Assembly (NCBI GenBank): GCA_018711625.1
Contig: DVID01000020.1
Coordinates: 1-64,000, forward strand
Origin: Candidatus Limicola stercorigallinarum
GTDB taxonomy: Bacteria > Actinomycetota > Coriobacteriia > Coriobacteriales > Coriobacteriaceae
DNA length: 64,000 nt
Direction of reading: 5' to 3'
The stretch's first letter is position 1; every line of letters starts with the position of its first letter. A model generated the notes under the pieces. That model was not told the origin of the DNA. It worked only from the letters and a program-made list of their open reading frames with translations, and made no database searches. Both the position numbers and the translations under genes were made by a program. Of the stretch, positions 1-64,000 are shown piece by piece.

Positions 1-346
1 GTGTCTACTCGCAAAGTTTTGGAGTACGTTCTGAAATGGCGTAGTTTTTTCTGGAGGCGGGTTGGGACGGGGCCGTTCCATCCCGTCAAACTGCAACAAA
101 TCGAAAAGTTTTTGTTTGGCGGGCCGGAAAAGACCCATCCCGCCCCATCAAACGGTGATATTTCGACGAAGCACGCCCACCGCCCTCGCGGTGACGCGGC
201 ACCATGGGGCATACGGACCATTGTGCAGCGTCTTCCCATAATCCTCCTGGGCACCCAACGTGCCGATGACTGAATACCTGCTCTTTTGGATACAACGAAA
301 GCGGAGACAAACTGCCCTGCGCAGCAGAACACAAGAAGGGGTCACC
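1..346. other. Non-coding start of window with a dispersed repeat motif
   Basis: No convincing gene is visible here; an open frame from base 1 has no ribosome site and no recognisable protein features. Positions 31-54 carry the motif CTGAAATGGCGTAGTTTTTT, which resembles two further copies near 58.3 and 58.4 kb. The stretch between 55 and 330 shows nothing I can assign. Confidence 0.5.
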
Positions 347-865
347 ATGGACGCACGCGAAAATCTCCTTACACGCCGCAGCATTAGGTCGTACAAGAAT
401 GATCCTATTCCCACCGACGTGCTCGACCGCATTCTTGAGGCTGGCACCTACGCCGCCTCGGGCATGGGGCAGCAACCGGCCATCATCCTCGCCATCACCG
501 ACCGCGCTACGCGCGACGAACTCTCTCGTCTGAACCAGAAGGCACGCGGGGGCGACACCGATCCGTTCTATGGGGCGCCCGTGGTGCTGGCGGTACTTGC
601 CGCAAAAGAGCGCCCCACCTATATCTATGACGGCAGCTTGGTTATCGGAAACCTTATGCTTGCCGCTCATGCTGAAGGCTTGGGCAGCTGCTGGATCCAC
701 GGGGCGAAAGAGGAATTTGAGCTGCCCGAGGGCCGGGCGCTACTTGAGCGTCTAGGTATCGACCCCGATGCCTACGAGGGCATCGGCCATTGCATCCTCG
801 GCTACCCCGCAGGCGATGCGCCCGAGGCGGCACCGCGCAAGGAGCAATACATTTACCGCGTGTAA
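347..865 (+). CDS. Nitroreductase family protein
   Basis: A 172-residue protein of the FMN-dependent nitroreductase family, which reduces nitro groups, quinones or flavins with NAD(P)H in the cytoplasm. The N-terminus carries the typical ENLLTRRSIRSYK block that binds the FMN phosphate. The later LMLAAHAEGLGSCWIHGA segment is the family's flavin-contacting region. The ATG at 347 was chosen because AAGAAGGGG lies 5 bases upstream; an in-frame ATG at 260 would add 29 unrelated residues. It is the length of the short single-domain members. It stands alone upstream of a membrane acyltransferase, so context does not define a substrate. The family assignment is secure; the physiological substrate is unknown. 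Confidence 0.9.
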   Translation: MDARENLLTRRSIRSYKNDPIPTDVLDRILEAGTYAASGMGQQPAIILAITDRATRDELSRLNQKARGGDTDPFYGAPVVLAVLAAKERPTYIYDGSLVIGNLMLAAHAEGLGSCWIHGAKEEFELPEGRALLERLGIDPDAYEGIGHCILGYPAGDAPEAAPRKEQYIYRV

Positions 866-1090
866 GGTCCAGCGCAGCTGGCGTCGTGGGCAAAATGAGC
901 ACGCTTGCAAGCCGACCCCCATCGACGGCCCCACGAGGCGGCCGTTCACCGCATCCGCCACGCGGGGTCGTCATTGGGCCCCCTGATGAAAAGCCGGCTT
1001 GGATAGCCAGACTATGGTACCAAAGGGGCTTACTCTGCCATATCGAGCTATAATGTGACGGCTTGACAACCGAGTCGGAGAAGGTTAGCC

Positions 1091-2242
1091 ATGTCCCGAG
1101 CCAGCACAGAATTGCCCTCCCGCACCCATGACGCAGGACGCATCCACGCCCTCGACGGGTTGCGAGGCGTCGCGAGCCTAGTCGTCCTGGTACTGCATGC
1201 CGCCATGATGCTCGAGCTGTGGGGATCGGACGCGCCCTATGCCCTCATCCCCGGCACCCCGGCGGTCATCCTCTTCTTCGTGCTCTCCGGCGTGGTGCTC
1301 TCCTTAGCTCCCCTCTCTCGCCTGCATGCGAGGGAGCCGTACGATTGGCTCGCCTACTACCCCCGAAGGGTCGCTCGCCTGGGCATTCCCCTCTGCGCCG
1401 CCGTCATACTCGGCATCGTCGGCGGCTACGTTGCCTGGCGTCTCGGGTCGACGGGGCGCTCTGCCACGGCCATCGCGTTCGACGGCGGCGCTACACGCGT
1501 GGTGCACGACGTCCTCATGCAGTTCGACGTCCTTTTCAACATCTCCGATGATGCCCAGACCCTGTTCGGCACGCCCCTGACACGTGTGAACTCCCCCATC
1601 TGGTCCATGTGCTGGGAGATGTGGTTCTCCCTCACGCTTCCGCTTGCAATCGCGTGTCTCGCGAGCACCCGTCACGAGGCACTGACCGCCTCCGCCCTGC
1701 TCGCCGCCATCTTCATCTCGCATTGGTGCGGCTACTTCCCCCTACGGCTATGCCTGACGTTTTGGCTAGGCGTCCTGCTTGCCCGACACGCGCGCGAGAT
1801 TGCCCGAGCCCGCCTCGCTCCGGCGGCGGAGCTCGTCACCCTCGCGCTGCTGCTCGGCATCATCGAACTTGCCCAGGCGAATGCCGCCGGCCTTCTCGGC
1901 CAGTCGGGTGCGTTACCTTCGGCGCTGCTCGCAACAGCCATGAACGCCGCGTGCGTCGGCCTCGTCGCGCTCAGCATGACCGACGGAGTGATGAGGCGCG
2001 CGCTCTCCATGCGGCCCGTGCGCTTCCTGGGCACGATATCCTTTTCGCTCTACCTCACGCACGCCGTCGTTATCGGCGGACTCGACGCGCTCCTTCCGCG
2101 CGTGGGCATCACTGACCCCATCGTGCAGGCTACGGTCGGCATCGTTCTGAGCTTTGGCTTCGCAGTCGTGTTCTGGAGGCTCTTCGAGAAGCCCAGCATC
2201 GAACTGTCGCGGCGCCTGGGCGAGTCGAGCCGCCGACCATAG
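1091..2242 (+). CDS. Acyltransferase family 3 (OafA/YrhL-type) membrane protein
   Basis: A 383-residue integral membrane O-acyltransferase. Family members transfer acetyl or other acyl groups to cell-surface sugars, peptidoglycan or lipids. The N-terminus reads IHALDGLRGVASLVVLVLHA, the characteristic RALDGLRG-type motif followed by the family histidine. About ten hydrophobic segments follow, and the C-terminal SFSLYLTHA block is also typical. There is no fused extracellular SGNH domain, so it is a minimal acyltransferase 3 protein. GGAGAA sits about 8 bases before the ATG. It ends next to a strong hairpin shared with the convergent ilvC gene. The acceptor cannot be predicted from sequence. 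Confidence 0.88.
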   Translation: MSRASTELPSRTHDAGRIHALDGLRGVASLVVLVLHAAMMLELWGSDAPYALIPGTPAVILFFVLSGVVLSLAPLSRLHAREPYDWLAYYPRRVARLGIPLCAAVILGIVGGYVAWRLGSTGRSATAIAFDGGATRVVHDVLMQFDVLFNISDDAQTLFGTPLTRVNSPIWSMCWEMWFSLTLPLAIACLASTRHEALTASALLAAIFISHWCGYFPLRLCLTFWLGVLLARHAREIARARLAPAAELVTLALLLGIIELAQANAAGLLGQSGALPSALLATAMNAACVGLVALSMTDGVMRRALSMRPVRFLGTISFSLYLTHAVVIGGLDALLPRVGITDPIVQATVGIVLSFGFAVVFWRLFEKPSIELSRRLGESSRRP

Positions 2243-2298
2243 CAGCAACATCGCGAGCGCCGCGTCACAATACGTACCACAACCAGGCAAGGAAGCAA

Positions 2299-2330
2299 GG
2301 GCCCCGGAGCTCGCAGGAACGCCGGGGCCC
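2299..2330. terminator. Bidirectional terminator between acyltransferase gene and ilvC
   Basis: Arms GGGCCCCGG and CCGGGGCCC form a perfect 9-bp stem with a 14-base loop, placed between two convergent stop codons (2242 on plus, 2367 on minus). A T/C-rich run follows on the minus side. It probably ends the ilv operon and may serve the plus-strand gene too. Confidence 0.75.
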
Positions 2331-2366
2331 TTCATGCGCAATCGTCTTCTGACGTTGCTACAAGCG

Positions 2367-3362
2367 TTACTTCTTGATCCACGAGAACATGGAGCGAATC
2401 TTCTCGCCCACCTTCTCGATCTCGTGCTCATTGATCTTCTCGCGCTGCTCGAAGAGCCGCTTGTGGCCGTTGTTGCAGTCGTCCACAAACTCCTGGGCAA
2501 ACGAGCCATCCTGGATGCGGGCCAGAATCTCCTTCATGGCCTCGCGGGACTGCTCGTTGATGACCTTCGGGCCCGCGTAGTATTCGCCGTACTCGGCGGT
2601 GTTGGAGATGGAGTAGTTCATGAAGTGGATGCCGCTCTCGTACATGAGGTCCACGATCATCTTCATCTCGTGATAGCACTCGAAGTAGGCGAGCTCGGGC
2701 GGATACCCAGCCTCGGTCAAGGTCTCGAAGCCGGCCTTGACGAGCTCGACGAGACCTCCGCACAGCACGGCCTGCTCGCCAAAGAGATCCTCCTCCGTCT
2801 CCTCCTTAAACGTGGCCTTGATGATGCCCGAACGGGCGCCGCCCACGCCCCAGCAGTACGAAAGCGCGATGTCCCAGGCGTTGCCGGTGGCATCCTGCTG
2901 CACGCAGGCGAGGTCGGGCACGCCCGAACCCTCGGTGTACTGGCGGCGCACAATGTGGCCAGGGCCCTTGGGGGCGCACATGATGACGTTCACGTCCTCG
3001 GGCGGAACGATGTAGCCGTAGTGGATATTGAAGCCGTGGGCGAAGGCGAGCGTGTTGCCCGGCTTGAGATGGTCTTTGATGTGCTCCTCGTACACCTTGG
3101 GCTGTGTCTCGTCGGGCACGAGCATCATGATGAGGTCCGCCTCTTCAGCGGCCTCGTCCATGGTGCACACCTTGAGGCCAGCCTCCTCGGCCTTGGCCCA
3201 CGAGCTGGAGCCCTCACGCAGGCCCACGCGCACATCGCAACCAGAATCGAGAAGGTTCAGAGCATGAGCGTGACCCTGACTACCATAGCCAATAACTGCC
3301 ACCTTCATGCCCTGGATCACTTTGGGATCGCAATCCTGCTCGTAATAAATCGTAACGGCCAT
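2367..3362 (-). CDS. ilvC: Ketol-acid reductoisomerase
   Basis: A 331-residue class I ketol-acid reductoisomerase. It converts acetolactate or acetohydroxybutyrate to the dihydroxy acid in valine and isoleucine synthesis, using NADPH and magnesium. The N-terminal Rossmann motif [17 protein letters not shown] is intact. The knotted C-terminal domain carries the metal ligands around residues 185-230 (the [20 protein letters not shown] and [11 protein letters not shown] blocks). The family length is about 330, so it is full length. AAGGAG precedes the ATG. It is the last gene of the ilvD-B-N-C operon, 113 bp after ilvN, and is followed by the hairpin at 2299-2330. Confidence 0.98.
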
Positions 3363-3475
3363 TTCTAACTCCTTACCTTGCGAGGTTTAGAACCCTTGTA
3401 GCTATGGTCGCCGCGCCATACGCGGTAAAACCCTTTCCGTATGCCCCGCCGAACACCCGCGGACATCCTGCGTGT

Positions 3476-3961
3476 TTACGCGTCGCGGGCGCCGCGGCTC
3501 ATGGCAATCTTGCCGGTACGCGTAAGCTGGCGAATGCCGTACCCGCGGAACAGGTCCTCGAGCGCATCGAGCTTGCTCTGCGTACCCGTTGCCTCCACCG
3601 TGAGCGAGTTTTTGCCCACGTCCACAATGTTGGCGCGGAAGATATTCGCAATCTCGAGAATCTCGTGACGTCGATCGGGGTTGCAGAGCACCTTGAACAG
3701 CACCAGCTCGCGCTCGATGGCGTCCTCCTCCGTGAGGTCGGTGATCTTGTACACCGAGACGAGCTTGTGCAGCTGCTTGGTGAGCTGCTCGTAGGCCACC
3801 TCATCAGCATCGACGATGATGGTCATGCGCGACATCGTCACGTCTTCTGTGGGCGCCACGGTAAGCGACTCAATGTTGAAACCGCGCCTGCTGATGAGTC
3901 CCGTCACGCGAGAGAGCACGCCGGGCTGGTTTTCCACCAGAACGGAGAGGATGTAGCTCAT
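3476..3961 (-). CDS. ilvN: Acetolactate synthase small (regulatory) subunit
   Basis: A 161-residue regulatory subunit of acetohydroxyacid synthase. The N-terminal ACT domain (about residues 3-75) starts MSYILSVLVENQPGVLSRV and is followed by the NIESLTV element. The rest is the conserved ALS_ss_C domain. In this family the ACT domain binds valine and confers feedback inhibition on the large subunit. The ATG at 3961 is one base after the ilvB stop (TGA-T-ATG), which indicates translational coupling; the frame open upstream of it overlaps ilvB and is not used. It sits between ilvB and ilvC. Confidence 0.97.
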   Translation of the reverse strand: MSYILSVLVENQPGVLSRVTGLISRRGFNIESLTVAPTEDVTMSRMTIIVDADEVAYEQLTKQLHKLVSVYKITDLTEEDAIERELVLFKVLCNPDRRHEILEIANIFRANIVDVGKNSLTVEATGTQSKLDALEDLFRGYGIRQLTRTGKIAMSRGARDA

Positions 3962-3962
3962 A

Positions 3963-6068
3963 TCACTCGCCTCCCTTCTGTGCCGCCTCATCCAAGACGG
4001 CAACGGCCGTAGCGCCGGCCACACGCGTATCGGCATCATCGTCGGAAAGCGGCAACGGTTCGGCCACCGTACCCGCCGTCTCGCCCGCCGGGCTCATACC
4101 CTTCTCGGTTACGCGCACGCCGCCCAAGGTCACGTCAATCGCGCCGATGATGTCATCAATGGCAGCACCGGGCGCCACCATGGGATACACCGTCTGGTTG
4201 GTGGGGATGACCACATCCAACAGGTAGGGGCGCTCAGAGGCGAGCATGCGATCAAGCGCCGCGTCGATCTGGCTGGGGTGGTTGATGCGCTCGGCACCCC
4301 AGCCGTAGGCCTCGGCCAGTCTGACGAAATCAGGGTTCGCAGTGAACTCGGTACACGAATAGCGCTCGTGGTAGAACAGGCGCTGCCACTGGTGCACCAT
4401 ACCCAGGGCATTGTTGTCGATAAGGAGCACCTTCACGGCCACGCCGTTGCCGATGGCCGTCGCCATCTCCTGGATGTTCATCTGCAAGCTGCCGTCACCC
4501 GCGATGCACACCACCTGGGTGTCGGGGCGCGCAATCTTGGCACCAATCGCGGCAGGCAGGCCAAAGCCCATGGTGCCCAAACCACCCGAAGAGAGGAAGG
4601 TGCGCGACTCCTCGCGGTGAATATGCTGGTGCGCCCACATCTGATGCTGGCCCACCTCGGTGGTGACCACACTCGCATGCGGGTCAAGCTTGGCCGAGAG
4701 CTTCTCGAGCACCACCTCGGGAGCAATGCGATCGGGGTAATCCTCAAAGTCGTGCGTGTAGAACGGCCAGCGCTCGCGCCAGGTGTAGCAGGTTTTCACC
4801 CACTCGGCGTCCACCGGCTTGGCCTCAAGCTTGTCCAGACGCATGTTGATGGCGCTCACCACGTTGCGCGCGTCACCCACGATGGGCACCTGCGGGTCGC
4901 GGACCTTACCAATCTCGGCGGGATCGATGTCGATGTGAATGACCTTGGCATGCGGGGCAAATTCGCTCAACTTGCCCGTCACGCGGTCGGAGAAGCGCGC
5001 GCCCACCGCAATGATGAGGTCGCACCTGGTCATGGCCATATTGGCGTACTTGGAACCATGCATACCCACGGGGCCTAAGTTGAGCGGGTTCGAGCACGGC
5101 ATGGCCGCCTTGCCAATGAGCGTGGTGACCACGGGAATCTGCATCTTCTCGGAAAGCTCCACCACTTCATCGCAGGCGTGGCTTGTAACGCAGCCGCCAC
5201 CCACCATCAAGAGCGGACGCTGTGCGGTGCGAATGAGCTCAACCGCCTGACGCACCTGCTTGGCGTTGCCTTTGTAGGTGGGGCGATAGCTGGGGATATC
5301 AATGAAGTCGGGATAATGGAACACCATCTCCTCGCCGGCAAGGTCACTCGGCACGTCGATGAGCACGGGGCCCGGGCGCCCGGTGGAGGCGATGTAGAAC
5401 GCCTTGCGGAAGGTGGTGGTGAGGTCGTCGTTGCTCTGCAGCAAGAAGCTGTGCTTCACCACCGGCATGGTGATGCCCACAATGTCAGCCTCTTGGAAGG
5501 CGTCGGTACCGATGACACCACGCGTAACCTGGCCCGAGATAACCACAAGCGGCACGGAGTCCATATAGGCCGTGGCAATGCCCGTGACGGTATTGGTGGC
5601 ACCCGGACCGCTGGTCACAATAGCCACGCCCACGCGGCCGGTTGCTCGCGCGTATCCGTCGGCCTCATGCACGGCACCCTGCTCGTGGCGAGCGAGGATG
5701 TGGCGGATCTTCGTGGAATCGTAGAGCGCGTCATAAATCTTGATGGCCTGGCCACCGGGATAGCCAAACACGGTGTCGACGCCCTCGGCCTCAAGGCTTG
5801 CGATGATGGCCTGTGCGCCCGTCATCGTGGTGCCCTCTTTTTCGGTATGGCTACCGGGACCAAACGGCTTGCCCGAGATGGCACGTTCTTTACGCTCCAG
5901 GCGAGCGGCGCGCGACATGTCGGTGGTGGGGTACCTGCCTTGCGCGCTGGTGCACACATGCTGGCGGATATCGTCGGGCATGTCGGGCGTGCGCGGGCTC
6001 CCCGCGAGCGGCGAGGATGCCGGCGCGGTTGCAGGGTCACAGGCGGAGTTGATAATGGTGTCGGTCAT
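3963..6068 (-). CDS. ilvB: Acetolactate synthase large (catalytic) subunit, with N-terminal extension
   Basis: Catalytic subunit of acetohydroxyacid synthase, a thiamine-diphosphate and FAD enzyme that condenses pyruvate with pyruvate or 2-ketobutyrate. The frame of 701 residues is about 100 longer than usual. The family core begins at residue 82 ([16 protein letters not shown]). It contains the ThDP glutamate in [16 protein letters not shown] and the [11 protein letters not shown] diphosphate-binding motif near the C-terminus. The ATG at 6068 overlaps the ilvD stop as ATGA, which argues for translation from there. An alternative ATG at 5825, preceded by AGAGGG, would give a standard 620-residue protein. 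The last 45 or so residues are an Ala/Asp-rich tail. The enzyme call is secure; the start is uncertain. Confidence 0.96.
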
Positions 6069-7729
6069 GAGAGATACGCCCCCTTATCGGCGCTGGTGAC
6101 GAGCTTGGCATAGCGCGAAAGCACGCCGGTGGTGTATTTGGGTGCCGGCGGCTGCCAGGAGGCGCGGCGCTCTGCAAGCTCCTCGTCGGAAAGACGCACG
6201 TTAAGCGTGCCGGCCTCGATGTCGATATCGATGATGTCGCCCTCACGAATAAGTGCGATGGGGCCACCGGCTGCAGCCTCGGGCGAAACATGGCCAATGC
6301 ACGGGCCCTTGCTTGCACCGGAAAAGCGGCCATCGGTAATGAGCGCCACAGAGTGATCGAGCCCCATGCCGCAGATGGCAGAGGTGGGTGTGAGCATCTC
6401 GCGCATACCGGGACCACCTGCGGGGCCCTCATAGCGAATGACCACCACGTCACCGTCGTGAATGGCGCCGCCAAAGATGGCCTTGCAGGCCTCTTCCTCG
6501 CTTTCAAACACGCGCGCAGGGCCGGAGTGCTGCCACATATCGGGAGCAACGGCGCTCTTCTTCACCACGCCGCAATCGGGAGCAAGATTTCCGCGCATAA
6601 CCTTGAGGCCACCCACGGGCGAGTACGCGCCCTCAACGGTGCGCACAATCTCGCCGTCGGGCTCCGGGCACTCCTCAATCCACTCGGCCATGGTGCCGTG
6701 GCAGGTAAGAGCATCGCCCTCAAGCAGGCCAGCACGGCCAAGCACACCTATGATGGCAGGAATACCGCCCACCGTGTTGAGGTCTTCGATATGAAGCGGG
6801 CCAGCGGGAGCAATACGCACGATGTTGGGGGTTTGAGCCGAGATACGGTCCCAGTCGTCCATGGTAACGGGGCAACCTGCAGCATGGGCAATCGCCGTGA
6901 GATGAAGCATGGTGTTGGTGGAGCCACCGAATGCCATATCGAGCACCATGCCGTTATGGATAGACTTCTCGTTCAAAATCTGACGGGCTGTGATGTTCTT
7001 CTCCACCAGCTCCATAACCTTCATGCCCGTCTGCTTGGCAAGACGAATGCGCTCAGAGTACACGGCGGGGATGGTGCCGTTACCAGGAAGCGCCAAACCC
7101 AGCGCCTCGGCAAGACAGCAGATTGAGTTTGCGGTGAACATGCCCGAGCAGCTGCCGCAGGTGGGGCAGGCGGTGTTCTCAAGCCAAGCGCACTCCTCCT
7201 CGGTCATGGTACCGGCGGTAACCTGACCCACCGCGTCAAAGAGCGTGTTGAGGTCGGTCTGGTGGCCGCATTTGTCATGCCCAGCAAGCATAGGGCCGCC
7301 GGAGACGAGCATAGTGGGAATGTCGAGACGCGCCGCGGCGATGAGCATGCCGGGAACGATTTTGTCGCAAGAGGGGATGAGCACCATAGCGTCGAACTGA
7401 TGCCCCTGAACGGCACACTCCACGCTGTCGGCGATGACCTCGCGGCTGGTGAGCGAATAATGCATGCCCTCGTGATTCATCGCGATGCCGTCGCACACAC
7501 CAATGGTATTGATCTGCAACGGCGTGCCGCCCGCCATGCGTACGCCCGCCTTAACAGCATCGGCAATCTGCTGAAGATGAATATGGCCAGGAATAACCTC
7601 GTTTTGGGCGGAAATGACAGCAACCAGAGGACGGCTCATCTCTTCATCGGTAAGGCCATCCGCTTTAAGCAGGCTGCGGTGTGGCGCCCTCGCCAGCCCC
7701 GTCTTAATCGCATCGCTTCGCATCGTCAT
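6065..7729 (-). CDS. ilvD: Dihydroxy-acid dehydratase
   Basis: An iron-sulfur dehydratase that converts dihydroxy acids to 2-keto acids, the third common step of valine and isoleucine synthesis. The protein begins [20 protein letters not shown]. Cysteines in [10 protein letters not shown] and [17 protein letters not shown]-like context (here [16 protein letters not shown]) are the family cluster and active-site signatures. GDGRFSG-type residues occur near the C-terminus ([12 protein letters not shown]). At about 554 residues it has family length. The start is either ATG at 7729 or 7723; GCGAGGG lies 4 bases before the first. An ATG at 7777 lies inside the leader and is less likely. It is the first gene of ilvDBNC and follows a T-box-like leader. 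Confidence 0.97.
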
Positions 7730-7730
7730 T

Positions 7731-8014
7731 GCGCCCTCGCTTCCCTCTCGCACGTGCCCTTTTGGCAGTAGCCGCAAATCAGTAATGCGAGGCGGGCGCT
7801 CGATGCCTGTGACGGAGGCTCCGGCCGGGCATACTAACGCCAGAGCCGTCCCGGGGATCGCCCGAGTGCTCCAACGCGTTCAGCCGAGCTGCTCGAGGGT
7901 GTGTTCTCGACCGTCCACCGCAGGTTCTCACCGCTCTCTGGCACCGTAGTGCCTTGAATGCTTCGCACCCTGCTCGCTGTGGGATGGCCCGGCCGATACT
8001 CGCCCTGTCATCGC
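7731..8014 (-). promoter_or_regulatory. Candidate T-box leader of the ilvDBNC operon
   Basis: Read on the minus strand, the leader shows T-box landmarks in order. The base of stem I is GATGACAGGGCGAGTA (AGTA at 7997-8000). A CAGAGAGC element (7933-7940) is followed by GGTGAGAACC. The specifier-side loop is GAGAACACA then CCCT (7896-7908), where CCCT pairs with AGGG and GGTCG pairs with CGGCC. A stem III-like element runs from AGTA (7832-7835) to CCGTCACAG (7807-7815). Near the start codon GCGAGGGCGC (7731-7740), containing the Shine-Dalgarno, can pair with upstream GCGCCCGCCTCGC (7787-7799). CTCGCA at 7786-7791 can instead pair with TGCGAG at 7747-7752, giving two exclusive folds as in a translational T-box. 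The canonical GGGTGGTACCGCG block is not seen, so this is a candidate only. Confidence 0.5.
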
Positions 8015-8273
8015 ATTTGCTGAGTTGTTCTAGTATCGCGCGGCGGAGGCAGCAAACTGACGGATACGTGCCACGAAACACGCAGGAAACACTTTGGCGC
8101 AACGGAGTGCCTGCGCCGGTCAGGGCCAGCTTTCCGGCATACCTCCCAAAGAGCGATCAGTAACGTTCTGCGCTCCTGGGCGTTGGGCCCAAATTCCATA
8201 GCATTATCCAAACCGTCTCCTTATTATGGGTATAAGATGGGATTATCGTTACATGATTAGGAGGAACGTCGCC
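8015..8273. promoter_or_regulatory. Divergent promoter region between ilv leader and toxin-antitoxin genes
   Basis: No gene here. On the minus strand GATACT (8032-8037) is a -10-like box about 20 bases before the T-box-like leader. On the plus strand TATAAG at 8231-8236 is a likely -10 element for the antitoxin gene, in a locally AT-rich stretch unlike the surrounding sequence. No convincing -35 element is visible for either. Confidence 0.35.
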
Positions 8274-8576
8274 ATGACAATCGTCCCCATCAAAGAACTC
8301 AAAGACACCGCCAAGATATCCGATATGTGCGCGGCAACATCCGAACCCATCTATATCACCAAAAATGGCTATGGTGACATGGTCATCATGAATTGCAACT
8401 CCTTCGAAGCATACCTTGAGAAACAGCGCCAAATTGCCGCCGCAGAGGCGCGTCGGGAGCTCGCGCTCGAGCAAATAGCTGCAGATATTCGTGCAAGCGA
8501 GGCGGACATTGCCGCCGGCCATACCCGCGACGCGTTTGAGCTGATTGACGAGCTGAGGGTGAAGTATGGGTTATAG
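8274..8576 (+). CDS. Phd/YefM-type antitoxin
   Basis: A 100-residue antitoxin of the Phd/YefM class. The N-terminal half (IVPIKELKDTAKISDMC, then EPIYITKNGYGDMVIM) is the DNA-binding fold of the family. The C-terminal half is charged and helical and would neutralise the toxin. ATG 8274 is preceded by AGGAGG at 8260-8265; two upstream in-frame ATGs lie in the promoter region. The gene overlaps the toxin start by 11 bp, the normal coupled arrangement. Family knowledge predicts autorepression by the complex. Confidence 0.9.
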   Translation: MTIVPIKELKDTAKISDMCAATSEPIYITKNGYGDMVIMNCNSFEAYLEKQRQIAAAEARRELALEQIAADIRASEADIAAGHTRDAFELIDELRVKYGL

Positions 8577-8901
8577 CGTTCTTCCCACCAAAAAGTTCGA
8601 GACAAGGTTAGAATCCGCGCTCACCTATATCATCCTTGATCTGGCTAACCCCATCGCTACTCAGGCACTGCTTGATGCCGTCGAGCACACATTCACTTTG
8701 CTTGCGACCACGCCGTTTGCCTTTCCTGAGGATGAATACTTAAGAAGGCGAACGGGGTTGGCAGTACGCAAGGTACCTGTCAAGAACTATCGCATCTACT
8801 ATACGGTCGACGAACAAAGACGCATTGTCTATCCACGGACCTTTATACACTGCTCACAAGACAGTACCCATCTGAACATTGACGAGTTCGTGAACTCATA
8901 G
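8566..8901 (+). CDS. RelE/ParE-superfamily toxin
   Basis: A 111-residue small basic protein paired with the Phd-type antitoxin. The pattern of an N-terminal helix pair, then LAVRKVPVKNYRIYYTVDEQRRIVYP, matches the RelE/ParE fold, where RVF.V.NYRI.Y.V is the core strand region. Members are mRNA interferases acting at the ribosome or gyrase poisons; sequence alone does not decide between them. The gene is followed at once by a terminator. The pair is compact, AT-richer than its neighbours and flanked by housekeeping amino acid genes, as expected for a mobile addiction or stress module. Confidence 0.87.
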   Translation: MGYSVLPTKKFETRLESALTYIILDLANPIATQALLDAVEHTFTLLATTPFAFPEDEYLRRRTGLAVRKVPVKNYRIYYTVDEQRRIVYPRTFIHCSQDSTHLNIDEFVNS

Positions 8902-8932
8902 CCCTGCACCACGTTAGTCGTGATGCAGGGCT
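8900..8932. terminator. Terminator after the toxin gene
   Basis: Arms AGCCCTGCA and TGCAGGGCT, with an inner CACG/CGTG pairing, make a long stem overlapping the toxin stop codon, followed by GTAGATTTTA. It lies between convergent genes and may also act on ilvA transcripts. Confidence 0.8.
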
Positions 8933-8979
8933 GTAGATTTTAGAGAGCTCGACGAAGGCGGGATAGATGCGCCGCTGCC

Positions 8980-10200
8980 TTACAGCATGGTCTGCGAAGC
9001 CTGCGGCTCAAAACCCGCGGCACGCAGCGCTGCAACGATCTGGTTTTTATGCTCGGTTCCGTACGCCTCGATGGTCACGCGCAACTCCACCGCGGCGTTG
9101 CGGTTGGTGCTCACAAACTGATTGTGCTCAAGCTTGATGACGTTGCCGTTCTGCTCGGCAATAGCGCTTGCCACCTTCACGAGCATGCCGGGGCGGTCGG
9201 GCAGCAACACCGAGATGGTAAAGATGCGATCGCGCTGGATAAGACCATGCTGCACCACGGATGACATGGTGATGACGTCCATGTTGCCGCCCGAGAGAAT
9301 CGAAACGATGCGCTTGTTCTCGGCCGGCAAATGCTTGAGCGCGGCCACGGTGAGCAAACCCGAGTTCTCAACAATCATCTTGTGATTCTCAACCATGTCG
9401 AGGAAGGACACAATGAGCTCCTCATCGGGCACAGTGATCACATCATCAAGATTCTGCTGAAGGTACGGGAACACCTGGTCGCCCACCTCAAGGACTGCTG
9501 TGCCGTCGGCGATGGTATTGGCAGTGGGAATCTTCATAGGATGGCCCGCCTCAAGCGCCGCCGTAAGCGAGGGCGCGCCCTCAGGCTCCACGCCAATCAC
9601 TTTGATCTTGGGGTTGTAGAGCTTGGCAAACGTTGCCACGCCGCACGAAAGACCGCCACCCCCCACGGGCACCAGGATGGCATCCACCAGAGGAAGCTCC
9701 TGCACAATCTCCATGGCAATGGTGCCCTGGCCCGTTGCCACCACGGGGTCGTTGAAGGGATGAATGAAGGTGTAACCCTCGCGTTCGGCCAGCTCAAGCG
9801 CATAATCGCACGCTTCGTCGTACACGTCGCCCTCGAGGATGACATCAGCGCCATACTGCTTGGTGCGCTCCACCTTGATGAGCGGTGTGGTGGTAGGCAT
9901 GACCACCACCGATTTAGCGCCTGCCCGCGTGGCGGCAAATGCAACACCCTGAGCATGGTTGCCGGCGCTCGCGGTGATGATGCCGCGTCCGAGCTCCTCG
10001 GGCGTAAGAGTCGAAATCTTATAGTAGGCGCCGCGCACCTTGTAGGCGCCGGTGCGCTGCATGTTCTCAGGCTTGAAGAACACGCGATTGCCCGTGGCTT
10101 GACTAAAATGGGGACTTTCTACCAGCTCAGTTGGAATGGTAACCTCTTTGACCTTCTCAGAGGCCTGCTCGAACGCATCGAGCGTTAGCATCTCTGGCAT
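8980..10200 (-). CDS. ilvA: Threonine dehydratase with C-terminal ACT domain
   Basis: A 406-residue PLP enzyme that deaminates threonine to 2-ketobutyrate, the entry step to isoleucine. The PLP lysine is in the GAYKVRGAY motif near residue 54; the PLP-phosphate glycine loop is PVGGGGLSCG. Residues about 325-400 form one ACT domain (FTISVLLPDRPGMLVKV). A single ACT domain with this length matches the shorter type of threonine dehydratase (TIGR01127), not the long E. coli IlvA, so it could act in catabolism as well. It lies close to the ilv operon but as a separate unit, divergent from an ABC ATPase gene. GAAGTG-type Shine-Dalgarno sequence precedes the ATG. Confidence 0.94.
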   Translation of the reverse strand: MPEMLTLDAFEQASEKVKEVTIPTELVESPHFSQATGNRVFFKPENMQRTGAYKVRGAYYKISTLTPEELGRGIITASAGNHAQGVAFAATRAGAKSVVVMPTTTPLIKVERTKQYGADVILEGDVYDEACDYALELAEREGYTFIHPFNDPVVATGQGTIAMEIVQELPLVDAILVPVGGGGLSCGVATFAKLYNPKIKVIGVEPEGAPSLTAALEAGHPMKIPTANTIADGTAVLEVGDQVFPYLQQNLDDVITVPDEELIVSFLDMVENHKMIVENSGLLTVAALKHLPAENKRIVSILSGGNMDVITMSSVVQHGLIQRDRIFTISVLLPDRPGMLVKVASAIAEQNGNVIKLEHNQFVSTNRNAAVELRVTIEAYGTEHKNQIVAALRAAGFEPQASQTML

Positions 10201-10291
10201 AACGCACTTCCTTTACTCACGCATACGCTTTGGTGTAGTAAAGTAGCGTAGCATATTCGAGTTAGCGCGAGGCAAAAGGAAAGGTGCCGCC

Positions 10292-11122
10292 ATGGGAACC
10301 GAGGAGCTGAACGAAGAGGAAACCTACGTCGCAGGGACAGCCCCCTTGTTCTCGTTGCGCAACGCCCAGGTTGTGCGTTCTGGGCGAACCATTTTGGATG
10401 TACCCTCGTTTGACCTGGCAGAAGGCGAGCATGTGGCACTTCTGGGCCCAAACGGCGCCGGCAAGTCCACGTTTATTCAACTGCTCACCCGTGAGGTTTT
10501 CCCACTTTGGCGCGAAGAGCCGCCTGTGCGTTTTCGTGGTTCTGCCCGGCCCGAGCTTTCCGACATCAAGCGTAGCTTGGGCATTGTCTCAGCCACCATG
10601 CACGACCAAGTGCGCGTGCACCTGCCCGTAATCGATATTGTGTGCGGCGGCGCCTTCGGAACGCTGGGGTTGCCCCGCCATGTGGATGTAACGGACGAAG
10701 TGCGCGAACGCGGCATGGATGCCTTAGACCGCCTGGGCATTGCAGGCATCGCCGACCGCGATGTTATGACGCTCTCCACGGGCCAGGTGCGCCGCGCGCT
10801 CGTGGCGCGTGAGCTCATGAGCGACCCTTCAGTCCTCATTTTTGATGAACCCTGCACAGGGCTCGATCCCGAAGGCATGTATCACGTGCGCGATACCATG
10901 CGCATGCTTGCCGACGAAGGGCGCTCGGTGGTGCTGGTAACCCACTACCCCGAAGACATCATCCCTGCCATCAAGCGCGTGCTGCTTATCAAAGAGGCAA
11001 CCATCTTTGCCGATGGCCCCAAGGAGAAGCTGCTTACGAGCGAGACCATGAGTGAGCTCTTTGGCGTGCCTCTTGCTGTGGACGAATCGCACGGCTGGTA
11101 CTCGCTGCGTGGCCGCTACTGA
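10292..11122 (+). CDS. ABC transporter ATP-binding protein
   Basis: A 276-residue ABC ATPase. Walker A is GPNGAGKST, the signature is LSTGQ, Walker B is VLIFDEP and the switch histidine is in LVTHYPED. The N-terminal 20 residues are an acidic extension. The subfamily resembles stand-alone ATPases related to ModF/YlmA, in which no permease is encoded nearby; none is visible here. The gene therefore may code for a soluble or orphan ATPase, and its partner is unknown. AGGAAAGG precedes the ATG. It is divergent from ilvA with a 91-bp shared promoter region. Confidence 0.88.
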   Translation: MGTEELNEEETYVAGTAPLFSLRNAQVVRSGRTILDVPSFDLAEGEHVALLGPNGAGKSTFIQLLTREVFPLWREEPPVRFRGSARPELSDIKRSLGIVSATMHDQVRVHLPVIDIVCGGAFGTLGLPRHVDVTDEVRERGMDALDRLGIAGIADRDVMTLSTGQVRRALVARELMSDPSVLIFDEPCTGLDPEGMYHVRDTMRMLADEGRSVVLVTHYPEDIIPAIKRVLLIKEATIFADGPKEKLLTSETMSELFGVPLAVDESHGWYSLRGRY

Positions 11123-11200
11123 GCCCATACGCTGGGCTGCTTTGTGAACGTGGCGGGCCTGCGCTCTGGCAGACTTGCCACGGTCACCAAACCCATGCAT

Positions 11201-11419
11201 CTAGCAGGCCTGCGCGACCGCGCACACCAGCTCTTTTTTAGACGGTGCGGAAACGATGCTCTTCCCCACCTTCACGTAGCATGATCCTTTGAGCTCGGGA
11301 TGCTTCTTGGCGCAAACACCAAAACAGCCAACCTTGCGGTCTTTTTTCTTGACGACGCCCTTAAAATCGCTCGCCTTGATTCCCGAGCACTTCTTGCAGA
11401 TTCGAATCTCAGTTGCCAT
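11201..11419 (-). CDS. Small cysteine-rich, thioredoxin-like ferredoxin-type protein
   Basis: A 72-residue protein with five cysteines before the C-terminus in the order CKKC, GCFGVC, GSC, plus two near the end (ELVCAVAQAC). The spacing resembles small [2Fe-2S] thioredoxin-like ferredoxins and DUF1450-type proteins, but I cannot name the family firmly. It is lysine-rich. ATG 11419 has AAGGGG upstream; the frame extends 10 residues further without a ribosome site. It follows the convergent ABC ATPase gene. An electron-transfer or metal-binding role is an inference. Confidence 0.7.
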   Translation of the reverse strand: MATEIRICKKCSGIKASDFKGVVKKKDRKVGCFGVCAKKHPELKGSCYVKVGKSIVSAPSKKELVCAVAQAC

Positions 11420-11596
11420 GGATTCCCCTTCGGTGCCCCATCGCGACAAAGCGCGGAACAGTTCAATGCGTTAAATGTCCCCAAGATTGTCACATATTAG
11501 TTAACCATAGACAACCTTTTGGAATCGCTATCTCACTCATCATTCCTATCTGATTGGTGTGTTTTTGTAAAACCCGTGAAACCGCGCGCAGATAGA

Positions 11597-11625
11597 TTGT
11601 TGACACACTGTCTACAGGGTATAAC
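11597..11625 (+). promoter_or_regulatory. Promoter of the M60-like peptidase gene
   Basis: TTGTTG (11597-11602) and TATAAC (11620-11625) are separated by 17 bases. TTGACA overlaps at 11600-11605 with shorter spacing. The start codon lies about 95 bases downstream, leaving a leader of roughly 85 nt. Confidence 0.55.
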
Positions 11626-11719
11626 AGGCTCGCACCTGGACATAGCTTGTCCCCCGCGCTCAAAATCCGCAGCGCGGCCACGCCCCCTTCTGGAGACGCG
11701 AGATGCGAAAGGACCATCC

Positions 11720-14700
11720 ATGCCCCATAACAAAATAGCCCCGGTGCTCCTGGGCACTATCCTTGCCGCGAGCTTGGCGCCCGCTGGTGCCACGGCGGCC
11801 GATGAGCACATGGCGAAAACGGAAGCTCCCGTCATAAGCCCTGATACCGACAACAATACAGACGTACTGGAAAGCGTTGCAGAAAACGCTGCACATGATA
11901 CCGCTGTGACCGGGCAGACCGAACAGGCCACCACTTTCATCGTACGGGATGGCGAACGGCTGCCCTTTGACAACCTCACTGGCGCCGTCGAAGCCGCCCA
12001 GAACGGAGACGTCATTGAGCTTACGCACGACCAAGTGCTCGATAAAAAGCTCATCATCGCCGGCGGCCTTAAACTCACCTTGCGCGCCACGTCCAACGTG
12101 ACCATAACCCGTAGCGATTCCTTCACCACACAGGATGGCAAGCCTGCCGGCATGATCCTCGTTGAGGGCGGCTCGCAGCTCACGCTGGAGGGAACAGACA
12201 ACAACCTGCTCACCTTGCATGGTGAGAACAAGGACTCCAATGAGGCCATCATCACGCTGCGCAATTCGTCTACGCTCACCATGCGCAAGGGGTCTGTGAT
12301 TAACCAGGCGCATTGCTCTTGGAAACCATGGGGCGCTGTGTATGTGCACTCTGGTACCTTCACACTCGATGGAGGCGAGATTCGCAACGGCTTTGCGATG
12401 CACAATGCCGCAGTTGCAGTTGAGCCCGCCAGCACCTTTGAGATGCACGATGGCGTTATCTCGAGCAACCGCGCAACCTATTCCGAGACCATCGTATGGA
12501 CCAAAGGCACCGTGCGCATGACGGGCGGCTCCATTATGGACAACCGCTCAAACGTATCGAGCGATGCCGTGGTGCGCGTACTCGCGGGCGGCTCGTTTGC
12601 GTTTGAGGGCGGCACTATCGGCGATAACAAGCCCAACAACACCTTCGGTATGCACGTGGAAGCGGGTGGCTCGCTCACCATAGGCACCGGCGCGCGCTTT
12701 GAGGGAACCGACCGCATCAACCTCACAGCAGGAGCGCGCCTGCACTTTACGGGTGCACCCACCGCTCACAACACCAAAGACCCCGTTGAGGTCGTGCTTT
12801 CGGGCGCCTGGGACCACGGCACAACAGTGGCTACAACAACCTCGCCTGCGGTTGCGCAGGACGTTCTCACGCGTCTTTCGGTGAAGCGCGGCGGTGCGTC
12901 TGAGCACATGGCATCGGTGGGTGTCGACGCGGCCACCACTGGCTCCATCGCACTCGCCTCCCCCGATGTGGCAGAAGCTTTTGAGGCGCTCGACAATCCT
13001 TTTGCCGACCAGCTTGGACTCACCTTAAAAAGCGAACTCAGCGACCCCGATGCCTTCGAGCGCCTGCGCGAAACGGTGGAGCAGCGCTTCAACGGCATCG
13101 AGACGCCCGAGAAACAAGTGCGCCTGCAGCAGATCGAGCATCTTAAGCGCTACATCCCTTACCATCAAAATCACATCAAAGCAATCAAATCCTCGGTGAT
13201 TGAGCTCTCTGAGCTGGGCAATCCTGGCTCAGAGGCGCAGCGTACACAGCAGGGATACCAGTTTGACAACCTCGATGCCACGGGACTTTACCTCAAGCCA
13301 GGACAGATCAACGAGATCGTTGTCTACATTGAGGCGCAGGACCCCTCCAAGCTTTCCGTCGCGTGGCGGAAAGCTGGCGTCACCACAAGCAACGAATACA
13401 CCGCTCTCAATCTGCATCAACAATCTAAGCTTGCAAACGGGGCGAACCGCATCACCGTAGACCTCACGGGCAACAACCATGGCTCTATGCTCTACCTACG
13501 CAACGATTCCACGTCAAACCCCGCACGCGTGCGCATCGAAGCGGCAGACGCACCCTATGTAGAGAGCGGCTCCACCAATAGCACCGACGAAGATGGCTCC
13601 GCCACCCGCGGTGGCTCAACAACCAGCACCAACCCCCTGCTGGGAACAAGCCTGGAAGCACACCCCCTCTATGAGCATGATCCCGGGCACCCCGAGCGTT
13701 TCTGGACCTTTGTCCAGGATGTCAAGGCTCATGCCGAGCGTGTCCAAACCAACGGCATTTCCGACATGGCCCTGCTGCAGATGGGCGATGACGGGCATGC
13801 CCAGTTCTCCCTCAGGGCAACTGTGCTCGCCGAGGCATACCAACACATCACGTCCAAGCAACAGGCCGTGGAGTATATCGAGCGTTCGAACGAGGCTATT
13901 CAAGACCGCCTTGAGCTTTTCTGGACGTTCGATGGCTACAACACAAACAAGGCGGGTGGCCCCAACGCCGTTACCACCGCACGCGTGCACACAGCGTTTA
14001 CAAGCACCGTCACCCGGCCCTCGACCATGTACGCCTATATGCGCTACTACCACATGCCGGAGAGCTATGCGGCGTCGTTCCTCTCGGGCGAAAACATGTA
14101 CAGCTGGGGTATGTCGCACGAATACGGTCACATGCTCGACAACAATATCATCTCGGTGGGTGAGGAGACGAACAACCTCTACTCCTTGGCAGGTTCGCGC
14201 CAGGGTGGCATCGAGCAGCTAAAGGCCACAGGCAAGGCGTTCGTCCCCAAGGAGCATTACCACGAGAATGCCGTGAAGGCCACCGGGCGCCGCGACGAGG
14301 AGCTGGCGCGCATGGCGGCGGACCCCTCTTATGAACCCGACTGGATGAACAACAACAATTGGGGCACCTACATTTGGACGCACCTCGTTGCCTGGTGGAA
14401 CGGCCTGCATTTCTTTGATGACTGGGACTACAGCACCTACAACTTTGACGCGAGCCCCTACACGCAAGAAATTGCGGACGACGTGGAGTGCTACGGTGCC
14501 TACGGCGCGTCGGTGCGCATTCTGCGCAGCAACCCCGAGGCGGTGGAAACCGTCAGGCAGCTGGCGTCGGGCGCCGCAGCCACATCGGACAAGGCGGTCA
14601 AGTACAACCGCATCGCCGTCGCATTCACCATGGGCACCGGCTACAACTTCGCCGAATACCTCTATGAGCTGGGCGAACGCGACCTGACGGAGGAGGTGTT

Positions 14701-15817
14701 GGAGTATTGCGCGCAGTACCCCTCGATGCCGCGTGCCGTGCGCTACTTCTCACTCGACACCGATGCGGCAATTATCAACGGTGCGCAAACATACGCCGAG
14801 CTTGAAGGCGCGGCCAACAAGGTAGCGCCGAGCGTAACTGTGGAGCAGACCGAGAATGGGCGCGTGCATGTGACAGCCGCCATGGCAACAGAAGACCTTG
14901 CACGCGCCACAACCGCCTACGAGCTGTATCGCGACGGGGAACTCATTGGCTTTTCGCGCGACGGGTCATTTGACGTTGCAGCGCCTGAGGGCGCAGACAG
15001 CAGCGGTAACCCGGGAGCGCACGCAACGGCAGAGGCAAGCAGCGAGAATATGGGTGACACCGCGGTTGAAACCGATGGGCTCGCCGCATACACCGTAGTT
15101 GCCTACGACGTACGCCTAAACCCCAGCTGTGCCGCCAACCTGAACGGCCCTGTCTTCGACGAAGAGCTGCCAGATGATGAGAATGGCGAGTTGCCGGATG
15201 ACGAGAACGCTGGCAATGGCGGAGATAACGGCGCCGGCGGAGAAGAGTCCGAAGGGGACAATAACCCCGGGGGCGAAGGCTCCGACGATGACGACACCGA
15301 TAGCGATGGCGATGGTGATAATCAGGGTAAACCCGATGACGACGACAACTCCGACGATACCGAAAAACCTGGTGAGGATACCGGCTCGGGTGGCTCCGGC
15401 GACGATGAAAACAAGCCAGATAACGACCCAGAGGTCCCCAGCACGCCCGACGACGAAAGCGGAAGCGAGCAGCCCGACGGCGGCACTGATGATGAGCAGC
15501 CCGAGACGGGCACACCGGGAACAGGCGAGAACCCGCCCACCGGAAACGACGGCGTCGGCGACGATAGCACATCAACAGGCGAAGGCACAGGCGAGCCCAA
15601 CGGCGGATCTCGGCCTGAGGGCACCACGCCAAACAAAGACGTCGCAGGCGGAAGCGCTGAGAACACCAGTGCAAACGGTAGCTCCGCAGCCGGAGGCATC
15701 ACCGGCGCACTCGCACAAACGGGCGACACATCACTTGTGCTCGCGATCATAGCCGCTGGAGGCTCCGCCATCGCCTTCCTCGGCGCCGCCATCGCCCGAC
15801 GCTTCCGAAAAACGTAG
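11720..15817 (+). CDS. Cell-wall anchored M60-like (enhancin-type) metallopeptidase
   Basis: A 1365-residue secreted protein. Residues 1-27 are a signal peptide ending in GATA-AD. Residues about 80-340 have glycine-rich repeated strands (GGEIRNG, GGSIMDN, GGTIGDN) typical of a right-handed beta-helix. Residues about 510-1000 form an M60-like domain: a jelly-roll start (ATGLYLKPGQINEIVVYIEA), then the zinc motif HEYGH at 800-804 with E815 as likely third ligand, fitting HExxHx(8-28)E. An FN3-like region lies near 1030-1120. Residues 1146-1325 are an acidic Asp/Gly/Asn linker, followed by LAQTG (1331-1335), a membrane segment and RRFRKT. M60-like enzymes cleave O-glycosylated mucins. Sortase class E recognises LAxTG. 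Mucin processing at the cell surface is therefore the likely role. Confidence 0.92.
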   Translation: MPHNKIAPVLLGTILAASLAPAGATAADEHMAKTEAPVISPDTDNNTDVLESVAENAAHDTAVTGQTEQATTFIVRDGERLPFDNLTGAVEAAQNGDVIELTHDQVLDKKLIIAGGLKLTLRATSNVTITRSDSFTTQDGKPAGMILVEGGSQLTLEGTDNNLLTLHGENKDSNEAIITLRNSSTLTMRKGSVINQAHCSWKPWGAVYVHSGTFTLDGGEIRNGFAMHNAAVAVEPASTFEMHDGVISSNRATYSETIVWTKGTVRMTGGSIMDNRSNVSSDAVVRVLAGGSFAFEGGTIGDNKPNNTFGMHVEAGGSLTIGTGARFEGTDRINLTAGARLHFTGAPTAHNTKDPVEVVLSGAWDHGTTVATTTSPAVAQDVLTRLSVKRGGASEHMASVGVDAATTGSIALASPDVAEAFEALDNPFADQLGLTLKSELSDPDAFERLRETVEQRFNGIETPEKQVRLQQIEHLKRYIPYHQNHIKAIKSSVIELSELGNPGSEAQRTQQGYQFDNLDATGLYLKPGQINEIVVYIEAQDPSKLSVAWRKAGVTTSNEYTALNLHQQSKLANGANRITVDLTGNNHGSMLYLRNDSTSNPARVRIEAADAPYVESGSTNSTDEDGSATRGGSTTSTNPLLGTSLEAHPLYEHDPGHPERFWTFVQDVKAHAERVQTNGISDMALLQMGDDGHAQFSLRATVLAEAYQHITSKQQAVEYIERSNEAIQDRLELFWTFDGYNTNKAGGPNAVTTARVHTAFTSTVTRPSTMYAYMRYYHMPESYAASFLSGENMYSWGMSHEYGHMLDNNIISVGEETNNLYSLAGSRQGGIEQLKATGKAFVPKEHYHENAVKATGRRDEELARMAADPSYEPDWMNNNNWGTYIWTHLVAWWNGLHFFDDWDYSTYNFDASPYTQEIADDVECYGAYGASVRILRSNPEAVETVRQLASGAAATSDKAVKYNRIAVAFTMGTGYNFAEYLYELGERDLTEEVLEYCAQYPSMPRAVRYFSLDTDAAIINGAQTYAELEGAANKVAPSVTVEQTENGRVHVTAAMATEDLARATTAYELYRDGELIGFSRDGSFDVAAPEGADSSGNPGAHATAEASSENMGDTAVETDGLAAYTVVAYDVRLNPSCAANLNGPVFDEELPDDENGELPDDENAGNGGDNGAGGEESEGDNNPGGEGSDDDDTDSDGDGDNQGKPDDDDNSDDTEKPGEDTGSGGSGDDENKPDNDPEVPSTPDDESGSEQPDGGTDDEQPETGTPGTGENPPTGNDGVGDDSTSTGEGTGEPNGGSRPEGTTPNKDVAGGSAENTSANGSSAAGGITGALAQTGDTSLVLAIIAAGGSAIAFLGAAIARRFRKT

Positions 15818-15876
15818 TTGCACACCTCATTTCATGCATGGAGCGCACAGGAGGAGGAATTGGTGGCAACATCTCG

Positions 15877-16425
15877 CTAGCCAAGATAGGCCAAGAATGC
15901 ATCGGTCTGCGCGGCAAGAGCGGCACGATCCTCCTCCGAAAGCGCAAGCACATCGGTTGTGAACGCAGCTCTATCAAGCCGCACGCCCGTCTGCGGATCT
16001 TCCATGAAGTCCGCCCGGACAGCCGCCATAAGCTTGCCGACCATCGCGCGTGTACCCGCACCCGCCGATCCGCCAGCAGCCGAACTCACCGCGACCTTCT
16101 TGCCCACAATCACCGCCGTTGATCGGTCGCCTGCCGTTAGCGGGCGGCTCAGCCAGTCGATAAGGTTTTTGAGGACGGCTGGATAGCTGTAGTTGTATTC
16201 CGGGCTGAATATCCACATGCCGTCCGCCTCCTGCACCTCGCGACGCACGCGTGTCACTGCCTCAGGTGCAGGAAACTCAATGTCTTGGTTCATGAACGGC
16301 ACATCGGCATACTCGAGGAAGCTCACCTCGGCACGCCCTTCAAGCAGGCGGGCTGCTTCCTGGGCAAGTTGACGATTGAACGAACGCTCTCGCAGAGAGC
16401 CAACGACGAACAGAATGCGTTTCAT
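15877..16425 (-). CDS. NADPH-dependent FMN reductase family protein
   Basis: A 182-residue flavodoxin-like reductase. The N-terminus ILFVVGSLRERSFNRQLA is the FMN phosphate-binding loop (GSxRxxSxN), and SPEYNYSYPAVLKNLIDWLSR is the conserved flavin-ring contact motif. Such enzymes reduce FMN, quinones, azo dyes or chromate with NAD(P)H in the cytoplasm. The length is normal. It is convergent with the peptidase gene upstream. The substrate is not predictable. Confidence 0.92.
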   Translation of the reverse strand: MKRILFVVGSLRERSFNRQLAQEAARLLEGRAEVSFLEYADVPFMNQDIEFPAPEAVTRVRREVQEADGMWIFSPEYNYSYPAVLKNLIDWLSRPLTAGDRSTAVIVGKKVAVSSAAGGSAGAGTRAMVGKLMAAVRADFMEDPQTGVRLDRAAFTTDVLALSEEDRAALAAQTDAFLAYLG

Positions 16426-16524
16426 GGGGTCTCCTCATTACTTCACAAACAAGAACAGGTAAACAGAGATGTTCCTCTTGTACCCGTCGATAGACAATGT
16501 GAGAAAGCAGGAGCGGCACCAAAC

Positions 16525-16552
16525 GCAAAAGAGCCGGTCTTGCGACCGGCTC
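16525..16552 (-). terminator. Terminator of tRNA-Gly
   Basis: GAGCCGGTC and GACCGGCTC pair with a 4-base loop; on the minus strand the stem is followed by TTTTGCGTTT. It lies 12 bases downstream of the tRNA 3' end. Confidence 0.85.
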
Positions 16553-16563
16553 CGTTCGTGCAA

Positions 16564-16639
16564 TGGAGCGGACAACGGGGCTCGAACCCGCGACCCCAAC
16601 CTTGGCAAGGTTGTGCTCTACCAACTGAGCCATGTCCGC
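16564..16639 (-). tRNA. tRNA-Gly(GCC)
   Basis: Seventy-six bases including an encoded CCA. On the minus strand it starts GCGGACA, pairing with TGTCCGC before TCCA. The D-loop reads AGTTGGTAGAGC, the anticodon loop is TTGCCAA with anticodon GCC, and the T-loop is GGTTCGAACCCC-like (GGGTTCGAACCCC). All four arms form. A terminator follows immediately. Confidence 0.97.
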
Positions 16640-16788
16640 GTGCGAGGTAAAACCTTACGCGATTTTGCCCCGGTGGCAAAGCCCCTCCCAAAGTCTCCAT
16701 GATTTTGCGACCGACTGCAAAGCTTTGACGCCCCAAGGCGCCGGAGACCGGTCCGCAATCGGTCCAGACCAAACGCCAGCCGCGCCCC

Positions 16789-17742
16789 TTACGTTTGGAA
16801 GCGCGCGAGCTCGGCAGGGTGTTCAGTCGTAAAGACTCTCTCCACCGCCTGCTGATACTCGTCTACCGTGCGCGCCTTTCTTACCGCACGATGCACCGCG
16901 AGCGGATTGGCAAACGCGAACTTGGCGTAGAACCACCACTCTTTCATGCGAAACACCGCATTGCCACCAATTTCTTCCTGATAGGCAGAGAAGAGCTGAT
17001 TGTGAAAACGCTCGAGTTCGGCCAATGTGGCGGCGGCGCCCCCGCGGAGCATGCGCGCCAGCGCTGGGTTGGTCAGAATGCCCCTGCCAATCATCACATG
17101 ACGCGTTTCTGGATAAGCTGCCACGAGCTCCTCAAAGGTGTCGCATGCCACGATATCCCCGTTATATGCCACAGGAAACGGCGCCTCCTGCAACGTCTTG
17201 CCATACAGCTCCCACCGCGGAACACCCTGGTAGCGGTCTTTTTGAACGCGTGGATGGACAATGAGCTCCGCCAAGGGATGGCGACAATACATCGCAAGGA
17301 TGCGACCGTATTCCTCATCATCCTGTATGCCAAGGCGCGTTTTCACCGACACCGGTACGGCGGACCGGGCGCACACCTCCTCCAAGAAGGCGTCAAGCTC
17401 GTCTACATGGCGCAGGAAGCCCGCACCCTTCCCCTTGGACACAACCGTACCCGAAGGGCACCCCACATTGAGGTTGACCTCTTGGTATCCCATCTCAGCC
17501 AAGAGCTGCGAGGCCCACACAAACTCATCGGCCTGCTTGGTAAGCAACTGCGGCACCACGTTAAGACCTTGGTTGTTAGCAGGGTCAATCTCGCGCATGG
17601 CGCGCTTGCCAAACGAGCTGCCCACACGCGGAGGGGCAAGAAACGGCGTGTAATAGCGATCAAGCGGCCCAAAACATGCCGCATGAACACGGCGAAACAC
17701 ATGGCCCGTAAGCCCCTCCATAGGGGCAAGCGAGAACATCAT
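16789..17742 (-). CDS. tRNA-dihydrouridine synthase family protein
   Basis: A 317-residue FMN enzyme that reduces uridine to dihydrouridine in tRNA D-loops. Diagnostic segments are SLAPMEGLTG at the N-terminus, NLNVGCPSGTVVSKGKGAGFL with the catalytic cysteine, SVKTRLG with FMN-contact lysine, HPR with the conserved histidine, YNGDI and MIGRG. The gene is full length. The start at 17742 (or 17739, tandem ATGs) has GGGAG 10 bases upstream and begins right at the barrel, whereas the longer frame adds 35 non-homologous residues. The Dus subclass is not assigned. Confidence 0.93.
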   Translation of the reverse strand: MMFSLAPMEGLTGHVFRRVHAACFGPLDRYYTPFLAPPRVGSSFGKRAMREIDPANNQGLNVVPQLLTKQADEFVWASQLLAEMGYQEVNLNVGCPSGTVVSKGKGAGFLRHVDELDAFLEEVCARSAVPVSVKTRLGIQDDEEYGRILAMYCRHPLAELIVHPRVQKDRYQGVPRWELYGKTLQEAPFPVAYNGDIVACDTFEELVAAYPETRHVMIGRGILTNPALARMLRGGAAATLAELERFHNQLFSAYQEEIGGNAVFRMKEWWFYAKFAFANPLAVHRAVRKARTVDEYQQAVERVFTTEHPAELARFQT

Positions 17743-17794
17743 GTATTGGTTTCTCCCTTCATGCACAAACCTCACGTGCACAGTCCTCCAGAGA

Positions 17795-18766
17795 CTACGG
17801 CTTACACGCGCCGCAAGGATCGTACCCTTGGGCAATAAGGTCGTCACGCGTGGTGGTCACGGTCTGCTTGTTCTTTTCGCTCATATGATCCACCGAGCCG
17901 CACTCGGGATAGTGGAACTTCTTGCTGCTGGTATTGAGGATATAGGTGCGCTCATCGGCCTCTTCCGCCGGTACACGTTCTTGCGAGACGGTGCTTTCCT
18001 CGCGCCAGCTCTCCCCCGTTGCATAGTCAATGCCAACACCCGGTTGAACATTAAAGCAGTACACGTTGAAGGCAACTCCCATACCTGCATCATCGAGCGA
18101 GTAGGCCTCCATATGGACACCCCGGCAGACAAGCTCGTCGCCCACAAACACGGGTGTCACGCGCATGAGCACGCGCCCGCCCGAGCGATCAACGTAGGCG
18201 GCAACCTCGTTTTCGAAGGGAAGCATGCCTTCGGTGTTCATGTAGCGTGTGCCCGTAACAAGGTTCTCCTCGTTAGCGTTTTCGGCCGTGAGCTGCCAAC
18301 CGATGAGGTGGCAACGGTTGTAGAGATACTGGCCATCAACGAGGTCATCGTAGCGCACGGTATGCCAGCCCGTTGGCTTGACCATGCCAATGCTTTCGCG
18401 CTTCTCGCCCTCGGCGGGCATGGTGGAAGGGCTTACGACCGCGACGGCAGTGCCACAGCGACCAAGCGCATCAAGAGGCGCGTAGGACTCGCTCTGCGAG
18501 GGAAGATCCGCCTCAGAAAGATCGGGAACGTTATCGTTAAGCACCACATAGGGGCTACCGTTATAAGTGGGAAGCTGGTCAGAGTCGAGCGCCGAGGAAG
18601 TATCAAGGGTCTCAACAGGAGCTTCTGCAAGCCCGGAGGCCTGTGGGCCAGGTGCATCTTCCGAACATGCCGGAAGCGCCACGAGAACAAGGGCAACGAG
18701 AACGGCGCGTGCAAAGGCACGAGCCTTGCGTCCCACAACGTCCCAAGGCCTTTTATCGTTCCTCAT
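17795..18766 (-). CDS. DNA/RNA non-specific endonuclease, lipoprotein
   Basis: A 323-residue exported nuclease. Residues 18-35 are a hydrophobic signal ending in the lipobox LPAC, so it should be lipid-anchored outside the membrane. The nuclease core contains YNRCHLIGWQLT (RCH in place of the DRGH-type active site), then NLVTGTRYMN, as in the Endonuclea_NS_2 group. The C-terminal 50 residues (FHYPECGSV, then DPCGACKP) are a cysteine-containing module often found at the end of such nucleases. Family members degrade extracellular nucleic acid for nutrition or cope with DNA uptake. It is upstream of dus and divergent from another lipoprotein gene. Confidence 0.9.
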   Translation of the reverse strand: MRNDKRPWDVVGRKARAFARAVLVALVLVALPACSEDAPGPQASGLAEAPVETLDTSSALDSDQLPTYNGSPYVVLNDNVPDLSEADLPSQSESYAPLDALGRCGTAVAVVSPSTMPAEGEKRESIGMVKPTGWHTVRYDDLVDGQYLYNRCHLIGWQLTAENANEENLVTGTRYMNTEGMLPFENEVAAYVDRSGGRVLMRVTPVFVGDELVCRGVHMEAYSLDDAGMGVAFNVYCFNVQPGVGIDYATGESWREESTVSQERVPAEEADERTYILNTSSKKFHYPECGSVDHMSEKNKQTVTTTRDDLIAQGYDPCGACKP

Positions 18767-18950
18767 CTAGTGCCTCCCCTCGACAAACGTTGCTTGATTA
18801 TCTACTCGATACGGTTCTTACGCGAGCAGCATATGGCGTATGGTCACATCCGCGGGCGTTGCGTCTTTTGCCATCAGCTGGAAAACCACAAAAATCGCCT
18901 CGTCCACAGCTAGAATGGTGGAAATCGGCCAAAGAGAGCAAGGAGCCCTT

Positions 18951-19451
18951 TTGAAAGCCTCGAAGACAATCGTCCTCTCAATCTCAGTAGCCCTCACTTT
19001 GTTGCTTACGGGGTGCTTTGCCTCGCGCGCCGCAGATGATGTCGCCGAAGCGGCAACACAGTTTGCCGATCAGATGCAGGACCTCGCTGACACACTTTCG
19101 GGCATTGAGAATAAGGTCTCGCGCCTCGTCGTACGCGACGGAGAAACGGAAGAGGTCATCTGCGAAGTAACCGATGAAACATCGATTGAAGAGGCGTTCT
19201 CGTTCCTTTCGGGCGTCAATGGGCTTGCAGATGCTCCCGATCAGCCCGCTGAGTATATATTCGAGCTCTGGCAACCCAAAACCCAAAAGATGGGACAGAG
19301 CGCAGATAACCTAGAAGAGATCAACGCCCTCATCGCCACCACGTATCGTGACTCTTCGACCGTGACAATCGAAATTCCCTTCCTCGGCCTCACGCTCCAT
19401 CTCGCAAGCGCCTCCCAGGCAGCCGACGCCCTGCGCGCGCTCGTGCAATAG
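18951..19451 (+). CDS. Small lipoprotein of unknown function, probable TTG start
   Basis: A 166-residue exported lipoprotein with no recognised domain. The TTG at 18951 has AAGGAG at 18940-18945, 5 bases upstream, and produces an ideal signal (KASKTIVLS, hydrophobic stretch, LLTGC lipobox). An in-frame ATG at 18915 would add 12 residues without a good ribosome site. The mature part has a helical segment (DQMQDLADTLSGIENKVSRL) and a mixed domain ending with a hydrophobic strand. It is divergent from the nuclease lipoprotein gene. I infer a surface-exposed protein, with no function assigned. Confidence 0.75.
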   Translation: MKASKTIVLSISVALTLLLTGCFASRAADDVAEAATQFADQMQDLADTLSGIENKVSRLVVRDGETEEVICEVTDETSIEEAFSFLSGVNGLADAPDQPAEYIFELWQPKTQKMGQSADNLEEINALIATTYRDSSTVTIEIPFLGLTLHLASASQAADALRALVQ

Positions 19452-19464
19452 AAAACGCGCTTGC

Positions 19465-19830
19465 CTACCACTCGTCGGATACGCGTCCTCGGCGCTGCTT
19501 CACTTGGGAGCGATGGCGCTTGTCAGCGAGTCGCCGCTCGCGCGCGCCTTTGGGAACGTGCGTCTCTTTGCGTTTGCGGAGCGGCTGTGCTCGCCGTTTG
19601 ATGATGTCGGCGATCTTCTCCAAGCATATCTGCCTGTTGCGATACTGGCTGCGCGTCTCGCGCGATGTCACGACAATCCCCGTAGGAACGTGTTTCATGC
19701 GCACCGCGGAGTCTGTGGTGTTCACGCCCTGACCGCCTGGCCCCTTCGCCCTAAATACCTGCGTCTCGCAGTCGCGTGCGAGCTCTTCGACGGTTTGCCG
19801 AGCGTAGGGGATGTACTCTTGCCAGTTCAT
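19465..19830 (-). CDS. ArfB/YaeJ-type peptidyl-tRNA hydrolase (release factor homologue)
   Basis: A 121-residue protein with an RF-1-type catalytic domain. The GGQ motif appears in [18 protein letters not shown], followed by [20 protein letters not shown]. The C-terminus is a strongly basic tail, as in ArfB/ICT1, where it enters the empty mRNA channel of stalled ribosomes. There is no codon-recognition domain. Start ATG 19830 has GGAGG upstream. It lies 60 bp downstream of tex on the same strand. Ribosome rescue is the likely role, though the protein is a little shorter than E. coli ArfB. Confidence 0.88.
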
Positions 19831-19890
19831 GCCACGCCTCCGCATGCTTTCGGACGGCAGCCCGGGAAAACCCGAGCTGCCATCCCGCAC

Positions 19891-22053
19891 TTACTTCCCT
19901 TGCACCATGGTGAGTGAGATCTTGCCCCGCTCGCGATCGACCTTCTCTACCCACACCTTCACGGTATCGCCAACGGTAACCACATCACTCGGATGCTTGA
20001 CGAAGCGGTTCGCCAGCTTAGAGATGTGCACGAGACCGTCTTGATGCACACCCACATCCACGAACGCACCAAAATCCACAACATTGCGCACGGTGCCCGT
20101 GAGCTCCATGCCCGGCTCAAGGTCGTTGATGGAAAGTGCCGAGCGGCTGAAGACCACCTCGGGCGCGTCGTCACGCGGGTCGCGGCCCGGCTTCTCCAGC
20201 TCGGAGATGATGTCGATAAGCGTGAGGAGACCACAGCCCACTTCGCCCGCAAGCGTAGCCACGCTGCCCACGCGCTTCTGGATGTCCGGGATGCCACCGG
20301 CGGTCAGATCCTGAGCCCCCACGCCGGCGCGCTCGAGCACCTTGGTAGCCACCTCGTAGCTCTCGGGGTGGACGCTCGTCGCGTCGAGCGGGTTTACCCC
20401 GTCCGGGATGCGTAAGAAGCCCGCGCATTGCTCAAAGGCCTTCGGCCCAAGCTTAGGAACCTTCTTGAACTGACGGCGATCGGTAAACGGCCCGTTTTCC
20501 TCGCGATAGGCAACGATGTTTTTCGCCACAGCCGATGTAATGCCCGAAACATAGCCAAGCAGGCTCGCACTCGCCGTATTCACATCCACGCCCACGCGGT
20601 TCACCACGTCCTCAACCACGTGCCCCAGCGTGCGCGCAAGCTCCGCCTGGTCAAGGTCGTGCTGATACTGGCCCACACCAATGGACTGGGGCGGTATCTT
20701 CACCAGCTCGGCCAAGGGGTCTTGCAAACGACGCCCCAGGCTCATGGCTCCGCGCGTAGTCACATCAAGGTTGGGGTACTCCTCGCTCGCCAGCTGGCTT
20801 GCCGAGTACACCGAAGCACCCGCCTCGTTCACGATGGTATAACGCAGATCGGGCGCTTCCGTGGCAATGAAATCCGATACGACCTCCTCGGTCTCGCGAC
20901 TAGCGGTGCCGTTGCCAATGACAATCGTATTGATGCGGTACGCTTTCACCAGTCGCGCAAGCTCTCGCTTGGTGCCTGCGATATCACGCCGCGGCGGCGT
21001 GGGGTACACCACGCCGTGATCGAGCAGTTTGCCCGTCTCATCAAGAACCGCAACCTTGCAACCCGTGCGATACCCCGGGTCAAGAGCAATCACCCGGGCA
21101 CCGCGCACAGGGCGAGCAGAAAGCAGGCCCTCCAGATTCTTGGCAAACACTTTGATGGCATCCGTTTGAGCACGCACCGTTAGCTTGGCACGCGCCTCGC
21201 GTTCAAGCGACGGCGCCATAAGACGCTTGTAGCCGTCGGCAATAGCGGCATCGAGCACCGGCGCAAACGGGCCCTGCCTACGTGGCCAACGCGCACCCAG
21301 GCGAGCTACAGCGGCCTCCGTGTCCACGCCCACGTGTACGCGCAGCTTGCCCTCGCGCTCGCCGCGATCGATGGCGAGAATACGATGATTGGGGATCTTG
21401 CGCAGCGGCTCAGAGAAATCGTAGTAGGGCTCGTACGGCGTCTTTTCGTCCATATCGACCGCCACGGCAACCATATCGCCCGTGCCCTCCGTGAAGGAGC
21501 GCAGATCGGCCACATTCTCGGCGTCCTCAGCAACTGTCTCGGCCACAATGTCGGCCGCCCCCGCGAGCGCCTTGTCTGGCGTGTCGTACCCAGCCTCTGC
21601 CGCCTCGGACGTAACGTAGGCCGCCGCTGCCTCAAGCGGGGTCGCAGCGCCCTTGGGCGTCACCTGCATAATGATCATGTTGGCAAGCGGCTCAAGACCC
21701 GCCTCGCGCGCCTTCTGCGCTCGCGTCATGCGCTTCTTGCGATACGGCTTATAGAGGTCCTCAACACGTTGAAGCTGCTCAGCCGCACGAATCTCAGCCT
21801 CAAGCTCGGGCGTGAGCTTACCCTGAGCGCCGATGAGCGTGATAACGTCCTCCTTGCGCTGCTCAAGATTCCTCAGGTAGGCAAGGCGATCCTCGAGCGT
21901 GCGCAGGGCAACGTCATCCATGCCGCCCGTTGCCTCTTTACGGTAGCGCGCAATAAATGGAATGGTGTTGCCTTCGTCGATGAGCGCAACGGCCGCCTCC
22001 ACAGAGGCAGGTTTGAGGTTCAGCTCTTGCGCGAGCGTAAGAATAATATCCAT
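19891..22053 (-). CDS. tex: Tex family S1 RNA-binding protein
   Basis: A 720-residue cytoplasmic nucleic-acid binding protein of the Tex/Spt6-like family, a transcription accessory factor. In order it has an N-terminal helical region (IPFIARYRKEATGGMDD is diagnostic), a YqgF-like RNase H fold near residues 315-440 (RVIALDPGYRTGCKVAVLD), helix-hairpin-helix repeats at about 480-560 (NTASASLLGYVSGI) and a C-terminal S1 domain from about 640 (GTVRNVVDFGAFVDVGVHQDG). Length and order are those of complete Tex proteins. It is followed by the ArfB-like gene. Confidence 0.97.
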   Translation of the reverse strand: MDIILTLAQELNLKPASVEAAVALIDEGNTIPFIARYRKEATGGMDDVALRTLEDRLAYLRNLEQRKEDVITLIGAQGKLTPELEAEIRAAEQLQRVEDLYKPYRKKRMTRAQKAREAGLEPLANMIIMQVTPKGAATPLEAAAAYVTSEAAEAGYDTPDKALAGAADIVAETVAEDAENVADLRSFTEGTGDMVAVAVDMDEKTPYEPYYDFSEPLRKIPNHRILAIDRGEREGKLRVHVGVDTEAAVARLGARWPRRQGPFAPVLDAAIADGYKRLMAPSLEREARAKLTVRAQTDAIKVFAKNLEGLLSARPVRGARVIALDPGYRTGCKVAVLDETGKLLDHGVVYPTPPRRDIAGTKRELARLVKAYRINTIVIGNGTASRETEEVVSDFIATEAPDLRYTIVNEAGASVYSASQLASEEYPNLDVTTRGAMSLGRRLQDPLAELVKIPPQSIGVGQYQHDLDQAELARTLGHVVEDVVNRVGVDVNTASASLLGYVSGITSAVAKNIVAYREENGPFTDRRQFKKVPKLGPKAFEQCAGFLRIPDGVNPLDATSVHPESYEVATKVLERAGVGAQDLTAGGIPDIQKRVGSVATLAGEVGCGLLTLIDIISELEKPGRDPRDDAPEVVFSRSALSINDLEPGMELTGTVRNVVDFGAFVDVGVHQDGLVHISKLANRFVKHPSDVVTVGDTVKVWVEKVDRERGKISLTMVQGK

Positions 22054-22299
22054 GCAGCTCCCTTGGTTGGGTGTAGGAGGGAACTAGCATATCCGCCCGT
22101 GCGGACACAGGCAACCAATTGATGGCACGCAGCGATAGTGCATTGCCGCCGTTTCCGTCTAAGCCGCGCATAAAACCATAGGGAAGCACCCCTGGTACGG
22201 CTGCTGCACCGCCACGTTACCAGCATGCCGCGCCTTCAAAAGACACGAATTGCCCTCAAGCGCAGGGGTATATGAAGGGAAAAGCTACCGGGAGGATCA

Positions 22300-22914
22300 A
22301 TGTCTAGCCTGCTTACCAAACGCGCGCTCGAGGCGTCGCTTAAGCGTCTTCTGCTTGAAAAGCCCTTGAGCAAGATCACTATCTCCGATATCACCGATGA
22401 CTGCGGCATCAGCCGCATGACGTTTTACTACCATTTCCAGGATATTTACGACCTGGTTGAATGGTCGTGCGGAGAGGATGCCGCGCAAGCTATCGCTGGA
22501 AACAAGACTGCGAGCACCTGGCAAACTGGTCTTCTTGACACCTTTCTTGCCCTGCGCGAGAACAAGCCCTTCATCATGAGCGTTTACCACGATATGAGTC
22601 GCGAGCAGCTCGAGCGATTTCTTGTTCCTGTTGTCAGCGACCTGGTAAAAGGCGTTGTTGATGAACATGCGGCGCGCAGGCACGTACACGAGCAAGACAA
22701 GGACTTCATCGCACGCTTTTTCGCACACGCGCTCATCGGAACGGTCCTCGACTGGATTGTTCGAGATATGCGTGACAACCCACAGCAGCTTGTGCAGAGA
22801 ATCGCCACCATCTCGGACGGCGCCATTGAGACCGCATTTGCCCGCCTCGAAACCCCAGAAGGTTATGTTGCCGGAAGCGAGGGCAGTGTGCCGGAGGGGC
22901 CGGTTGTGCCGTAG
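22300..22914 (+). CDS. TetR-family transcriptional regulator
   Basis: A 204-residue regulator. The N-terminal helix-turn-helix reads TKRALEASLKRLLLEKPLSK, then ITISDITDDCGISRMTFYYHF, a standard TetR recognition helix. The C-terminal domain resembles the DhaS-like group, ending with a disordered tail. It is encoded 170 bp upstream of, and in line with, the oleate hydratase gene, so it probably controls that gene. A fatty acid or its CoA ester as ligand is an inference from context. GGAGG precedes the ATG. Confidence 0.9.
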   Translation: MSSLLTKRALEASLKRLLLEKPLSKITISDITDDCGISRMTFYYHFQDIYDLVEWSCGEDAAQAIAGNKTASTWQTGLLDTFLALRENKPFIMSVYHDMSREQLERFLVPVVSDLVKGVVDEHAARRHVHEQDKDFIARFFAHALIGTVLDWIVRDMRDNPQQLVQRIATISDGAIETAFARLETPEGYVAGSEGSVPEGPVVP

Positions 22915-22949
22915 AAGGACCGACCCGTCCAGACCGCTCGCTTTGCCCA

Positions 22950-22988
22950 TCTGTACAATCCGCTCGTTTTGATAAGAAACCGTACAGA
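22950..22988. promoter_or_regulatory. Candidate operator upstream of oleate hydratase gene
   Basis: TCTGTAC (22950-22956) and GTACAGA (22982-22988) are inverted and 25 bases apart, 32 bases start to start, about three helical turns. They lie between the TetR regulator gene and oleate hydratase, some 95 bases before its start codon. Assignment to the adjacent regulator is inferred. Confidence 0.4.
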
Positions 22989-23084
22989 CATGCTGCACTG
23001 TCCATGGTGCACCGCCAGCCGCAGCTCCACCATGGAACTAGTCGCATCGGACACACCCGGTGCACATACAAGAAAGGTGTAGCT

Positions 23085-24977
23085 ATGTACTACTCAAGTG
23101 GCAACTACGAGGCGTTCGCCCGTCCTAAAAAACCCGCAGGCATCGATCACAAGAGCGCCTATATTGTAGGCACGGGCCTAGCAGCGCTCTCCGCGGCGTG
23201 CTATCTCGTGCGCGACGCTCAGATGCCAGGCAAGAATATCCACATCTTCGAGAAGGACAGTGTGCCCGGCGGCGCGTGCGACGGTCTCGACATCCCCGGC
23301 CTTGGCTACGTTATGCGCGGCGGTCGCGAGATGGACAACCACTTCGAGGTGATGTGGGACTTGTTCCGTTCCATCCCCTCCATAGAAACGCCCGGCATCT
23401 CCGTTCTGGACGAGTACTACTGGCTCAACAAGGAAGATCCCAACTACTCGCTTTGCCGCGCGACAAAAAACCGCGGCCAGGACGCCGGATGCGCGGGAAA
23501 GTTTGGCCTCTCAGACAAGGCAGCCATGGAGATCATGGAGCTCTTCTTCACGCCCGACGAGAAGCTTTACGACCGCCCCATCACCGACTTCTTTGACGAC
23601 GAGGTGCTCTCCTCCAACTTCTGGATGTACTGGCGCACCATGTTCGCGTTCGAGAACTGGCACTCCGCGCTGGAGATGAAGCTTTACATCAAGCGTTACA
23701 TCCATCACATTGCGGGGTTGCCGGACTTCTCCGCCCTGCGCTTCACCCGGTACAACCAATACGAGTCGATGATTTTGCCCCTCATCGAATACCTCAAAGC
23801 ATCCGGCGTACAGTTTCACTTCAATACAAAAGTAGAGAACATCGAGTTTGCCATCGGTGGTGGCGCGGGGCCAGCTCGCGCATGCACCGGCACCGGTCAG
23901 GACACTATCCAGTGTATTCAACAGGCAACATTCCCACGCAATCCTTACAGCACGTCCACCAAAAAGGTGGCAACCCGAATTGTGTTGAGCCAAACAAACA
24001 CGGATGACACCGGTAACGCAACCACGGCGATTGACCTTACCGAGAACGACCTTGTGTTCATCACCAACGGCGGCTGCGTTGAAAACTCCACCATGGGCGC
24101 TCAGAACCTACCTGCCGCATGGAAGCCCGAGCTCGCCCCCGGCGGAGGCTGGGACATGTGGCGCCGCATCGCCGCTCAGGACCCCAGCTTTGGCCACCCC
24201 GACACCTTCTGCGGCGACCCTGAGAAAACCAAGTGGATGAGCGCCACGGTGACCACCCTCGACGGCGAGATCCCGCCGTACATCCAGGCCATCTGCAAGC
24301 GCGATCCCTTCTCTGGACACGTGGTCACCGGTGGTATCGTAACCTGCACCGACTCCAACTGGCTCATGAGCTGGACGCTCAACCGCCAGCAGCAGTTCCG
24401 CGACCAGTCCAAAGGCGAGCTTTGCGTCTGGGTGTACGGCCTCTTCCCCGATGAGCCGGGCAACTATGTGAAGAAGCCCATGCGCGACTGCACCGGCGAG
24501 GAGATCTGCCAGGAGTGGCTCTACCACCTGGGTGTCCCCGAGGGCCGCATTGCCGAGCTCGCGGCAAACCATGCCAACACGGTACCGGTGATGATGCCCT
24601 ACATCACGGCATTCTTCATGCCCCGCGCCGCAGGCGATCGACCCGACGTGGTGCCGGACGGCTCTGTCAACTTTGCCTTCATCGGCCAGTTTGCCGAGAC
24701 ACCGCGCGACACCATCTTCACCACGGAATACTCCATGCGCACGGGTATGGAGGCCGTCTACACGCTCTGCGACGTTGACCGCGGCGTGCCCGAAGTGTGG
24801 GGCAGCGTCTTTGATGTGCGCGACCTGCTCATGGCGAGCGTGAAACTGCGCGACGGCAAGCCGATCACCGACATGAAGCTCGGTCTTGTTGAGCGGTTCG
24901 CACTGAAAGAAGTCCTCAAGAAGATACAAGGAACAGATGTTGAGAACATCCTCAAAGAGTTTGGGGCAATCCAGTAA
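23085..24977 (+). CDS. ohyA: Oleate hydratase
   Basis: A 630-residue FAD protein of the oleate hydratase (myosin cross-reactive antigen) family. It adds water to the cis-9 double bond of unsaturated fatty acids, giving 10-hydroxy acids; in gut bacteria this detoxifies host and dietary fatty acids. The FAD motif is YIVGTGLAALSAACYLVRDA with the acidic FEKD end. The conserved MRGGREMDNHFEVMWDL block with the family's catalytic-site residues follows, and LSSNFWMYWRTMFAFENWHSA is also diagnostic. The length is near the family's usual value. The start at 23085 has AAAGGTG upstream. The gene follows a TetR-type regulator and ends with a strong terminator. Confidence 0.97.
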   Translation: MYYSSGNYEAFARPKKPAGIDHKSAYIVGTGLAALSAACYLVRDAQMPGKNIHIFEKDSVPGGACDGLDIPGLGYVMRGGREMDNHFEVMWDLFRSIPSIETPGISVLDEYYWLNKEDPNYSLCRATKNRGQDAGCAGKFGLSDKAAMEIMELFFTPDEKLYDRPITDFFDDEVLSSNFWMYWRTMFAFENWHSALEMKLYIKRYIHHIAGLPDFSALRFTRYNQYESMILPLIEYLKASGVQFHFNTKVENIEFAIGGGAGPARACTGTGQDTIQCIQQATFPRNPYSTSTKKVATRIVLSQTNTDDTGNATTAIDLTENDLVFITNGGCVENSTMGAQNLPAAWKPELAPGGGWDMWRRIAAQDPSFGHPDTFCGDPEKTKWMSATVTTLDGEIPPYIQAICKRDPFSGHVVTGGIVTCTDSNWLMSWTLNRQQQFRDQSKGELCVWVYGLFPDEPGNYVKKPMRDCTGEEICQEWLYHLGVPEGRIAELAANHANTVPVMMPYITAFFMPRAAGDRPDVVPDGSVNFAFIGQFAETPRDTIFTTEYSMRTGMEAVYTLCDVDRGVPEVWGSVFDVRDLLMASVKLRDGKPITDMKLGLVERFALKEVLKKIQGTDVENILKEFGAIQ

Positions 24978-24996
24978 AACAAGCAGATAGCAATCG

Positions 24997-25035
24997 GCGT
25001 GCGGCGGGCATTGTCTCCTTCCCCCGCCGCACGCC
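24997..25035. terminator. Terminator between oleate hydratase and AlbA_2 genes
   Basis: GGCGTGCGGCGGG and CCCGCCGCACGCC form a perfect 13-bp stem, followed by GTGCTTTGT on the plus strand. It separates convergent genes. Confidence 0.85.
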
Positions 25036-25050
25036 GTGCTTTGTATAACC

Positions 25051-26313
25051 TCAGTGGTCGCTGCGGGCGCCACGCTCGGTACGCAAGAGGGCATCTACCA
25101 GCTCGTTGTCTTCTTTGTCGGGCGAACCCAAGGGCAAGCCACATGCTTCAAAGAAGTGACTGCCAGCAAATTGACGCGCTCGGAAGCTCCCGTGCTCGCC
25201 ATCATCGAGATAGCGCACGCGACTTCGACAGTCGGTGGTGCCGCAAAAGAGCGGTCCGTGCCCGCGCATGTAGCGAGCATACACCGGGTCATCAGACCAC
25301 AAAATCGTCCCTGCCAGGTTCTCAAGCTCATAGGCAACCGCATACGTTTGCCACGGCGTCTGGCGGCTACGCACATACCGGTCCAGAAGCGAGGCTATCC
25401 TCGTCACGCGTCGCAGGGTGTCTTTGGCAGACATCACATCGGCGTCACGGCGCAACGTAATCCCGCACGCCTCCCCCATTGCCGCGGAGGCATTCTCGCG
25501 CGCCGCTCCTGCAAGTAGTACGGCTGGAACCGACATCTTGATGGACTCATCAGGGAAGAGCTCAATCGCCGAATGCGGCACCGTGCCGTCAAAAGCCAAC
25601 GAGGCGCGGAAGATGAGCGAGTCATGAGCATGCTGGATATGGCACGGCAGCCCTTGCGCCTCAAAACACGAGCGCAGCACCGCTGCGCGTTCATTCACCT
25701 CATCGCGCGAGATGTTGCCGCGTGAGCGCGTGCCCATACGCAGGAAATAGAGGTTGAACAGCGGAAGTCCCTCAGGATAGTAGATGGTTCGCCGACAAAA
25801 CTCCGAGACCTCGAAGGCGCGTTTGCTTGCCTTGTCGTATAGCTCAACCAACACCGCACCCGTCGCCGGCCCCGAGGTTGACCCTTCCCGCACCTCAACC
25901 ACGCCGTCGGCCACATACGGCGGGAAGCTCCCCTCCTCCACGCGCACCACGACAACACCTTGAGCATCGTTGGCGGGGTCGGCGATGAAGCGCACGTCGA
26001 ACGGCGGGGCGGGCGAGACATGGCGGCGGCACAGCTCGCCTATGATCTGGCTATAGTCGGCATTTCCCCGTGGCACCGGGCACACGCTGTGGTCATCGTC
26101 GGCAACGCCAATAATGAGCCAGCCGCCGCGGGAATTAGCAAACGAGGCGATGATCTTGGGAATCTTGTTGCGCACCGTGCCCGTGTAAGCCCGCTTGAAT
26201 TCCAGCACATAGCCCTCGTCGTAGTCGGCAAGCTGAGCAAGATCGGCAAACGTAACGTCAGCAAGTTCTTTAGGCTGACCGTGCTCATCGCGAAACGGGC
26301 TAAACATGGGCAC
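25051..26313 (-). CDS. AlbA_2 (Schlafen-type) domain protein
   Basis: A 420-residue protein whose N-terminal 130 residues are an AlbA_2 domain. The hallmark is an EFK motif (YVLEFKRAYTG), then KIIASFANSRGGWLIIGVADD. The domain is related to the Schlafen core and occurs in putative ATP- or nucleic-acid-binding proteins. Residues from about 145 (FPPYVADGVVEVREGST) follow the usual pattern; the C-terminal 200 residues carry no domain I recognise. Some relatives act in phage defence or RNA cleavage, but no partner gene is here apart from a Fic remnant directly upstream. The function is open. Confidence 0.85.
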   Translation of the reverse strand: MPMFSPFRDEHGQPKELADVTFADLAQLADYDEGYVLEFKRAYTGTVRNKIPKIIASFANSRGGWLIIGVADDDHSVCPVPRGNADYSQIIGELCRRHVSPAPPFDVRFIADPANDAQGVVVVRVEEGSFPPYVADGVVEVREGSTSGPATGAVLVELYDKASKRAFEVSEFCRRTIYYPEGLPLFNLYFLRMGTRSRGNISRDEVNERAAVLRSCFEAQGLPCHIQHAHDSLIFRASLAFDGTVPHSAIELFPDESIKMSVPAVLLAGAARENASAAMGEACGITLRRDADVMSAKDTLRRVTRIASLLDRYVRSRQTPWQTYAVAYELENLAGTILWSDDPVYARYMRGHGPLFCGTTDCRSRVRYLDDGEHGSFRARQFAGSHFFEACGLPLGSPDKEDNELVDALLRTERGARSDH

Positions 26314-26397
26314 ACCCCCATACTGCAGGTAGCTGTTGCCATGTATACCCGGAAACCGGGTAGTCGAAAACTATGTCACTCCATCAAAATCGTACTT

Positions 26398-26462
26398 GTG
26401 TTCGGTATCATATATAGCTGCAATGATATCGAACATATATTCGTGATACTGAAGGAGGGTAT
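26398..26462 (+). promoter_or_regulatory. AT-rich promoter region of the Fic relic
   Basis: A short AT-rich stretch holds three TGATA-type half sites (GTATCA, TGATAT, TGATAC) in inverted or direct order and ends in GAAGGAGGGT, a strong ribosome site 2-3 bases before ATG 26463. It suggests that the original gene was autoregulated. Confidence 0.4.
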
Positions 26463-26619
26463 ATGAGAGCATTTAACTATCAGACCGTTCCCCAAACGCT
26501 CGAGGCCACTGCCGTCACCAATCGTTAAGCGAGCACTCTCAACATTGGTTGAAGACGGAACCATCAAGAAGGTGGGCTCAGGTAAGCTGACCGGATACGT
26601 GCAAAATGAGAATGGCTAG
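26463..26619 (+). pseudogene. Relic of a Fic/DOC family gene with internal deletion
   Basis: From ATG 26463 the frame reads MRAFNYQTVPQTLEATAVTNR and then stops at 26526. The MRAF.Y..VP.TL start is characteristic of Fic-domain proteins with a DUF4172 N-terminus. In the next frame, 26500-26619 reads LPSPIVKRALSTLVEDGTIK followed by KVGSGKLTGYV and a stop, which looks like the C-terminal winged-helix of such proteins. The whole catalytic centre (HPFxxGNGR) is absent. The simplest explanation is a deletion of about 1 kb that joined the two ends out of frame. Family assignment rests on short segments. Confidence 0.6.
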
Positions 26620-26655
26620 CTTAGTCCTTCCCAACCGCGTCGCCTTAGCAGAAAA

Positions 26656-26688
26656 CCGGGGCGAAGCCATCATTCGGCCTCGCCCCGG
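26656..26688 (-). terminator. Terminator of the gatCAB operon
   Basis: On the minus strand CCGGGGCGA-x-GCC pairs with GGC-x-TCGCCCCGG and is followed by TTTTC, 22 bases after the gatB stop. Confidence 0.85.
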
Positions 26689-26709
26689 ATTTGCACGATA
26701 CAACGTATC

Positions 26710-28428
26710 CTACGAGAGCGCCTTGCGCAAAAGCTCATTGAAAAGCTTGGGGTTGCCGGTTCCGCGACTCGCCTTCATGCACTGGCCTACCAAAAAGCCG
26801 ATGACCTTCTGGTTGCCGTCACGATATTGCTGCGCCTGGTCGGGGCAAGCAGCCAGCACCTCGTCCACCGTGGCCTGCAACGCCGTGGTGTCGTTCACCT
26901 GGCGCATGCCGCGGGCATCCACAATCTTCTCGGGGTCCTCGCCAGACTCCGCCATGGCAACAAACACCTCATGGCCCTGATTAGAGCTGATGGCGTCCTC
27001 GGCAAGGAGTTTTGCCAGCGTGGCCACCTGACCCGGCGCAAGCTTGCTCTCTACCAGCGTGGCGCCGGCGGCCTTGAGGAAGGCGGGCAGCTCGTTCACG
27101 ATGAGGTTGGCCACGCCTTGCGCCGGCTTGCCCGAAAGACCCGTTGCCGCCGCCTCAAAGAAGGTGGCTGTCTCCGGATCGCCCGCAATCTGCTCGGCGT
27201 CGGCGCGCTTGATGCCAAAGTCGTGCTCATACCGGTCGCGCTTAGCATCCGGCAGCTCAGGAATCTCTGAGCGGCAGTGCTCGATGAACTCATCCGTAAG
27301 GTCAAAGGGCGCCAGGTCGGGATCGGGGAAGAAGCGATAGTCGTCTGCCGTCTCCTTCACACGCATGACCACGGTGCGCTTGCGGCTCGGCTCCCAGTGG
27401 CGCGTCTCCTGGTAGATGATGCCGCCCTCTTCGAGCACCTCCGCCTGACGGCAGATCTCGTAGGCAAGACCATCGTGAAGCGCCTTGAAGGAGTTGAGGT
27501 TCTTGAGCTCGGTCTTGGTACCCAGGCGCGTATCACCGCGGCGGCGCAGGCTCACGTTGCCATCACAGCGCATGGAACCCTTCTCCATGGAGCAGTCAGA
27601 GATACCAAGCGTCACAAAGATGCGGCGGAGTTTCTCCATGAAAAGACGCGCTTCCTCGGGCGTACGCAAATCGGGCTCGGTCACGAGCTCAATGAGCGGC
27701 GTACCGCAGCGGTTGTAGTCGATAAGGCTCTCGGCTGCGCCACCGATGCGTCCCTCTTCGCCACCCACATGTACCATCTTGGCGGCATCTTCCTCCATAT
27801 GGATGCGCAAGATGCGGATGGGCACGGTGTAGGATCCGTCTGCGCGACGCTCGGGCACCGCAATGCCAGCGGTATCGTAGCCCGAAAGCCCCGCAAGCGC
27901 GCCACCCACCGATGGGTCACTTGGGGACGTGTTCGTTTCGACCCATTCGCCCTCACCCGCCATGCGGGAAAGGTCGGCTGAGAGACCCACGGCACCCGCG
28001 CTTGCCGACGCCAAGCTCTCCGCCTCCGCCTCACCGAAGGCGCACTCTGGACGCTCAGAAGCTCCACGGCCCGTAACCTCAAGATCCAGCCGGCCATGCA
28101 TGGCAAAAGCCACCGGACCCTGCGTGGTCTGGAAGTTCTTCGCCATATCGGGATAGAAATAGTGCTTGCGATAGAACATCGACCGCTTTTGAATCTGGCA
28201 GTTGGTGGCAAGGCCCGCCTTCACGATGTACTCAATCGCCCGCTTGTTGGGCACGGGTAGCGCACCGGGCAAGCCCAGGCACACAGGGCACACGTTGGTG
28301 TTGGGCTCATCGTCGTGGCTCAGCTTGCAGCCGCAGAACATCTTGGTGTCGAGCGTGGTGAGCTCGGTATGAATCTCGAGGCCAATCACGGCCTCCCAGT
28401 CTTTCAGAACTTCGGAGAGCTCCTTCAT
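26710..28428 (-). CDS. gatB: Asp/Glu-tRNA amidotransferase subunit B, with a large insertion
   Basis: Subunit B of the GatCAB amidotransferase, which phosphorylates and amidates Glu-tRNA(Gln) or Asp-tRNA(Asn). Residues 11-110 show the cradle-domain start (WEAVIGLEIHTEL), the cysteine pairs FCGC and CPVCLGLPG, and FYPDMAKNFQ. The catalytic region continues at residue 203 with IRILRIHMEEDAAKMVH. Between about 119 and 200 there is an extra segment of roughly 70 residues, rich in Ala, Glu, Ser and Gly, absent from usual GatB proteins. The C-terminal tRNA-binding YqeY-like tail is complete. The total of 572 residues exceeds the usual 475-500. The ATG overlaps the gatA stop (ATGA). Confidence 0.96.
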   Translation of the reverse strand: MKELSEVLKDWEAVIGLEIHTELTTLDTKMFCGCKLSHDDEPNTNVCPVCLGLPGALPVPNKRAIEYIVKAGLATNCQIQKRSMFYRKHYFYPDMAKNFQTTQGPVAFAMHGRLDLEVTGRGASERPECAFGEAEAESLASASAGAVGLSADLSRMAGEGEWVETNTSPSDPSVGGALAGLSGYDTAGIAVPERRADGSYTVPIRILRIHMEEDAAKMVHVGGEEGRIGGAAESLIDYNRCGTPLIELVTEPDLRTPEEARLFMEKLRRIFVTLGISDCSMEKGSMRCDGNVSLRRRGDTRLGTKTELKNLNSFKALHDGLAYEICRQAEVLEEGGIIYQETRHWEPSRKRTVVMRVKETADDYRFFPDPDLAPFDLTDEFIEHCRSEIPELPDAKRDRYEHDFGIKRADAEQIAGDPETATFFEAAATGLSGKPAQGVANLIVNELPAFLKAAGATLVESKLAPGQVATLAKLLAEDAISSNQGHEVFVAMAESGEDPEKIVDARGMRQVNDTTALQATVDEVLAACPDQAQQYRDGNQKVIGFLVGQCMKASRGTGNPKLFNELLRKALS

Positions 28429-29933
28429 GCGAGCTCACCTCCCTTCCCTGCAAAGGCAGGTGCCACGCCAAGCACAGGCGCTCCCTTCGCCGCGCATGCG
28501 CGCTCAAGGGCAGCGCCAAACGTGATGAGGCGTTCATCCATAAACGCGGGAGCAACCAGCTGGGCTGCCACCGGCATGCCCGACTGCGCCCCCAGCCCCA
28601 CCGGAACGGTAATGCCGCCGTTACCAGCAATATTGATAGAGATGGTGTAGAGGTCGGCGAGGTACATCTGCGTGGGATCCGAGATGGCCCCATGCTCAAA
28701 GGCAACCATGGGACTCGCCGGCATGATGATCACATCCACCTGCTCGTAGGCGCGCGCATAATCCTCGGTAATGAGTGTGCGCGCCTTTTGGGCCGCGTAA
28801 TAGTACTTGTCATACACGCCCGAAGAGAGCAGATAGGCACCGAGCATCTGGCGACGCTTGGCCTCCGCGCCAAAGCCGTGTGCACGCGAAAGCGAGCTCT
28901 GCTGCGCCAGCGTGGCACAGCCCGGCTCCTGATAGCCGTAGCGAACGCCGTCGAACCGCGCGAGGTTGGAGAACGCTTCCGCAGGACCGATCACGTAATA
29001 GGCCGCAATGGCTGCATCGAGATGCGGGAGGTCAATCTCCACCAGCTCGGCGCCAGCCGCCTCAAGCGCATGCGCAGCGCCTTCAACCGCCTGCTTCATC
29101 TCGGGTGTGAGGCCTTCGGCATTCATGAGCGATGGAGCGACACCCACCCGTTTGCCTGCAACGTCGCCATCGAGCGCCTGTGCAAACGAAGGTGCCACCT
29201 CCTGCGACGTGGAATCGTAGCGGTCGCGTCCACCTGAGACCAGGGCATCCATGGCAAGCGCCACATCCTCAACGGTGCGGCCAAACGGTCCCACTTGGTC
29301 GAGGGAACTGCCAAATGCCACCACACCGTAGCGAGAAACGGCGCCGTAGGTGGGCTTCATGCCCACCACACCGCAGAGCGCCGCCGGCTGACGAATAGAG
29401 CCACCGGTGTCAGAACCCAGGGCAAGTGGAACTTCGCCCGCCGCCACCGCTGCAGCCGAGCCACCCGACGAACCACCCGGAACACGCGCGGTATCCCAGG
29501 GGTTGTTGGTGGGGTGGAACGCCGAGGTATCGGTGGTGGAACCAAAGGCAAACTCATCCATATTGGTCTTGCCCACCGGCACGCAACCCGCGTCAAGCAT
29601 GCGCTGCACGCAAGTTGCTGTGTAGGGCGACGCATAATGCTCGAGCATGCGGGAGGCACAGGTGGTGTATGTGCCCATAAGGTTCATGTTGTCTTTCACG
29701 GCAAGCGGCACACCGGCAAGTGGCGGAAGCTTCTCGCCTGCAGCGCGAGCGGCGTCGATACGGTCCGCCGCCGCAAGCGCCAGCTCAGGCGTCACCTGCA
29801 AAAAGGCCTGGACGTCTCCATCGCGCTTGTCCACAGCGTCGAGCGCCGCCTCGGCCATCTCGCGGGCAGAGACTTCACCCGAGGCTATAGCGGCAGCAAT
29901 AGAACGAGCCGTGAGAGCATCGTAAGAAGCCAT
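28425..29933 (-). CDS. gatA: Asp/Glu-tRNA amidotransferase subunit A
   Basis: Amidase-signature subunit that hydrolyses glutamine and passes ammonia to GatB. The Ser-cisSer-Lys triad is visible as the lysine in LAVKDNMN, the cis-serine in GGSSGGSAAAVAAGEVP and the serine nucleophile in GSDTGGSIRQPAALCG. It is 502 residues from ATG 29933, chosen because GAGAGGGGG lies 9 bases upstream and the gatC stop is one base before; an ATG at 29942 would have no spacing from that site. It is the middle gene of gatC-gatA-gatB. Confidence 0.97.
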   Translation of the reverse strand: MASYDALTARSIAAAIASGEVSAREMAEAALDAVDKRDGDVQAFLQVTPELALAAADRIDAARAAGEKLPPLAGVPLAVKDNMNLMGTYTTCASRMLEHYASPYTATCVQRMLDAGCVPVGKTNMDEFAFGSTTDTSAFHPTNNPWDTARVPGGSSGGSAAAVAAGEVPLALGSDTGGSIRQPAALCGVVGMKPTYGAVSRYGVVAFGSSLDQVGPFGRTVEDVALAMDALVSGGRDRYDSTSQEVAPSFAQALDGDVAGKRVGVAPSLMNAEGLTPEMKQAVEGAAHALEAAGAELVEIDLPHLDAAIAAYYVIGPAEAFSNLARFDGVRYGYQEPGCATLAQQSSLSRAHGFGAEAKRRQMLGAYLLSSGVYDKYYYAAQKARTLITEDYARAYEQVDVIIMPASPMVAFEHGAISDPTQMYLADLYTISINIAGNGGITVPVGLGAQSGMPVAAQLVAPAFMDERLITFGAALERACAAKGAPVLGVAPAFAGKGGELA

Positions 29934-29934
29934 G

Positions 29935-30243
29935 TTACGCATCCCCCTCTCCCAAAATGGAGGGAACGCGGAACGAACGCTCCCGTGTTGCGCCAGCGTT
30001 GCTTAGCGCCGCCTCAATCGTAAGGCCATGCGGAGCATCGATGGCGTCATCGCGCATGACGTTGGAAAGGCTCCCGATGGGATGAAACGTAGGGTCAACA
30101 TCGGGAAGATTGTAGGCAAGGACGGGCTCAAGCATCGCCACCGCGTCGTTCATGTACGACGTCATCTGGCTCAGCTCCTCCCCCTCCAAAGCAATGCGGG
30201 CATAATCGGCGATGCCGCGTACATCGTTTTCGCTGAGTGCCAT
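29935..30243 (-). CDS. gatC: Asp/Glu-tRNA amidotransferase subunit C
   Basis: A 102-residue subunit that stabilises GatA and anchors it to GatB. It begins MALSENDVRGIADYARIAL, the standard start of this family. The central NDAVAMLEPV-type helix is followed by the extended PDVDPTFHPIGSLSNVMRDD segment. AAAGGAG precedes the ATG. It is the first gene of the operon. Confidence 0.95.
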   Translation of the reverse strand: MALSENDVRGIADYARIALEGEELSQMTSYMNDAVAMLEPVLAYNLPDVDPTFHPIGSLSNVMRDDAIDAPHGLTIEAALSNAGATRERSFRVPSILGEGDA

Positions 30244-30274
30244 GGGCGCTCCTTTCGGCTGGTCAATCTACACC

Positions 30275-30317
30275 ATTATACGCAGCGCGCCCGCTCCCCG
30301 GACGAGGGGCGGGCGCG
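30275..30317 (-). promoter_or_regulatory. gatCAB promoter -10 box and upstream hairpin
   Basis: TATAAT on the minus strand (30275-30280) lies 32 bases before the gatC start; no clear -35 box is visible. Just upstream CGCGCCCGC (30286-30294) and GCGGGCGCG (30309-30317) form a strong stem that probably ends transcription from the M24 gene, though no T run follows. Confidence 0.5.
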
Positions 30318-30388
30318 GTCACAGGCTTGCAACGGAGCGACGGGCGGCATGGCGGCTCCGGCCGGACCCCGGAACGCCCCCGCGCGCC

Positions 30389-31783
30389 TCACATGCGCTG
30401 CATCGAGAACGCCTGGCGGTGGTTGAGCAGGTACGGACGCAGGTAGGCCACCGTGGAGCACATGGGCAGCACGTCGGGCGAGAGCGCGATGCCCAGCACC
30501 TCGGTGATGTAGGCGCGGCGCCGCTCCATGCGCTCCCACATGCCGGGGTAGCGGGAGCGGATGTCGCGCTTGAGCCCCTCGTCAGCAAGGGCGACCGTGC
30601 TCTCGGCGCTCACGCCGCCGTAGCCCGGCACCGAGGGGATGATGTCGATCTGGAAGATCATGCCGCTCGTGAGCACCTCGTCCGAGCCCTCGTACACCGG
30701 CGAGCACAGCCACTCCTCCTCGGCGGTGAGATGCCCCGGGCAGAGCGACCAGCCGTAGGTTGCGCGCGGCAGCACGCGCTCCACCTCGTCGAAGAGCTCG
30801 CCTCCCGTCATGCCCACGCGGATGCGCTCAAGCCAGCGCACGTAGGCGGCGAAGTAGGGCGCGGCGACCTTCTCGAGCCAATCCGCCTGCTCGCGCGGCA
30901 TCTCGGCCGAGGTGCTCACGGCGAACCCCGCGCGGCTGGAGAGGCCGCCCGCATAGCCCACGGTGAGGGCGACGGGGTCGCCCCATTTCACGCGGTTGGC
31001 GGTGGGGAACATGTTGGCCTGCACGAACCGCGGGCCGCTCGCGGCGATGGTCACGACGCTCGTATGCTGGCCATGGCGCACCAGCGTGTCGCCGAGCCGC
31101 ATCTCGCTCACGCCGGCGCCGAGCGCGTCCATGGCATCGAGCATGCAGTCGGAGGCCAGCGCGGCGCCGAACTCGTAATGGGCGACCTCATTGGCGCTGT
31201 TGGCGGTGCGGGCACCGTCCGCGCCGATGAAGATGCCGGTGGCGTTGACGAGCGCGCCGTCCGAGCCCGCGGCCTCCCGCAGCGCGTCGACGATGAACGC
31301 GGGCACATCAAAAGTCGAGGAGGCGTCGACGTCCTCCGCGGTGAAGAGCTTCCAGCCTGCCAGGCCCACGCGCATGCCAGGCTGGACGCCCGCCTCGCGC
31401 AGGGCGGAGGGCAGCGGTGCGGAGGGCGCCTGGGGCTGGTTGGGCAGCGAGAGGATCGGCGCGTGCACGACGCGGGCATCGATGCGCGCCTTGTCCGCCT
31501 TGTCGCGGTTCTCGTTGCCCAAAACGAAGCACGCCGAGCCGTCGGCGGCTATGACGAGCAGGCCCTCCTCGAAGCGCGTGAAGAACCCGGCCAGGTAGGC
31601 GAAGTTTCCCGCATGCTCGACGTCGCCGTACACCACGAGCGCGTCGAGGCCGCGGGCGCGCATGCGCTCGACCACCTTGTCCAGGCGCTCCTGGATGGTG
31701 GCGTCGGAAAGCGGGATGGGCGCCCCCGTGCAGTCGCGTTCCGGCTCGGGCACGAAACCCAGCTCCACCATGCGGGTGTCCAT
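30389..31783 (-). CDS. M24 (Xaa-Pro aminopeptidase-like) homologue with altered metal site
   Basis: A 464-residue protein with the two-domain layout of Xaa-Pro dipeptidases: an N-terminal creatinase-like domain (about 1-190) and a C-terminal pita-bread domain. The conserved histidine (PGH, 351) and last glutamate (SAESTVAL, 394) are present. The first aspartate expected in the VLLDLG strand is Thr274 (VALTVG). The second, expected in SDxTRT, is replaced in SSRAGFAVS (281-289). Active M24 peptidases need both aspartates for their two metals, so catalysis as a classical peptidase is doubtful. ATG 31783 has GGAGATG upstream. It could be a creatinase-like or non-enzymatic protein. Confidence 0.8.
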   Translation of the reverse strand: MDTRMVELGFVPEPERDCTGAPIPLSDATIQERLDKVVERMRARGLDALVVYGDVEHAGNFAYLAGFFTRFEEGLLVIAADGSACFVLGNENRDKADKARIDARVVHAPILSLPNQPQAPSAPLPSALREAGVQPGMRVGLAGWKLFTAEDVDASSTFDVPAFIVDALREAAGSDGALVNATGIFIGADGARTANSANEVAHYEFGAALASDCMLDAMDALGAGVSEMRLGDTLVRHGQHTSVVTIAASGPRFVQANMFPTANRVKWGDPVALTVGYAGGLSSRAGFAVSTSAEMPREQADWLEKVAAPYFAAYVRWLERIRVGMTGGELFDEVERVLPRATYGWSLCPGHLTAEEEWLCSPVYEGSDEVLTSGMIFQIDIIPSVPGYGGVSAESTVALADEGLKRDIRSRYPGMWERMERRRAYITEVLGIALSPDVLPMCSTVAYLRPYLLNHRQAFSMQRM

Positions 31784-32617
31784 AGCGCATCTCCCCTCGT
31801 CGTCATGCGGGTGCAAGCGATGGACGGAGAATGCGCCGAGCCTCGGCCTTGGGCTGCGGACGGCGCATGCCTGCGCCGCACCCCGCCACATCGCGCGTCA
31901 CTCGCATGATACCCAGCTGCACTTCGGTGCCATCCCCCGTCTCGCCGGGATCTCGCCCAGCCGGCGCCGGCTGGGGTCGTCGTGAGGCTTGCGTGCGCCG
32001 CGACGGCGGCATCACGAGGGTTGACCCGCGTGGAAAATCATCGCGATGGTCAATTTACCCCTCGAGGTTACCTTTGGACGGAGCTGCGAAGCGCATGTAT
32101 ACGCGCGAGCGCCTCCAAAACCCCTTCCGCAGCCGCTGCGAGGTCGTTTTCGGACCTCTTCGGGGGTCCCACGGACGGTAGCGGGGCCGTGGCGCCGCGC
32201 TCGCATGCGGCGGATGGTAACCTCGAGGGGTAAATTGACCATCGAGCCGGAATCCAACAGCTCGAGGCAGCCAAGAGCCCATTTTTTGATGCATTCCACG
32301 CTGGAATTTATGCAAATAGGGAGCAGAAGCCGTCGCGCCCCGCCATCCGGGCGATGCACCCGCTTGCGCCCGCATGAGAACGACCGCGCCCCGCCAATCA
32401 CAAGCCTCGGCACGGGGTAGCCTGCCCGAAACCCTGGACAGGCAACCCCGCAGCCGAAACCGCCCTCTACGCCGCTCGCAGCCCAGGCAGCGACACCTCG
32501 GACAGGCGATCCCGGACCGACCGCCCTGGCGGCGCGCCACAGGCTCGCGGCCCGACGGCGCCCGCTCTTGACTTTGCCAGCGACCTCGCCAGACCGACGA
32601 CGCCGCGCAACGGCACC
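31784..32617. other. 834-bp intergenic region without convincing genes
   Basis: Several short open frames overlap on both strands, none with a ribosome site or recognisable features. The region contains the 29-bp inverted repeat described separately. A short dyad ATTCCA-CGC-TGGAAT near 32.29-32.31 kb lies in an AT-rich patch that stands out from the GC-rich surroundings. The rest shows nothing I can assign. Confidence 0.6.
32044..32244. repeat. 201-bp element bounded by perfect 29-bp inverted repeats
   Basis: The left arm (32044-32072) and right arm (32216-32244) are exact reverse complements over 29 bases. They begin CGATGGTCAATTTACC and contain CTCGAG. The 143-bp interior is GC-rich without an open gene. 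TTGACC also occurs at 32021-32026, making a further small inverted pair with the left arm. No target-site duplication is obvious. It may be a miniature inverted-repeat element or paired protein-binding sites. Confidence 0.7.
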
Positions 32618-35600
32618 CTAGTCATCATCTCCCGAAGCACCCAGCTGCTCGAGCACCATGAGCGCCGCCGCCACGGGGCCGCGCTCGTCGTTGGCATCGA
32701 GGCCGCGGCCCACGCCCGAGCCGCCGCCGGCACCCGCCTTGTAGGGAATCGACAGCTTGCGGCTCTTGGGGAAGCTCACCGCACCCAGCCGGTCACGTAG
32801 GTCGAAGGCAACCTTCTTGGGCACGTCCACGCCCTGGAACGTCAAGCGGCCGGCAGCAAGCACCACGCTCTCCAACCCCAAGCGCCCGCCACGAATGCGG
32901 ATTCGCGCGCGATCAAAGAGGTTCTGAGCAGCCTGCGGCAACGGTCCGGCCAGCTGTTCCAGCTCCTCTTGTGCCTCGTCCACCTGAGTAAGATCTTCTG
33001 CCGCGGCAAGCTTGCGGTACACCAGCACCCGCTTATCCACCGCAGGCAGATACTCTTCGTCCAAATAGAAGTCGGCAGGCAGGTTGATGGTCACGTCTGA
33101 GCTCTCAACATTGGCTCCGTCCTCGCCACGCGCCTCGGCCACCGCCTGACCGAGCATCTGCGTAAAGAGGTCAAAGCCCACGCTGGAGAGATTACCGTGC
33201 TGCTCAGCCCCCACAAGCGAGCCGGCGCCGCGGATCTCTAGGTCGCGCATGGCGATGCGCATGCCGCTGCCCAGCTCCTGGAACTCGGAGAGCGCCATCA
33301 GGCGCTCCGTAGCCTCCTGCGTGAGCGGCATCTCCCCCGGGAACATGAAGTAGGCGTATGCCTGGGTAGCGGAGCGCCCCACACGGCCCTTGAGCTGGTA
33401 GAGCTGCGCCAAGCCGAGCCGCTGCGAATCCTCGATGATGAGCGTGTTGGTGTGCGGATTATCAATACCGCTCTCGATGATGGTGGTGGCCACGAGCACG
33501 TCGATCCGCCCCTCGGCGAACTCGATCATCACGTCCTCCACCTCGCGCGGGGTCATCTTGCCGTGCGCCACGCCCACGCGCGCCTCGGGCACCGCCTCGT
33601 GCACGCGGTCCACCGCGTCATCGATGGTCTTCACGCGGTTCGAGACGTAGTACACCTGCCCCTTGCGAGAGAGCTCCAAGCGAATTGCCGCCGAGACCAC
33701 ATCCGGGTCGTACTCGCCCACGTGCACCATCACGGGACGGCGCCCGGTGGGCGGCGTGGTGATGAGCGACATATCGCGCACGCCCGAGATAGCCATCTGC
33801 ATGGTGCGCGGAATAGGCGTGGCCGAGAGCGTGAGCACGTCAATCTGCTCGCGCAGGTTCTTGAGCTGCTCTTTGTGCTGCACGCCAAAGCGCTGCTCCT
33901 CGTCGATGATCACCAGGCCCAGGTTGGCTGGGTTGACGTCAGAGGAGAGCAGGCGGTGCGTTCCCACGAGCACGTCGAGCTTGCCCTCGGCGAAGGCGGC
34001 GAGGGCGCGGCGCTGCTGAGCGGGTGTGCGAAAGCGCGAGAGCACCTCCACCTCCACCCCGAAGGGAGCGAACCGCTCAAAGAATGTTTGGTAATGCTGC
34101 TGCGCCAAAATGGTGGTGGGACACAGCACCATCACCTGGCGCCCCGAGTCCACGCACTTGAAGGCCGCGCGTAGCGCAACCTCCGTCTTGCCGAAGCCCA
34201 CGTCTCCACAGAGCAGGCGGTCCATGGGCTTGGGCGCCTCCATGTCGGCCTTGATGTCGTTGATAGCCTCCAACTGGTCGCGCGTGGGCTCGTAGGGAAA
34301 GCTCTCCTCCATCTCAATCTGCTCGGGCGTGTCGGGCGGGCAGGCGTATCCCGTGATGGACGAGCGGCGCGTATATAGGTCAACCAGGTCAAAGGCGAGC
34401 TTCTTGGCGCTCTTGCGCGCCTTCGCGGTGGCACGGCTCCAGTCGGCGGTGTTGAGGCGCGTGAGGCGTGGATTCTCGCCGTCCGGGCCCACATAGCGGC
34501 TGATGCGGTCCACCTGCTCAAGCGGCACATAGAGCTTGTCGCCATCGGCGTATTCCAGCAAAAAGTAGTCGCGCTCGCGGCCGCCCACCTCCTGGCGCAC
34601 GATGGCCGTGAAGTGCGCGATGCCGTGCGTGGCGTGCACCACGTAGTCGCCCGGCTTGAAGGGGAAGGTCACCTCCGTCACGTCCACACGCCGGCGCACC
34701 CGCTGGCCACGGCGCGCGTCCATGCGCGCGCTCAGGTCGCCGATGGAGAATATCGCCAGGTGTGCCTCGGGCACCACCACGCCCCGCGGGAAGGCGGCAT
34801 CCACAAAGGTCACGCGCCCGCGCGTCAACGTCGGCACCGCGATGCGGCCCACACGTCCCTCGGCCTGCGGCGCGCCGTCTTCTATGGGGCGCGCGTTGAG
34901 GCGGTCGGCATCGCGCTTGAGCAGCGTGACCGTCACCTCGGCACTCCCCACCTTACCAGCATTCTCATCGGCGGAGATGAGCGACTCCTCAAAGGGAATC
35001 GCCTCATCGTTAAAGGTGAGCTCAAGCGACTCGCGCGCGCCGCGGTCGGGCGCGGCGAACACGCACGCATATCGGTTGGCAACAACCTCGTTAATGCGCG
35101 AAATAAACCGCGTATCAGAGCCTGCGATGGCAGGTTGCTCAATTTTGAGCTCAGCGGTAACCGCCCCGCCCGCCCGGATGAGCGAAACGTAGTTCAAACG
35201 CTGTTGATGACCGAAGTCCAACTCCTGCGGTCGTACAAAAAGACCGTCTAAACGTGCAACTTTTGCCTCGCCGGCACGACGGTCCAGATCTTCATAGGCG
35301 CGCATGCAATCATCAAAGAGCGACCGAGGCTCCGAGAGCACCACGAGCGCGTTTTCGCTCACATGCGCAAGCGGGCTCACCGTGGTGTCGTACATGAGAG
35401 GCAAGAAGCGATCGAGCTCCGGTGTGACCACTCGGGCCTCAACCATCTCAAGGAGCGCCGCAAGCTCAGTGTCATTCTGGGCGGGTTGATAGAGCGCTGC
35501 CTTGATGCGCCGCACGGCATCATCGGTAAGGGCAAGCTCGCGGCAAGGATATACCCGGATGCTCGTATCGTCGCCAATGGTCTGACCTGTTGACGTAACC

Positions 35601-36220
35601 ATATGACGGATACGGTCAATCTCGTCGCCAAAGAATTCAATGCGCACAGGAGACGTAGCCTGGGCCGGATACACATCCACCGCGTCACCATGCACGCGGA
35701 AGAGTCCCGGGGCATCCGCCGCATCGGAGGCAGTGTAGCCCATTGCCACCAAACGTTGCGGCACGCTCTCAAAGGGTACTTCCTCACCTACGGTAAAGGT
35801 TACGCTGCGCCAAAACTGGCTTTCGCGTGGCGGCACGCAACGCAACAGTGCCCGCGCAGAGGCAACCATGATGCAGGGCTTTCCGCTGGCCACGCGCTCA
35901 AGGGCCGCACAACGAGCCGCCACCACGGCATCGTCAGGCTCTTGATCGCGCCAGGGCATATCGCGACGCTCGGGATAGCGCTCCACATACTCAAGACCTA
36001 CGTACGAAGCAAGTTCGCGAGCCGCTCTATCGGCAGCGTCCTCGCCTGAAACCACATAAACGCACGGCCGCGGACGACGCGCAAACTGCGCCGCCAGCAT
36101 GAGGGCGCGCGCCGACTGCGATATTGCGAGCGTGGCATCCTTGCCCTCGTCAAGCGCCTCCTCAATAACGCGAGGCCCCTCGGCGGTAAACAACTGCGCT
36201 GCAATGCGGTGGACAAGCAT
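32618..36220 (-). CDS. mfd: Transcription-repair coupling factor
   Basis: A 1200-residue ATP-dependent translocase that removes stalled RNA polymerase and recruits UvrA. It has a UvrB-homologous N-terminus and an RNA polymerase-interacting domain near 490-560 (FKPGDYVVHATHGIAHFTAI). The RecG-type motor carries GDVGFGKTEVA (Walker A), IIDEEQRFG (DEEQ box), LTLSATPIPRT and QLKGRVGRS. The C-terminal TRCF domain follows. The ATG at 36220 has GGAAAGG 6 bases upstream; an earlier frame start adds 13 residues with no ribosome site. The C-terminus ends with a short Gly-rich tail. It is divergent from rmuC. Confidence 0.97.
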   Translation of the reverse strand: MLVHRIAAQLFTAEGPRVIEEALDEGKDATLAISQSARALMLAAQFARRPRPCVYVVSGEDAADRAARELASYVGLEYVERYPERRDMPWRDQEPDDAVVAARCAALERVASGKPCIMVASARALLRCVPPRESQFWRSVTFTVGEEVPFESVPQRLVAMGYTASDAADAPGLFRVHGDAVDVYPAQATSPVRIEFFGDEIDRIRHMVTSTGQTIGDDTSIRVYPCRELALTDDAVRRIKAALYQPAQNDTELAALLEMVEARVVTPELDRFLPLMYDTTVSPLAHVSENALVVLSEPRSLFDDCMRAYEDLDRRAGEAKVARLDGLFVRPQELDFGHQQRLNYVSLIRAGGAVTAELKIEQPAIAGSDTRFISRINEVVANRYACVFAAPDRGARESLELTFNDEAIPFEESLISADENAGKVGSAEVTVTLLKRDADRLNARPIEDGAPQAEGRVGRIAVPTLTRGRVTFVDAAFPRGVVVPEAHLAIFSIGDLSARMDARRGQRVRRRVDVTEVTFPFKPGDYVVHATHGIAHFTAIVRQEVGGRERDYFLLEYADGDKLYVPLEQVDRISRYVGPDGENPRLTRLNTADWSRATAKARKSAKKLAFDLVDLYTRRSSITGYACPPDTPEQIEMEESFPYEPTRDQLEAINDIKADMEAPKPMDRLLCGDVGFGKTEVALRAAFKCVDSGRQVMVLCPTTILAQQHYQTFFERFAPFGVEVEVLSRFRTPAQQRRALAAFAEGKLDVLVGTHRLLSSDVNPANLGLVIIDEEQRFGVQHKEQLKNLREQIDVLTLSATPIPRTMQMAISGVRDMSLITTPPTGRRPVMVHVGEYDPDVVSAAIRLELSRKGQVYYVSNRVKTIDDAVDRVHEAVPEARVGVAHGKMTPREVEDVMIEFAEGRIDVLVATTIIESGIDNPHTNTLIIEDSQRLGLAQLYQLKGRVGRSATQAYAYFMFPGEMPLTQEATERLMALSEFQELGSGMRIAMRDLEIRGAGSLVGAEQHGNLSSVGFDLFTQMLGQAVAEARGEDGANVESSDVTINLPADFYLDEEYLPAVDKRVLVYRKLAAAEDLTQVDEAQEELEQLAGPLPQAAQNLFDRARIRIRGGRLGLESVVLAAGRLTFQGVDVPKKVAFDLRDRLGAVSFPKSRKLSIPYKAGAGGGSGVGRGLDANDERGPVAAALMVLEQLGASGDDD

Positions 36221-36460
36221 GAGCAACCTTTCCACGACGAAAACCCGCCTGAGCAGCATCTCGGGCGGGTAACCATGTGCGATAGCTCTATCCTACCATG
36301 CAAACGTTTACGCGAACGCGCGTCTAAGACGGGCGTCCGGGTGCTCCCCTATAATGAGAGCGCAGCATCTACCGGTACATGCGGGCCCATGCCGCACCAG
36401 AGCACGCGCTCGCGCCCAACGTCCGCCGCACGCACGCCATTTGCTTTGCAAGGAGCCACT

Positions 36461-37924
36461 ATGCTCAACGCATTGGATATAGCACTGATTGTCATCGCCC
36501 TGGTCACGGCAGCCGTTACCTGTTTAGCGCTCATCCAACTCGTTGGCATGAAGCGCACCCTCGATCGCCTTGCCCAAACAGCCGGCGATGACCTGCACGA
36601 CCGTGCCAACACCGAGGCAGCGCTTGGGGCACTCCAGCATACCTTTGATGATGTGACACGCACCCTTGCCACCGCCCAGGCGTTGGAACGGCATAGATTT
36701 GAAAGCCTCGTTCAGCGCCTTGGCGAGAACACCGATCGCGCAGACGACCTGCGCCGCGAGATGATGCAGCGGCTCGACAACACAAGCAACATGCTCGACC
36801 AGCGCATGAACAGCGTGAACGAGCAAATGCAAATGCAGCTCGCCGCAATCCGCACCTCGCTAGCCACGCAAATGACGGACCTGCGCAGCGACACCAATGC
36901 GCAGCTCGACCGCATGCGCGAGACAGTGGACGAGAAGCTCCAGCACACCCTCAACGAGCGCATCACACGCTCGTTTGCGCTCGTTAACGAGAGCCTCGAC
37001 AAGGTGGGGCGCGGCCTGGGCGAGATGCAAAGCCTCGCCGCCGACGTGGGCGGGCTCAAGCGTGTGCTTGCCGGTGTGAAAACGCGCGGCATGCTGGGTG
37101 AGGTGCAGCTCGGCGCTATCCTGCATGAGATTCTCTCGCCCACGCAATACGAGACCGACGTGGCCACCGTTCCCGGCAGCAGCAACCGGGTGGAGTTTGC
37201 CGTCAAGCTGCCCGGCACGCAGGGCGAGACGGTCTACCTCCCCATCGACGCCAAATTCCCCGGCGATGCCTATGAACATCTACGCGATGCGCTCGACGCA
37301 GGCGACACCGCGGCGGCAGATGCTGCTTGGAAGACACTCGAGACGCGCATCAAGCAAGAGGCGCGTGACATCCACGAGAAGTACGTGGCACCACCCGCAA
37401 CCACCTCTTACGGCATTCTGTTCCTTCCGTTTGAGGGCCTCTATGCCGAGGTGGTTGACCGTCCGGGGCTCCTTGTCGAGCTGCAGCGCAGCTATCGCGT
37501 GAATGTGGCTGGCCCAAGCACCATGGCCGCCCTGCTCAACAGCCTGCAAATGGGATTCCAAACCGTTGCCATCCAGCAACGCGCAAGCGAAATACAAACT
37601 GTGCTCGCCGCCGTGAAGACTGAGTTTGGCACCTACCAGGCCATGCTTCGTCGCGCACAGAAGCAGCTGGGCACCGTGAGCCGCACCATGGACACCCTGG
37701 TGGGCACGCGCACACGCGCCATGGAGCGCACGCTCGATAGCATCACCGAGCTTGAAAGCCTTGAGGAAGCTGAGCGCCGGTTGGGAATCGATTTACCCGA
37801 AGACGCTTCTGCGGAAACTGACGCCAGCGAAGAGGTGCAAGCGAACACGGAAGATAACCCCGCCGCTCACGACGGCATGACCTCGGAGGCTCAAGCCGCG
37901 TCCATAACGAATGAGGAGGACTAG
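36461..37924 (+). CDS. rmuC: RmuC family DNA recombination protein
   Basis: A 487-residue protein with an N-terminal membrane segment (residues 4-25), a long coiled coil (about 30-190, with many Met/Asp/Arg heptads) and an RmuC nuclease-like domain (about 200-430: GMLGEVQLGAILHEILSPTQ, then LPIDAKFPGDAYE). RmuC limits inversions and recombination at repeats. ATG 36461 has AAGGAG at 36450-36455; the frame remains open 84 codons upstream, across the mfd promoter region, without signals. The last 50 residues are acidic. nth follows 2 bases after its stop. Confidence 0.94.
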   Translation: MLNALDIALIVIALVTAAVTCLALIQLVGMKRTLDRLAQTAGDDLHDRANTEAALGALQHTFDDVTRTLATAQALERHRFESLVQRLGENTDRADDLRREMMQRLDNTSNMLDQRMNSVNEQMQMQLAAIRTSLATQMTDLRSDTNAQLDRMRETVDEKLQHTLNERITRSFALVNESLDKVGRGLGEMQSLAADVGGLKRVLAGVKTRGMLGEVQLGAILHEILSPTQYETDVATVPGSSNRVEFAVKLPGTQGETVYLPIDAKFPGDAYEHLRDALDAGDTAAADAAWKTLETRIKQEARDIHEKYVAPPATTSYGILFLPFEGLYAEVVDRPGLLVELQRSYRVNVAGPSTMAALLNSLQMGFQTVAIQQRASEIQTVLAAVKTEFGTYQAMLRRAQKQLGTVSRTMDTLVGTRTRAMERTLDSITELESLEEAERRLGIDLPEDASAETDASEEVQANTEDNPAAHDGMTSEAQAASITNEED

Positions 37925-37926
37925 CC

Positions 37927-38589
37927 ATGCCCCGCGAAAGCAATGCGGTCAAACGCGCCCGTGCCATTGAGGTTTGCAAACGGCTGAACGATCGCTACGG
38001 CCCCGTTGAGTGCTTCTTGGACCACGCCAATCCCTTCCGGCTCCTCATCTCGGTGCTCCTCTCGGCCCAAACCACCGACGCCCAGGTGAACAAGGTCACG
38101 CCCGAGCTCTTCCGCCGCTGGCCCACGCCTGAGGCCATGGCAGGCGCCACCTCCGCCCAGATCGCCGAGGTCATAAAATCGCTCGGCTTCTATAAAACGA
38201 AGGCAAAGCATTGCGTTGAGGCGGCCCAAATGATTGTGGCCGATTACGGCGGTGAGGTGCCAGCCGACATGAAGGAGCTCGTGAAGATTCCCGGCGTTGG
38301 GCGTAAGACGGCAAACATCGTCCTCAACGTTGGTTTTGGCATTGTAGAGGGTATTGCAGTTGACACACATGTAAACCGCATTGCCCACCGCCTGGCCCTC
38401 TCGCCCAAAACGCACGCCAAAGAGCCGCTCAAAACCGAGCAGGACCTCCTCAAGATCTTGCCACGTGAATATTGGAACGACGTCAACCATCAATGGATCA
38501 GCTTTGGCCGCGAGATCTGCGACGCCCGCAAGCCCCGGTGCGAGGAGTGCCCGCTTGCCGATTTGTGCCCCTCGCGACACTCTGTATAA
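37927..38589 (+). CDS. nth: Endonuclease III
   Basis: A 220-residue base-excision repair glycosylase/AP lyase that removes oxidised pyrimidines. Present are the helix-hairpin-helix with catalytic lysine (LVKIPGVGRKTANIVL), the catalytic aspartate in VDTHVNRIAHRL and the [4Fe-4S] cysteines spaced C-x6-C-x2-C-x5-C at the C-terminus (CDARKPRCEECPLADLC). It is full length. Two bases separate it from rmuC, so the two are probably co-transcribed. Confidence 0.97.
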   Translation: MPRESNAVKRARAIEVCKRLNDRYGPVECFLDHANPFRLLISVLLSAQTTDAQVNKVTPELFRRWPTPEAMAGATSAQIAEVIKSLGFYKTKAKHCVEAAQMIVADYGGEVPADMKELVKIPGVGRKTANIVLNVGFGIVEGIAVDTHVNRIAHRLALSPKTHAKEPLKTEQDLLKILPREYWNDVNHQWISFGREICDARKPRCEECPLADLCPSRHSV

Positions 38590-38618
38590 GAGGCAGCACC
38601 GCCGGCTGCATGGCGTTT

Positions 38619-38683
38619 TCAGCGACTGTATGAGAACCCGACATTTGGACAGCGAAAAGTCCAGATCGCCATACAGTCGCTGA
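38619..38683. repeat. Nested inverted repeat after nth
   Basis: TCAGCGACTGTATG (38619-38632) and CATACAGTCGCTGA (38670-38683) are perfectly complementary over 14 bases. Inside, TGGAC and GTCCA pair around an 8-base AGCGAAAA loop. No T run follows on the plus strand, so it is not a standard terminator. It could be a structured RNA end or a small repeat element. Confidence 0.6.
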
Positions 38684-38742
38684 TATAGCTCCGCGGTCGA
38701 CACCAGCGGCTCGTACCATCAGGCACCATCCTCATCGCTTTC

Positions 38743-39204
38743 CTACCCTACCGGCAGGGCTTCGCGCACAAAGTCCCAGGCCGTGTGCACCAAGCTTCCA
38801 ACGAGGTCGACCACCTCTTGGGGAGACGCTCCGTTGAAAATACAGGTGAGCACGTACGAGGCAAGAAACACGAGCACCAGCGCCACGGGCACAAGCACAA
38901 TAAGGGCAAGCACGCGCAACACCGATAATACCTTGCGTCGTCGCGCACGCCTCTTTTGAAACGCCAAACCATCGCGGTACGCTTCTTGCTCGATGGAATA
39001 TGCCTCGTCCGGCCGGCGCGTTTGTGGCGCGCGCACACTCCACGCCGCCGTTTGTCCAGGATCAACAGCAGCCGCACCCGGAGGGCCCGCATCAAACAAG
39101 CGGCTCGTTTCTTGCGATACCGTCCGCGTGGCACCGCCCTCGCCGCCACGCCTAGATTGTGCGCTGGCGCCTGATGATGGCGCCGCAGGCAAAAAGAGGT
39201 CCAT
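38743..39204 (-). CDS. Single-pass membrane protein of unknown function
   Basis: A 153-residue protein. The first 90 residues are low-complexity and polar (Ala, Gly, Ser, Arg, Pro), probably disordered. A basic stretch FQKRRARRRKVLSVLR precedes one long hydrophobic segment at about 103-125. The C-terminal 25 residues are amphipathic. ATG 39204 was chosen because GGGGAGA lies about 6 bases upstream. The topology would place the disordered arm in the cytoplasm by the positive-inside rule. I do not recognise a family. Confidence 0.6.
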   Translation of the reverse strand: MDLFLPAAPSSGASAQSRRGGEGGATRTVSQETSRLFDAGPPGAAAVDPGQTAAWSVRAPQTRRPDEAYSIEQEAYRDGLAFQKRRARRRKVLSVLRVLALIVLVPVALVLVFLASYVLTCIFNGASPQEVVDLVGSLVHTAWDFVREALPVG

Positions 39205-39402
39205 ACCGTCTCCCCACATGAGGAGACCAATGCAGAAAGGGGATTTCAGCTTCCCCCGGCTGTGCCTCAGCGTCAATGTGCATCTCGCAGGCGGCACCCA
39301 TCCGCATCCCAACGGCAAAACTGTCGATAACTGCCCTGGATGTTACTCTTCCATGCCATGTCGGGCACACCCCGCTTAGTGCCGGCGCGAGACTGCAAAC
39401 GC

Positions 39403-39469
39403 AAAGGCCCCGACCCGCCTTCGCGCCGCTTACTCGCAAGCAAGTGCACAAGACGAAATCGGGGCCTTT
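39403..39469. terminator. Terminator-like inverted repeat after rubrerythrin gene
   Basis: AAAGGCCCCGA (39403-39413) and TCGGGGCCTTT (39459-39469) are perfect complements separated by 45 bases. On the minus strand the hairpin lies 68 bases after the rubrerythrin stop. The A/T ends suit termination in either direction. Confidence 0.6.
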
Positions 39470-39536
39470 CTTCAAACCAGATGTCTGCCAACCTCACAAG
39501 GAGCGTATCCCTTTAAGACTGCTGGCAGCTGACAGG

Positions 39537-40076
39537 TTAGTAGTTAACAACCTGCTCCTCGAAGTAGCTCTGCGGATGATTGCAGACCGGGCACACCTGC
39601 GGAGCAGCCGGGCCAACATGCAGGTGGCCGCAGTTCAGGCACTTCCACACCTTAACGCCCTCGCGCTCAAAGACCTCGCCCTTCTCCACGCGCTCGGCCA
39701 GCTTGAGGTAGCGCTCCTCGTGCGCCTTCTCAACAGCGCCCACGCCACGGAACTTAGCGGCAATCTCCTTGAAGCCCTCGGCCTCAGCGGTCTCGGCGAA
39801 CTCGGCATACATGGTGGTCCACTCGTAGTTCTCGCCCGCAGCGGCATCCTTCAGGTTGTCGAGCGTACCCGGAACCGCGCCACCATGGAGGTACTTGAAC
39901 CACAGCTTGGCGTGCTCAGACTCGTTCTTGGCAGTCTCCAGGAAAATGTTCTGGATCTGAACGTAGCCGTCCTTCTTAGCCTGGGAAGCATAGTAACGAT
40001 ACTTGGTATGCGCCTGGGATTCGCCAGCAAACGCAGTCTCGAGGTTCTTCTTGGTCTGGGAGTTCTCAAAGTCCAT
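39537..40076 (-). CDS. rbr: Rubrerythrin
   Basis: A 179-residue non-haem di-iron peroxidase that reduces hydrogen peroxide in anaerobes. The four-helix part has the di-iron ligands in [29 protein letters not shown] and EKAHEERY. The C-terminal rubredoxin-like domain has the iron cysteines CLNCGH and CPVCNHP. It starts [16 protein letters not shown], typical of the family; the upstream 24 codons of open frame lie in the leader. A palindromic site resembling Fur/PerR boxes lies 117-133 bases upstream. Confidence 0.96.
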
Positions 40077-40192
40077 GGATATCCCTTCCCTTCTGCCAAG
40101 CCCATCAAGCTCGGCTCGGTGCGATGACGCGCGGCAGACCAGCTCCACCGCTTGACCATTGTATACCCAAAGACCGCTTGCAATAACTACTA

Positions 40193-40209
40193 TTAAGATT
40201 CATTCTCAA
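40193..40209. promoter_or_regulatory. Candidate Fur/PerR-type operator of rubrerythrin gene
   Basis: TTAAGATTCATTCTCAA is an imperfect 17-bp palindrome in an AT-rich island, upstream of a peroxide-detoxifying gene. Its A/T-rich 7-1-7-like character recalls Fur-family boxes, but it is not a clean match to any consensus I can recall. Confidence 0.35.
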
Positions 40210-40322
40210 TAATATTTGCCCAACGGTTGTATATGCACCTCAGCGAGCAGTGGAATAGCAAGCAAGCACCCAAGCCCTAAGCCCCGCCCCAATTGCTCAG
40301 TTTTCGCCATGCTGCAGAACGT

Positions 40323-41267
40323 TTACGAAATGCTCCAGCGGTCACCGCGCGCCGTGCAGAACCCTTCGCACTCAAGCGCTGCAACAAGCTCAGCAACCTC
40401 CGCGGTAGCCACCGGGGGGCGTCCTGCCGCACGCTCAACTTCATTCAGCGCACCAGTCAGCTCATCGGCATCCATGCCCTCGGGATAGGCCTCACGAGCA
40501 TCAAGCATGATGCGCACCAGTTCCGCCCGCTTTTGACGGCGCGACCCTTCAAACCGCGACTGCCGCGTATAGGTGGCCGAACGACGCGACGGGTTGGGCA
40601 GCATCTTTTTGAGATGGGCACCGTAATCAAGCATGGCGTAGTACCACGCACGCGGCGTATCCCGCTCGTCCTGCGGGGGCGCAAACGGGCTATCAGCATC
40701 CTGCGCCGGCACAAAACCGGGGGCCGCCGGGCACGTTGCCTCAACCAACGGAATAAGCTCGCGATCGGGCACGGCCGGCACATCGGGAAAGCAATGGTGA
40801 AGCACCACGGTGCGCACATTGGTCTCAAGATACACACCGGGCAGGTCAAACGCGAACGCTCGGATGCCCTGGGCTGTTGCCGGGCCAATGCCGGGCAACG
40901 CTACAAGCTCACGCGTCTCTTGCGGAAATATGCCACCGTAGGTTTCAACCACACGTTGCGCTGTAGCGTGCAACGCCAGGGCACGACGGTTGTATCCCAT
41001 GCCCTGCCAAGCGGCCAGCACGTCAGGCACCTCTGCCGCCGCAAGCGCATCGATAGTGGGGAATCGATCGAGCCAGGCGGGCATGCGCTCCTCAACGCGC
41101 ACCACCTGGGTTTGCTGAAGCATGACCTCAGAAAGCCAGATAATGTAGGGGTCACGCGTGCGGCGCCATGGAAGGTCACGATAGAGCCGCGCACCTTCCG
41201 TGCGCACAAGCGTGCGAAACGCTTGTCGGTCGAAGGTTGTCAACGCTTGATCGTGTGGCTTTGTCAT
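40323..41267 (-). CDS. MutY-like HhH-GPD glycosylase without iron-sulfur cluster
   Basis: A 314-residue member of the HhH-GPD superfamily, normally annotated as A/G-specific adenine glycosylase. It has the MutY-type glutamate in IIWLSEVMLQQTQV (E47) and the hairpin LVALPGIGPATAQGI. The catalytic aspartate of MutY (in LDGNVKRV) is replaced by E148 in LETNVRTV. No C-x6-C-x2-C-x5-C cysteine set follows, and there is no C-terminal NUDIX-like 8-oxoG domain; instead there is a helical, winged-helix-like tail. The start at 41267 overlaps the Rrf2 gene stop (ATGA). It is a repair glycosylase homologue of uncertain substrate. Confidence 0.85.
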   Translation of the reverse strand: MTKPHDQALTTFDRQAFRTLVRTEGARLYRDLPWRRTRDPYIIWLSEVMLQQTQVVRVEERMPAWLDRFPTIDALAAAEVPDVLAAWQGMGYNRRALALHATAQRVVETYGGIFPQETRELVALPGIGPATAQGIRAFAFDLPGVYLETNVRTVVLHHCFPDVPAVPDRELIPLVEATCPAAPGFVPAQDADSPFAPPQDERDTPRAWYYAMLDYGAHLKKMLPNPSRRSATYTRQSRFEGSRRQKRAELVRIMLDAREAYPEGMDADELTGALNEVERAAGRPPVATAEVAELVAALECEGFCTARGDRWSIS

Positions 41268-41761
41268 GCGCCCGGCATTTCTACCGACGAGCATCGTGCG
41301 CACGCAGCATACGCGGGGAACGCGTTACGCTCGCAAAACTGCTGGTCAACAGCTGGATAGCGTTTACGATTCACCACATCGTCAAGCGTGACGGAATCGA
41401 GGTAGTTAAGCAGCAACGCCTGCGCACCGCACCACAACGGATGATAGCAGCACTCCCCCATGCGGCCACAGGAGCCTTCAACCCCCGTGCACTCGTTAAA
41501 TACCAGGGGCCCTTGCACCGCTTCAACAATGTCACGGATGGTAACCTGCGACGGATCGGCTTTAAGGCGCATGCCACCATGCACGCCACGCAAGCTCTCA
41601 ACAATTCCCGCCTGGACAAGGCCATGCTGGATAGAACGAGCAAACGAGTAAGGAACATCCACCTCATCGGCAGCAGTCCGCACCGAGAGGAGCTGGTCTC
41701 CTCGCTCCACGAGAATCGACAGAATGCGCAGCGCGTAATCGGTCTTTCTCGAAATGTCCAT
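41264..41761 (-). CDS. Rrf2 family iron-sulfur transcriptional regulator
   Basis: A 165-residue Rrf2/IscR-type regulator. It begins MDISRKTDYALRILSIL with a winged helix (about 1-80). It carries cysteines at 91, 98, 104, 105 and 111; the C91-x6-C98-x5-C104 set matches the cluster ligands of IscR/NsrR. Such proteins sense iron-sulfur status, nitric oxide or redox state. It forms a two-gene operon with the MutY-like gene and follows pflA by 170 bp on the same strand. Control of the neighbouring anaerobic genes is plausible but unproven. Confidence 0.9.
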   Translation of the reverse strand: MDISRKTDYALRILSILVERGDQLLSVRTAADEVDVPYSFARSIQHGLVQAGIVESLRGVHGGMRLKADPSQVTIRDIVEAVQGPLVFNECTGVEGSCGRMGECCYHPLWCGAQALLLNYLDSVTLDDVVNRKRYPAVDQQFCERNAFPAYAACARCSSVEMPGA

Positions 41762-41931
41762 CGGCCCCTCCACTGCTCTGCCTGCCACAACCTCGTCGTG
41801 ACGAATTGCCGAAGGTTTACTATAGCATCTTCGTATGCAGTATCCGCATTTCCTGTACGCATTCCGCCATAAACGATTGCAGGGGCGAGCTGAAACGCTG
41901 GCGTTGAGGCATCGAACTAGAAACGATTGCC

Positions 41932-42744
41932 TCACTGCTGAGAGGAGCGGCCTGCCTTCATTCCGCGCAACACCGCTGTGCGCAACTCTGGGATGCGGCT
42001 CTTATCCATGGCGGGCACGCCCTCCAATTTGTAAGGAATACCCAACTGCTCATATTTGACCACGCCCATGGTGTGATAGGGCAGCATCTCAAGACCCACC
42101 ACATTGCGCCAAGGAGCAATCAGGCGGCCGAGCGCTTCGCACTCTTCAACCGCATCGGTATAGCCTGGCACCACTACATGGCGGATGACCGTTTTAATGC
42201 CACGACGCGCCAGCTCATCTCCGAACGCCAAGATGCGTGTGTTATCGCAGCCCGTCAACTCGCGATGGCCCGCCGGATCTGCATGCTTGATGTCGAGGAG
42301 CACCAGGTCGGTCTCGTCCAGCACGCGCTCGGTGCGCTCGGGATGCTCAGGATCGAAGGCATAGCCGCAGCTATCAAGACAAGTGTGCACGCGTCCATGC
42401 GGCAATGCGTGCATGTGGGCAAACAAATCGGCCACAAACTCCGGCTGCAACAGGGGCTCGCCGCCGCTCACGGTAATGCCACCGTTGCGGTAAAACGCGC
42501 GGTTGCTCTCAAAGGCAGCTGCAATCTGCTCCACCGTGGCAGCCGAGCCCGCGTGCGGCGACCAGGTGTCGGGGTTATGGCAGTAGGCGCACCGCATGGG
42601 ACAGCCCTGTACAAACACCACAAAACGCGTGCCTGGCCCATCAACTGTGCCCATCGTCTCGATGGAGTGAATGCGACCCGGCGTGAAGTGCGTTGCACTC
42701 GCGTCGCCAAACGCGTCAAGCTCTAGCTGTGCCAAGGCTATCAT
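41932..42744 (-). CDS. pflA: Pyruvate formate-lyase activating enzyme
   Basis: A 270-residue radical SAM enzyme that abstracts hydrogen from the glycine of pyruvate formate-lyase to make the glycyl radical. The cluster motif is CPMRCAYCHNPDTW (CxxxCxxC). GGITVSGGEPLLQPEF is the SAM-binding GGE region, and LLDIKH follows. IHSIETMGTVDGPGTRFVVF at the N-terminus is diagnostic of PflA. The start at 42744 is tentative: AGAGAGG abuts the ATG, and the frame is open 68 codons upstream without other features. Its substrate here should be the separate glycyl-radical protein at 44090. Confidence 0.93.
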   Translation of the reverse strand: MIALAQLELDAFGDASATHFTPGRIHSIETMGTVDGPGTRFVVFVQGCPMRCAYCHNPDTWSPHAGSAATVEQIAAAFESNRAFYRNGGITVSGGEPLLQPEFVADLFAHMHALPHGRVHTCLDSCGYAFDPEHPERTERVLDETDLVLLDIKHADPAGHRELTGCDNTRILAFGDELARRGIKTVIRHVVVPGYTDAVEECEALGRLIAPWRNVVGLEMLPYHTMGVVKYEQLGIPYKLEGVPAMDKSRIPELRTAVLRGMKAGRSSQQ

Positions 42745-43003
42745 CCTCTCTACCGCCACCACATGCCGATGCGCAAAACGTCCCGGCACCAACACTGGCA
42801 CTGGTCCGGGCGTGTACCATACACGGTAAAGATATCCCCTGTTCCGTTCGGCCGCAAACGCGCGTCCCAACAGAAAGGCGCGGCACCGAGCGAAAACGGT
42901 GGGTGGTTTGGTCGAGCCCAAGTGCAGCCAAGCTCGACACGCGTACATGAAACCGCCGGCGCTCTACCCTCGTCCCGGTAAACCCCGGAAGATTGGAGTC
43001 CTC

Positions 43004-43924
43004 ATGTTCTCTTCGCCCCTGCGCACTACAGCAATTATCGGCCGTGGCGCGGTAGGTCTTCTCTACGGAACCATCATCGCCGAGCACCTGGGAACAGACG
43101 CCGTTGTATACGTGATGGACGACGCCCGCTTTGACCGCCACAATGGCGAGCGCATCGGCATCAACGGCGAGCACTTCTCACTCACCACCATCCCTGCAAG
43201 CATAGCCACACCGGTTGACCTGGTAATCATCGCCACCAAGGCAACCGGGCTTGAACAAGCGCTTGACACCATGGAGCGGCTCGTAGGGCCCCAGACCTGT
43301 ATCATCTCGCTCATCAATGGCATCCGTAGCGAAGCGATCATTGCCGAGCGCTTTGGATGGGAGCATTTGGTGCTTGCTATCGCTCAGGGTATGGACGCTG
43401 TGTTCCTCAACAGCGCGCTCACCTACACCGCACCGGGCGAAATTCGTTTTGGCGCAGCCGAGGGCACCGAGCCCGGTGTTGTGGAGGCGCTCGATGCATA
43501 CTTCACGCGCGCGGGCATCGCGCACGTGGTGGAGCATGACATTTGGCACCGTCTTTGGACCAAGCTCATGCTTAATGTTGGTATCAACCAGACCTGTATG
43601 GCCTTTGGTGGAACCTACGGCAGCGTAAGTGCACCGGGTGAGCAAAACCGCTGCTTTGTAGCCGCCATGCGCGAGACGCTCGCTGTCGCGCGTGCCGAGG
43701 GCGTAAACCTCACCGAAGCGGACCTCAAGCAGATGTCAGACCTCGCCGCCTCGCTCAGCCCCGACGGTATGCCCTCCATGGCGCAAGACCGCATCAACCA
43801 CAAGCCAACTGAGGTCGAGGAGTTCGCAGGCACCATTATCCGTCTGGCTGAACAGCACAACATCTTGGTCCCCACCAACCGCTGGCTCTACGACCGCATC
43901 CGCACCATCGAGGCAAGCTGGTAG
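43004..43924 (+). CDS. 2-dehydropantoate 2-reductase family protein
   Basis: A 306-residue NADPH-dependent reductase of the ketopantoate reductase (PanE/ApbA) family. The N-terminal Rossmann motif is AIIGRGAVGLLYG. The catalytic lysine region reads WTKLMLNVGINQTCMAF, and the later SMAQDRINHKPTEVEEFAG block is characteristic. True PanE makes pantoate for coenzyme A; many paralogues have other substrates, and the GxGxxG is GRGAVG. No other pantothenate genes are nearby. ATG 43004 has GGAG 6-7 bases upstream. It sits on the plus strand between minus-strand pfl genes. Confidence 0.88.
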   Translation: MFSSPLRTTAIIGRGAVGLLYGTIIAEHLGTDAVVYVMDDARFDRHNGERIGINGEHFSLTTIPASIATPVDLVIIATKATGLEQALDTMERLVGPQTCIISLINGIRSEAIIAERFGWEHLVLAIAQGMDAVFLNSALTYTAPGEIRFGAAEGTEPGVVEALDAYFTRAGIAHVVEHDIWHRLWTKLMLNVGINQTCMAFGGTYGSVSAPGEQNRCFVAAMRETLAVARAEGVNLTEADLKQMSDLAASLSPDGMPSMAQDRINHKPTEVEEFAGTIIRLAEQHNILVPTNRWLYDRIRTIEASW

Positions 43925-44003
43925 AGGACCCCTGCCACCTTCGAGCGCGGTGGGGCGACTCGCCAACCGCCCTGCCGCCTCACCACCCTAAGGACAAAAC
44001 GCA

Positions 44004-44073
44004 GAAAGGCCCCCGCTTCCCCAAGCATCCTTTGCCACACGACGGCAAGAGTCCAGGGGCACAGGGGCCTTTC
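44004..44073. terminator. Bidirectional terminator between reductase and glycyl-radical genes
   Basis: GAAAGGCCCC and GGGGCCTTTC are perfect complements 50 bases apart, located between convergent stops at 43924 and 44090. The design matches that of the inverted repeat at 39403-39469. Confidence 0.65.
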
Positions 44074-44089
44074 CGTGGGATGCTAAGCG

Positions 44090-44341
44090 CTACATACCCT
44101 TATGGAAGGTGCGGGAAATAACCTCGTCCTGCTGCTCCTTCGTAAGGTTGTGGAAGTTCACCGCGTAGCCCGAAACACGGATGGTAAGCTGCGGGTACTT
44201 CTCGGGATGCGCCTGCGCGTCGAGCAGCGTGTCGCGATTGAACACGTTCACGTTCAGGTGATGGCCACCCTTCTCGGCGTACGCGTCGATCATGTTGACC
44301 AGGTTGTCGGCCTGAGCCTGCGGAACCTCTTTGACCTGCAT
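44090..44341 (-). CDS. Stand-alone glycyl-radical domain of pyruvate formate-lyase (GrcA-like)
   Basis: An 83-residue protein corresponding exactly to the C-terminal glycyl-radical domain of pyruvate formate-lyase. It contains [18 protein letters not shown], then [19 protein letters not shown] with radical glycine G58, then [15 protein letters not shown]. coli GrcA (YfiD, 127 residues) is a spare part for oxygen-damaged enzyme. Here the adjacent PflB lacks this domain, so the protein is probably an obligate subunit. AAGGAG precedes the ATG. It has its own upstream region with a 17-bp palindrome and is 154 bp downstream of pflB. Confidence 0.95.
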
Positions 44342-44495
44342 GGATAGCTCCTTCGTTAGAGTCGATGATATACCTAGTATATCGCTAAACCTACTAATTG
44401 CTACTTAACAACATTCATATTATCAGGGGTGCTCGAGCCCTGTGCGCACCTGCGCACGCAGCGCGCCCGAGCACCACCTTTAGCAGCAGAGGCGC
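44342..44495 (-). promoter_or_regulatory. pflB to glycyl-radical gene spacer with palindrome and hairpin
   Basis: Nearest the small gene lies GATATAC-TAG-GTATATC (44367-44383), a perfect 17-bp palindrome overlapping a TATACT -10-like box, in AT-rich sequence 25 bases before the ATG. Nearer pflB, GGTGCTCG and CGAGCACC can form a hairpin that could attenuate pflB read-through. Together these suggest separate dosage of the two proteins. Confidence 0.5.
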
Positions 44496-46592
44496 CTAGC
44501 ACTCAGCGCAATCGGGCTTCTCCACCGAAAGCTCGGCCTGGGAGAAGTCGATGCTGTCCAGGTCGAGGTCGCCAAAGAACACCTGATCCTCCTTGCCGAG
44601 CGCACCCGGGATGATCGAGAAGGTGTTGGAGATACCATCCTGGGCGTCGCGGAACGGCAGCTTGGATACCGAGGCAAGCGAGGCGATGGCGCCATGTGTA
44701 TCGCGCTGGTGCATGGGGTTTGCACCCGGAGCGAACGGCACGCCCGCCTTGCGACCGTCGGGCGTAGCGCCCGTCTTCTTGCCGTACACCACGTTGGAAG
44801 TGATAGTGAGCACCGAGGTGGTGGGCACCGAGTGACGATAGGTGTCGTTCATGCGGATGTACTCCATGAACTGGTGCACCACGTCATGCGCGATCGAGTC
44901 CACGCGGTCGTCATCGTTGCCGTACTTGGGGAAGTCGCCCTCGATCTCAAAGTCCACAATCACGCCGTTCTCGTCGCGAACGGGATGCACCTTGGCGTAC
45001 TTGATAGCCGAGAGCGAGTCGGCCACAACGGAGAGGCCGGCGATGCCTGTGGCAAACCAGCGGTGCACGTGCTTGTCGTGCAGCGCCATCTGGATGCGCT
45101 CGTAGCAGTACTTGTCATGCATGTAGTGGATGATGTTGAGCGCGTTCACGTACACACCCGCAAGCCATTCCATCATGTCGTTGTACTTGGACATCACGTC
45201 GTCATAATCGAGCGTGTCACCCTCAACAGCGCGATACTTCGGGCCCACCTGTTTCTTGGACACCTCGTCCACGCCGCCGTTGAGCGCGTAGAGCAGGCAC
45301 TTGGCGAGGTTCGCGCGAGCGCCAAAGAACTGCATCTCCTTGCCGATACGCATGGAGCTCACGCAGCAGGCGATCGCGTAGTCGTCGCCGTGGTACACGC
45401 GCATGACGTCGTCGTTCTCGTACTGGATGGAGCTCGAAGCAATGGAGGTCTTGGCGCAGAACTCCTTGAACTTCTGCGGAAGGTTCTTCGACCACAGCAC
45501 CGTGAGGTTGGGCTCCGGGGAGGTACCCATGTTCTCCAGGGTGTGGAGATAGCGGAAGGCCGTCTTGGTAACGAGCGTACGACCGTCCACGCCCATGCCG
45601 CCGATGGACTCGGTAACCCACTGCGGGTCGCCGGAGAAGAGGTTCTGGTACTCGGGCGTGCGGGCAAACTTGACCATGCGGAGCTTCATGATGAAGTGGT
45701 CCACGAACTCCTGGATCTGCTCCTCGGTGAAGGTGCCGCGAGCAAGGTCGCGCTCGGCGTAGATGTCGATGAAGGTGGAGGTGCGGCCCATGGACATGGC
45801 GGCGCCGTTCTGCTCCTTCACGGCCGCGAGGTACGCGAAGTACATCCACTGGATGGCCTCCTGCGTGTTCTTGGCCGGCTTGGAGATGTCAAAGCCGTAG
45901 AAGTCCGCCATGACCCACAGCTCTTTGAGGGCGCGGATCTGCTCCTGCAGCTCCTCGCGGTCGCGGATGTTCTCCTCGGTCATGACCTTGGGGGTCGAGG
46001 CCTTCTGAGCCTCCTTGTCCTTGATGAGGTAGTCGATGCCGTAGAGCGCCACGCGGCGATAGTCGCCGATGATGCGGCCGCGGCCGTAACCGTCGGGCAG
46101 GCCCGTGATGATGTGCGCCGAGCGGCAAGCGCGCATCTCGGGGGTGTACACGTCGAAGACACCCTGGTTGTGCGTCTTGCGGCGGAAGGTATAGTCCTCA
46201 ACGATCTTCTCGTCGATCTGGTAGCCATGCTGGGCCGCCGCCTGTTGCGAAATGCGGATACCACCGTTGACGTGCAGAGCGCGCTTGAGCGGCTTGTCGG
46301 TTTGCAGGCCAACGATCGTCTCAAGATCGCGACGGGAATTGTCGATGTATCCCGCCGGATGGCTTACGATACCGGTCACCACGTCGGTGTCCATATCGAG
46401 CACGCCACCCTGCTCGCGCTCTTTCGTGAGCAGGCTCATAACGTAATCCCACAGCTCGGTGGTGCGCTTGGTGGGGCCGGCGAGGAACGACTCATCGCCC
46501 TCATAGGGGGTGTAGTTGCGCTGGATGAAATCGCGGACATCAACCTCGTTGGTCCAGATTCCCGGCTCGAAGCCTTCCCATGCTTCCTGCAT
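44496..46592 (-). CDS. pflB: Pyruvate formate-lyase catalytic subunit lacking the glycyl-radical domain
   Basis: A 698-residue protein matching pyruvate formate-lyase from its first residues ([33 protein letters not shown]) through the active-site cysteine pair C409-C410 (AIACCVSS, equal to C418-C419 of the E. coli enzyme) and onwards to [20 protein letters not shown]. There the E. coli enzyme continues into the radical domain. Here it ends after a 25-residue acidic tail closing EKPDCAEC. The enzyme cleaves pyruvate with CoA to formate and acetyl-CoA. AAGGAGCG precedes the ATG. It needs the adjacent 83-residue protein to supply the radical, since no in-frame continuation exists. Confidence 0.96.
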
Positions 46593-46951
46593 CGTGTAAC
46601 CACGCTCCTTGAACTCTGCGCCGCGGACACGGCGCGGAACTATCTTTCTCGGGAGGTTCGTGTATATGGGGGCTTTAGAGTCGCATTTATGACAGCGTCT
46701 GGAACGTTGAACTCGGTGCGGTCTCCACCGAAGTACTCGTCGCTGCCGTCAACCACCCTACTCCAGTTACGCTCACCGCGTACACTCGACCGTTCACCGA
46801 GAAAACTAACTGAGTGGAAGGATACCATAGCTAACTCCCCTAGCCCCTTAGCAGACAGAGCTTTTTCGCCAAGGGGTTATTTTCTTGCATGCCGCATCAG
46901 GCGCCACGCCTCGAAGCAAAACACGGGTGCCCGCAGGTGCAAATTGCTGCC
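46593..46951 (-). other. pflB leader region with a possible short open frame
   Basis: On the minus strand ATG 46828 is preceded by AGGGGAG with 6-base spacing and opens a 62-codon frame ending at 46640, 47 bases before pflB. Its product (containing [17 protein letters not shown]) matches nothing I know. It may be a leader peptide or chance. CCCCTT and AAGGGG at about 46.84-46.87 kb form a weak stem. No clear promoter was identified. Confidence 0.25.
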
Positions 46952-47108
46952 TCAGAAAAAATGAATGCGGTTATCCGACGTTTTGGGCGCACCACCCAAG
47001 TAAATCACCCGTTCCGCTAAACAAAAGCGCAGGTAGATGCGCTGAGCTTTTGCTGTGTATTCAGCGGGCCAAAGCAAAACGTCGGATAACCGCATTCATT
47101 TTTTCTGA
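46952..47108. repeat. 157-bp hairpin element with perfect 34-bp inverted arms
   Basis: The left arm 46952-46985 (starts TCAGAAAAAATGAATGCGG) and right arm 47075-47108 are exact reverse complements over 34 bases. Within the 89-bp interior further pairs nest: CCGCT/AGCGG, CAAAAGC/GCTTTTG and GCGCA/TGCGC around AGGTAGA. The whole can fold as one long interrupted hairpin. No gene lies in it. It looks like a miniature inverted-repeat or REP-type element placed between pflB and the FAD oxidoreductase gene. Confidence 0.75.
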
Positions 47109-47114
47109 AGACCT

Positions 47115-47191
47115 CCGAGCCGGCGCAAACTGGGCTCAAATAGTATGCGCCGGCTCGGCAAATGAGGTGGGGCGGGGACGAATCCACCTCA
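47115..47191 (-). terminator. Two hairpins after the FAD oxidoreductase gene
   Basis: CCGAGCCGGCGCA (47115-47127) pairs with TGCGCCGGCTCGG (47146-47158), and TGAGGTGG (47163-47170) pairs with CCACCTCA (47184-47191). On the minus strand they lie 29 bases or more after the gene stop at 47220. The second to be transcribed is followed by AGGTCTTC and is the likelier terminator. Confidence 0.6.
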
Positions 47192-47219
47192 CTCAAGGGG
47201 CTAGTGGCCCCCGCAGTAG

Positions 47220-48599
47220 TTATGCGCTCGCCTCGCCGCATGGGTACGGCTCAAGGAAGGCGCCATCGGCAACAAGGGCAGCGCGCAGAGCATCTACGTC
47301 GACCTCGGCCACCGGCACGTTGCCGGTGGCGGCAAGCGCCGCCGCTGTGCCCACTGCCTGCGCCACCGCCTGCACGATAGGCGTCACGCGGATGGCGGCC
47401 AGCGCCTCGTGCGTGGCGCTCACACAACGGCCCGCCACCAGGAGGTTCTTCACCTGGGGCGCATAGGTCACCCGATACGGGATGGAATACCAGCTGCCCG
47501 GCTTGAGGAAGCGATGCGTGGTGGCGGCGCCGTCCGGCGAATGAACATCGATGGGGTACCCGCCCATGGCGACAGCGTCGTCAAACATCACGTTGCCAAT
47601 GAGGTCGTCTGCCGTGAGGGTGTACGCGCCCTCGATCTTCCTGCTTTCGCGCACACCGATATTGGGACCGGTCGACACCACGTGGCTCTGCTCAAAACCG
47701 GGGATGTGGCGCTGCAGGAAATGGAAGATCTCCCACACCTGGCGACGCCCCTCCACCTCAGCGCGGGTGAGCCCAAAGGGGTCAACCGACGACTCCTTGA
47801 CCACGCGTGACATGTTGACGATATACTCGCCGAGCGTGTTGGTCTCGAAGCACAACACCTGGTCGCGATCGATGGTGAGCTCGCCGCTTTCGCGCGCCGC
47901 ACGAATCTTTGAATATGCCCCCTGCACACCGGAGCGCGGGATAACACGCAGCTCGTCAAACGGAACCGTGGCAAGCATGTCGTCGCGCTCATCCTGAACA
48001 TAGGCGATAAGCTCGTCGCGATCGACGCCTCCAACGCGCAGGTTCATGGTCATGGGTTGGGCCAGGTGGTCGCTCGGGCGCCCGTAGCAGGTGGGAACGC
48101 CGGCATCGGTCGCCACATCGGCATCGGCGCTCGCATCGATCACCACGCGGCCCCGCACGGTGAAGAACCCGCCCTCGGAGAACAGCCGAAGCGAGCGCAC
48201 AGCCCCGTCTTCGACCTCGCATCCAGTATAGATGGTGTGGTAGAGCAGCTCGACGCCCGCTTCGAGCGCCATCTGCTCAAGCACCACCTTCAGGCCCTCG
48301 GCATCGAACGGGGTGACGCTGCTGGCGTACCCCACAAAGTCGGTCATATGGCCGGGCGACATGCCTGCCTCCACCATACGGTCCACAATCTCCTGTGCGA
48401 TGCCGCGCACCACCTGCGTGTCGCCCGCATGGAACGTCATCTGCGGGCCCACGCCTCCTGCGGTGAGCATGCCGCCCAGGTAGCCGTACTGCTCCACGAG
48501 CAGCACGTGGGCACCGTGACGGGCGGCGGCGATGGCGGCGACACTTCCCGCCGGGCCTCCGCCAACAACCACCACATCGTAATCAAGCGTTTTTTCCAT
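47220..48599 (-). CDS. FAD-dependent oxidoreductase
   Basis: A 459-residue flavoprotein of the FAD_oxidored group. The dinucleotide motif is YDVVVVGGGPAGSVAAIAAARHG with the ribose-binding acidic residue in LVEQYG; a second FAD contact is in RVVIDASADADVA. The segment GVRESRKIEGAYTLTADD and the FDDAVAMGGYPIDVHS block recur in the oxidoreductase at 54646, so the two are paralogues. No signal peptide is seen. It is the last gene of an operon with the HyuA-like and HExxH genes, overlapping the HExxH gene by 17 bp. Its substrate is unknown; co-transcription suggests a step in the same catabolic route. Confidence 0.88.
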   Translation of the reverse strand: MEKTLDYDVVVVGGGPAGSVAAIAAARHGAHVLLVEQYGYLGGMLTAGGVGPQMTFHAGDTQVVRGIAQEIVDRMVEAGMSPGHMTDFVGYASSVTPFDAEGLKVVLEQMALEAGVELLYHTIYTGCEVEDGAVRSLRLFSEGGFFTVRGRVVIDASADADVATDAGVPTCYGRPSDHLAQPMTMNLRVGGVDRDELIAYVQDERDDMLATVPFDELRVIPRSGVQGAYSKIRAARESGELTIDRDQVLCFETNTLGEYIVNMSRVVKESSVDPFGLTRAEVEGRRQVWEIFHFLQRHIPGFEQSHVVSTGPNIGVRESRKIEGAYTLTADDLIGNVMFDDAVAMGGYPIDVHSPDGAATTHRFLKPGSWYSIPYRVTYAPQVKNLLVAGRCVSATHEALAAIRVTPIVQAVAQAVGTAAALAATGNVPVAEVDVDALRAALVADGAFLEPYPCGEASA

Positions 48600-49167
48600 G
48601 TTTGCCCTCCTTGCCAAGCAGCCCCGCGCACGTGAAGTACGTGCGCACAAACGCATGGGCACCAATCTCGGACAGCGCCTTGATGCCCGTCTTCCCTAGC
48701 TTCACGGGCCCCAGCTGCAGCATGGGCACCTGATAACGCCTGCTCGTAAGGCCCAGTTCCGTACATTCCAGATGGTGGTAGAACTCGTGGCTCAAGATCA
48801 TGTTCTCGGCATCGCGCATCGCAAGACCGTTCTCCTCCGCCCAGAGCGCAACCGCCTTGGTGTAGAGCGTGACCGTCTTCTTGCCCGAGAGGTAGTCGCT
48901 GAAATACCGCTGACCGCCCACCACGTAGTCCACGTCGCGCTCGCGCACCTTGACGCCCGTCTGCTCAAACACCGAGAAGAAGTCGGTACAGCCATCAAAG
49001 CGCTCATAGGCGTCGCGGGCCGCCTGGCAGCCACACTGCCAGGCGTCCTCAACAATGCGCGCCCGATCCTGCTTGGGGATGCGCTCGTAGCACAGGTCGT
49101 AGGTAAGCTCGCGATCGGCCAGCGCACGGCCGGGAAACGGCAAGCTGAACTTCTTGGATGCGGCCAT
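48583..49167 (-). CDS. Putative HExxH zinc protein of unknown family
   Basis: A 194-residue cytoplasmic protein without signal peptide. The motif ILSHEFYHHLECTELG gives HEFYH at residues 127-131, and SEIGAHAF at 166-173 supplies a possible third ligand E167, the arrangement of gluzincin-like metalloproteins. Six cysteines are scattered (26, 45, 47, 60, 135, 180). I cannot place it in a named family. It lies 12 bp after the HyuA-like gene and overlaps the FAD oxidoreductase gene, so it belongs to that operon. A hydrolytic role on the pathway substrate is an inference. Confidence 0.72.
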   Translation of the reverse strand: MAASKKFSLPFPGRALADRELTYDLCYERIPKQDRARIVEDAWQCGCQAARDAYERFDGCTDFFSVFEQTGVKVRERDVDYVVGGQRYFSDYLSGKKTVTLYTKAVALWAEENGLAMRDAENMILSHEFYHHLECTELGLTSRRYQVPMLQLGPVKLGKTGIKALSEIGAHAFVRTYFTCAGLLGKEGKHGKNA

Positions 49168-49179
49168 TGCGTGTGGCTC

Positions 49180-51327
49180 CTACTCCGTGCGCTTCGTGCC
49201 CACCATAATGAGCTGCTCATCCTGCCCGCAGCCCGCAAGCTCAACATCACCCAGGCTCTCAATCTGATCCGGCGTGGGCAGGCCCGAGAGGTCGATGATG
49301 CGCGCACCCAGCACGATGTAGATGTTGGGCAGGTTGGTGCCGCCATCGTTGTAGATGGTGAGCTCATCCAGAAGCCAGCTCAGCACGGCACGCCATCCGC
49401 TCACGCTCGTTTGGCGCACCAGCGCGTTGGATTTCTGCAGACGGATGACGCCCTCGTTGTCGATCAAACGCAGCTGCTTCACCGTCTTCTTCATAAGGCC
49501 GAAGAGCTTGCGCTCGGTCGAGGTGTGCTCGATGGCGCGCATGGTACCGTTGTTTGCCACCACGGCGAGGTCCGCCTTGGAGCCGCCCACGTTCTCGGCG
49601 ACAACCTCCAAAAGCTCGTCCTCAGAAAGCTCGCGATGCAGGCGGTCCTTGCTGCGCATCTCGGTGGCGCCGAGCGCGATCGCACGCACGATGTTGCGCT
49701 GCGTGTCCACCTCAACGCTCACCTCGATAGTGCCCGGAGCAGCGCCGTTCTTGATGGCCTTGAGCTCGGCCTCGCGACGCACACTGATGATGTCGTCTTG
49801 CGTGGGGTTGGTCACGCTGCGCTCCACCATGTCGCGCACCATAGCAAGCGCCACACCAATGGTCGAGATAACCGAGCCGTTCTTTGCCAGATGGTACTTG
49901 TGGCCCATGGTCTCAGCCAGATGCGGCACCACGCTTGCAGCACCACCGCCGCCGCCCACGAACACCGTGGTGCGCGGATCCATGTGGTAATCCTTCATGA
50001 GGGCATTTGCCACCTTGCTGTTTTTCTCGGCAGCAAAGGCCAGCACCTGACGCGCGGCCTCCTCAACCGTGCAGCCCATGTTCTTGGCAAGGGGCTCCCA
50101 CGCCTTGCGCGCAGCCTCGGCGTTACCGTAGGCGTAGTCCTCGGGATGCACGTAGCCCGCAATGTTTGCAGCGCCCGCCATGGTGAGCGACACGCGCACG
50201 CCGTTGGCGCACTCAATGCAGGCATACTCGGGGTCGGACTCCATGGGGCGCACGGGCACCAAACGCGGCTCAACAATCTGCTCCGGATCGGTATAGACCT
50301 CGTAGGGGAGCCCCGCGATATGCGCCGAGCGCGGGCCGGTGCTCACCGCACGACCGTTCTCAATCTGCACCATCGAGCCGCCGCCGATACCCACGGTACG
50401 CACATCAAGGCTGTTGAGGTAGGTCTTATGGCCTCCCACCTCGGCGTATTGGATCATAACCTTGCCGTCTTTGACGCACGAGATGTCGGTGGAGGTGCCG
50501 CCCACCTCAAAGAAGATGCCGTCGGTAAGCTTCTCGTACATAAGAGCGCCCGCAACGCCAGCGGCGGGGCCCGAGAGAATTGTCAAAATCGGGCGCTTGC
50601 GCACCTCGTCAACGGTCATCACGCCGCCGTCGCAGCGCATAACCATGAGCGGGCTTTTGATGCTGGCGCCCTTGATGGACTCCTCGGTCATGGTTGCCGC
50701 TTCGAGCATCTTGGGCATGATGCTCGCGTTCACCACCGCGGTGCGCGTGCGAATCTTCAGACCGTAGAGCTTGGAGATGTCGTTGGTGGCGGTACCGGGC
50801 AGACCACGGCGTCCGCACTCCTCCACCACAAGGTTCTCGTTGGTGGGATCGTCCACGCTAAAGGCCTCGGCGGCAACAAAGCTTGTGCAGCCGGCAGCCT
50901 GAAGCTTGTCGAGGGCGCGCGAAATCTGGCCCTCCACGTCGCCCGCGCTCACGTCAACATACTCGTTCTCAGAGCGCAGGTACTTGCCCGGAGCAAGCTC
51001 GATATCGCCCATGTTGGTGTCAGACTTGCTCTTGGCGCCCTGCAGTCCACTGCCGAGCGTCACGATACCCACCTTAGCAACGTCGCCCTCAAGCAGGGCG
51101 TTCGTGGCCTGGGTGGTACCGTGAGCAATAAAGGTCACATCGTCGGGCTCAATCGAGCACTCTTCCATCACGCGATGGAGCGCCTGAACAATGCCCGCGG
51201 CGACGCCTTCCTTTGCCGTGTGCGTGGTGGGCACCTTCACGGCCCCAATAAGCTCGTACGTCTCGTTATCGATTGCGACCGCGTCTGTGAACGTTCCGCC
51301 GACGTCGATGCCAATACGTACTTTCAT
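49180..51327 (-). CDS. Hydantoinase/oxoprolinase family protein (HyuA-like)
   Basis: A 715-residue protein of the HyuA/oxoprolinase-A family, ATP-dependent enzymes acting on cyclic amides. The N-terminal actin-like motif is RIGIDVGGTFTDAVAID. FIAHGTTQATNALLEG, then VMRCDGGVMTVDEVRKRP, LSGPAAGVAGA and FFEVGGTSTDISCVKDGK are all typical. Residues from about 500 form a C-terminal domain I do not recognise. HyuA enzymes usually work with a HyuB subunit, and none is encoded here. ATG 51327 has AAGGAG upstream; earlier frame codons lie in the structured leader. It heads an operon with a HExxH protein and an FAD oxidoreductase. Confidence 0.9.
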   Translation of the reverse strand: MKVRIGIDVGGTFTDAVAIDNETYELIGAVKVPTTHTAKEGVAAGIVQALHRVMEECSIEPDDVTFIAHGTTQATNALLEGDVAKVGIVTLGSGLQGAKSKSDTNMGDIELAPGKYLRSENEYVDVSAGDVEGQISRALDKLQAAGCTSFVAAEAFSVDDPTNENLVVEECGRRGLPGTATNDISKLYGLKIRTRTAVVNASIMPKMLEAATMTEESIKGASIKSPLMVMRCDGGVMTVDEVRKRPILTILSGPAAGVAGALMYEKLTDGIFFEVGGTSTDISCVKDGKVMIQYAEVGGHKTYLNSLDVRTVGIGGGSMVQIENGRAVSTGPRSAHIAGLPYEVYTDPEQIVEPRLVPVRPMESDPEYACIECANGVRVSLTMAGAANIAGYVHPEDYAYGNAEAARKAWEPLAKNMGCTVEEAARQVLAFAAEKNSKVANALMKDYHMDPRTTVFVGGGGGAASVVPHLAETMGHKYHLAKNGSVISTIGVALAMVRDMVERSVTNPTQDDIISVRREAELKAIKNGAAPGTIEVSVEVDTQRNIVRAIALGATEMRSKDRLHRELSEDELLEVVAENVGGSKADLAVVANNGTMRAIEHTSTERKLFGLMKKTVKQLRLIDNEGVIRLQKSNALVRQTSVSGWRAVLSWLLDELTIYNDGGTNLPNIYIVLGARIIDLSGLPTPDQIESLGDVELAGCGQDEQLIMVGTKRTE

Positions 51328-51679
51328 GAGGTCTCCTTTTACTGGTTGAAGTTGCGGCATAAGCCGTTTAGCCAATACACGTGGTCCTTAGGGCCACACC
51401 GCAGTCCGCATCTACGGTCGGTGTACTACCGGAAGAGCAGATTGAGCATTGGGCAGCCGGGCGCCAGGCTCCAGGTACCAATGAGCCCGGTCGCGTCAGA
51501 ACCAAGTAGGATCGTAGCCAATACAGGGGGTGTTCGACCGGCACGATCCCACTCGCCCAATCTGCTCTCCCGGTAGGGCGGGCAAACATGCACACCCGCC
51601 CCACCAGAAAGCTGTCGCAAAGAATCAAGCGTTATTTCAGCAATACACAAGATGTCGTTACAACGCTTAACGTGCGCCC
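51328..51679 (-). ncRNA. Structured leader of the HyuA-like operon (candidate regulatory RNA)
   Basis: On the minus strand an outer stem pairs TACCGG-ga-GAGCAGATTG with CAATCTGCTC-tt-CCGGTA (51558-51575 with 51427-51444). It encloses GTGGGATCGT/ACGATCCTAC and CCGGGC/GCCCGG, a three-way-junction layout. An alternative extension pairs GATTGGGC with GCCCAAT. Two more hairpins follow: ACACCG/CGGTGT (51396-51424) and GTGGCCCTAAGGACCAC (51381-51397). GTATTGGCTA occurs twice. The coding start is 54 bases further on. AAGCGTT/AACGCTT near 51.63-51.67 kb is a separate stem by the transporter stop. No known riboswitch was recognised. Confidence 0.5.
51572..51605 (-). terminator. Terminator of the transporter gene
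   Basis: On the minus strand GGT-GGGGCGGG pairs with CCCGCCC-TACC, 75 bases after the transporter stop. Its last four bases are shared with the outer stem of the structured leader, so the two folds exclude each other. There is no T run. Confidence 0.55.
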
Positions 51680-52981
51680 TTAGAAGTACAGCACGACACT
51701 CAGCACCACGCCGATGGCTGCGATGGCCCACAGGTAGGGCAGCAGGCGCTTGGTGATGCCGTTGACGTCAACCTCAACAAAGTTGGCCGTCCACACGTTC
51801 TGCGTGTTGGTGGGGTCACCGCAGCCCTGGATACGCTCCGCAGAGAGGAACGCGCCCATTACAGCCAGCGGCGGCACGGTGCCCAGGCCCATCACAAGCG
51901 CGGCGATGCCGGAGCCCAAACCAAAAAGGTTCATGGGGCCACGGTAGAGCGAAAGCGGGGCGAGCACGGCAAAGAAGATGGCAAAGAAGATACGGTCAGA
52001 GGGGATAACCGCAAGCAGGAACGGGTTGAGCACCTCGGTGACCATGGGGTGCGTCACCGCGAGATACAGGATGCCGATGCCAATCATGAGGATGATGGCC
52101 GGACCACCGTCGGTGATGCCGTCATAGCAGGTCTTGACCATGAGGTTCATGGTCTTCTGGAAGTTTGTGGCCGTGAATACGAGGATCCAGATGATGCCAG
52201 CCATGAAGGCGGGGCACACAGGCACCTTGAAAAGGGCAACGAGGATAATCGAAACAATCGGCGAGAGCATGGCCAGGCCGCCGCGAACGCCCGCGAGCTG
52301 CTTGGTGCTCTGAGCACCATCAACCGGTGCGGAGAAGGCAAACTTGACGCCGTTGCGCTTGAACTCCACAAACACGAGCACGAGCGTGGCAATGAAGGTG
52401 GCTACAAGCATGTAAATCTCGAAGCTCTGGATGGTGGCAACATCAACACCAAAGATGCTCGAGAACGTGGTCCAGTTGGCGATGTTGAACGTAAGGCCCG
52501 TGGTGAATGCCATGAGGAAGATGCAGGCCGCGCTCATAGCCGGAACGCCCACCGAGATCAAAATGGGGAGCACGATGGAGCCCACCATGATGATCGAGCC
52601 CAGGCCCGACAGCGTCGTGAACAGAACAGCGCAGGCAACAACCATGATGAGCGTCACGATAAGCGGACGATCGCCGCCCAGCTCGGCGCTCTTCTTGATA
52701 ATGGTCTCCGTCACGCCGGTCTTGTTCATGAGCTGACCCAACCATGCACCAAAGATTACGGCCATGATGGCGCTGCCCATACGGACCGTGCCCGACTCGA
52801 CAACCGCCGAGAGCCAACCAATCTCGGTGCCCTCAGCGTCTTGCCCCACAGCCGGCACGCCTGCGATGATGCAGATCACGACAGCCATGAGCGGTAGTGC
52901 CAACAGCGTTGGGATCTTCTTGGTCATCATCAAGGCCGCGATAATCACGAACGCCAGGATGATGAGACTGCCCTGTAGCAT
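51680..52981 (-). CDS. CitMHS/GntP-like organic-acid transporter
   Basis: A 433-residue membrane protein with about eleven hydrophobic segments, starting MLQGSLIILAFVIIAALMMT. The family look is that of proton- or cation-coupled carboxylate symporters of the IT superfamily: LSGLGSIIMVGSIVLPILIS in the first half and LAPLSLYRGPMNLFGLGSGIA in the second form the two re-entrant-loop regions, with GCGDPTNTQN near the end. ATG 52981 has AAGGAG 7 bases upstream. It lies directly upstream of, and in line with, the HyuA-like operon, so it may import the operon's substrate. The exact ligand is unknown. Confidence 0.82.
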   Translation of the reverse strand: MLQGSLIILAFVIIAALMMTKKIPTLLALPLMAVVICIIAGVPAVGQDAEGTEIGWLSAVVESGTVRMGSAIMAVIFGAWLGQLMNKTGVTETIIKKSAELGGDRPLIVTLIMVVACAVLFTTLSGLGSIIMVGSIVLPILISVGVPAMSAACIFLMAFTTGLTFNIANWTTFSSIFGVDVATIQSFEIYMLVATFIATLVLVFVEFKRNGVKFAFSAPVDGAQSTKQLAGVRGGLAMLSPIVSIILVALFKVPVCPAFMAGIIWILVFTATNFQKTMNLMVKTCYDGITDGGPAIILMIGIGILYLAVTHPMVTEVLNPFLLAVIPSDRIFFAIFFAVLAPLSLYRGPMNLFGLGSGIAALVMGLGTVPPLAVMGAFLSAERIQGCGDPTNTQNVWTANFVEVDVNGITKRLLPYLWAIAAIGVVLSVVLYF

Positions 52982-53162
52982 ATGCACTCTCCTTCTCTTC
53001 CTGAGCCCAGTTCCCTTCCCGGGCTACGACTACGTTGCAAAAACACCGGTTGCTTGCGGAATGCAGCTGGTGCGTTCGCCAAAAGTGAATAAGAGGAGTG
53101 AACACGCATGGTGATACGCGTCGGAATTACTCGTTGTTAAGGATTGAGGGGACAGAACTAAC

Positions 53163-53192
53163 GCTCATGCGGATCGCTTGCCGCGCATGAGC
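53163..53192 (-). terminator. Hairpin after the ROK regulator gene
   Basis: GCTCATGCG (53163-53171) and CGCATGAGC (53184-53192) form a perfect 9-bp stem 34 bases downstream of the regulator's stop. On the minus strand a weak T-containing stretch follows. Confidence 0.6.
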
Positions 53193-53225
53193 CGCTGACG
53201 GTCACACACGACGCCCGCAAACGTC

Positions 53226-54260
53226 TCATTCTTGGAGCAATATGGTTCGGCGTACGTGATCTGCACACGTTGCCGAGAGAGAACCCGTTCCGTTAAGATG
53301 AAGCCATTCGAGCCAAGGCGCCTGCGCCCCATTGAGGCAGCGATGCAGGGCGCGCTCGGTTGCCGAGATAAAGCGCTCAGTCATAGTTTCCTGAGGGCCA
53401 GAAAACACCACCATATCGAGAGGGAACAGGGCGCAGAGCACACTCACCACGTAGGCAAGGCGCTCGGGCGCTACCAGCGCTTCGGGGATTTCATGCTGGT
53501 TGGACTCCGCGGGTGCCAAGGCGCTCTCCGTCTGCGCACTCACACCTTCCATGAGCGGCGCAAGGTTTGCAAAGGCGCCATTCTTAAGGTGCACGGGTGC
53601 ACCTTGAACCACCACGGTGGCAAGTACATCTTCGCCCAGCGAGATATACGCGCCACTGGTATGGTCTTCCTGCATGCGCTCAAGCGCGCGGGAAGCCGTA
53701 TAGTCCTGAACATACTCTTCGATAACCGGAATACGCAGCTGTGTGAACAGCGCCGTTGCCAGCGGAATGTTTGCAGAGTGGATGCCCGTTGAGTACATAA
53801 CGTTAAACTCGCTGGAATCCATATCACGCTGGAATAGCAAGCCCATACCCAAAAGCTTAGACTGGCCGTCTTTGTTTGCCAGCGCGTTGATGCCCGCCAA
53901 AATCAAGGCAAACAGGTCGTTACCCGAGGTGTAATCATGCGAGAGCACCACCGCATCAAGCTCGCCAAGCGCCACGTCAAAGAGCGCCAAGCGCACCTGC
54001 GTGCGTGCAATCTCGACCACCGCGATGGTACCCAGGTCTTTATTAACTGCAAGCTCAACACGACTGCGACCAGCGGTAATGGTACGGGCACCCGTCTCTA
54101 CCAGATAACCCTCATCAATCAGGCCGCTTACCAGGCCAGATACCGTGCTGGGCGAAAGATTAGTTTCATGCGCAATCTCGATGCGCGAAAGCGACTCGTG
54201 CTTAAGGATGGCAGACATGACATTGCTGCGGTTGTTCTTTTTGATGTCCTTCAACCTCAT
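53226..54260 (-). CDS. ROK family transcriptional regulator
   Basis: A 344-residue NagC/XylR-type repressor. The N-terminal winged helix (RLKDIKKNNRSNVMSAIL, then ETNLSPSTVSGLVSGLIDEG) is followed by a degenerate ROK domain. The phosphate-binding DxGxT motif is changed to VVEIARTQVRL and the zinc motif CxCGxxGC is missing, so it is not a sugar kinase and may not bind a sugar. ATG 54260 has AGGAGGT 7 bases upstream; a GTG at 54269 is an alternative. Two operator-like palindromes lie upstream. It sits between the transporter and the second FAD oxidoreductase, whose genes it may control. Confidence 0.88.
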   Translation of the reverse strand: MRLKDIKKNNRSNVMSAILKHESLSRIEIAHETNLSPSTVSGLVSGLIDEGYLVETGARTITAGRSRVELAVNKDLGTIAVVEIARTQVRLALFDVALGELDAVVLSHDYTSGNDLFALILAGINALANKDGQSKLLGMGLLFQRDMDSSEFNVMYSTGIHSANIPLATALFTQLRIPVIEEYVQDYTASRALERMQEDHTSGAYISLGEDVLATVVVQGAPVHLKNGAFANLAPLMEGVSAQTESALAPAESNQHEIPEALVAPERLAYVVSVLCALFPLDMVVFSGPQETMTERFISATERALHRCLNGAQAPWLEWLHLNGTGSLSATCADHVRRTILLQE

Positions 54261-54423
54261 GGTCTGCACCTCCTTGCCTGCCTCTTACACCCGCCTACGC
54301 CATCGGGCACGACGGGCCACCTGTGTCATTTTGCATCGCTACCGGCATCGCTACCACAGGCAAACTCTTTGTGGTTTCACCCGGCACCATACTCGGTGAC
54401 ACATTATGTGGCACATGCGCTGA

Positions 54424-54491
54424 ACTTATTTTACAGTGCGAAATAAGTATGTCACGTGCAGGTGTTTCCTTATTTCGCAATTCGAAATAAG
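54424..54491. promoter_or_regulatory. Two ROK-type operators upstream of the regulator gene
   Basis: Site 1 (54424-54448) is ACTTATTT-N9-AAATAAGT and site 2 (54469-54491) is CTTATTTCG-N5-CGAAATAAG. Both resemble the TTATTT...AAATAA boxes bound by NagC/Mlc-type ROK repressors, and their centres are 44 bp apart. A further palindrome CACAT-T-ATGTG lies at 54400-54410. They precede the regulator gene by 160-230 bp, suggesting autoregulation by looping or cooperative binding. Confidence 0.65.
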
Positions 54492-54533
54492 CCTGTAAAC
54501 GGTAGGTAAAGAACGACAAACGGTCGAAAAAGC

Positions 54534-54575
54534 GCAAGGCTGCGCCTGTCCCACGCGGAGCAGACGCAGCCTTGC
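54534..54575 (-). terminator. Terminator of the second FAD oxidoreductase gene
   Basis: On the minus strand GCAAGGCTGCG pairs with CGCAGCCTTGC, followed by GCTTTTTCG, 70 bases after the gene stop. Confidence 0.88.
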
Positions 54576-54645
54576 CGTAGGGTCGATTCACCGTGGCGGA
54601 CGCTTCGCACAGAAGCTGGAACTGCCGGGTTTTCTCTCCCCCGCT

Positions 54646-55983
54646 TTAGCGCGTTGTGAGCCCGGTGCCCGCAAATGCGTTGAGCGCCACGCCCTGCTGA
54701 TGAGCACGTGCGCAAGCGCGGCCCGCCGAGTCACCCATATCAATGAGCGTGGGCTGGATACGAATACTTGCCTGCACCAAAAACGTTGTCGAGATGCAGC
54801 GGCCGATGGTCATCATATTCGCCACCTGGTCATTTACGAGGCAGCGATACGGTATCTCGTAGTATTCACCGTGCTGGAATTTATCCATATGCACAAGGCC
54901 CTTGGTTGCCGAGTGAACATCAATGTACCAGTCGCCTTTGGCCACGGCGTCATCGAAGCGCGCCCGTGCAAGGTAATCCTCCTCGGCGAGCTGGTACAAC
55001 CCGCGTATACGCCACGACTCGCGCACTCCAAGCGCGCTCGCTTCACGCAAGAGGTAGGCATGTTCGAAGCCGGGCATGTATTGCGTGAGGAACGTCACCA
55101 GGCGGCGAATCATGTGGTGGCCGTCAACAATGGCATGCGAGCGCGCCTCGGGATCGGCGTTGTTTTTAAGCCGGCTCAGATGCGGGCAGTTAAAAGCCAG
55201 GCACCCCGGACGCCCCGGCAGCGAAAAGCACTGGTAGTACACCAGATCCTCGGGAAGCAGCACACCGTCGGCCACCGCCTGCTGAAAAAGCGGCTCGAGC
55301 TTGAAGTCTTTGCCGGCAACCATCGCGGATTCCCAGAAGTAACCTTCTACCAGCGGAGAAAACGCATCTCCCAGGCTCAGGCAGTAGGCGCGATACGCAT
55401 CAATATCAATGCCGCCCATCTCAAAGCGCAACGACGACATCTGGTTGTTGCCTTCGTCGTCACCCCGGTCAACGAGAACACCCGCGAGGCGCGAAAGCCA
55501 TGCGTCGCCGGAGGCATCCACAAACTGCTCCGCCTCGATGCTTCGATACCCATCCGATGTAAGCACGACCACCGATGTGATGTTGCCGTCAACCACGTCG
55601 CAATCTACCAGCGTGGCGTCATAAAGAATCTCGCCGCCCTCTTCGAGGAACAAATCCTCGAGAACATCCGCCTTCGCCTCGGGCGTGGACCACACGTACT
55701 CCGCCATCTCCTGTGAACGCGTGGCAATACCCTGGTCGCGCAAACGCTCTTCTATAAGATGGAAATTGCGCTCGTGGGGAACAAAGGATTCCATCATGGG
55801 TGTTACCAACGCAAGCGTAGCTGCGCCGCCAAGCATGAGACCTTTTTCCACAATGAGCACGCGATTGCCTTCGCGCGCCGCGCTAATGCCGGCCGACGAG
55901 CCCGCCGTGCCGCCGCCAATGATGACCGTATCGTACCGGCCATACAAAGGCGCCTTAGGGCACCGATCAAGATAAGTTGACAT
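54646..55983 (-). CDS. FAD-dependent oxidoreductase (paralogue of the 47220 gene)
   Basis: A 445-residue flavoprotein. The FAD motif is YDTVIIGGGTAGSSAGISAAREG, with VEKG at the end of the second strand; the C-terminal FAD region reads MMTIGRCISTTFLVQASIRI. Shared blocks GVRESWRIRGLYQLAEEDY and RFDDAVAKGDWYIDVHS link it to the oxidoreductase at 47220. It has no signal peptide and no tat motif. It is a single-gene unit with its own terminator, next to a ROK regulator gene. The substrate is unknown. The ATG has GAAAGG upstream. Confidence 0.87.
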   Translation of the reverse strand: MSTYLDRCPKAPLYGRYDTVIIGGGTAGSSAGISAAREGNRVLIVEKGLMLGGAATLALVTPMMESFVPHERNFHLIEERLRDQGIATRSQEMAEYVWSTPEAKADVLEDLFLEEGGEILYDATLVDCDVVDGNITSVVVLTSDGYRSIEAEQFVDASGDAWLSRLAGVLVDRGDDEGNNQMSSLRFEMGGIDIDAYRAYCLSLGDAFSPLVEGYFWESAMVAGKDFKLEPLFQQAVADGVLLPEDLVYYQCFSLPGRPGCLAFNCPHLSRLKNNADPEARSHAIVDGHHMIRRLVTFLTQYMPGFEHAYLLREASALGVRESWRIRGLYQLAEEDYLARARFDDAVAKGDWYIDVHSATKGLVHMDKFQHGEYYEIPYRCLVNDQVANMMTIGRCISTTFLVQASIRIQPTLIDMGDSAGRACARAHQQGVALNAFAGTGLTTR

Positions 55984-56379
55984 CTGGGAACCTTTCTCTT
56001 CTGCCGAAGCGAATCACCCCAGATGCATTCCGCAAGCATCCCTTTTATACCCCATGCCCACCGTCCCAACAAGCCAAAACAGCAAGGCCATGTCGAAAAC
56101 CGAATGCGCCGCGGCCTTCCCGGAGTGAGTTGCCCAGAGGCCGATGGCGGAGGCGTGGTTGAACGCGCGCCGCTCGCCGGCACGGTTGTCGGTGAACGGT
56201 ATTGACGTGGTTCCAAAGTGATATCACAATGCAATCAACGTTACCAACGGGGTAACGCTCGGGGAGCACCCCCCCCCCGCCACCTCAAGAGGGGTAGCAG
56301 CAACTGGGCCTGGCACGAGGCATCTGCCCAATGTTGCTGCAACAGCCGCCGTGCGCGGCAACAAGAGAAAGGAACTCTC
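55984..56379. promoter_or_regulatory. Divergent region with a C10 tract before the SPFH gene
   Basis: No gene found. CGTTACC-AACGG-GGTAACG (56239-56257) is a clear inverted repeat suitable for a regulator. It is followed by a homopolymeric run of ten C (56269-56278), about 100 bases before the SPFH start codon. The run could slip during replication and change promoter spacing. Nothing else was identified. Confidence 0.45.
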
Positions 56380-57414
56380 ATGAGTGCCGAGAAAAAGATC
56401 AAGGCTGCATCTGGTTGGGGCATGCTTGCCGTCTGTCTCGTCGGGATGCTCGTTATCATCGCCCTGTTCGTCCTCGCCATCATAGGGTTGGTTGCCGCTG
56501 ACGAAGCTGGCGAGCCAGTCAATCCGCTCCACGGCTGGATGCTCGGCATCAGCATCGCCGCATTCTGCCTGATCTGGATTCCCGTCTCGGGCTTCTTCAC
56601 GCTGCAGCCGGGTCAGGCGCGCGTGTGCATCCTCTTCGGCGACTACAAGGGCACCGTCCGCGACGAGGGCTTCCGTTGGGCAAACCCGTTCTACAGCCGC
56701 TCCATGGGAACGAACGGCTCCGCCGAGAACGCAACGGCGGAGGTGCTGAGCAAGTCCGGCCTCTCGCTCGGTAAGCAGATCGACGTCGCCGCCAAGGCGT
56801 CGTCCAGCCTCTCCACCAAGATCTCGGTCCGCGCCCGCACGCTGAACGGCGAGATCCTGAAGGTCAACGACAAGATGGGCAACCCCATCGAGATCGCCAA
56901 TGTGGTGGTGTGGCACGTGGCCGATACCGCCAAGGCTCTCTTTGATGTAGACAACTACGAGCTGTTTGTGGCCACGCAGGCCGAAACGGCGCTCCGCCAC
57001 GTGGCAAGCATCTATGCCTACGACCACGCCGAGGACAGCTCGGACTCCATGGACGCCATCACGCTGCGCTCCAACATCGAGGAGGTCTCGACGGCCCTTA
57101 AGTACGAGCTCACCCAGCGACTCGCCCCTGCCGGCGTGGCGGTGGACGACGCCCGCCTCACGCACCTGGCCTATGCCCCCGAGATTGCGCAGGCAATGCT
57201 GCGCCGTCAGCAGGCTGAGGCTGTCATTGCCGCCCGCAAGAAGATTGTGGAAGGCGCCGTCACCATGGTGGAGATGGCCGTGGACGAGCTGGGCCGGCAC
57301 GGCAAGATCGACCTTGACGAGGAGCGCAAGGCCCAGATGGCCTCGAACCTTATGGTCGTGCTCTGTGGCGAGTCCGAGGCGCATCCCATCGTCAACGCTG
57401 GCTCGCTGTACTAG
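56380..57414 (+). CDS. SPFH/band 7 domain membrane protein
   Basis: A 344-residue protein with two N-terminal membrane segments (about 15-38 and 52-72) followed by an SPFH domain. FFTLQPGQARVCILFGDYKG, then TVRDEGFRWANPF is the typical start. IEIANVVVWHVADTAKALFDV and TALRHVASIYAYD are conserved. LAPAGVAVDDARLTHLAYAPEIAQ leads into the coiled C-terminal part. Band 7 proteins form large oligomeric membrane microdomain scaffolds and modulate proteases or stress responses. AAAGGA precedes the ATG. It is followed by a YbjQ gene and an RHH gene, a probable operon. Confidence 0.93.
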   Translation: MSAEKKIKAASGWGMLAVCLVGMLVIIALFVLAIIGLVAADEAGEPVNPLHGWMLGISIAAFCLIWIPVSGFFTLQPGQARVCILFGDYKGTVRDEGFRWANPFYSRSMGTNGSAENATAEVLSKSGLSLGKQIDVAAKASSSLSTKISVRARTLNGEILKVNDKMGNPIEIANVVVWHVADTAKALFDVDNYELFVATQAETALRHVASIYAYDHAEDSSDSMDAITLRSNIEEVSTALKYELTQRLAPAGVAVDDARLTHLAYAPEIAQAMLRRQQAEAVIAARKKIVEGAVTMVEMAVDELGRHGKIDLDEERKAQMASNLMVVLCGESEAHPIVNAGSLY

Positions 57415-57497
57415 CAAAACCCCTCTTTTCGAGCGCATGAAGCGGCAGCAGCAAGCGCATGTGCTCGTCCTTCCTTTGACCTCGTGAGGTGAACATC

Positions 57498-57815
57498 ATG
57501 ATCGTTACCACAACATCTACTATCGACAACTACGAGATCGTTGAATACCTGGGCGTTGTTGCCGGTGAGGCCGTAATGGGCATCAACATGTTCCGCGATA
57601 TGGGCGCAGGACTGCGCAACATGTTTGGCGGCCGCTCCGCTGGCTATGAGGAAGAGATGCAAGAGGCACGCGAAACGGTGCTTGCGGAGATGCAAGAGCG
57701 CGCCGAAGCGATGGGCGCGAACGCCGTGGTGGGCGCCTCGCTAGGTTACGAGACCTTTGAGGGCATGATCATGACCGTTGCCTCAGGCACGGCCGTGCGC
57801 ATCCGCCGGCGTTAA
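57498..57815 (+). CDS. YbjQ (UPF0145) family protein
   Basis: A 105-residue cytoplasmic protein of the YbjQ_1 family (UPF0145). It begins [20 protein letters not shown] and includes [21 protein letters not shown], then [15 protein letters not shown], all family signatures. The family forms pentameric beta-rich assemblies whose function is not established; some are thought to bind metals or heavy-metal adducts. ATG 57498 has GAGGTG upstream; GTG 57489 is an alternative. It follows the SPFH gene by 83 bp. Confidence 0.92.
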
Positions 57816-57924
57816 TGCCCTTGCCCCTCGGAGCATCGCCCGAGGATTCCCAAGGCATTCGTTTGTTCGCCCGGCCCCACCATAGGCCGGGCGGCACCCT
57901 CCTCCCCTTCCAATTGAGGTCACC

Positions 57925-58128
57925 ATGGCACGCAAGCAATATCCCCTTCGTATCGATCCCGCCATTTGGGAGGCCGTGCAGCGCTGGGCTGATGATGAGA
58001 TGCGCAGTGCCAACGGCCAGGTGGAGTGGATCTTGCGTGATGCCTTGCGGCGGGCAGGCCGCCTGCCCCGATCCAATGGGACGGCAGACCCTTCCGACGA
58101 TCGTCCACCCGGAGATGAAGCGTGCTAA
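57925..58128 (+). CDS. Ribbon-helix-helix (Arc-like) small protein
   Basis: A 67-residue protein. The core RKQYPLRIDPAIWEAVQRWA has the strand-helix-helix pattern of Arc/MetJ DNA-binding proteins and resembles Arc-family toxin-antitoxin repressors. NGQVEWILRDALRRAG continues the second helix. The C-terminal 20 residues are polar and probably disordered. AGGTC precedes the ATG. It is the third gene after SPFH and YbjQ and could autoregulate that set. No toxin-like partner lies beside it. Confidence 0.8.
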   Translation: MARKQYPLRIDPAIWEAVQRWADDEMRSANGQVEWILRDALRRAGRLPRSNGTADPSDDRPPGDEAC

Positions 58129-58528
58129 CCTGCGCCAACGGCACCGGTGCACATGACTCGCAACGCCCACGCAAGATAGCAGGCATCTAAACCCGAGCGG
58201 CCCGCGCGCACCGCTGCGTTGACCCTGGACGTCCGTGCCATCAGCCCTTCCGGACGGCAAATGTCCGCACACGTGCTCAGCTCACACCCCAGCAACAAAA
58301 AAACTATGTCATTTCAGTACCTAATCGCGAGATTGCCGAGTAGACCCCCGATTCCGTGTAACAAAACCCCAGGTCACGGGAGTCCAGCTCAGCCGTCTAT
58401 TCGACCTTTTTCAACGTACGCACTGAAATCGCACTATTTTTTTTCTACGAACACTCTATCGGTAGCGCGACAACCCCTCGCCCACGCCGTACCCACCGAT
58501 ACAAGCCAATCACAACGATAGGAGCATC
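58129..58528. other. Intergenic region with a repeat element
   Basis: Apart from the inverted pair of dispersed motifs at 58293-58448, this 400-bp stretch shows no gene. AT-rich tracts at both ends of that pair contrast with the GC-rich middle. The ABC gene promoter may lie in its right part, but no clear -35/-10 pair is visible. Confidence 0.5.
58293..58448. repeat. Inverted pair of a dispersed CTGAAAT...TTTTTT motif
   Basis: On the minus strand 58293-58320 reads GTACTGAAATGACATAGTTTTT plus further T. On the plus strand 58421-58448 reads CACTGAAATCGCACTATTTT plus further T. A third copy is at 31-54. The two copies here face each other about 100 bp apart like imperfect terminal repeats of a small element. 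Confidence 0.55.
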
Positions 58529-59266
58529 ATGGATACCATCCAAGCCAAGCCCATCCTCGAGGTTGCGCACTATCAGAAGCGCTATGGCAACAAAGTAGCC
58601 GTGCGTGACCTGTCCCTCGCCGTGGAGGCAGGTGACATCTATGGTTTTATCGGCCACAACGGCGCTGGTAAAACCACCCTTATCCGTTCCATCGTGGGTG
58701 TACAAGGCATCGACGGCGGTACCATCCGCGTCTGCGGCGCCGATGTGGCGAAGAGCCCGCTTGAGGCCAAGCGCCTCATCGCCTACGTGCCCGACAACCC
58801 CAACGTGTATGAGTTCATGACGGGCTTGCAGTACCTGACCTACATTGCCGACATCTTTGGCGTCGACGCCACCACGCGCCAGCGCCGCATTGGCGAGCTC
58901 GCCGAACGGCTTGACCTCACCGCAGCACTCGGCGACCCGGTGGGCACCTACTCGCACGGCATGCGCCAAAAGCTCGTGCTCATGAGCGCATTTGTGCACG
59001 AACCGCGTCTGCTGGTGCTCGACGAGCCCTTCGTGGGCCTCGACCCGGTGGCATCGCACGAGCTCAAGCGCATGCTCCACGAGCTGGCCGAACGTGGCAG
59101 CGCGGTCTTCTTCTCGTCGCACGTGCTCGAAGTGGTCGAGAAGCTATGCAACAAAGTCGCCATCATCCGTGCAGGCGAGCTCATGGCTGCCGGCCCCACC
59201 AACGAGGTCCGTGGCAATGAATCGCTTGAAGAGATCTTCCTCGATCTGGTTGAGAAGGAGGAGTAA
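58529..59266 (+). CDS. ABC transporter ATP-binding protein
   Basis: A 245-residue ABC ATPase. Walker A is GHNGAGKTT, the signature is YSHGMRQ, Walker B is LLVLDEP and the H-loop is FFSSHVLE. It is typical of exporters of the ABC-2 (CcmA/NatA) type. The stop is 3 bases before the start of the permease gene, so the two form one transporter. A strong ribosome site (GATAGGAG) precedes the ATG. The substrate is unknown. Confidence 0.94.
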   Translation: MDTIQAKPILEVAHYQKRYGNKVAVRDLSLAVEAGDIYGFIGHNGAGKTTLIRSIVGVQGIDGGTIRVCGADVAKSPLEAKRLIAYVPDNPNVYEFMTGLQYLTYIADIFGVDATTRQRRIGELAERLDLTAALGDPVGTYSHGMRQKLVLMSAFVHEPRLLVLDEPFVGLDPVASHELKRMLHELAERGSAVFFSSHVLEVVEKLCNKVAIIRAGELMAAGPTNEVRGNESLEEIFLDLVEKEE

Positions 59267-59269
59267 GCG

Positions 59270-60937
59270 ATGCATTCTTTCTTGTTGCTGCTGCGCGTAC
59301 AGCTGCTCGCCCTGGCTAACTCGCTCATGCCACGTCGTCGCTCAGACTTCACAGGGCGCTCGCGGAAAGGACGCGTCATCCTCACGGTATTGGGTGGTGG
59401 CGTACTCGTACTGCTGTGCGTGTTTTACATGGGTGCTCTCGGATTGGGCCTTGCCGCCATCGGCCTTGGTGAGGCTATCCCCGCCTTTGCCGTGGTTGTG
59501 GGCGCCCTCGTAAGCGTTGCTTTCACCTTCCTCAAAGCCAATGGCACGCTTTTTGGTCTGGCCGACTTTGACCTGGTGATGTCGCTCCCCATCCCGCGTC
59601 GCACCGTTGTGGCCTCGCGTGTGGCCGCGCTCTACGCAAGTGCCGTCCTCATGGGAGCTGTCGCGGCATTGCCGCTCTGGGTGATTTACCTAGCGCTGGT
59701 CAACCTCTCAGCCTGGACAGTAATCTGCTGTGTGGCAAGCATCCTTTTAGCACCTGCCATCCCCACAAGCATTGCCACATTCCTCGCCTTTGGCGTTGCC
59801 GCGGTCTCCTCGCGCTTCCGCCATGCTAATCTCGCCTATGTGCTCGTTGCCCTCGTAGGTTTTTCTGTACTCATCATTGGTATTTACGGTTTCTCGTTTA
59901 CCGCGGGCACGCAAACAGACGAGCAGACCTTCGCCATGATGAGCGGAGCACTCTCGGGCATCTCCGACGCCATCGCGGCTGCGTGGCCGCCTGCACGGCT
60001 CCTTGTTGCCGCCTGCGCGGGATCGCCCCTTGCCTTTGCGGGTTTCGTGAGCGTCTCGATTGTCATCCCAGCAATCGCGCTCGAGATTTTGCAACGCGGC
60101 TATCTCGCTATTAATAACAACCTCGGCGTCAAGGCATCGGGAGGTCTCTCGACGCACGACCTGCATCGCAAAAGTGCCGTTTCCTCCTCTGCCTTCAAAG
60201 CCATCATGTTTAAAGAGTATCGTGCGCTCCTGGGCATTCCTGCCTATGCCTTCAACTGCCTCTTTGGCTACCTGCTCATGATCATCATCGCGGTGGCGCT
60301 CTCGGTGGTAGGACTGCGCGACATTATTACCTCGGGAGCCATCGACGGCGTGGACATTTCGCCCTCACTTTTTGACACCATTGCCACGCAAATCATGAAC
60401 CTGGTGCCGTGGCTCTTCCTCTTCTGTGGCATCGCCGCGCCAAGCGCCGCCTGCTCGCTTTCTATGGAAGGCTCAGGCGCCTGGATCATGGCAACGGCAC
60501 CGGTGAGCGTACGCACCATATTGGGCGCCAAGCTCGCCGCTAACGCCATACCCGTAGCAGCAACGCTCGCCATCTCGAGCATCACCCTCGTGGTGTCCGG
60601 GCAGACCGACCTTTTGGGCGCGGCACAGATCCTAGTTTGCGGATTTGGCTGCTTCTACCTCATGGTTACCATCGGTCTTGCTCTCGACGCACACAACCCC
60701 AACTACAGCTGGACCTCGCCCAACGAGGTGGTGAAACGTGGCTTTCCCATTATGGTGACAGTCATTGGCGGCATGCTTTTGGTGTTTGGCGGAGGCGCCC
60801 TGTGCTGGTTTGTGATGGACGCCTTCGGTTTGGGAGCAGGCATTGCGCTCAACCTGGGAGCAGGCGTGCTGGGAGCACTGGCAGGTCAGCTCATCTTTGA
60901 GCATACGTGCCGGACAGTCACCTTTTATGTGAACTAA
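59270..60937 (+). CDS. ABC-2 type exporter membrane protein
   Basis: A 555-residue integral membrane protein with about twelve hydrophobic segments in two groups, separated by a cytoplasmic part around residues 270-310 (RKSAVSSSAFKAIMFKEYRALLGIPA). The layout is that of a large permease subunit paired with a single ATPase. No signal peptide or extracellular domain is evident. It is translated right after the ATPase gene, GGAGGAG overlapping that gene's end. The export substrate cannot be told from sequence. Confidence 0.87.
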   Translation: MHSFLLLLRVQLLALANSLMPRRRSDFTGRSRKGRVILTVLGGGVLVLLCVFYMGALGLGLAAIGLGEAIPAFAVVVGALVSVAFTFLKANGTLFGLADFDLVMSLPIPRRTVVASRVAALYASAVLMGAVAALPLWVIYLALVNLSAWTVICCVASILLAPAIPTSIATFLAFGVAAVSSRFRHANLAYVLVALVGFSVLIIGIYGFSFTAGTQTDEQTFAMMSGALSGISDAIAAAWPPARLLVAACAGSPLAFAGFVSVSIVIPAIALEILQRGYLAINNNLGVKASGGLSTHDLHRKSAVSSSAFKAIMFKEYRALLGIPAYAFNCLFGYLLMIIIAVALSVVGLRDIITSGAIDGVDISPSLFDTIATQIMNLVPWLFLFCGIAAPSAACSLSMEGSGAWIMATAPVSVRTILGAKLAANAIPVAATLAISSITLVVSGQTDLLGAAQILVCGFGCFYLMVTIGLALDAHNPNYSWTSPNEVVKRGFPIMVTVIGGMLLVFGGGALCWFVMDAFGLGAGIALNLGAGVLGALAGQLIFEHTCRTVTFYVN

Positions 60938-61084
60938 CGATCAGATAGAGCAACCTGGCCGCGGTCGAGTGTCACAAGCACCTGGCCGCGGCAGCGAGCA
61001 ACGCTCGATCGCGTCATGAAACGTGGTGTAGGGCCGTTCCCGTGGGCGGTAACCTCACACAGGCAAGCAGATAAGTATCATTTT

Positions 61085-61126
61085 ATGCATGAGGGCCGGA
61101 TGTCAACACACCCGGCCCTCATGCAT
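61085..61126. terminator. Bidirectional terminator after the exporter genes
   Basis: ATGCATGAGGGCCGG (61085-61099) and CCGGCCCTCATGCAT (61112-61126) are perfect complements over 15 bases. The stem lies 148 bases after the permease stop and 7 bases beyond the stop of the short minus-strand gene. TATCT follows on the plus strand. Confidence 0.8.
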
Positions 61127-61132
61127 ATCTCG

Positions 61133-61267
61133 TTACGGGCGGCGGCGCCTGCGTGACAAGCTCACCACCAGCCATACCACCGCCGCCGCGGCAAGCCATC
61201 CTATAAGCGGCAGCCACGTATCGGTAATGCTCTGTATTACTGCCAACCAGTTGATATTGCGCGGCAT
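61133..61267 (-). CDS. 44-residue membrane protein with basic tail
   Basis: A very short gene: ATG 61267 is preceded by AAAGGAGG with suitable spacing. The product starts MPRNINWLAVIQSITDTWLP, continues with a hydrophobic stretch of about 18 residues (LIGWLAAAAVVWLVVSLS) and ends RRRRRP. The clear ribosome site, the single membrane helix with positive cytoplasmic end and the terminator immediately after support it as real. No family was recognised. It may be a regulatory peptide of the adjacent YxeA/BceB-type cluster. Confidence 0.6.
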   Translation of the reverse strand: MPRNINWLAVIQSITDTWLPLIGWLAAAAVVWLVVSLSRRRRRP

Positions 61268-61348
61268 GGTCTTGCCTCCTTTGGAATAACCATCGCCGGA
61301 GCACGCCGGGGCACGCGACAGCCCGTACCCAGCCTTCAGCCCCGCCCC

Positions 61349-61708
61349 TTACTCTTCGTGCGACAAATGCTCCTGGGCACCAGCGGGGATATCCTCCCAG
61401 GTCACTTCCTCCCACGAGGTCACGCCGCGCAGCATGAGCGTCTCAAGCCGCAGGTAGGCGCCATCACGAAGCTCGCGCTTAACGTCAAAGCCCAGCGTTT
61501 GCTCACGGCCCTCTGCATCTGCTGCCGGAAGCTCATAGTGGTACGGAAAATCGTTGTTGTTCTCGTCAGCCTTGGTGAGGCAGGCAGCGTCAACCTGTGC
61601 GTACCAGACCTCCGGGCTCATGAACACGCGATCATATCCCCACCACAGAGCTCCTGCAATCAAACCCAAAACAGCTAGCGACACAATCGCCTTGAACGCT
61701 CGCTTCAT
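61349..61708 (-). CDS. YxeA family protein
   Basis: A 119-residue protein of the YxeA (DUF1093) family. An N-terminal hydrophobic segment (AIVSLAVLGLIAGALWWGY) acts as signal or anchor. The exported part has the family pattern YHYELPAADAEGREQTLGFD, then KRELRDGAYLRLETLMLRGV. In Bacillus, yxeA follows the yxdJKLM antimicrobial-peptide sensing and transport genes, and here it follows a BceB/YxdM-type permease. The frame extends 57 codons upstream into sequence without a ribosome site; ATG 61708 has GAGGA. The function is not established. Confidence 0.8.
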   Translation of the reverse strand: MKRAFKAIVSLAVLGLIAGALWWGYDRVFMSPEVWYAQVDAACLTKADENNNDFPYHYELPAADAEGREQTLGFDVKRELRDGAYLRLETLMLRGVTSWEEVTWEDIPAGAQEHLSHEE

Positions 61709-61884
61709 AGCAGTCCTCGCAATCCCCGGGGAGCGTTGAGATGCCCCCGGCATCGGCATGCCAGCAATCAGCATGAAATCTTTTCCGTAGCGCCTCACCT
61801 CGCGGAGCCTGTCAACGGCGTCGCGCCCCGCCGCCGGTGCCGCGCCGGCGCGCCAAGTCGCAGGCACAAGCACCGACAAGCTGC

Positions 61885-64000
61885 CTACACCGCGTGGCGT
61901 ATGCGCACCGCGTCGCGCACAATGCCTTTGCTCATGAGATAGGTCACGGCAAAGTAACCGCCGTACGCCACGACAAAGATGAGCGCAGTAAACGCCACGG
62001 TGCCGGCGATATCAAAGCCGCCAAAGAGCTCCACCAAGCGAGTGATCACGTTGAGCGCCACCATCGAGTGGGCGATGCCCATCGCCAGCGGGAAGAGGAA
62101 GAAAATGGTCTGCTGTACCAGCGCTGAATGGCAGATGGTGCGCGTGGGGCAACCCAGCTCGGAAAGAATGCGGCTCGAGGGTGAAGCGTCGGCCACGCTT
62201 GAGAGCTGCTGGATGGTAAGAATCGCCGCGCATGCTAGCACCAGCACAAAGCCGATGTAGATGGCCAGATAGGAGATGAGGCCATTCATGGAGTCCACGC
62301 TCTCATAGGTGTTGGTGCGCGTGGCCTCAACGCCCCAGCCAGCCACGATGGCACCCGTGCTATCCGTCACATCGCCATATGTGCGGTGGGCCGACATATA
62401 CGCGTCGCCCTCCTCAACGCTCACATCATCGGCGTAGTTGACCAGCAGATAACCGTAGTAGAGCGGCAGATTTGCCTCATCAACCAGGGCATCGGGCACC
62501 ACGATCGTACCGGCATTCATGCCCATCATGGCATTTTGGAACACGCTGGCGTCCACGTTTACGGCATTAGAAACCGGATGCAGGGTATGCCCACCAAAAT
62601 CAATGGCAACGCCCTCGCGCATCACCGCATCGTAAATGTCCAAAATCGAGCCACCCATGTCCGAAAGCAGCACATAGCCATCCGAACCCAGCTTGACCTC
62701 ATCCATGCCACGAAAGCGCAGATAGGCGTTGTAGTCGCTTTCCTTCATAACCATAAGGCCCTGCGACGTGGGGTCGGCAGTTTCCGCCCCCTGGGGCAGC
62801 GGTTTATTCACTGCCTGGCACAGATCGGTCAACGTCACGAGCGGCCTCTCCGCACCGCGCGGCATGGAATCATAGGCATTTACCTGCAGATAATCGTCTG
62901 AAACGACACTGGGGTCAAAGGGCTCGCCAGCATGCTCGCCCTCCTGGATGGTGTCGGCATGACCCGCCGCGATCATATCCACAGGGGCAGTTGCTGCGGC
63001 GTACACCACGCCACTCTCCACGCCATCCTCTGCATCCCACTGTGCCTGGTTGGCATTGAGCTCGTCGATGTTTGCCGGGCTAAAGTACACCAAACAGCGC
63101 GTGTAATCCACCGGCGTGCCGCGCTCCACGCTTTCGTTCATCACGCTCGCCAACGACATGCCCGTGGTAACCGAGGTGATGGCCAAAAAGAGGATCATCG
63201 CAATCATTGCCATGGAGAAACTCACCGTGTTCACCTTGGCCGAAAGCTGGCGCAGCGTAACCATGTTGAGGCCGCGCCAATAGATGCCGCGCGTCGCCTG
63301 GAACGCCTTGAGCAAAAAGCCCGAGAGTCCGAAGAAGAACAGGATCGTGCCCACCACAACCGTGATGGTGGTGATGAGGAAGTTGGTCATGCCTTCGGGC
63401 GAACCATCGTAAGGCATGCCATCGCGGAGCAGCCGCACATAGGCGATGATGATCGCCACAAGGCCCACCACAAACACCACGGCGGCAAGCCAGGGATTGC
63501 GCGTTTTGATGGTCTCGTTTTTGCGGCTCGCGCTCATAAGGTCGATGATCTTTGCCTTGGCAACCACGCGCAGATTAAAAACAAGCGTCACCAAAAAGAT
63601 GGCAACAAGGCAGCCCACGGTGATTACAAACGCGCCCAGCGAAAAGAAAAAGTGGAAGTTGGAAATCTGCGTTTTGAAGAGCGACGCCGTAAAGAAGACC
63701 ATGAGCTGTGACAATGCCAGGCCGAGCACGATGCCCAACACGAGCGCCACCAGCGAAACAAACAGTGTCTCGAGCGCCATAATCAGCGCAACTTGTCCGC
63801 GGCCCATGCCGAGCACCTGGTAAAGACCAAATTCCTTCTTACGACGCTTCATGATGAAGTTGTTGGCGTAGACCATAAGAAAGCCCATCACAAAGGCCAA
63901 AAACACCGTCAGGCCCGAGATGATGCCGCCCAGGGTCTCGCCCATGCCGGCATTTTGCTCGGTGACTCCGGCAATGTCCACCTGCATGGAAATAGTGTTG
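61885..64000 (-). CDS. BceB/YxdM-type ABC permease (FtsX family), 5' end outside window
   Basis: A partial permease of at least 704 residues. It has an FtsX domain at the visible N-terminal side (ISGLTVFLAFVMGFLMVYAN, then MKRRKKEFGLYQVLGMGRGQV), several membrane segments, a large extracellular domain of about 200 residues (roughly 300-520) and a C-terminal FtsX domain, as in peptide-sensing BceB permeases. The codons before ATG 63987 stay open (NTIS) to the window edge, and normal members have a longer N-terminus, so the true start lies beyond 64000. The ATPase and two-component genes are expected there. Likely role: sensing or resistance to cell-wall active peptides. Confidence 0.85.
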   Translation of the reverse strand, partial: NTISMQVDIAGVTEQNAGMGETLGGIISGLTVFLAFVMGFLMVYANNFIMKRRKKEFGLYQVLGMGRGQVALIMALETLFVSLVALVLGIVLGLALSQLMVFFTASLFKTQISNFHFFFSLGAFVITVGCLVAIFLVTLVFNLRVVAKAKIIDLMSASRKNETIKTRNPWLAAVVFVVGLVAIIIAYVRLLRDGMPYDGSPEGMTNFLITTITVVVGTILFFFGLSGFLLKAFQATRGIYWRGLNMVTLRQLSAKVNTVSFSMAMIAMILFLAITSVTTGMSLASVMNESVERGTPVDYTRCLVYFSPANIDELNANQAQWDAEDGVESGVVYAAATAPVDMIAAGHADTIQEGEHAGEPFDPSVVSDDYLQVNAYDSMPRGAERPLVTLTDLCQAVNKPLPQGAETADPTSQGLMVMKESDYNAYLRFRGMDEVKLGSDGYVLLSDMGGSILDIYDAVMREGVAIDFGGHTLHPVSNAVNVDASVFQNAMMGMNAGTIVVPDALVDEANLPLYYGYLLVNYADDVSVEEGDAYMSAHRTYGDVTDSTGAIVAGWGVEATRTNTYESVDSMNGLISYLAIYIGFVLVLACAAILTIQQLSSVADASPSSRILSELGCPTRTICHSALVQQTIFFLFPLAMGIAHSMVALNVITRLVELFGGFDIAGTVAFTALIFVVAYGGYFAVTYLMSKGIVRDAVRIRHAV

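Follow-up and report, generated by a model that had tools for sequence, protein, structure and literature searches.

A predicted cell-surface M60 peptidase with an N-terminal beta-helix in a Coriobacteriaceae bacterium

Does the long reading frame at this locus of Candidatus Limicola stercorigallinarum encode a surface enzyme aimed at mucin, and what does the beta-helix in front of its peptidase contribute? A reading of the sequence alone had proposed such an enzyme, and we followed it up by comparing the gene with its relatives and by modeling its product. Throughout, the window is the whole stretch of DNA that was analyzed (64,000 nucleotides). The frame runs on the forward strand from ATG 11720 to the stop at 15817, and the coordinates, the 1365 residues, H800, E801, H804 and E815, and LAQTG at 1331 were all recovered exactly as that sequence-only reading had given them. 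The mechanically called open reading frame starts further upstream, at TTG 11519. The motif GAAAGGA lies just upstream of ATG 11720, and the orthologues have an equivalent ATG start behind a GAAAGGA-type motif, followed by a similar signal peptide (48-70% identity across 9 orthologues of the bacterium's family). Because of this ribosome-binding motif and the orthologue starts, we took ATG 11720 as the start. A search upstream returned one weak sigma-70-like promoter match, where 0.3 would be expected by chance. The encoded parts follow one another as signal peptide, beta-helix, helical linker, M60 module, acidic stalk, and LAQTGD with a membrane segment (Table 1). The nearest protein relatives belong to Collinsella species and Coriobacteriaceae bins.

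Table 1. Features of the gene and its predicted product (positions in the window)
Feature	Residues	Position	Strand	Basis or remark
Whole gene, cell-surface M60 peptidase with N-terminal beta-helix (predicted)	1-1365	11720..15817	+	1365 aa
Signal peptide (MPHNKIAPVLLGTILAASLAPAGATAA)	1-27	11720..11800	+	Cleavage site by eye
Right-handed parallel beta-helix (predicted)	67-413	11918..12958	+	AlphaFold2 model and PDB comparison
CSWKPW loop, candidate ligand site on helix	199-204	12314..12331	+	Conservation
Helical linker	about 414-491	12959..13192	+	Model secondary structure; pLDDT <50 near linker end
M60 module, ZmpA/B/C type, including FN3-like end domain	about 492-1140	13193..15139	+	Pfam, profile, fold
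Active site, W796-x3-H800-E801-x2-H804 ... E815-x-T-N-N819		14105..14176	+	Motif, alignment, shuffle test
FN3-like domain	about 1023-1140	14786..15139	+	M60-module model, structure comparison
Acidic low-complexity stalk	1146-1325	15155..15694	+	57 D+E, 5 K+R of 180
LAQTGD sorting signal, hydrophobic segment, Arg/Lys tail	1331-1336 (signal)	15710..15814	+	Sequence and orthologue C-termini

The Pfam family Peptidase_M60 (PF13402) matched the protein at 32.2 bits against a cut-off of 25.8, in an alignment covering profile positions 79-225 of 275 only. M60-like_N scored 13.3 bits, under its cut-off of 23, and an NCBIfam search of the protein returned no family. Searched with the single sequence, the PDB gave weak matches (best E 0.0011); with a profile of 11 homologues, the top matches were ZmpA (2.6e-15), ZmpB (1.6e-11) and ZmpC (3.9e-10) of Clostridium perfringens. 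An AlphaFold2 model of residues 66-1140, built from 11 sequences, reached a mean pLDDT of 68.4 and a pTM of 0.45; it was confident over the beta-helix and poor elsewhere, including the M60 module, so that the placing of helix and peptidase relative to each other cannot be read from it. A second model, of residues 480-1140 from 20 sequences, reached a pLDDT of 84.5 and a pTM of 0.84. With this M60-module model, structures of ZmpA, ZmpB and ZmpC filled Foldseek ranks 1-11 (E 1.6e-24 to 4.5e-22; TM on target of 0.81 for the best match), and VIA aligned the same enzymes at Z 25.0-26.7 across 478-496 residues, with an uncharacterised Bacillus anthracis protein in its top row (Z 27.4, tied; 389 residues). 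The modeled fold places the protein in PF13402. The whole catalytic module superposes on the Clostridium enzymes, from the N-terminal strand domain to the FN3-like end domain, at a sequence identity of about 20%. The FN3-like region that had been read from the sequence corresponds to predicted strands that close the module and match the ZmpA/B/C end domain, and it belongs to the M60 module rather than being added to it; endo-beta-N-acetylglucosaminidase A has an end domain that superposes on it as well (2vtf; Z 8.4, 80 residues). Among 9 orthologues of the family, the M60 core (residues 641-1030) is 64-78% identical to that of the window protein.

The M60-like domain was defined by Nakjang and others in 2012, with HEXXHX(8,28)E as its gluzincin motif (PMC3267712). 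This motif is present in the window protein as H800, E801 and H804 (HEYGH at 800), followed by E815 at +11. Our alignments (A1-A5) leave out L006/L024, which is cut by a contig end; L005, whose reading frame is broken, is omitted from A1-A4 and enters A5 with its downstream open piece only, and of the 21 loci with other M60 proteins of the order, 6 were picked by hand for A5. All 20 of the 20 homologues aligned have WG-x2-HE-x-GH and E-x-TNN without change, although the most distant share only about 18-21% of their residues with the window protein. When residues 28-1145 were shuffled 20000 times, the pattern W-x3-HExxH-x(7,27)-E-x3-N arose twice and HExxH alone 1393 times; in a six-frame translation of the window the full pattern occurs once, in this gene.

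In the Akkermansia mucinase AM0627, the zinc site consists of His325, Glu326, His329 and Glu343, and Trp321 and Asn347 bind the substrate GalNAc and are critical; the equivalents in ZmpB are Trp752 and Asn775, and IMPa has Gln instead of Asn (PMC9325726). W796 (H-4) and N819 (E+4) are spaced from the zinc ligands just as the Trp and Asn of AM0627 and ZmpB are, and by alignment they are the counterparts of these GalNAc-contacting residues. A further GalNAc-site residue, an Arg, is placed in the same source at Asn+15 in AM0627, ZmpB and ZmpC and at Asn+16 in BT4244. Counted along the sequence rather than on superposed coordinates, this Arg is absent from its usual place in the window protein: residue 834 (N819+15) is Leu, and R827, at +8, may or may not stand in for it.

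Profile, fold, zinc site and the two GalNAc-contact counterparts agree, at the level of sequence and model, with the surface M60-like peptidase first proposed, and a surface-held zinc O-glycopeptidase of the ZmpB (M60) type, acting on mucin-type glycoproteins, is probably the function of this protein and the best-supported one. From the computed architecture, zinc motif, fold and two GalNAc-contact residues, we infer its activity and substrate as follows. Zinc would be held by H800, H804 and E815 and water would be activated by E801; a pocket formed with W796 and N819 would read GalNAc on Ser/Thr, and the peptide bond beside the O-glycan of mucin-like proteins would be cut. Nothing in these results points to IgA1 in particular as a substrate. 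The beta-helix and the acidic stalk would keep the enzyme away from the wall, and the C-terminus would be anchored via L[A/T/P]xTGD and the membrane segment. More tentatively, the helix may also dock on a ligand.

The stalk is as acidic as had been claimed (Table 1). Behind it, the protein ends in LAQTGD, a hydrophobic stretch and RRFRKT, and LxxTGD with a hydrophobic run and a basic tail was found at 12 of 12 C-termini read (its own included); the relative in Bifidobacterium jacchi has no sorting signal at its end. Against the Pfam anchor family the signal scored 10 bits, under the cut-off of 20. The signal had been taken as class-E-type, and LAQTG does fit LAXTG, the signal given for class E sortases (PMC5148588). 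However, the class E family NF033747 had no match at E up to 10 in the host assembly (1,955,970 bases in 49 contigs, completeness 95.24%), and the residue after the Leu varies among the 12 C-termini (A in 8, T in 2, P in 2), so that orthologues also carry LTxTG or LPxTG. The single Pfam sortase match in the host genome is class-B-like (TIGR03064, 142 bits, E 1.8e-41, under the NCBIfam cut-off of 153.75). The missing class E match, the class-B-like sortase and the A/T/P variation leave the class E label unsupported. Sortase anchoring of the protein is nevertheless plausible, and we infer that the attachment would be covalent. A DNA pattern restricted to L[A/P]xTGD, run for other anchored proteins, gave 7 matches; by eye, one of them, this protein, was C-terminal with a hydrophobic run and a basic tail.

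The enzyme might instead be directed at glycoproteins of its own or of other bacteria, in surface maturation or competition, rather than at host mucin. The sequence names no host origin for the substrate, and in two relatives the gene stands beside a divergently oriented sortase with an adjacent LPGTG protein; Pfam identified the pair in L001 as a sortase and a SpaA-type pilin, and the pilin of L002 was judged by eye. However, comparison of the flanks of 14 loci revealed no conserved partner gene. The flanks differ among most relatives, the comparison being a weak test for L014-L043, where they extend only about 1.2-1.5 kb, and few neighbors are shared: an FMN reductase (L003), a frame overlapping 17741-18913 of the window (L014) and the gene at the window start (L006). 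M60 enzymes are moreover described, in the available text of two sources, as acting on host O-glycoproteins and as typical of animal-associated microbes (PMC3267712, PMC9325726), and we consider a bacterial substrate unlikely.

The beta-helix that had been read ahead of the peptidase was borne out by the AlphaFold2 model, which covers the residues singled out for structure prediction (80-340), and by PDB comparison. Over residues 66-415, ten-residue blocks had pLDDT values of 64-97, mostly >80, and the predicted fold is a right-handed parallel beta-helix of three sheets at about 67-413. The 50 chains listed in the structure comparison were mainly right-handed beta-helix proteins (Z 18.2-21.4; sequence identity 8-18%), the best among them being Vag8, an autotransporter passenger. 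No known CAZy or Pfam family could be assigned to the helix: among 11 helix members none matched a Pfam family at its cut-off, and the helix profile found nothing among PDB sequences (E 0.89).

The helix has many carbohydrate-active proteins among its best structural matches (PL6 alginate lyases, alginate epimerases, tailspike depolymerases and an Akkermansia blood-antigen enzyme), and it is kept at 54-70% identity to that of the window in 9 helix-M60 orthologues. It could accordingly be an enzyme itself, of polysaccharide lyase or glycosidase type, in which case the protein would combine two enzymes, one trimming glycans and the other cutting the peptide. Against this stand the top match to an autotransporter passenger, the low identities and the null family searches just given; in addition, no catalytic residues were identified in the helix, and similar helices occur on adhesin-like proteins. 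We regard an enzymatic helix as improbable, slightly more so than a bacterial substrate. That the whole protein is an adhesin whose peptidase fold forms a head mainly for binding glycans and catalyzes little or nothing would suit its beta-helix, stalk and anchor but is very improbable, as the zinc ligands and catalytic Glu are invariant in 20 of 20 homologues.

The adhesin-like proteins with similar helices were profile matches outside the family, and they combine BspA-type repeats or Cna_B domains with sortase-type ends. Three of them, Coriobacteriales surface proteins found by the same profile (L032, L044 and L035; E 6.7e-19 to 3.4e-12), resemble the window protein in their GGxISxN rungs, signal peptide and LPGTGD/IPETGD/TPYTGD-type C-terminus; they have BspA-type LRR or Cna_B domains and lack the peptidase. 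Because similar helices are carried by surface proteins of the order that have no peptidase, the helix has the look of a surface module that can be swapped between proteins. The CSWxPW loop was present in 13 of 13 main-lineage members read (the window protein, L001-L006, L014, L015, L018, L019, L021 and L040) and missing in 7 other helices, those of the most distant helix-M60 proteins (L007, L043) and of the helix-only proteins L032, L033, L035, L044 and L045; these sequences would fit either a binding site or a mere lineage trait. ZmpB carries CBM32 and CBM51 (PDB titles 7jfs, 7js4), whereas the window protein has the beta-helix in front, and a Pfam scan of it found no CBM32 or CBM51 domain. 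Tentatively, the helix may be a dedicated mucin- or glycan-docking module in place of these Clostridium modules, with the CSWxPW loop as a candidate site that guides the tethered peptidase over stretches dense in glycans; the result would be a Coriobacteriaceae-specific mucin-aimed protease built with the order's own adhesin domain. The helix offers a test case for whether an adhesin fold can replace carbohydrate-binding modules in aiming a mucinase.

The enzyme type is known; what is new is the architecture, in which a right-handed beta-helix takes the place that carbohydrate-binding modules have in the Clostridium enzyme. Apart from ZmpA, ZmpB and ZmpC, which share its zinc motif and GalNAc-site Trp and Asn, the window protein resembles the mucinases AM0627 and BT4244 (Bacteroides) in M60 fold, zinc site and Trp/Asn equivalents (VIA Z 23-24 and 18-19, respectively). 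The AM0627 match is shorter, however (391-393 residues), and the available text of PMC9325726 names no beta-helix for either enzyme. M60 enzymes of Bacteroides caccae are treated in PMC13355702. A literature search combining PF13402 with beta-helix found Svx of Pectobacterium only, in which a gluzincin peptidase close to ZmpB is joined to a beta-helix domain; as described in the part of that source available, the Svx helix is left-handed, of hexapeptide acyltransferase type, and the protein is secreted by a plant pathogen (PMC9266454), whereas the helix of the window protein is right-handed, N-terminal and, by prediction, surface-anchored.

Collinsella-type bacteria are common gut residents. 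Literature searches pairing M60-like with Collinsella, and Collinsella with mucinase and peptidase or with mucin and cell wall-anchored, found no paper. Proteins with the helix-M60 fusion form an orthologous family, and 12 of the 65 genomes examined from the bacterium's family have one (a count that takes in G063, cut by a contig end, and G043, with a broken frame); no M60 gene other than this one was found in the host genome. The protein is a clear, predicted candidate for a surface enzyme of this family that cuts mucin, its gene is a ready genetic marker, and together they make the question of mucin cutting in the Collinsella family testable. In a tree of 14 M60 modules, the window protein groups with L001, which comes from another genus (support 97/99), and its own genus requires 3 changes, at least 2 of them forced; shuffled labels do equally well (500/500 for g1), and 6 of the 11 inner branches are left open. 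This pattern may reflect transfer or repeated loss. A tblastn search of a plasmid collection gave 0 matches.

Across the order, the core profile matched 64 of 395 genomes, most over the helix part only, and 396 genomes drawn from across the phylum gave 9 matches, comprising 5 full-length proteins (all in the family) and 4 with the helix only. The helix had been called unusual, which holds in part: other surface proteins of the Coriobacteriales commonly carry similar helices, but helix-M60 fusions outside the family are indeed rare, the full-length ones found being in G527 and G660 (order search) and in Bifidobacterium jacchi (protein relatives). Of 392 genomes of the order, 36 have an M60 gene, always a single one, and 13 of these 36 are helix-M60 (11 in the family, plus G527 and G660). 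In 21 of the 23 others (all but G639 and G696), roughly 350-750 residues ahead of HExxH were read, and no match to this helix lies there. Two of the 21, L059 and L063, match the helix weakly behind the peptidase (E 8e-4 and 2.6e-4).

On the tree of M60 modules, the module of the window gene has as its nearest neighbour that of L001, a locus from another genus (support 97/99), and the modules of two genomes of the same genus are not the closest to it. The genes that flank the window gene are ordinary.

An operon of a sortase and a SpaA-type pilin lies divergent from the M60 gene in two relatives, the pilin being named by Pfam in L001 and judged by eye in L002. No such operon was seen adjoining the M60 gene of the window, whose genome gave a single sortase match, which is class-B-like.

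Features beside, or related to, the helix-M60 gene
Feature	Location	Relation
Sortase + SpaA-type pilin operon	L001 2565-5102	divergent to M60 gene
Sortase + SpaA-type pilin operon	L002 1565-4165	divergent to M60 gene
ABC ATPase	window 10292-11122 (flanking region)	upstream of M60 gene
FMN reductase, tRNA-Gly (gcc), dihydrouridine synthase	window 15877-17847 (flanking region)	downstream of M60 gene
M60 proteins with beta-helix-like stretch behind peptidase	L059, L063, G462 contig C70	genus g246

In the surface proteins at two further loci (L032 and L044), BspA-type leucine-rich repeats and a beta-helix of the window type are combined with a Cna_B domain, and the protein has a sortase-type end. 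Some further M60 proteins in the order, at L059, L063 and G462 contig C70 and from one genus (g246), show a beta-helix-like stretch C-terminal rather than N-terminal to the peptidase, which makes a second, distinct pairing of the M60 and beta-helix folds. In Candidatus Collinsella stercoripullorum (L005; G043 contig C51), the helix-M60 gene is split over two frames, reflecting either decay or an assembly error.
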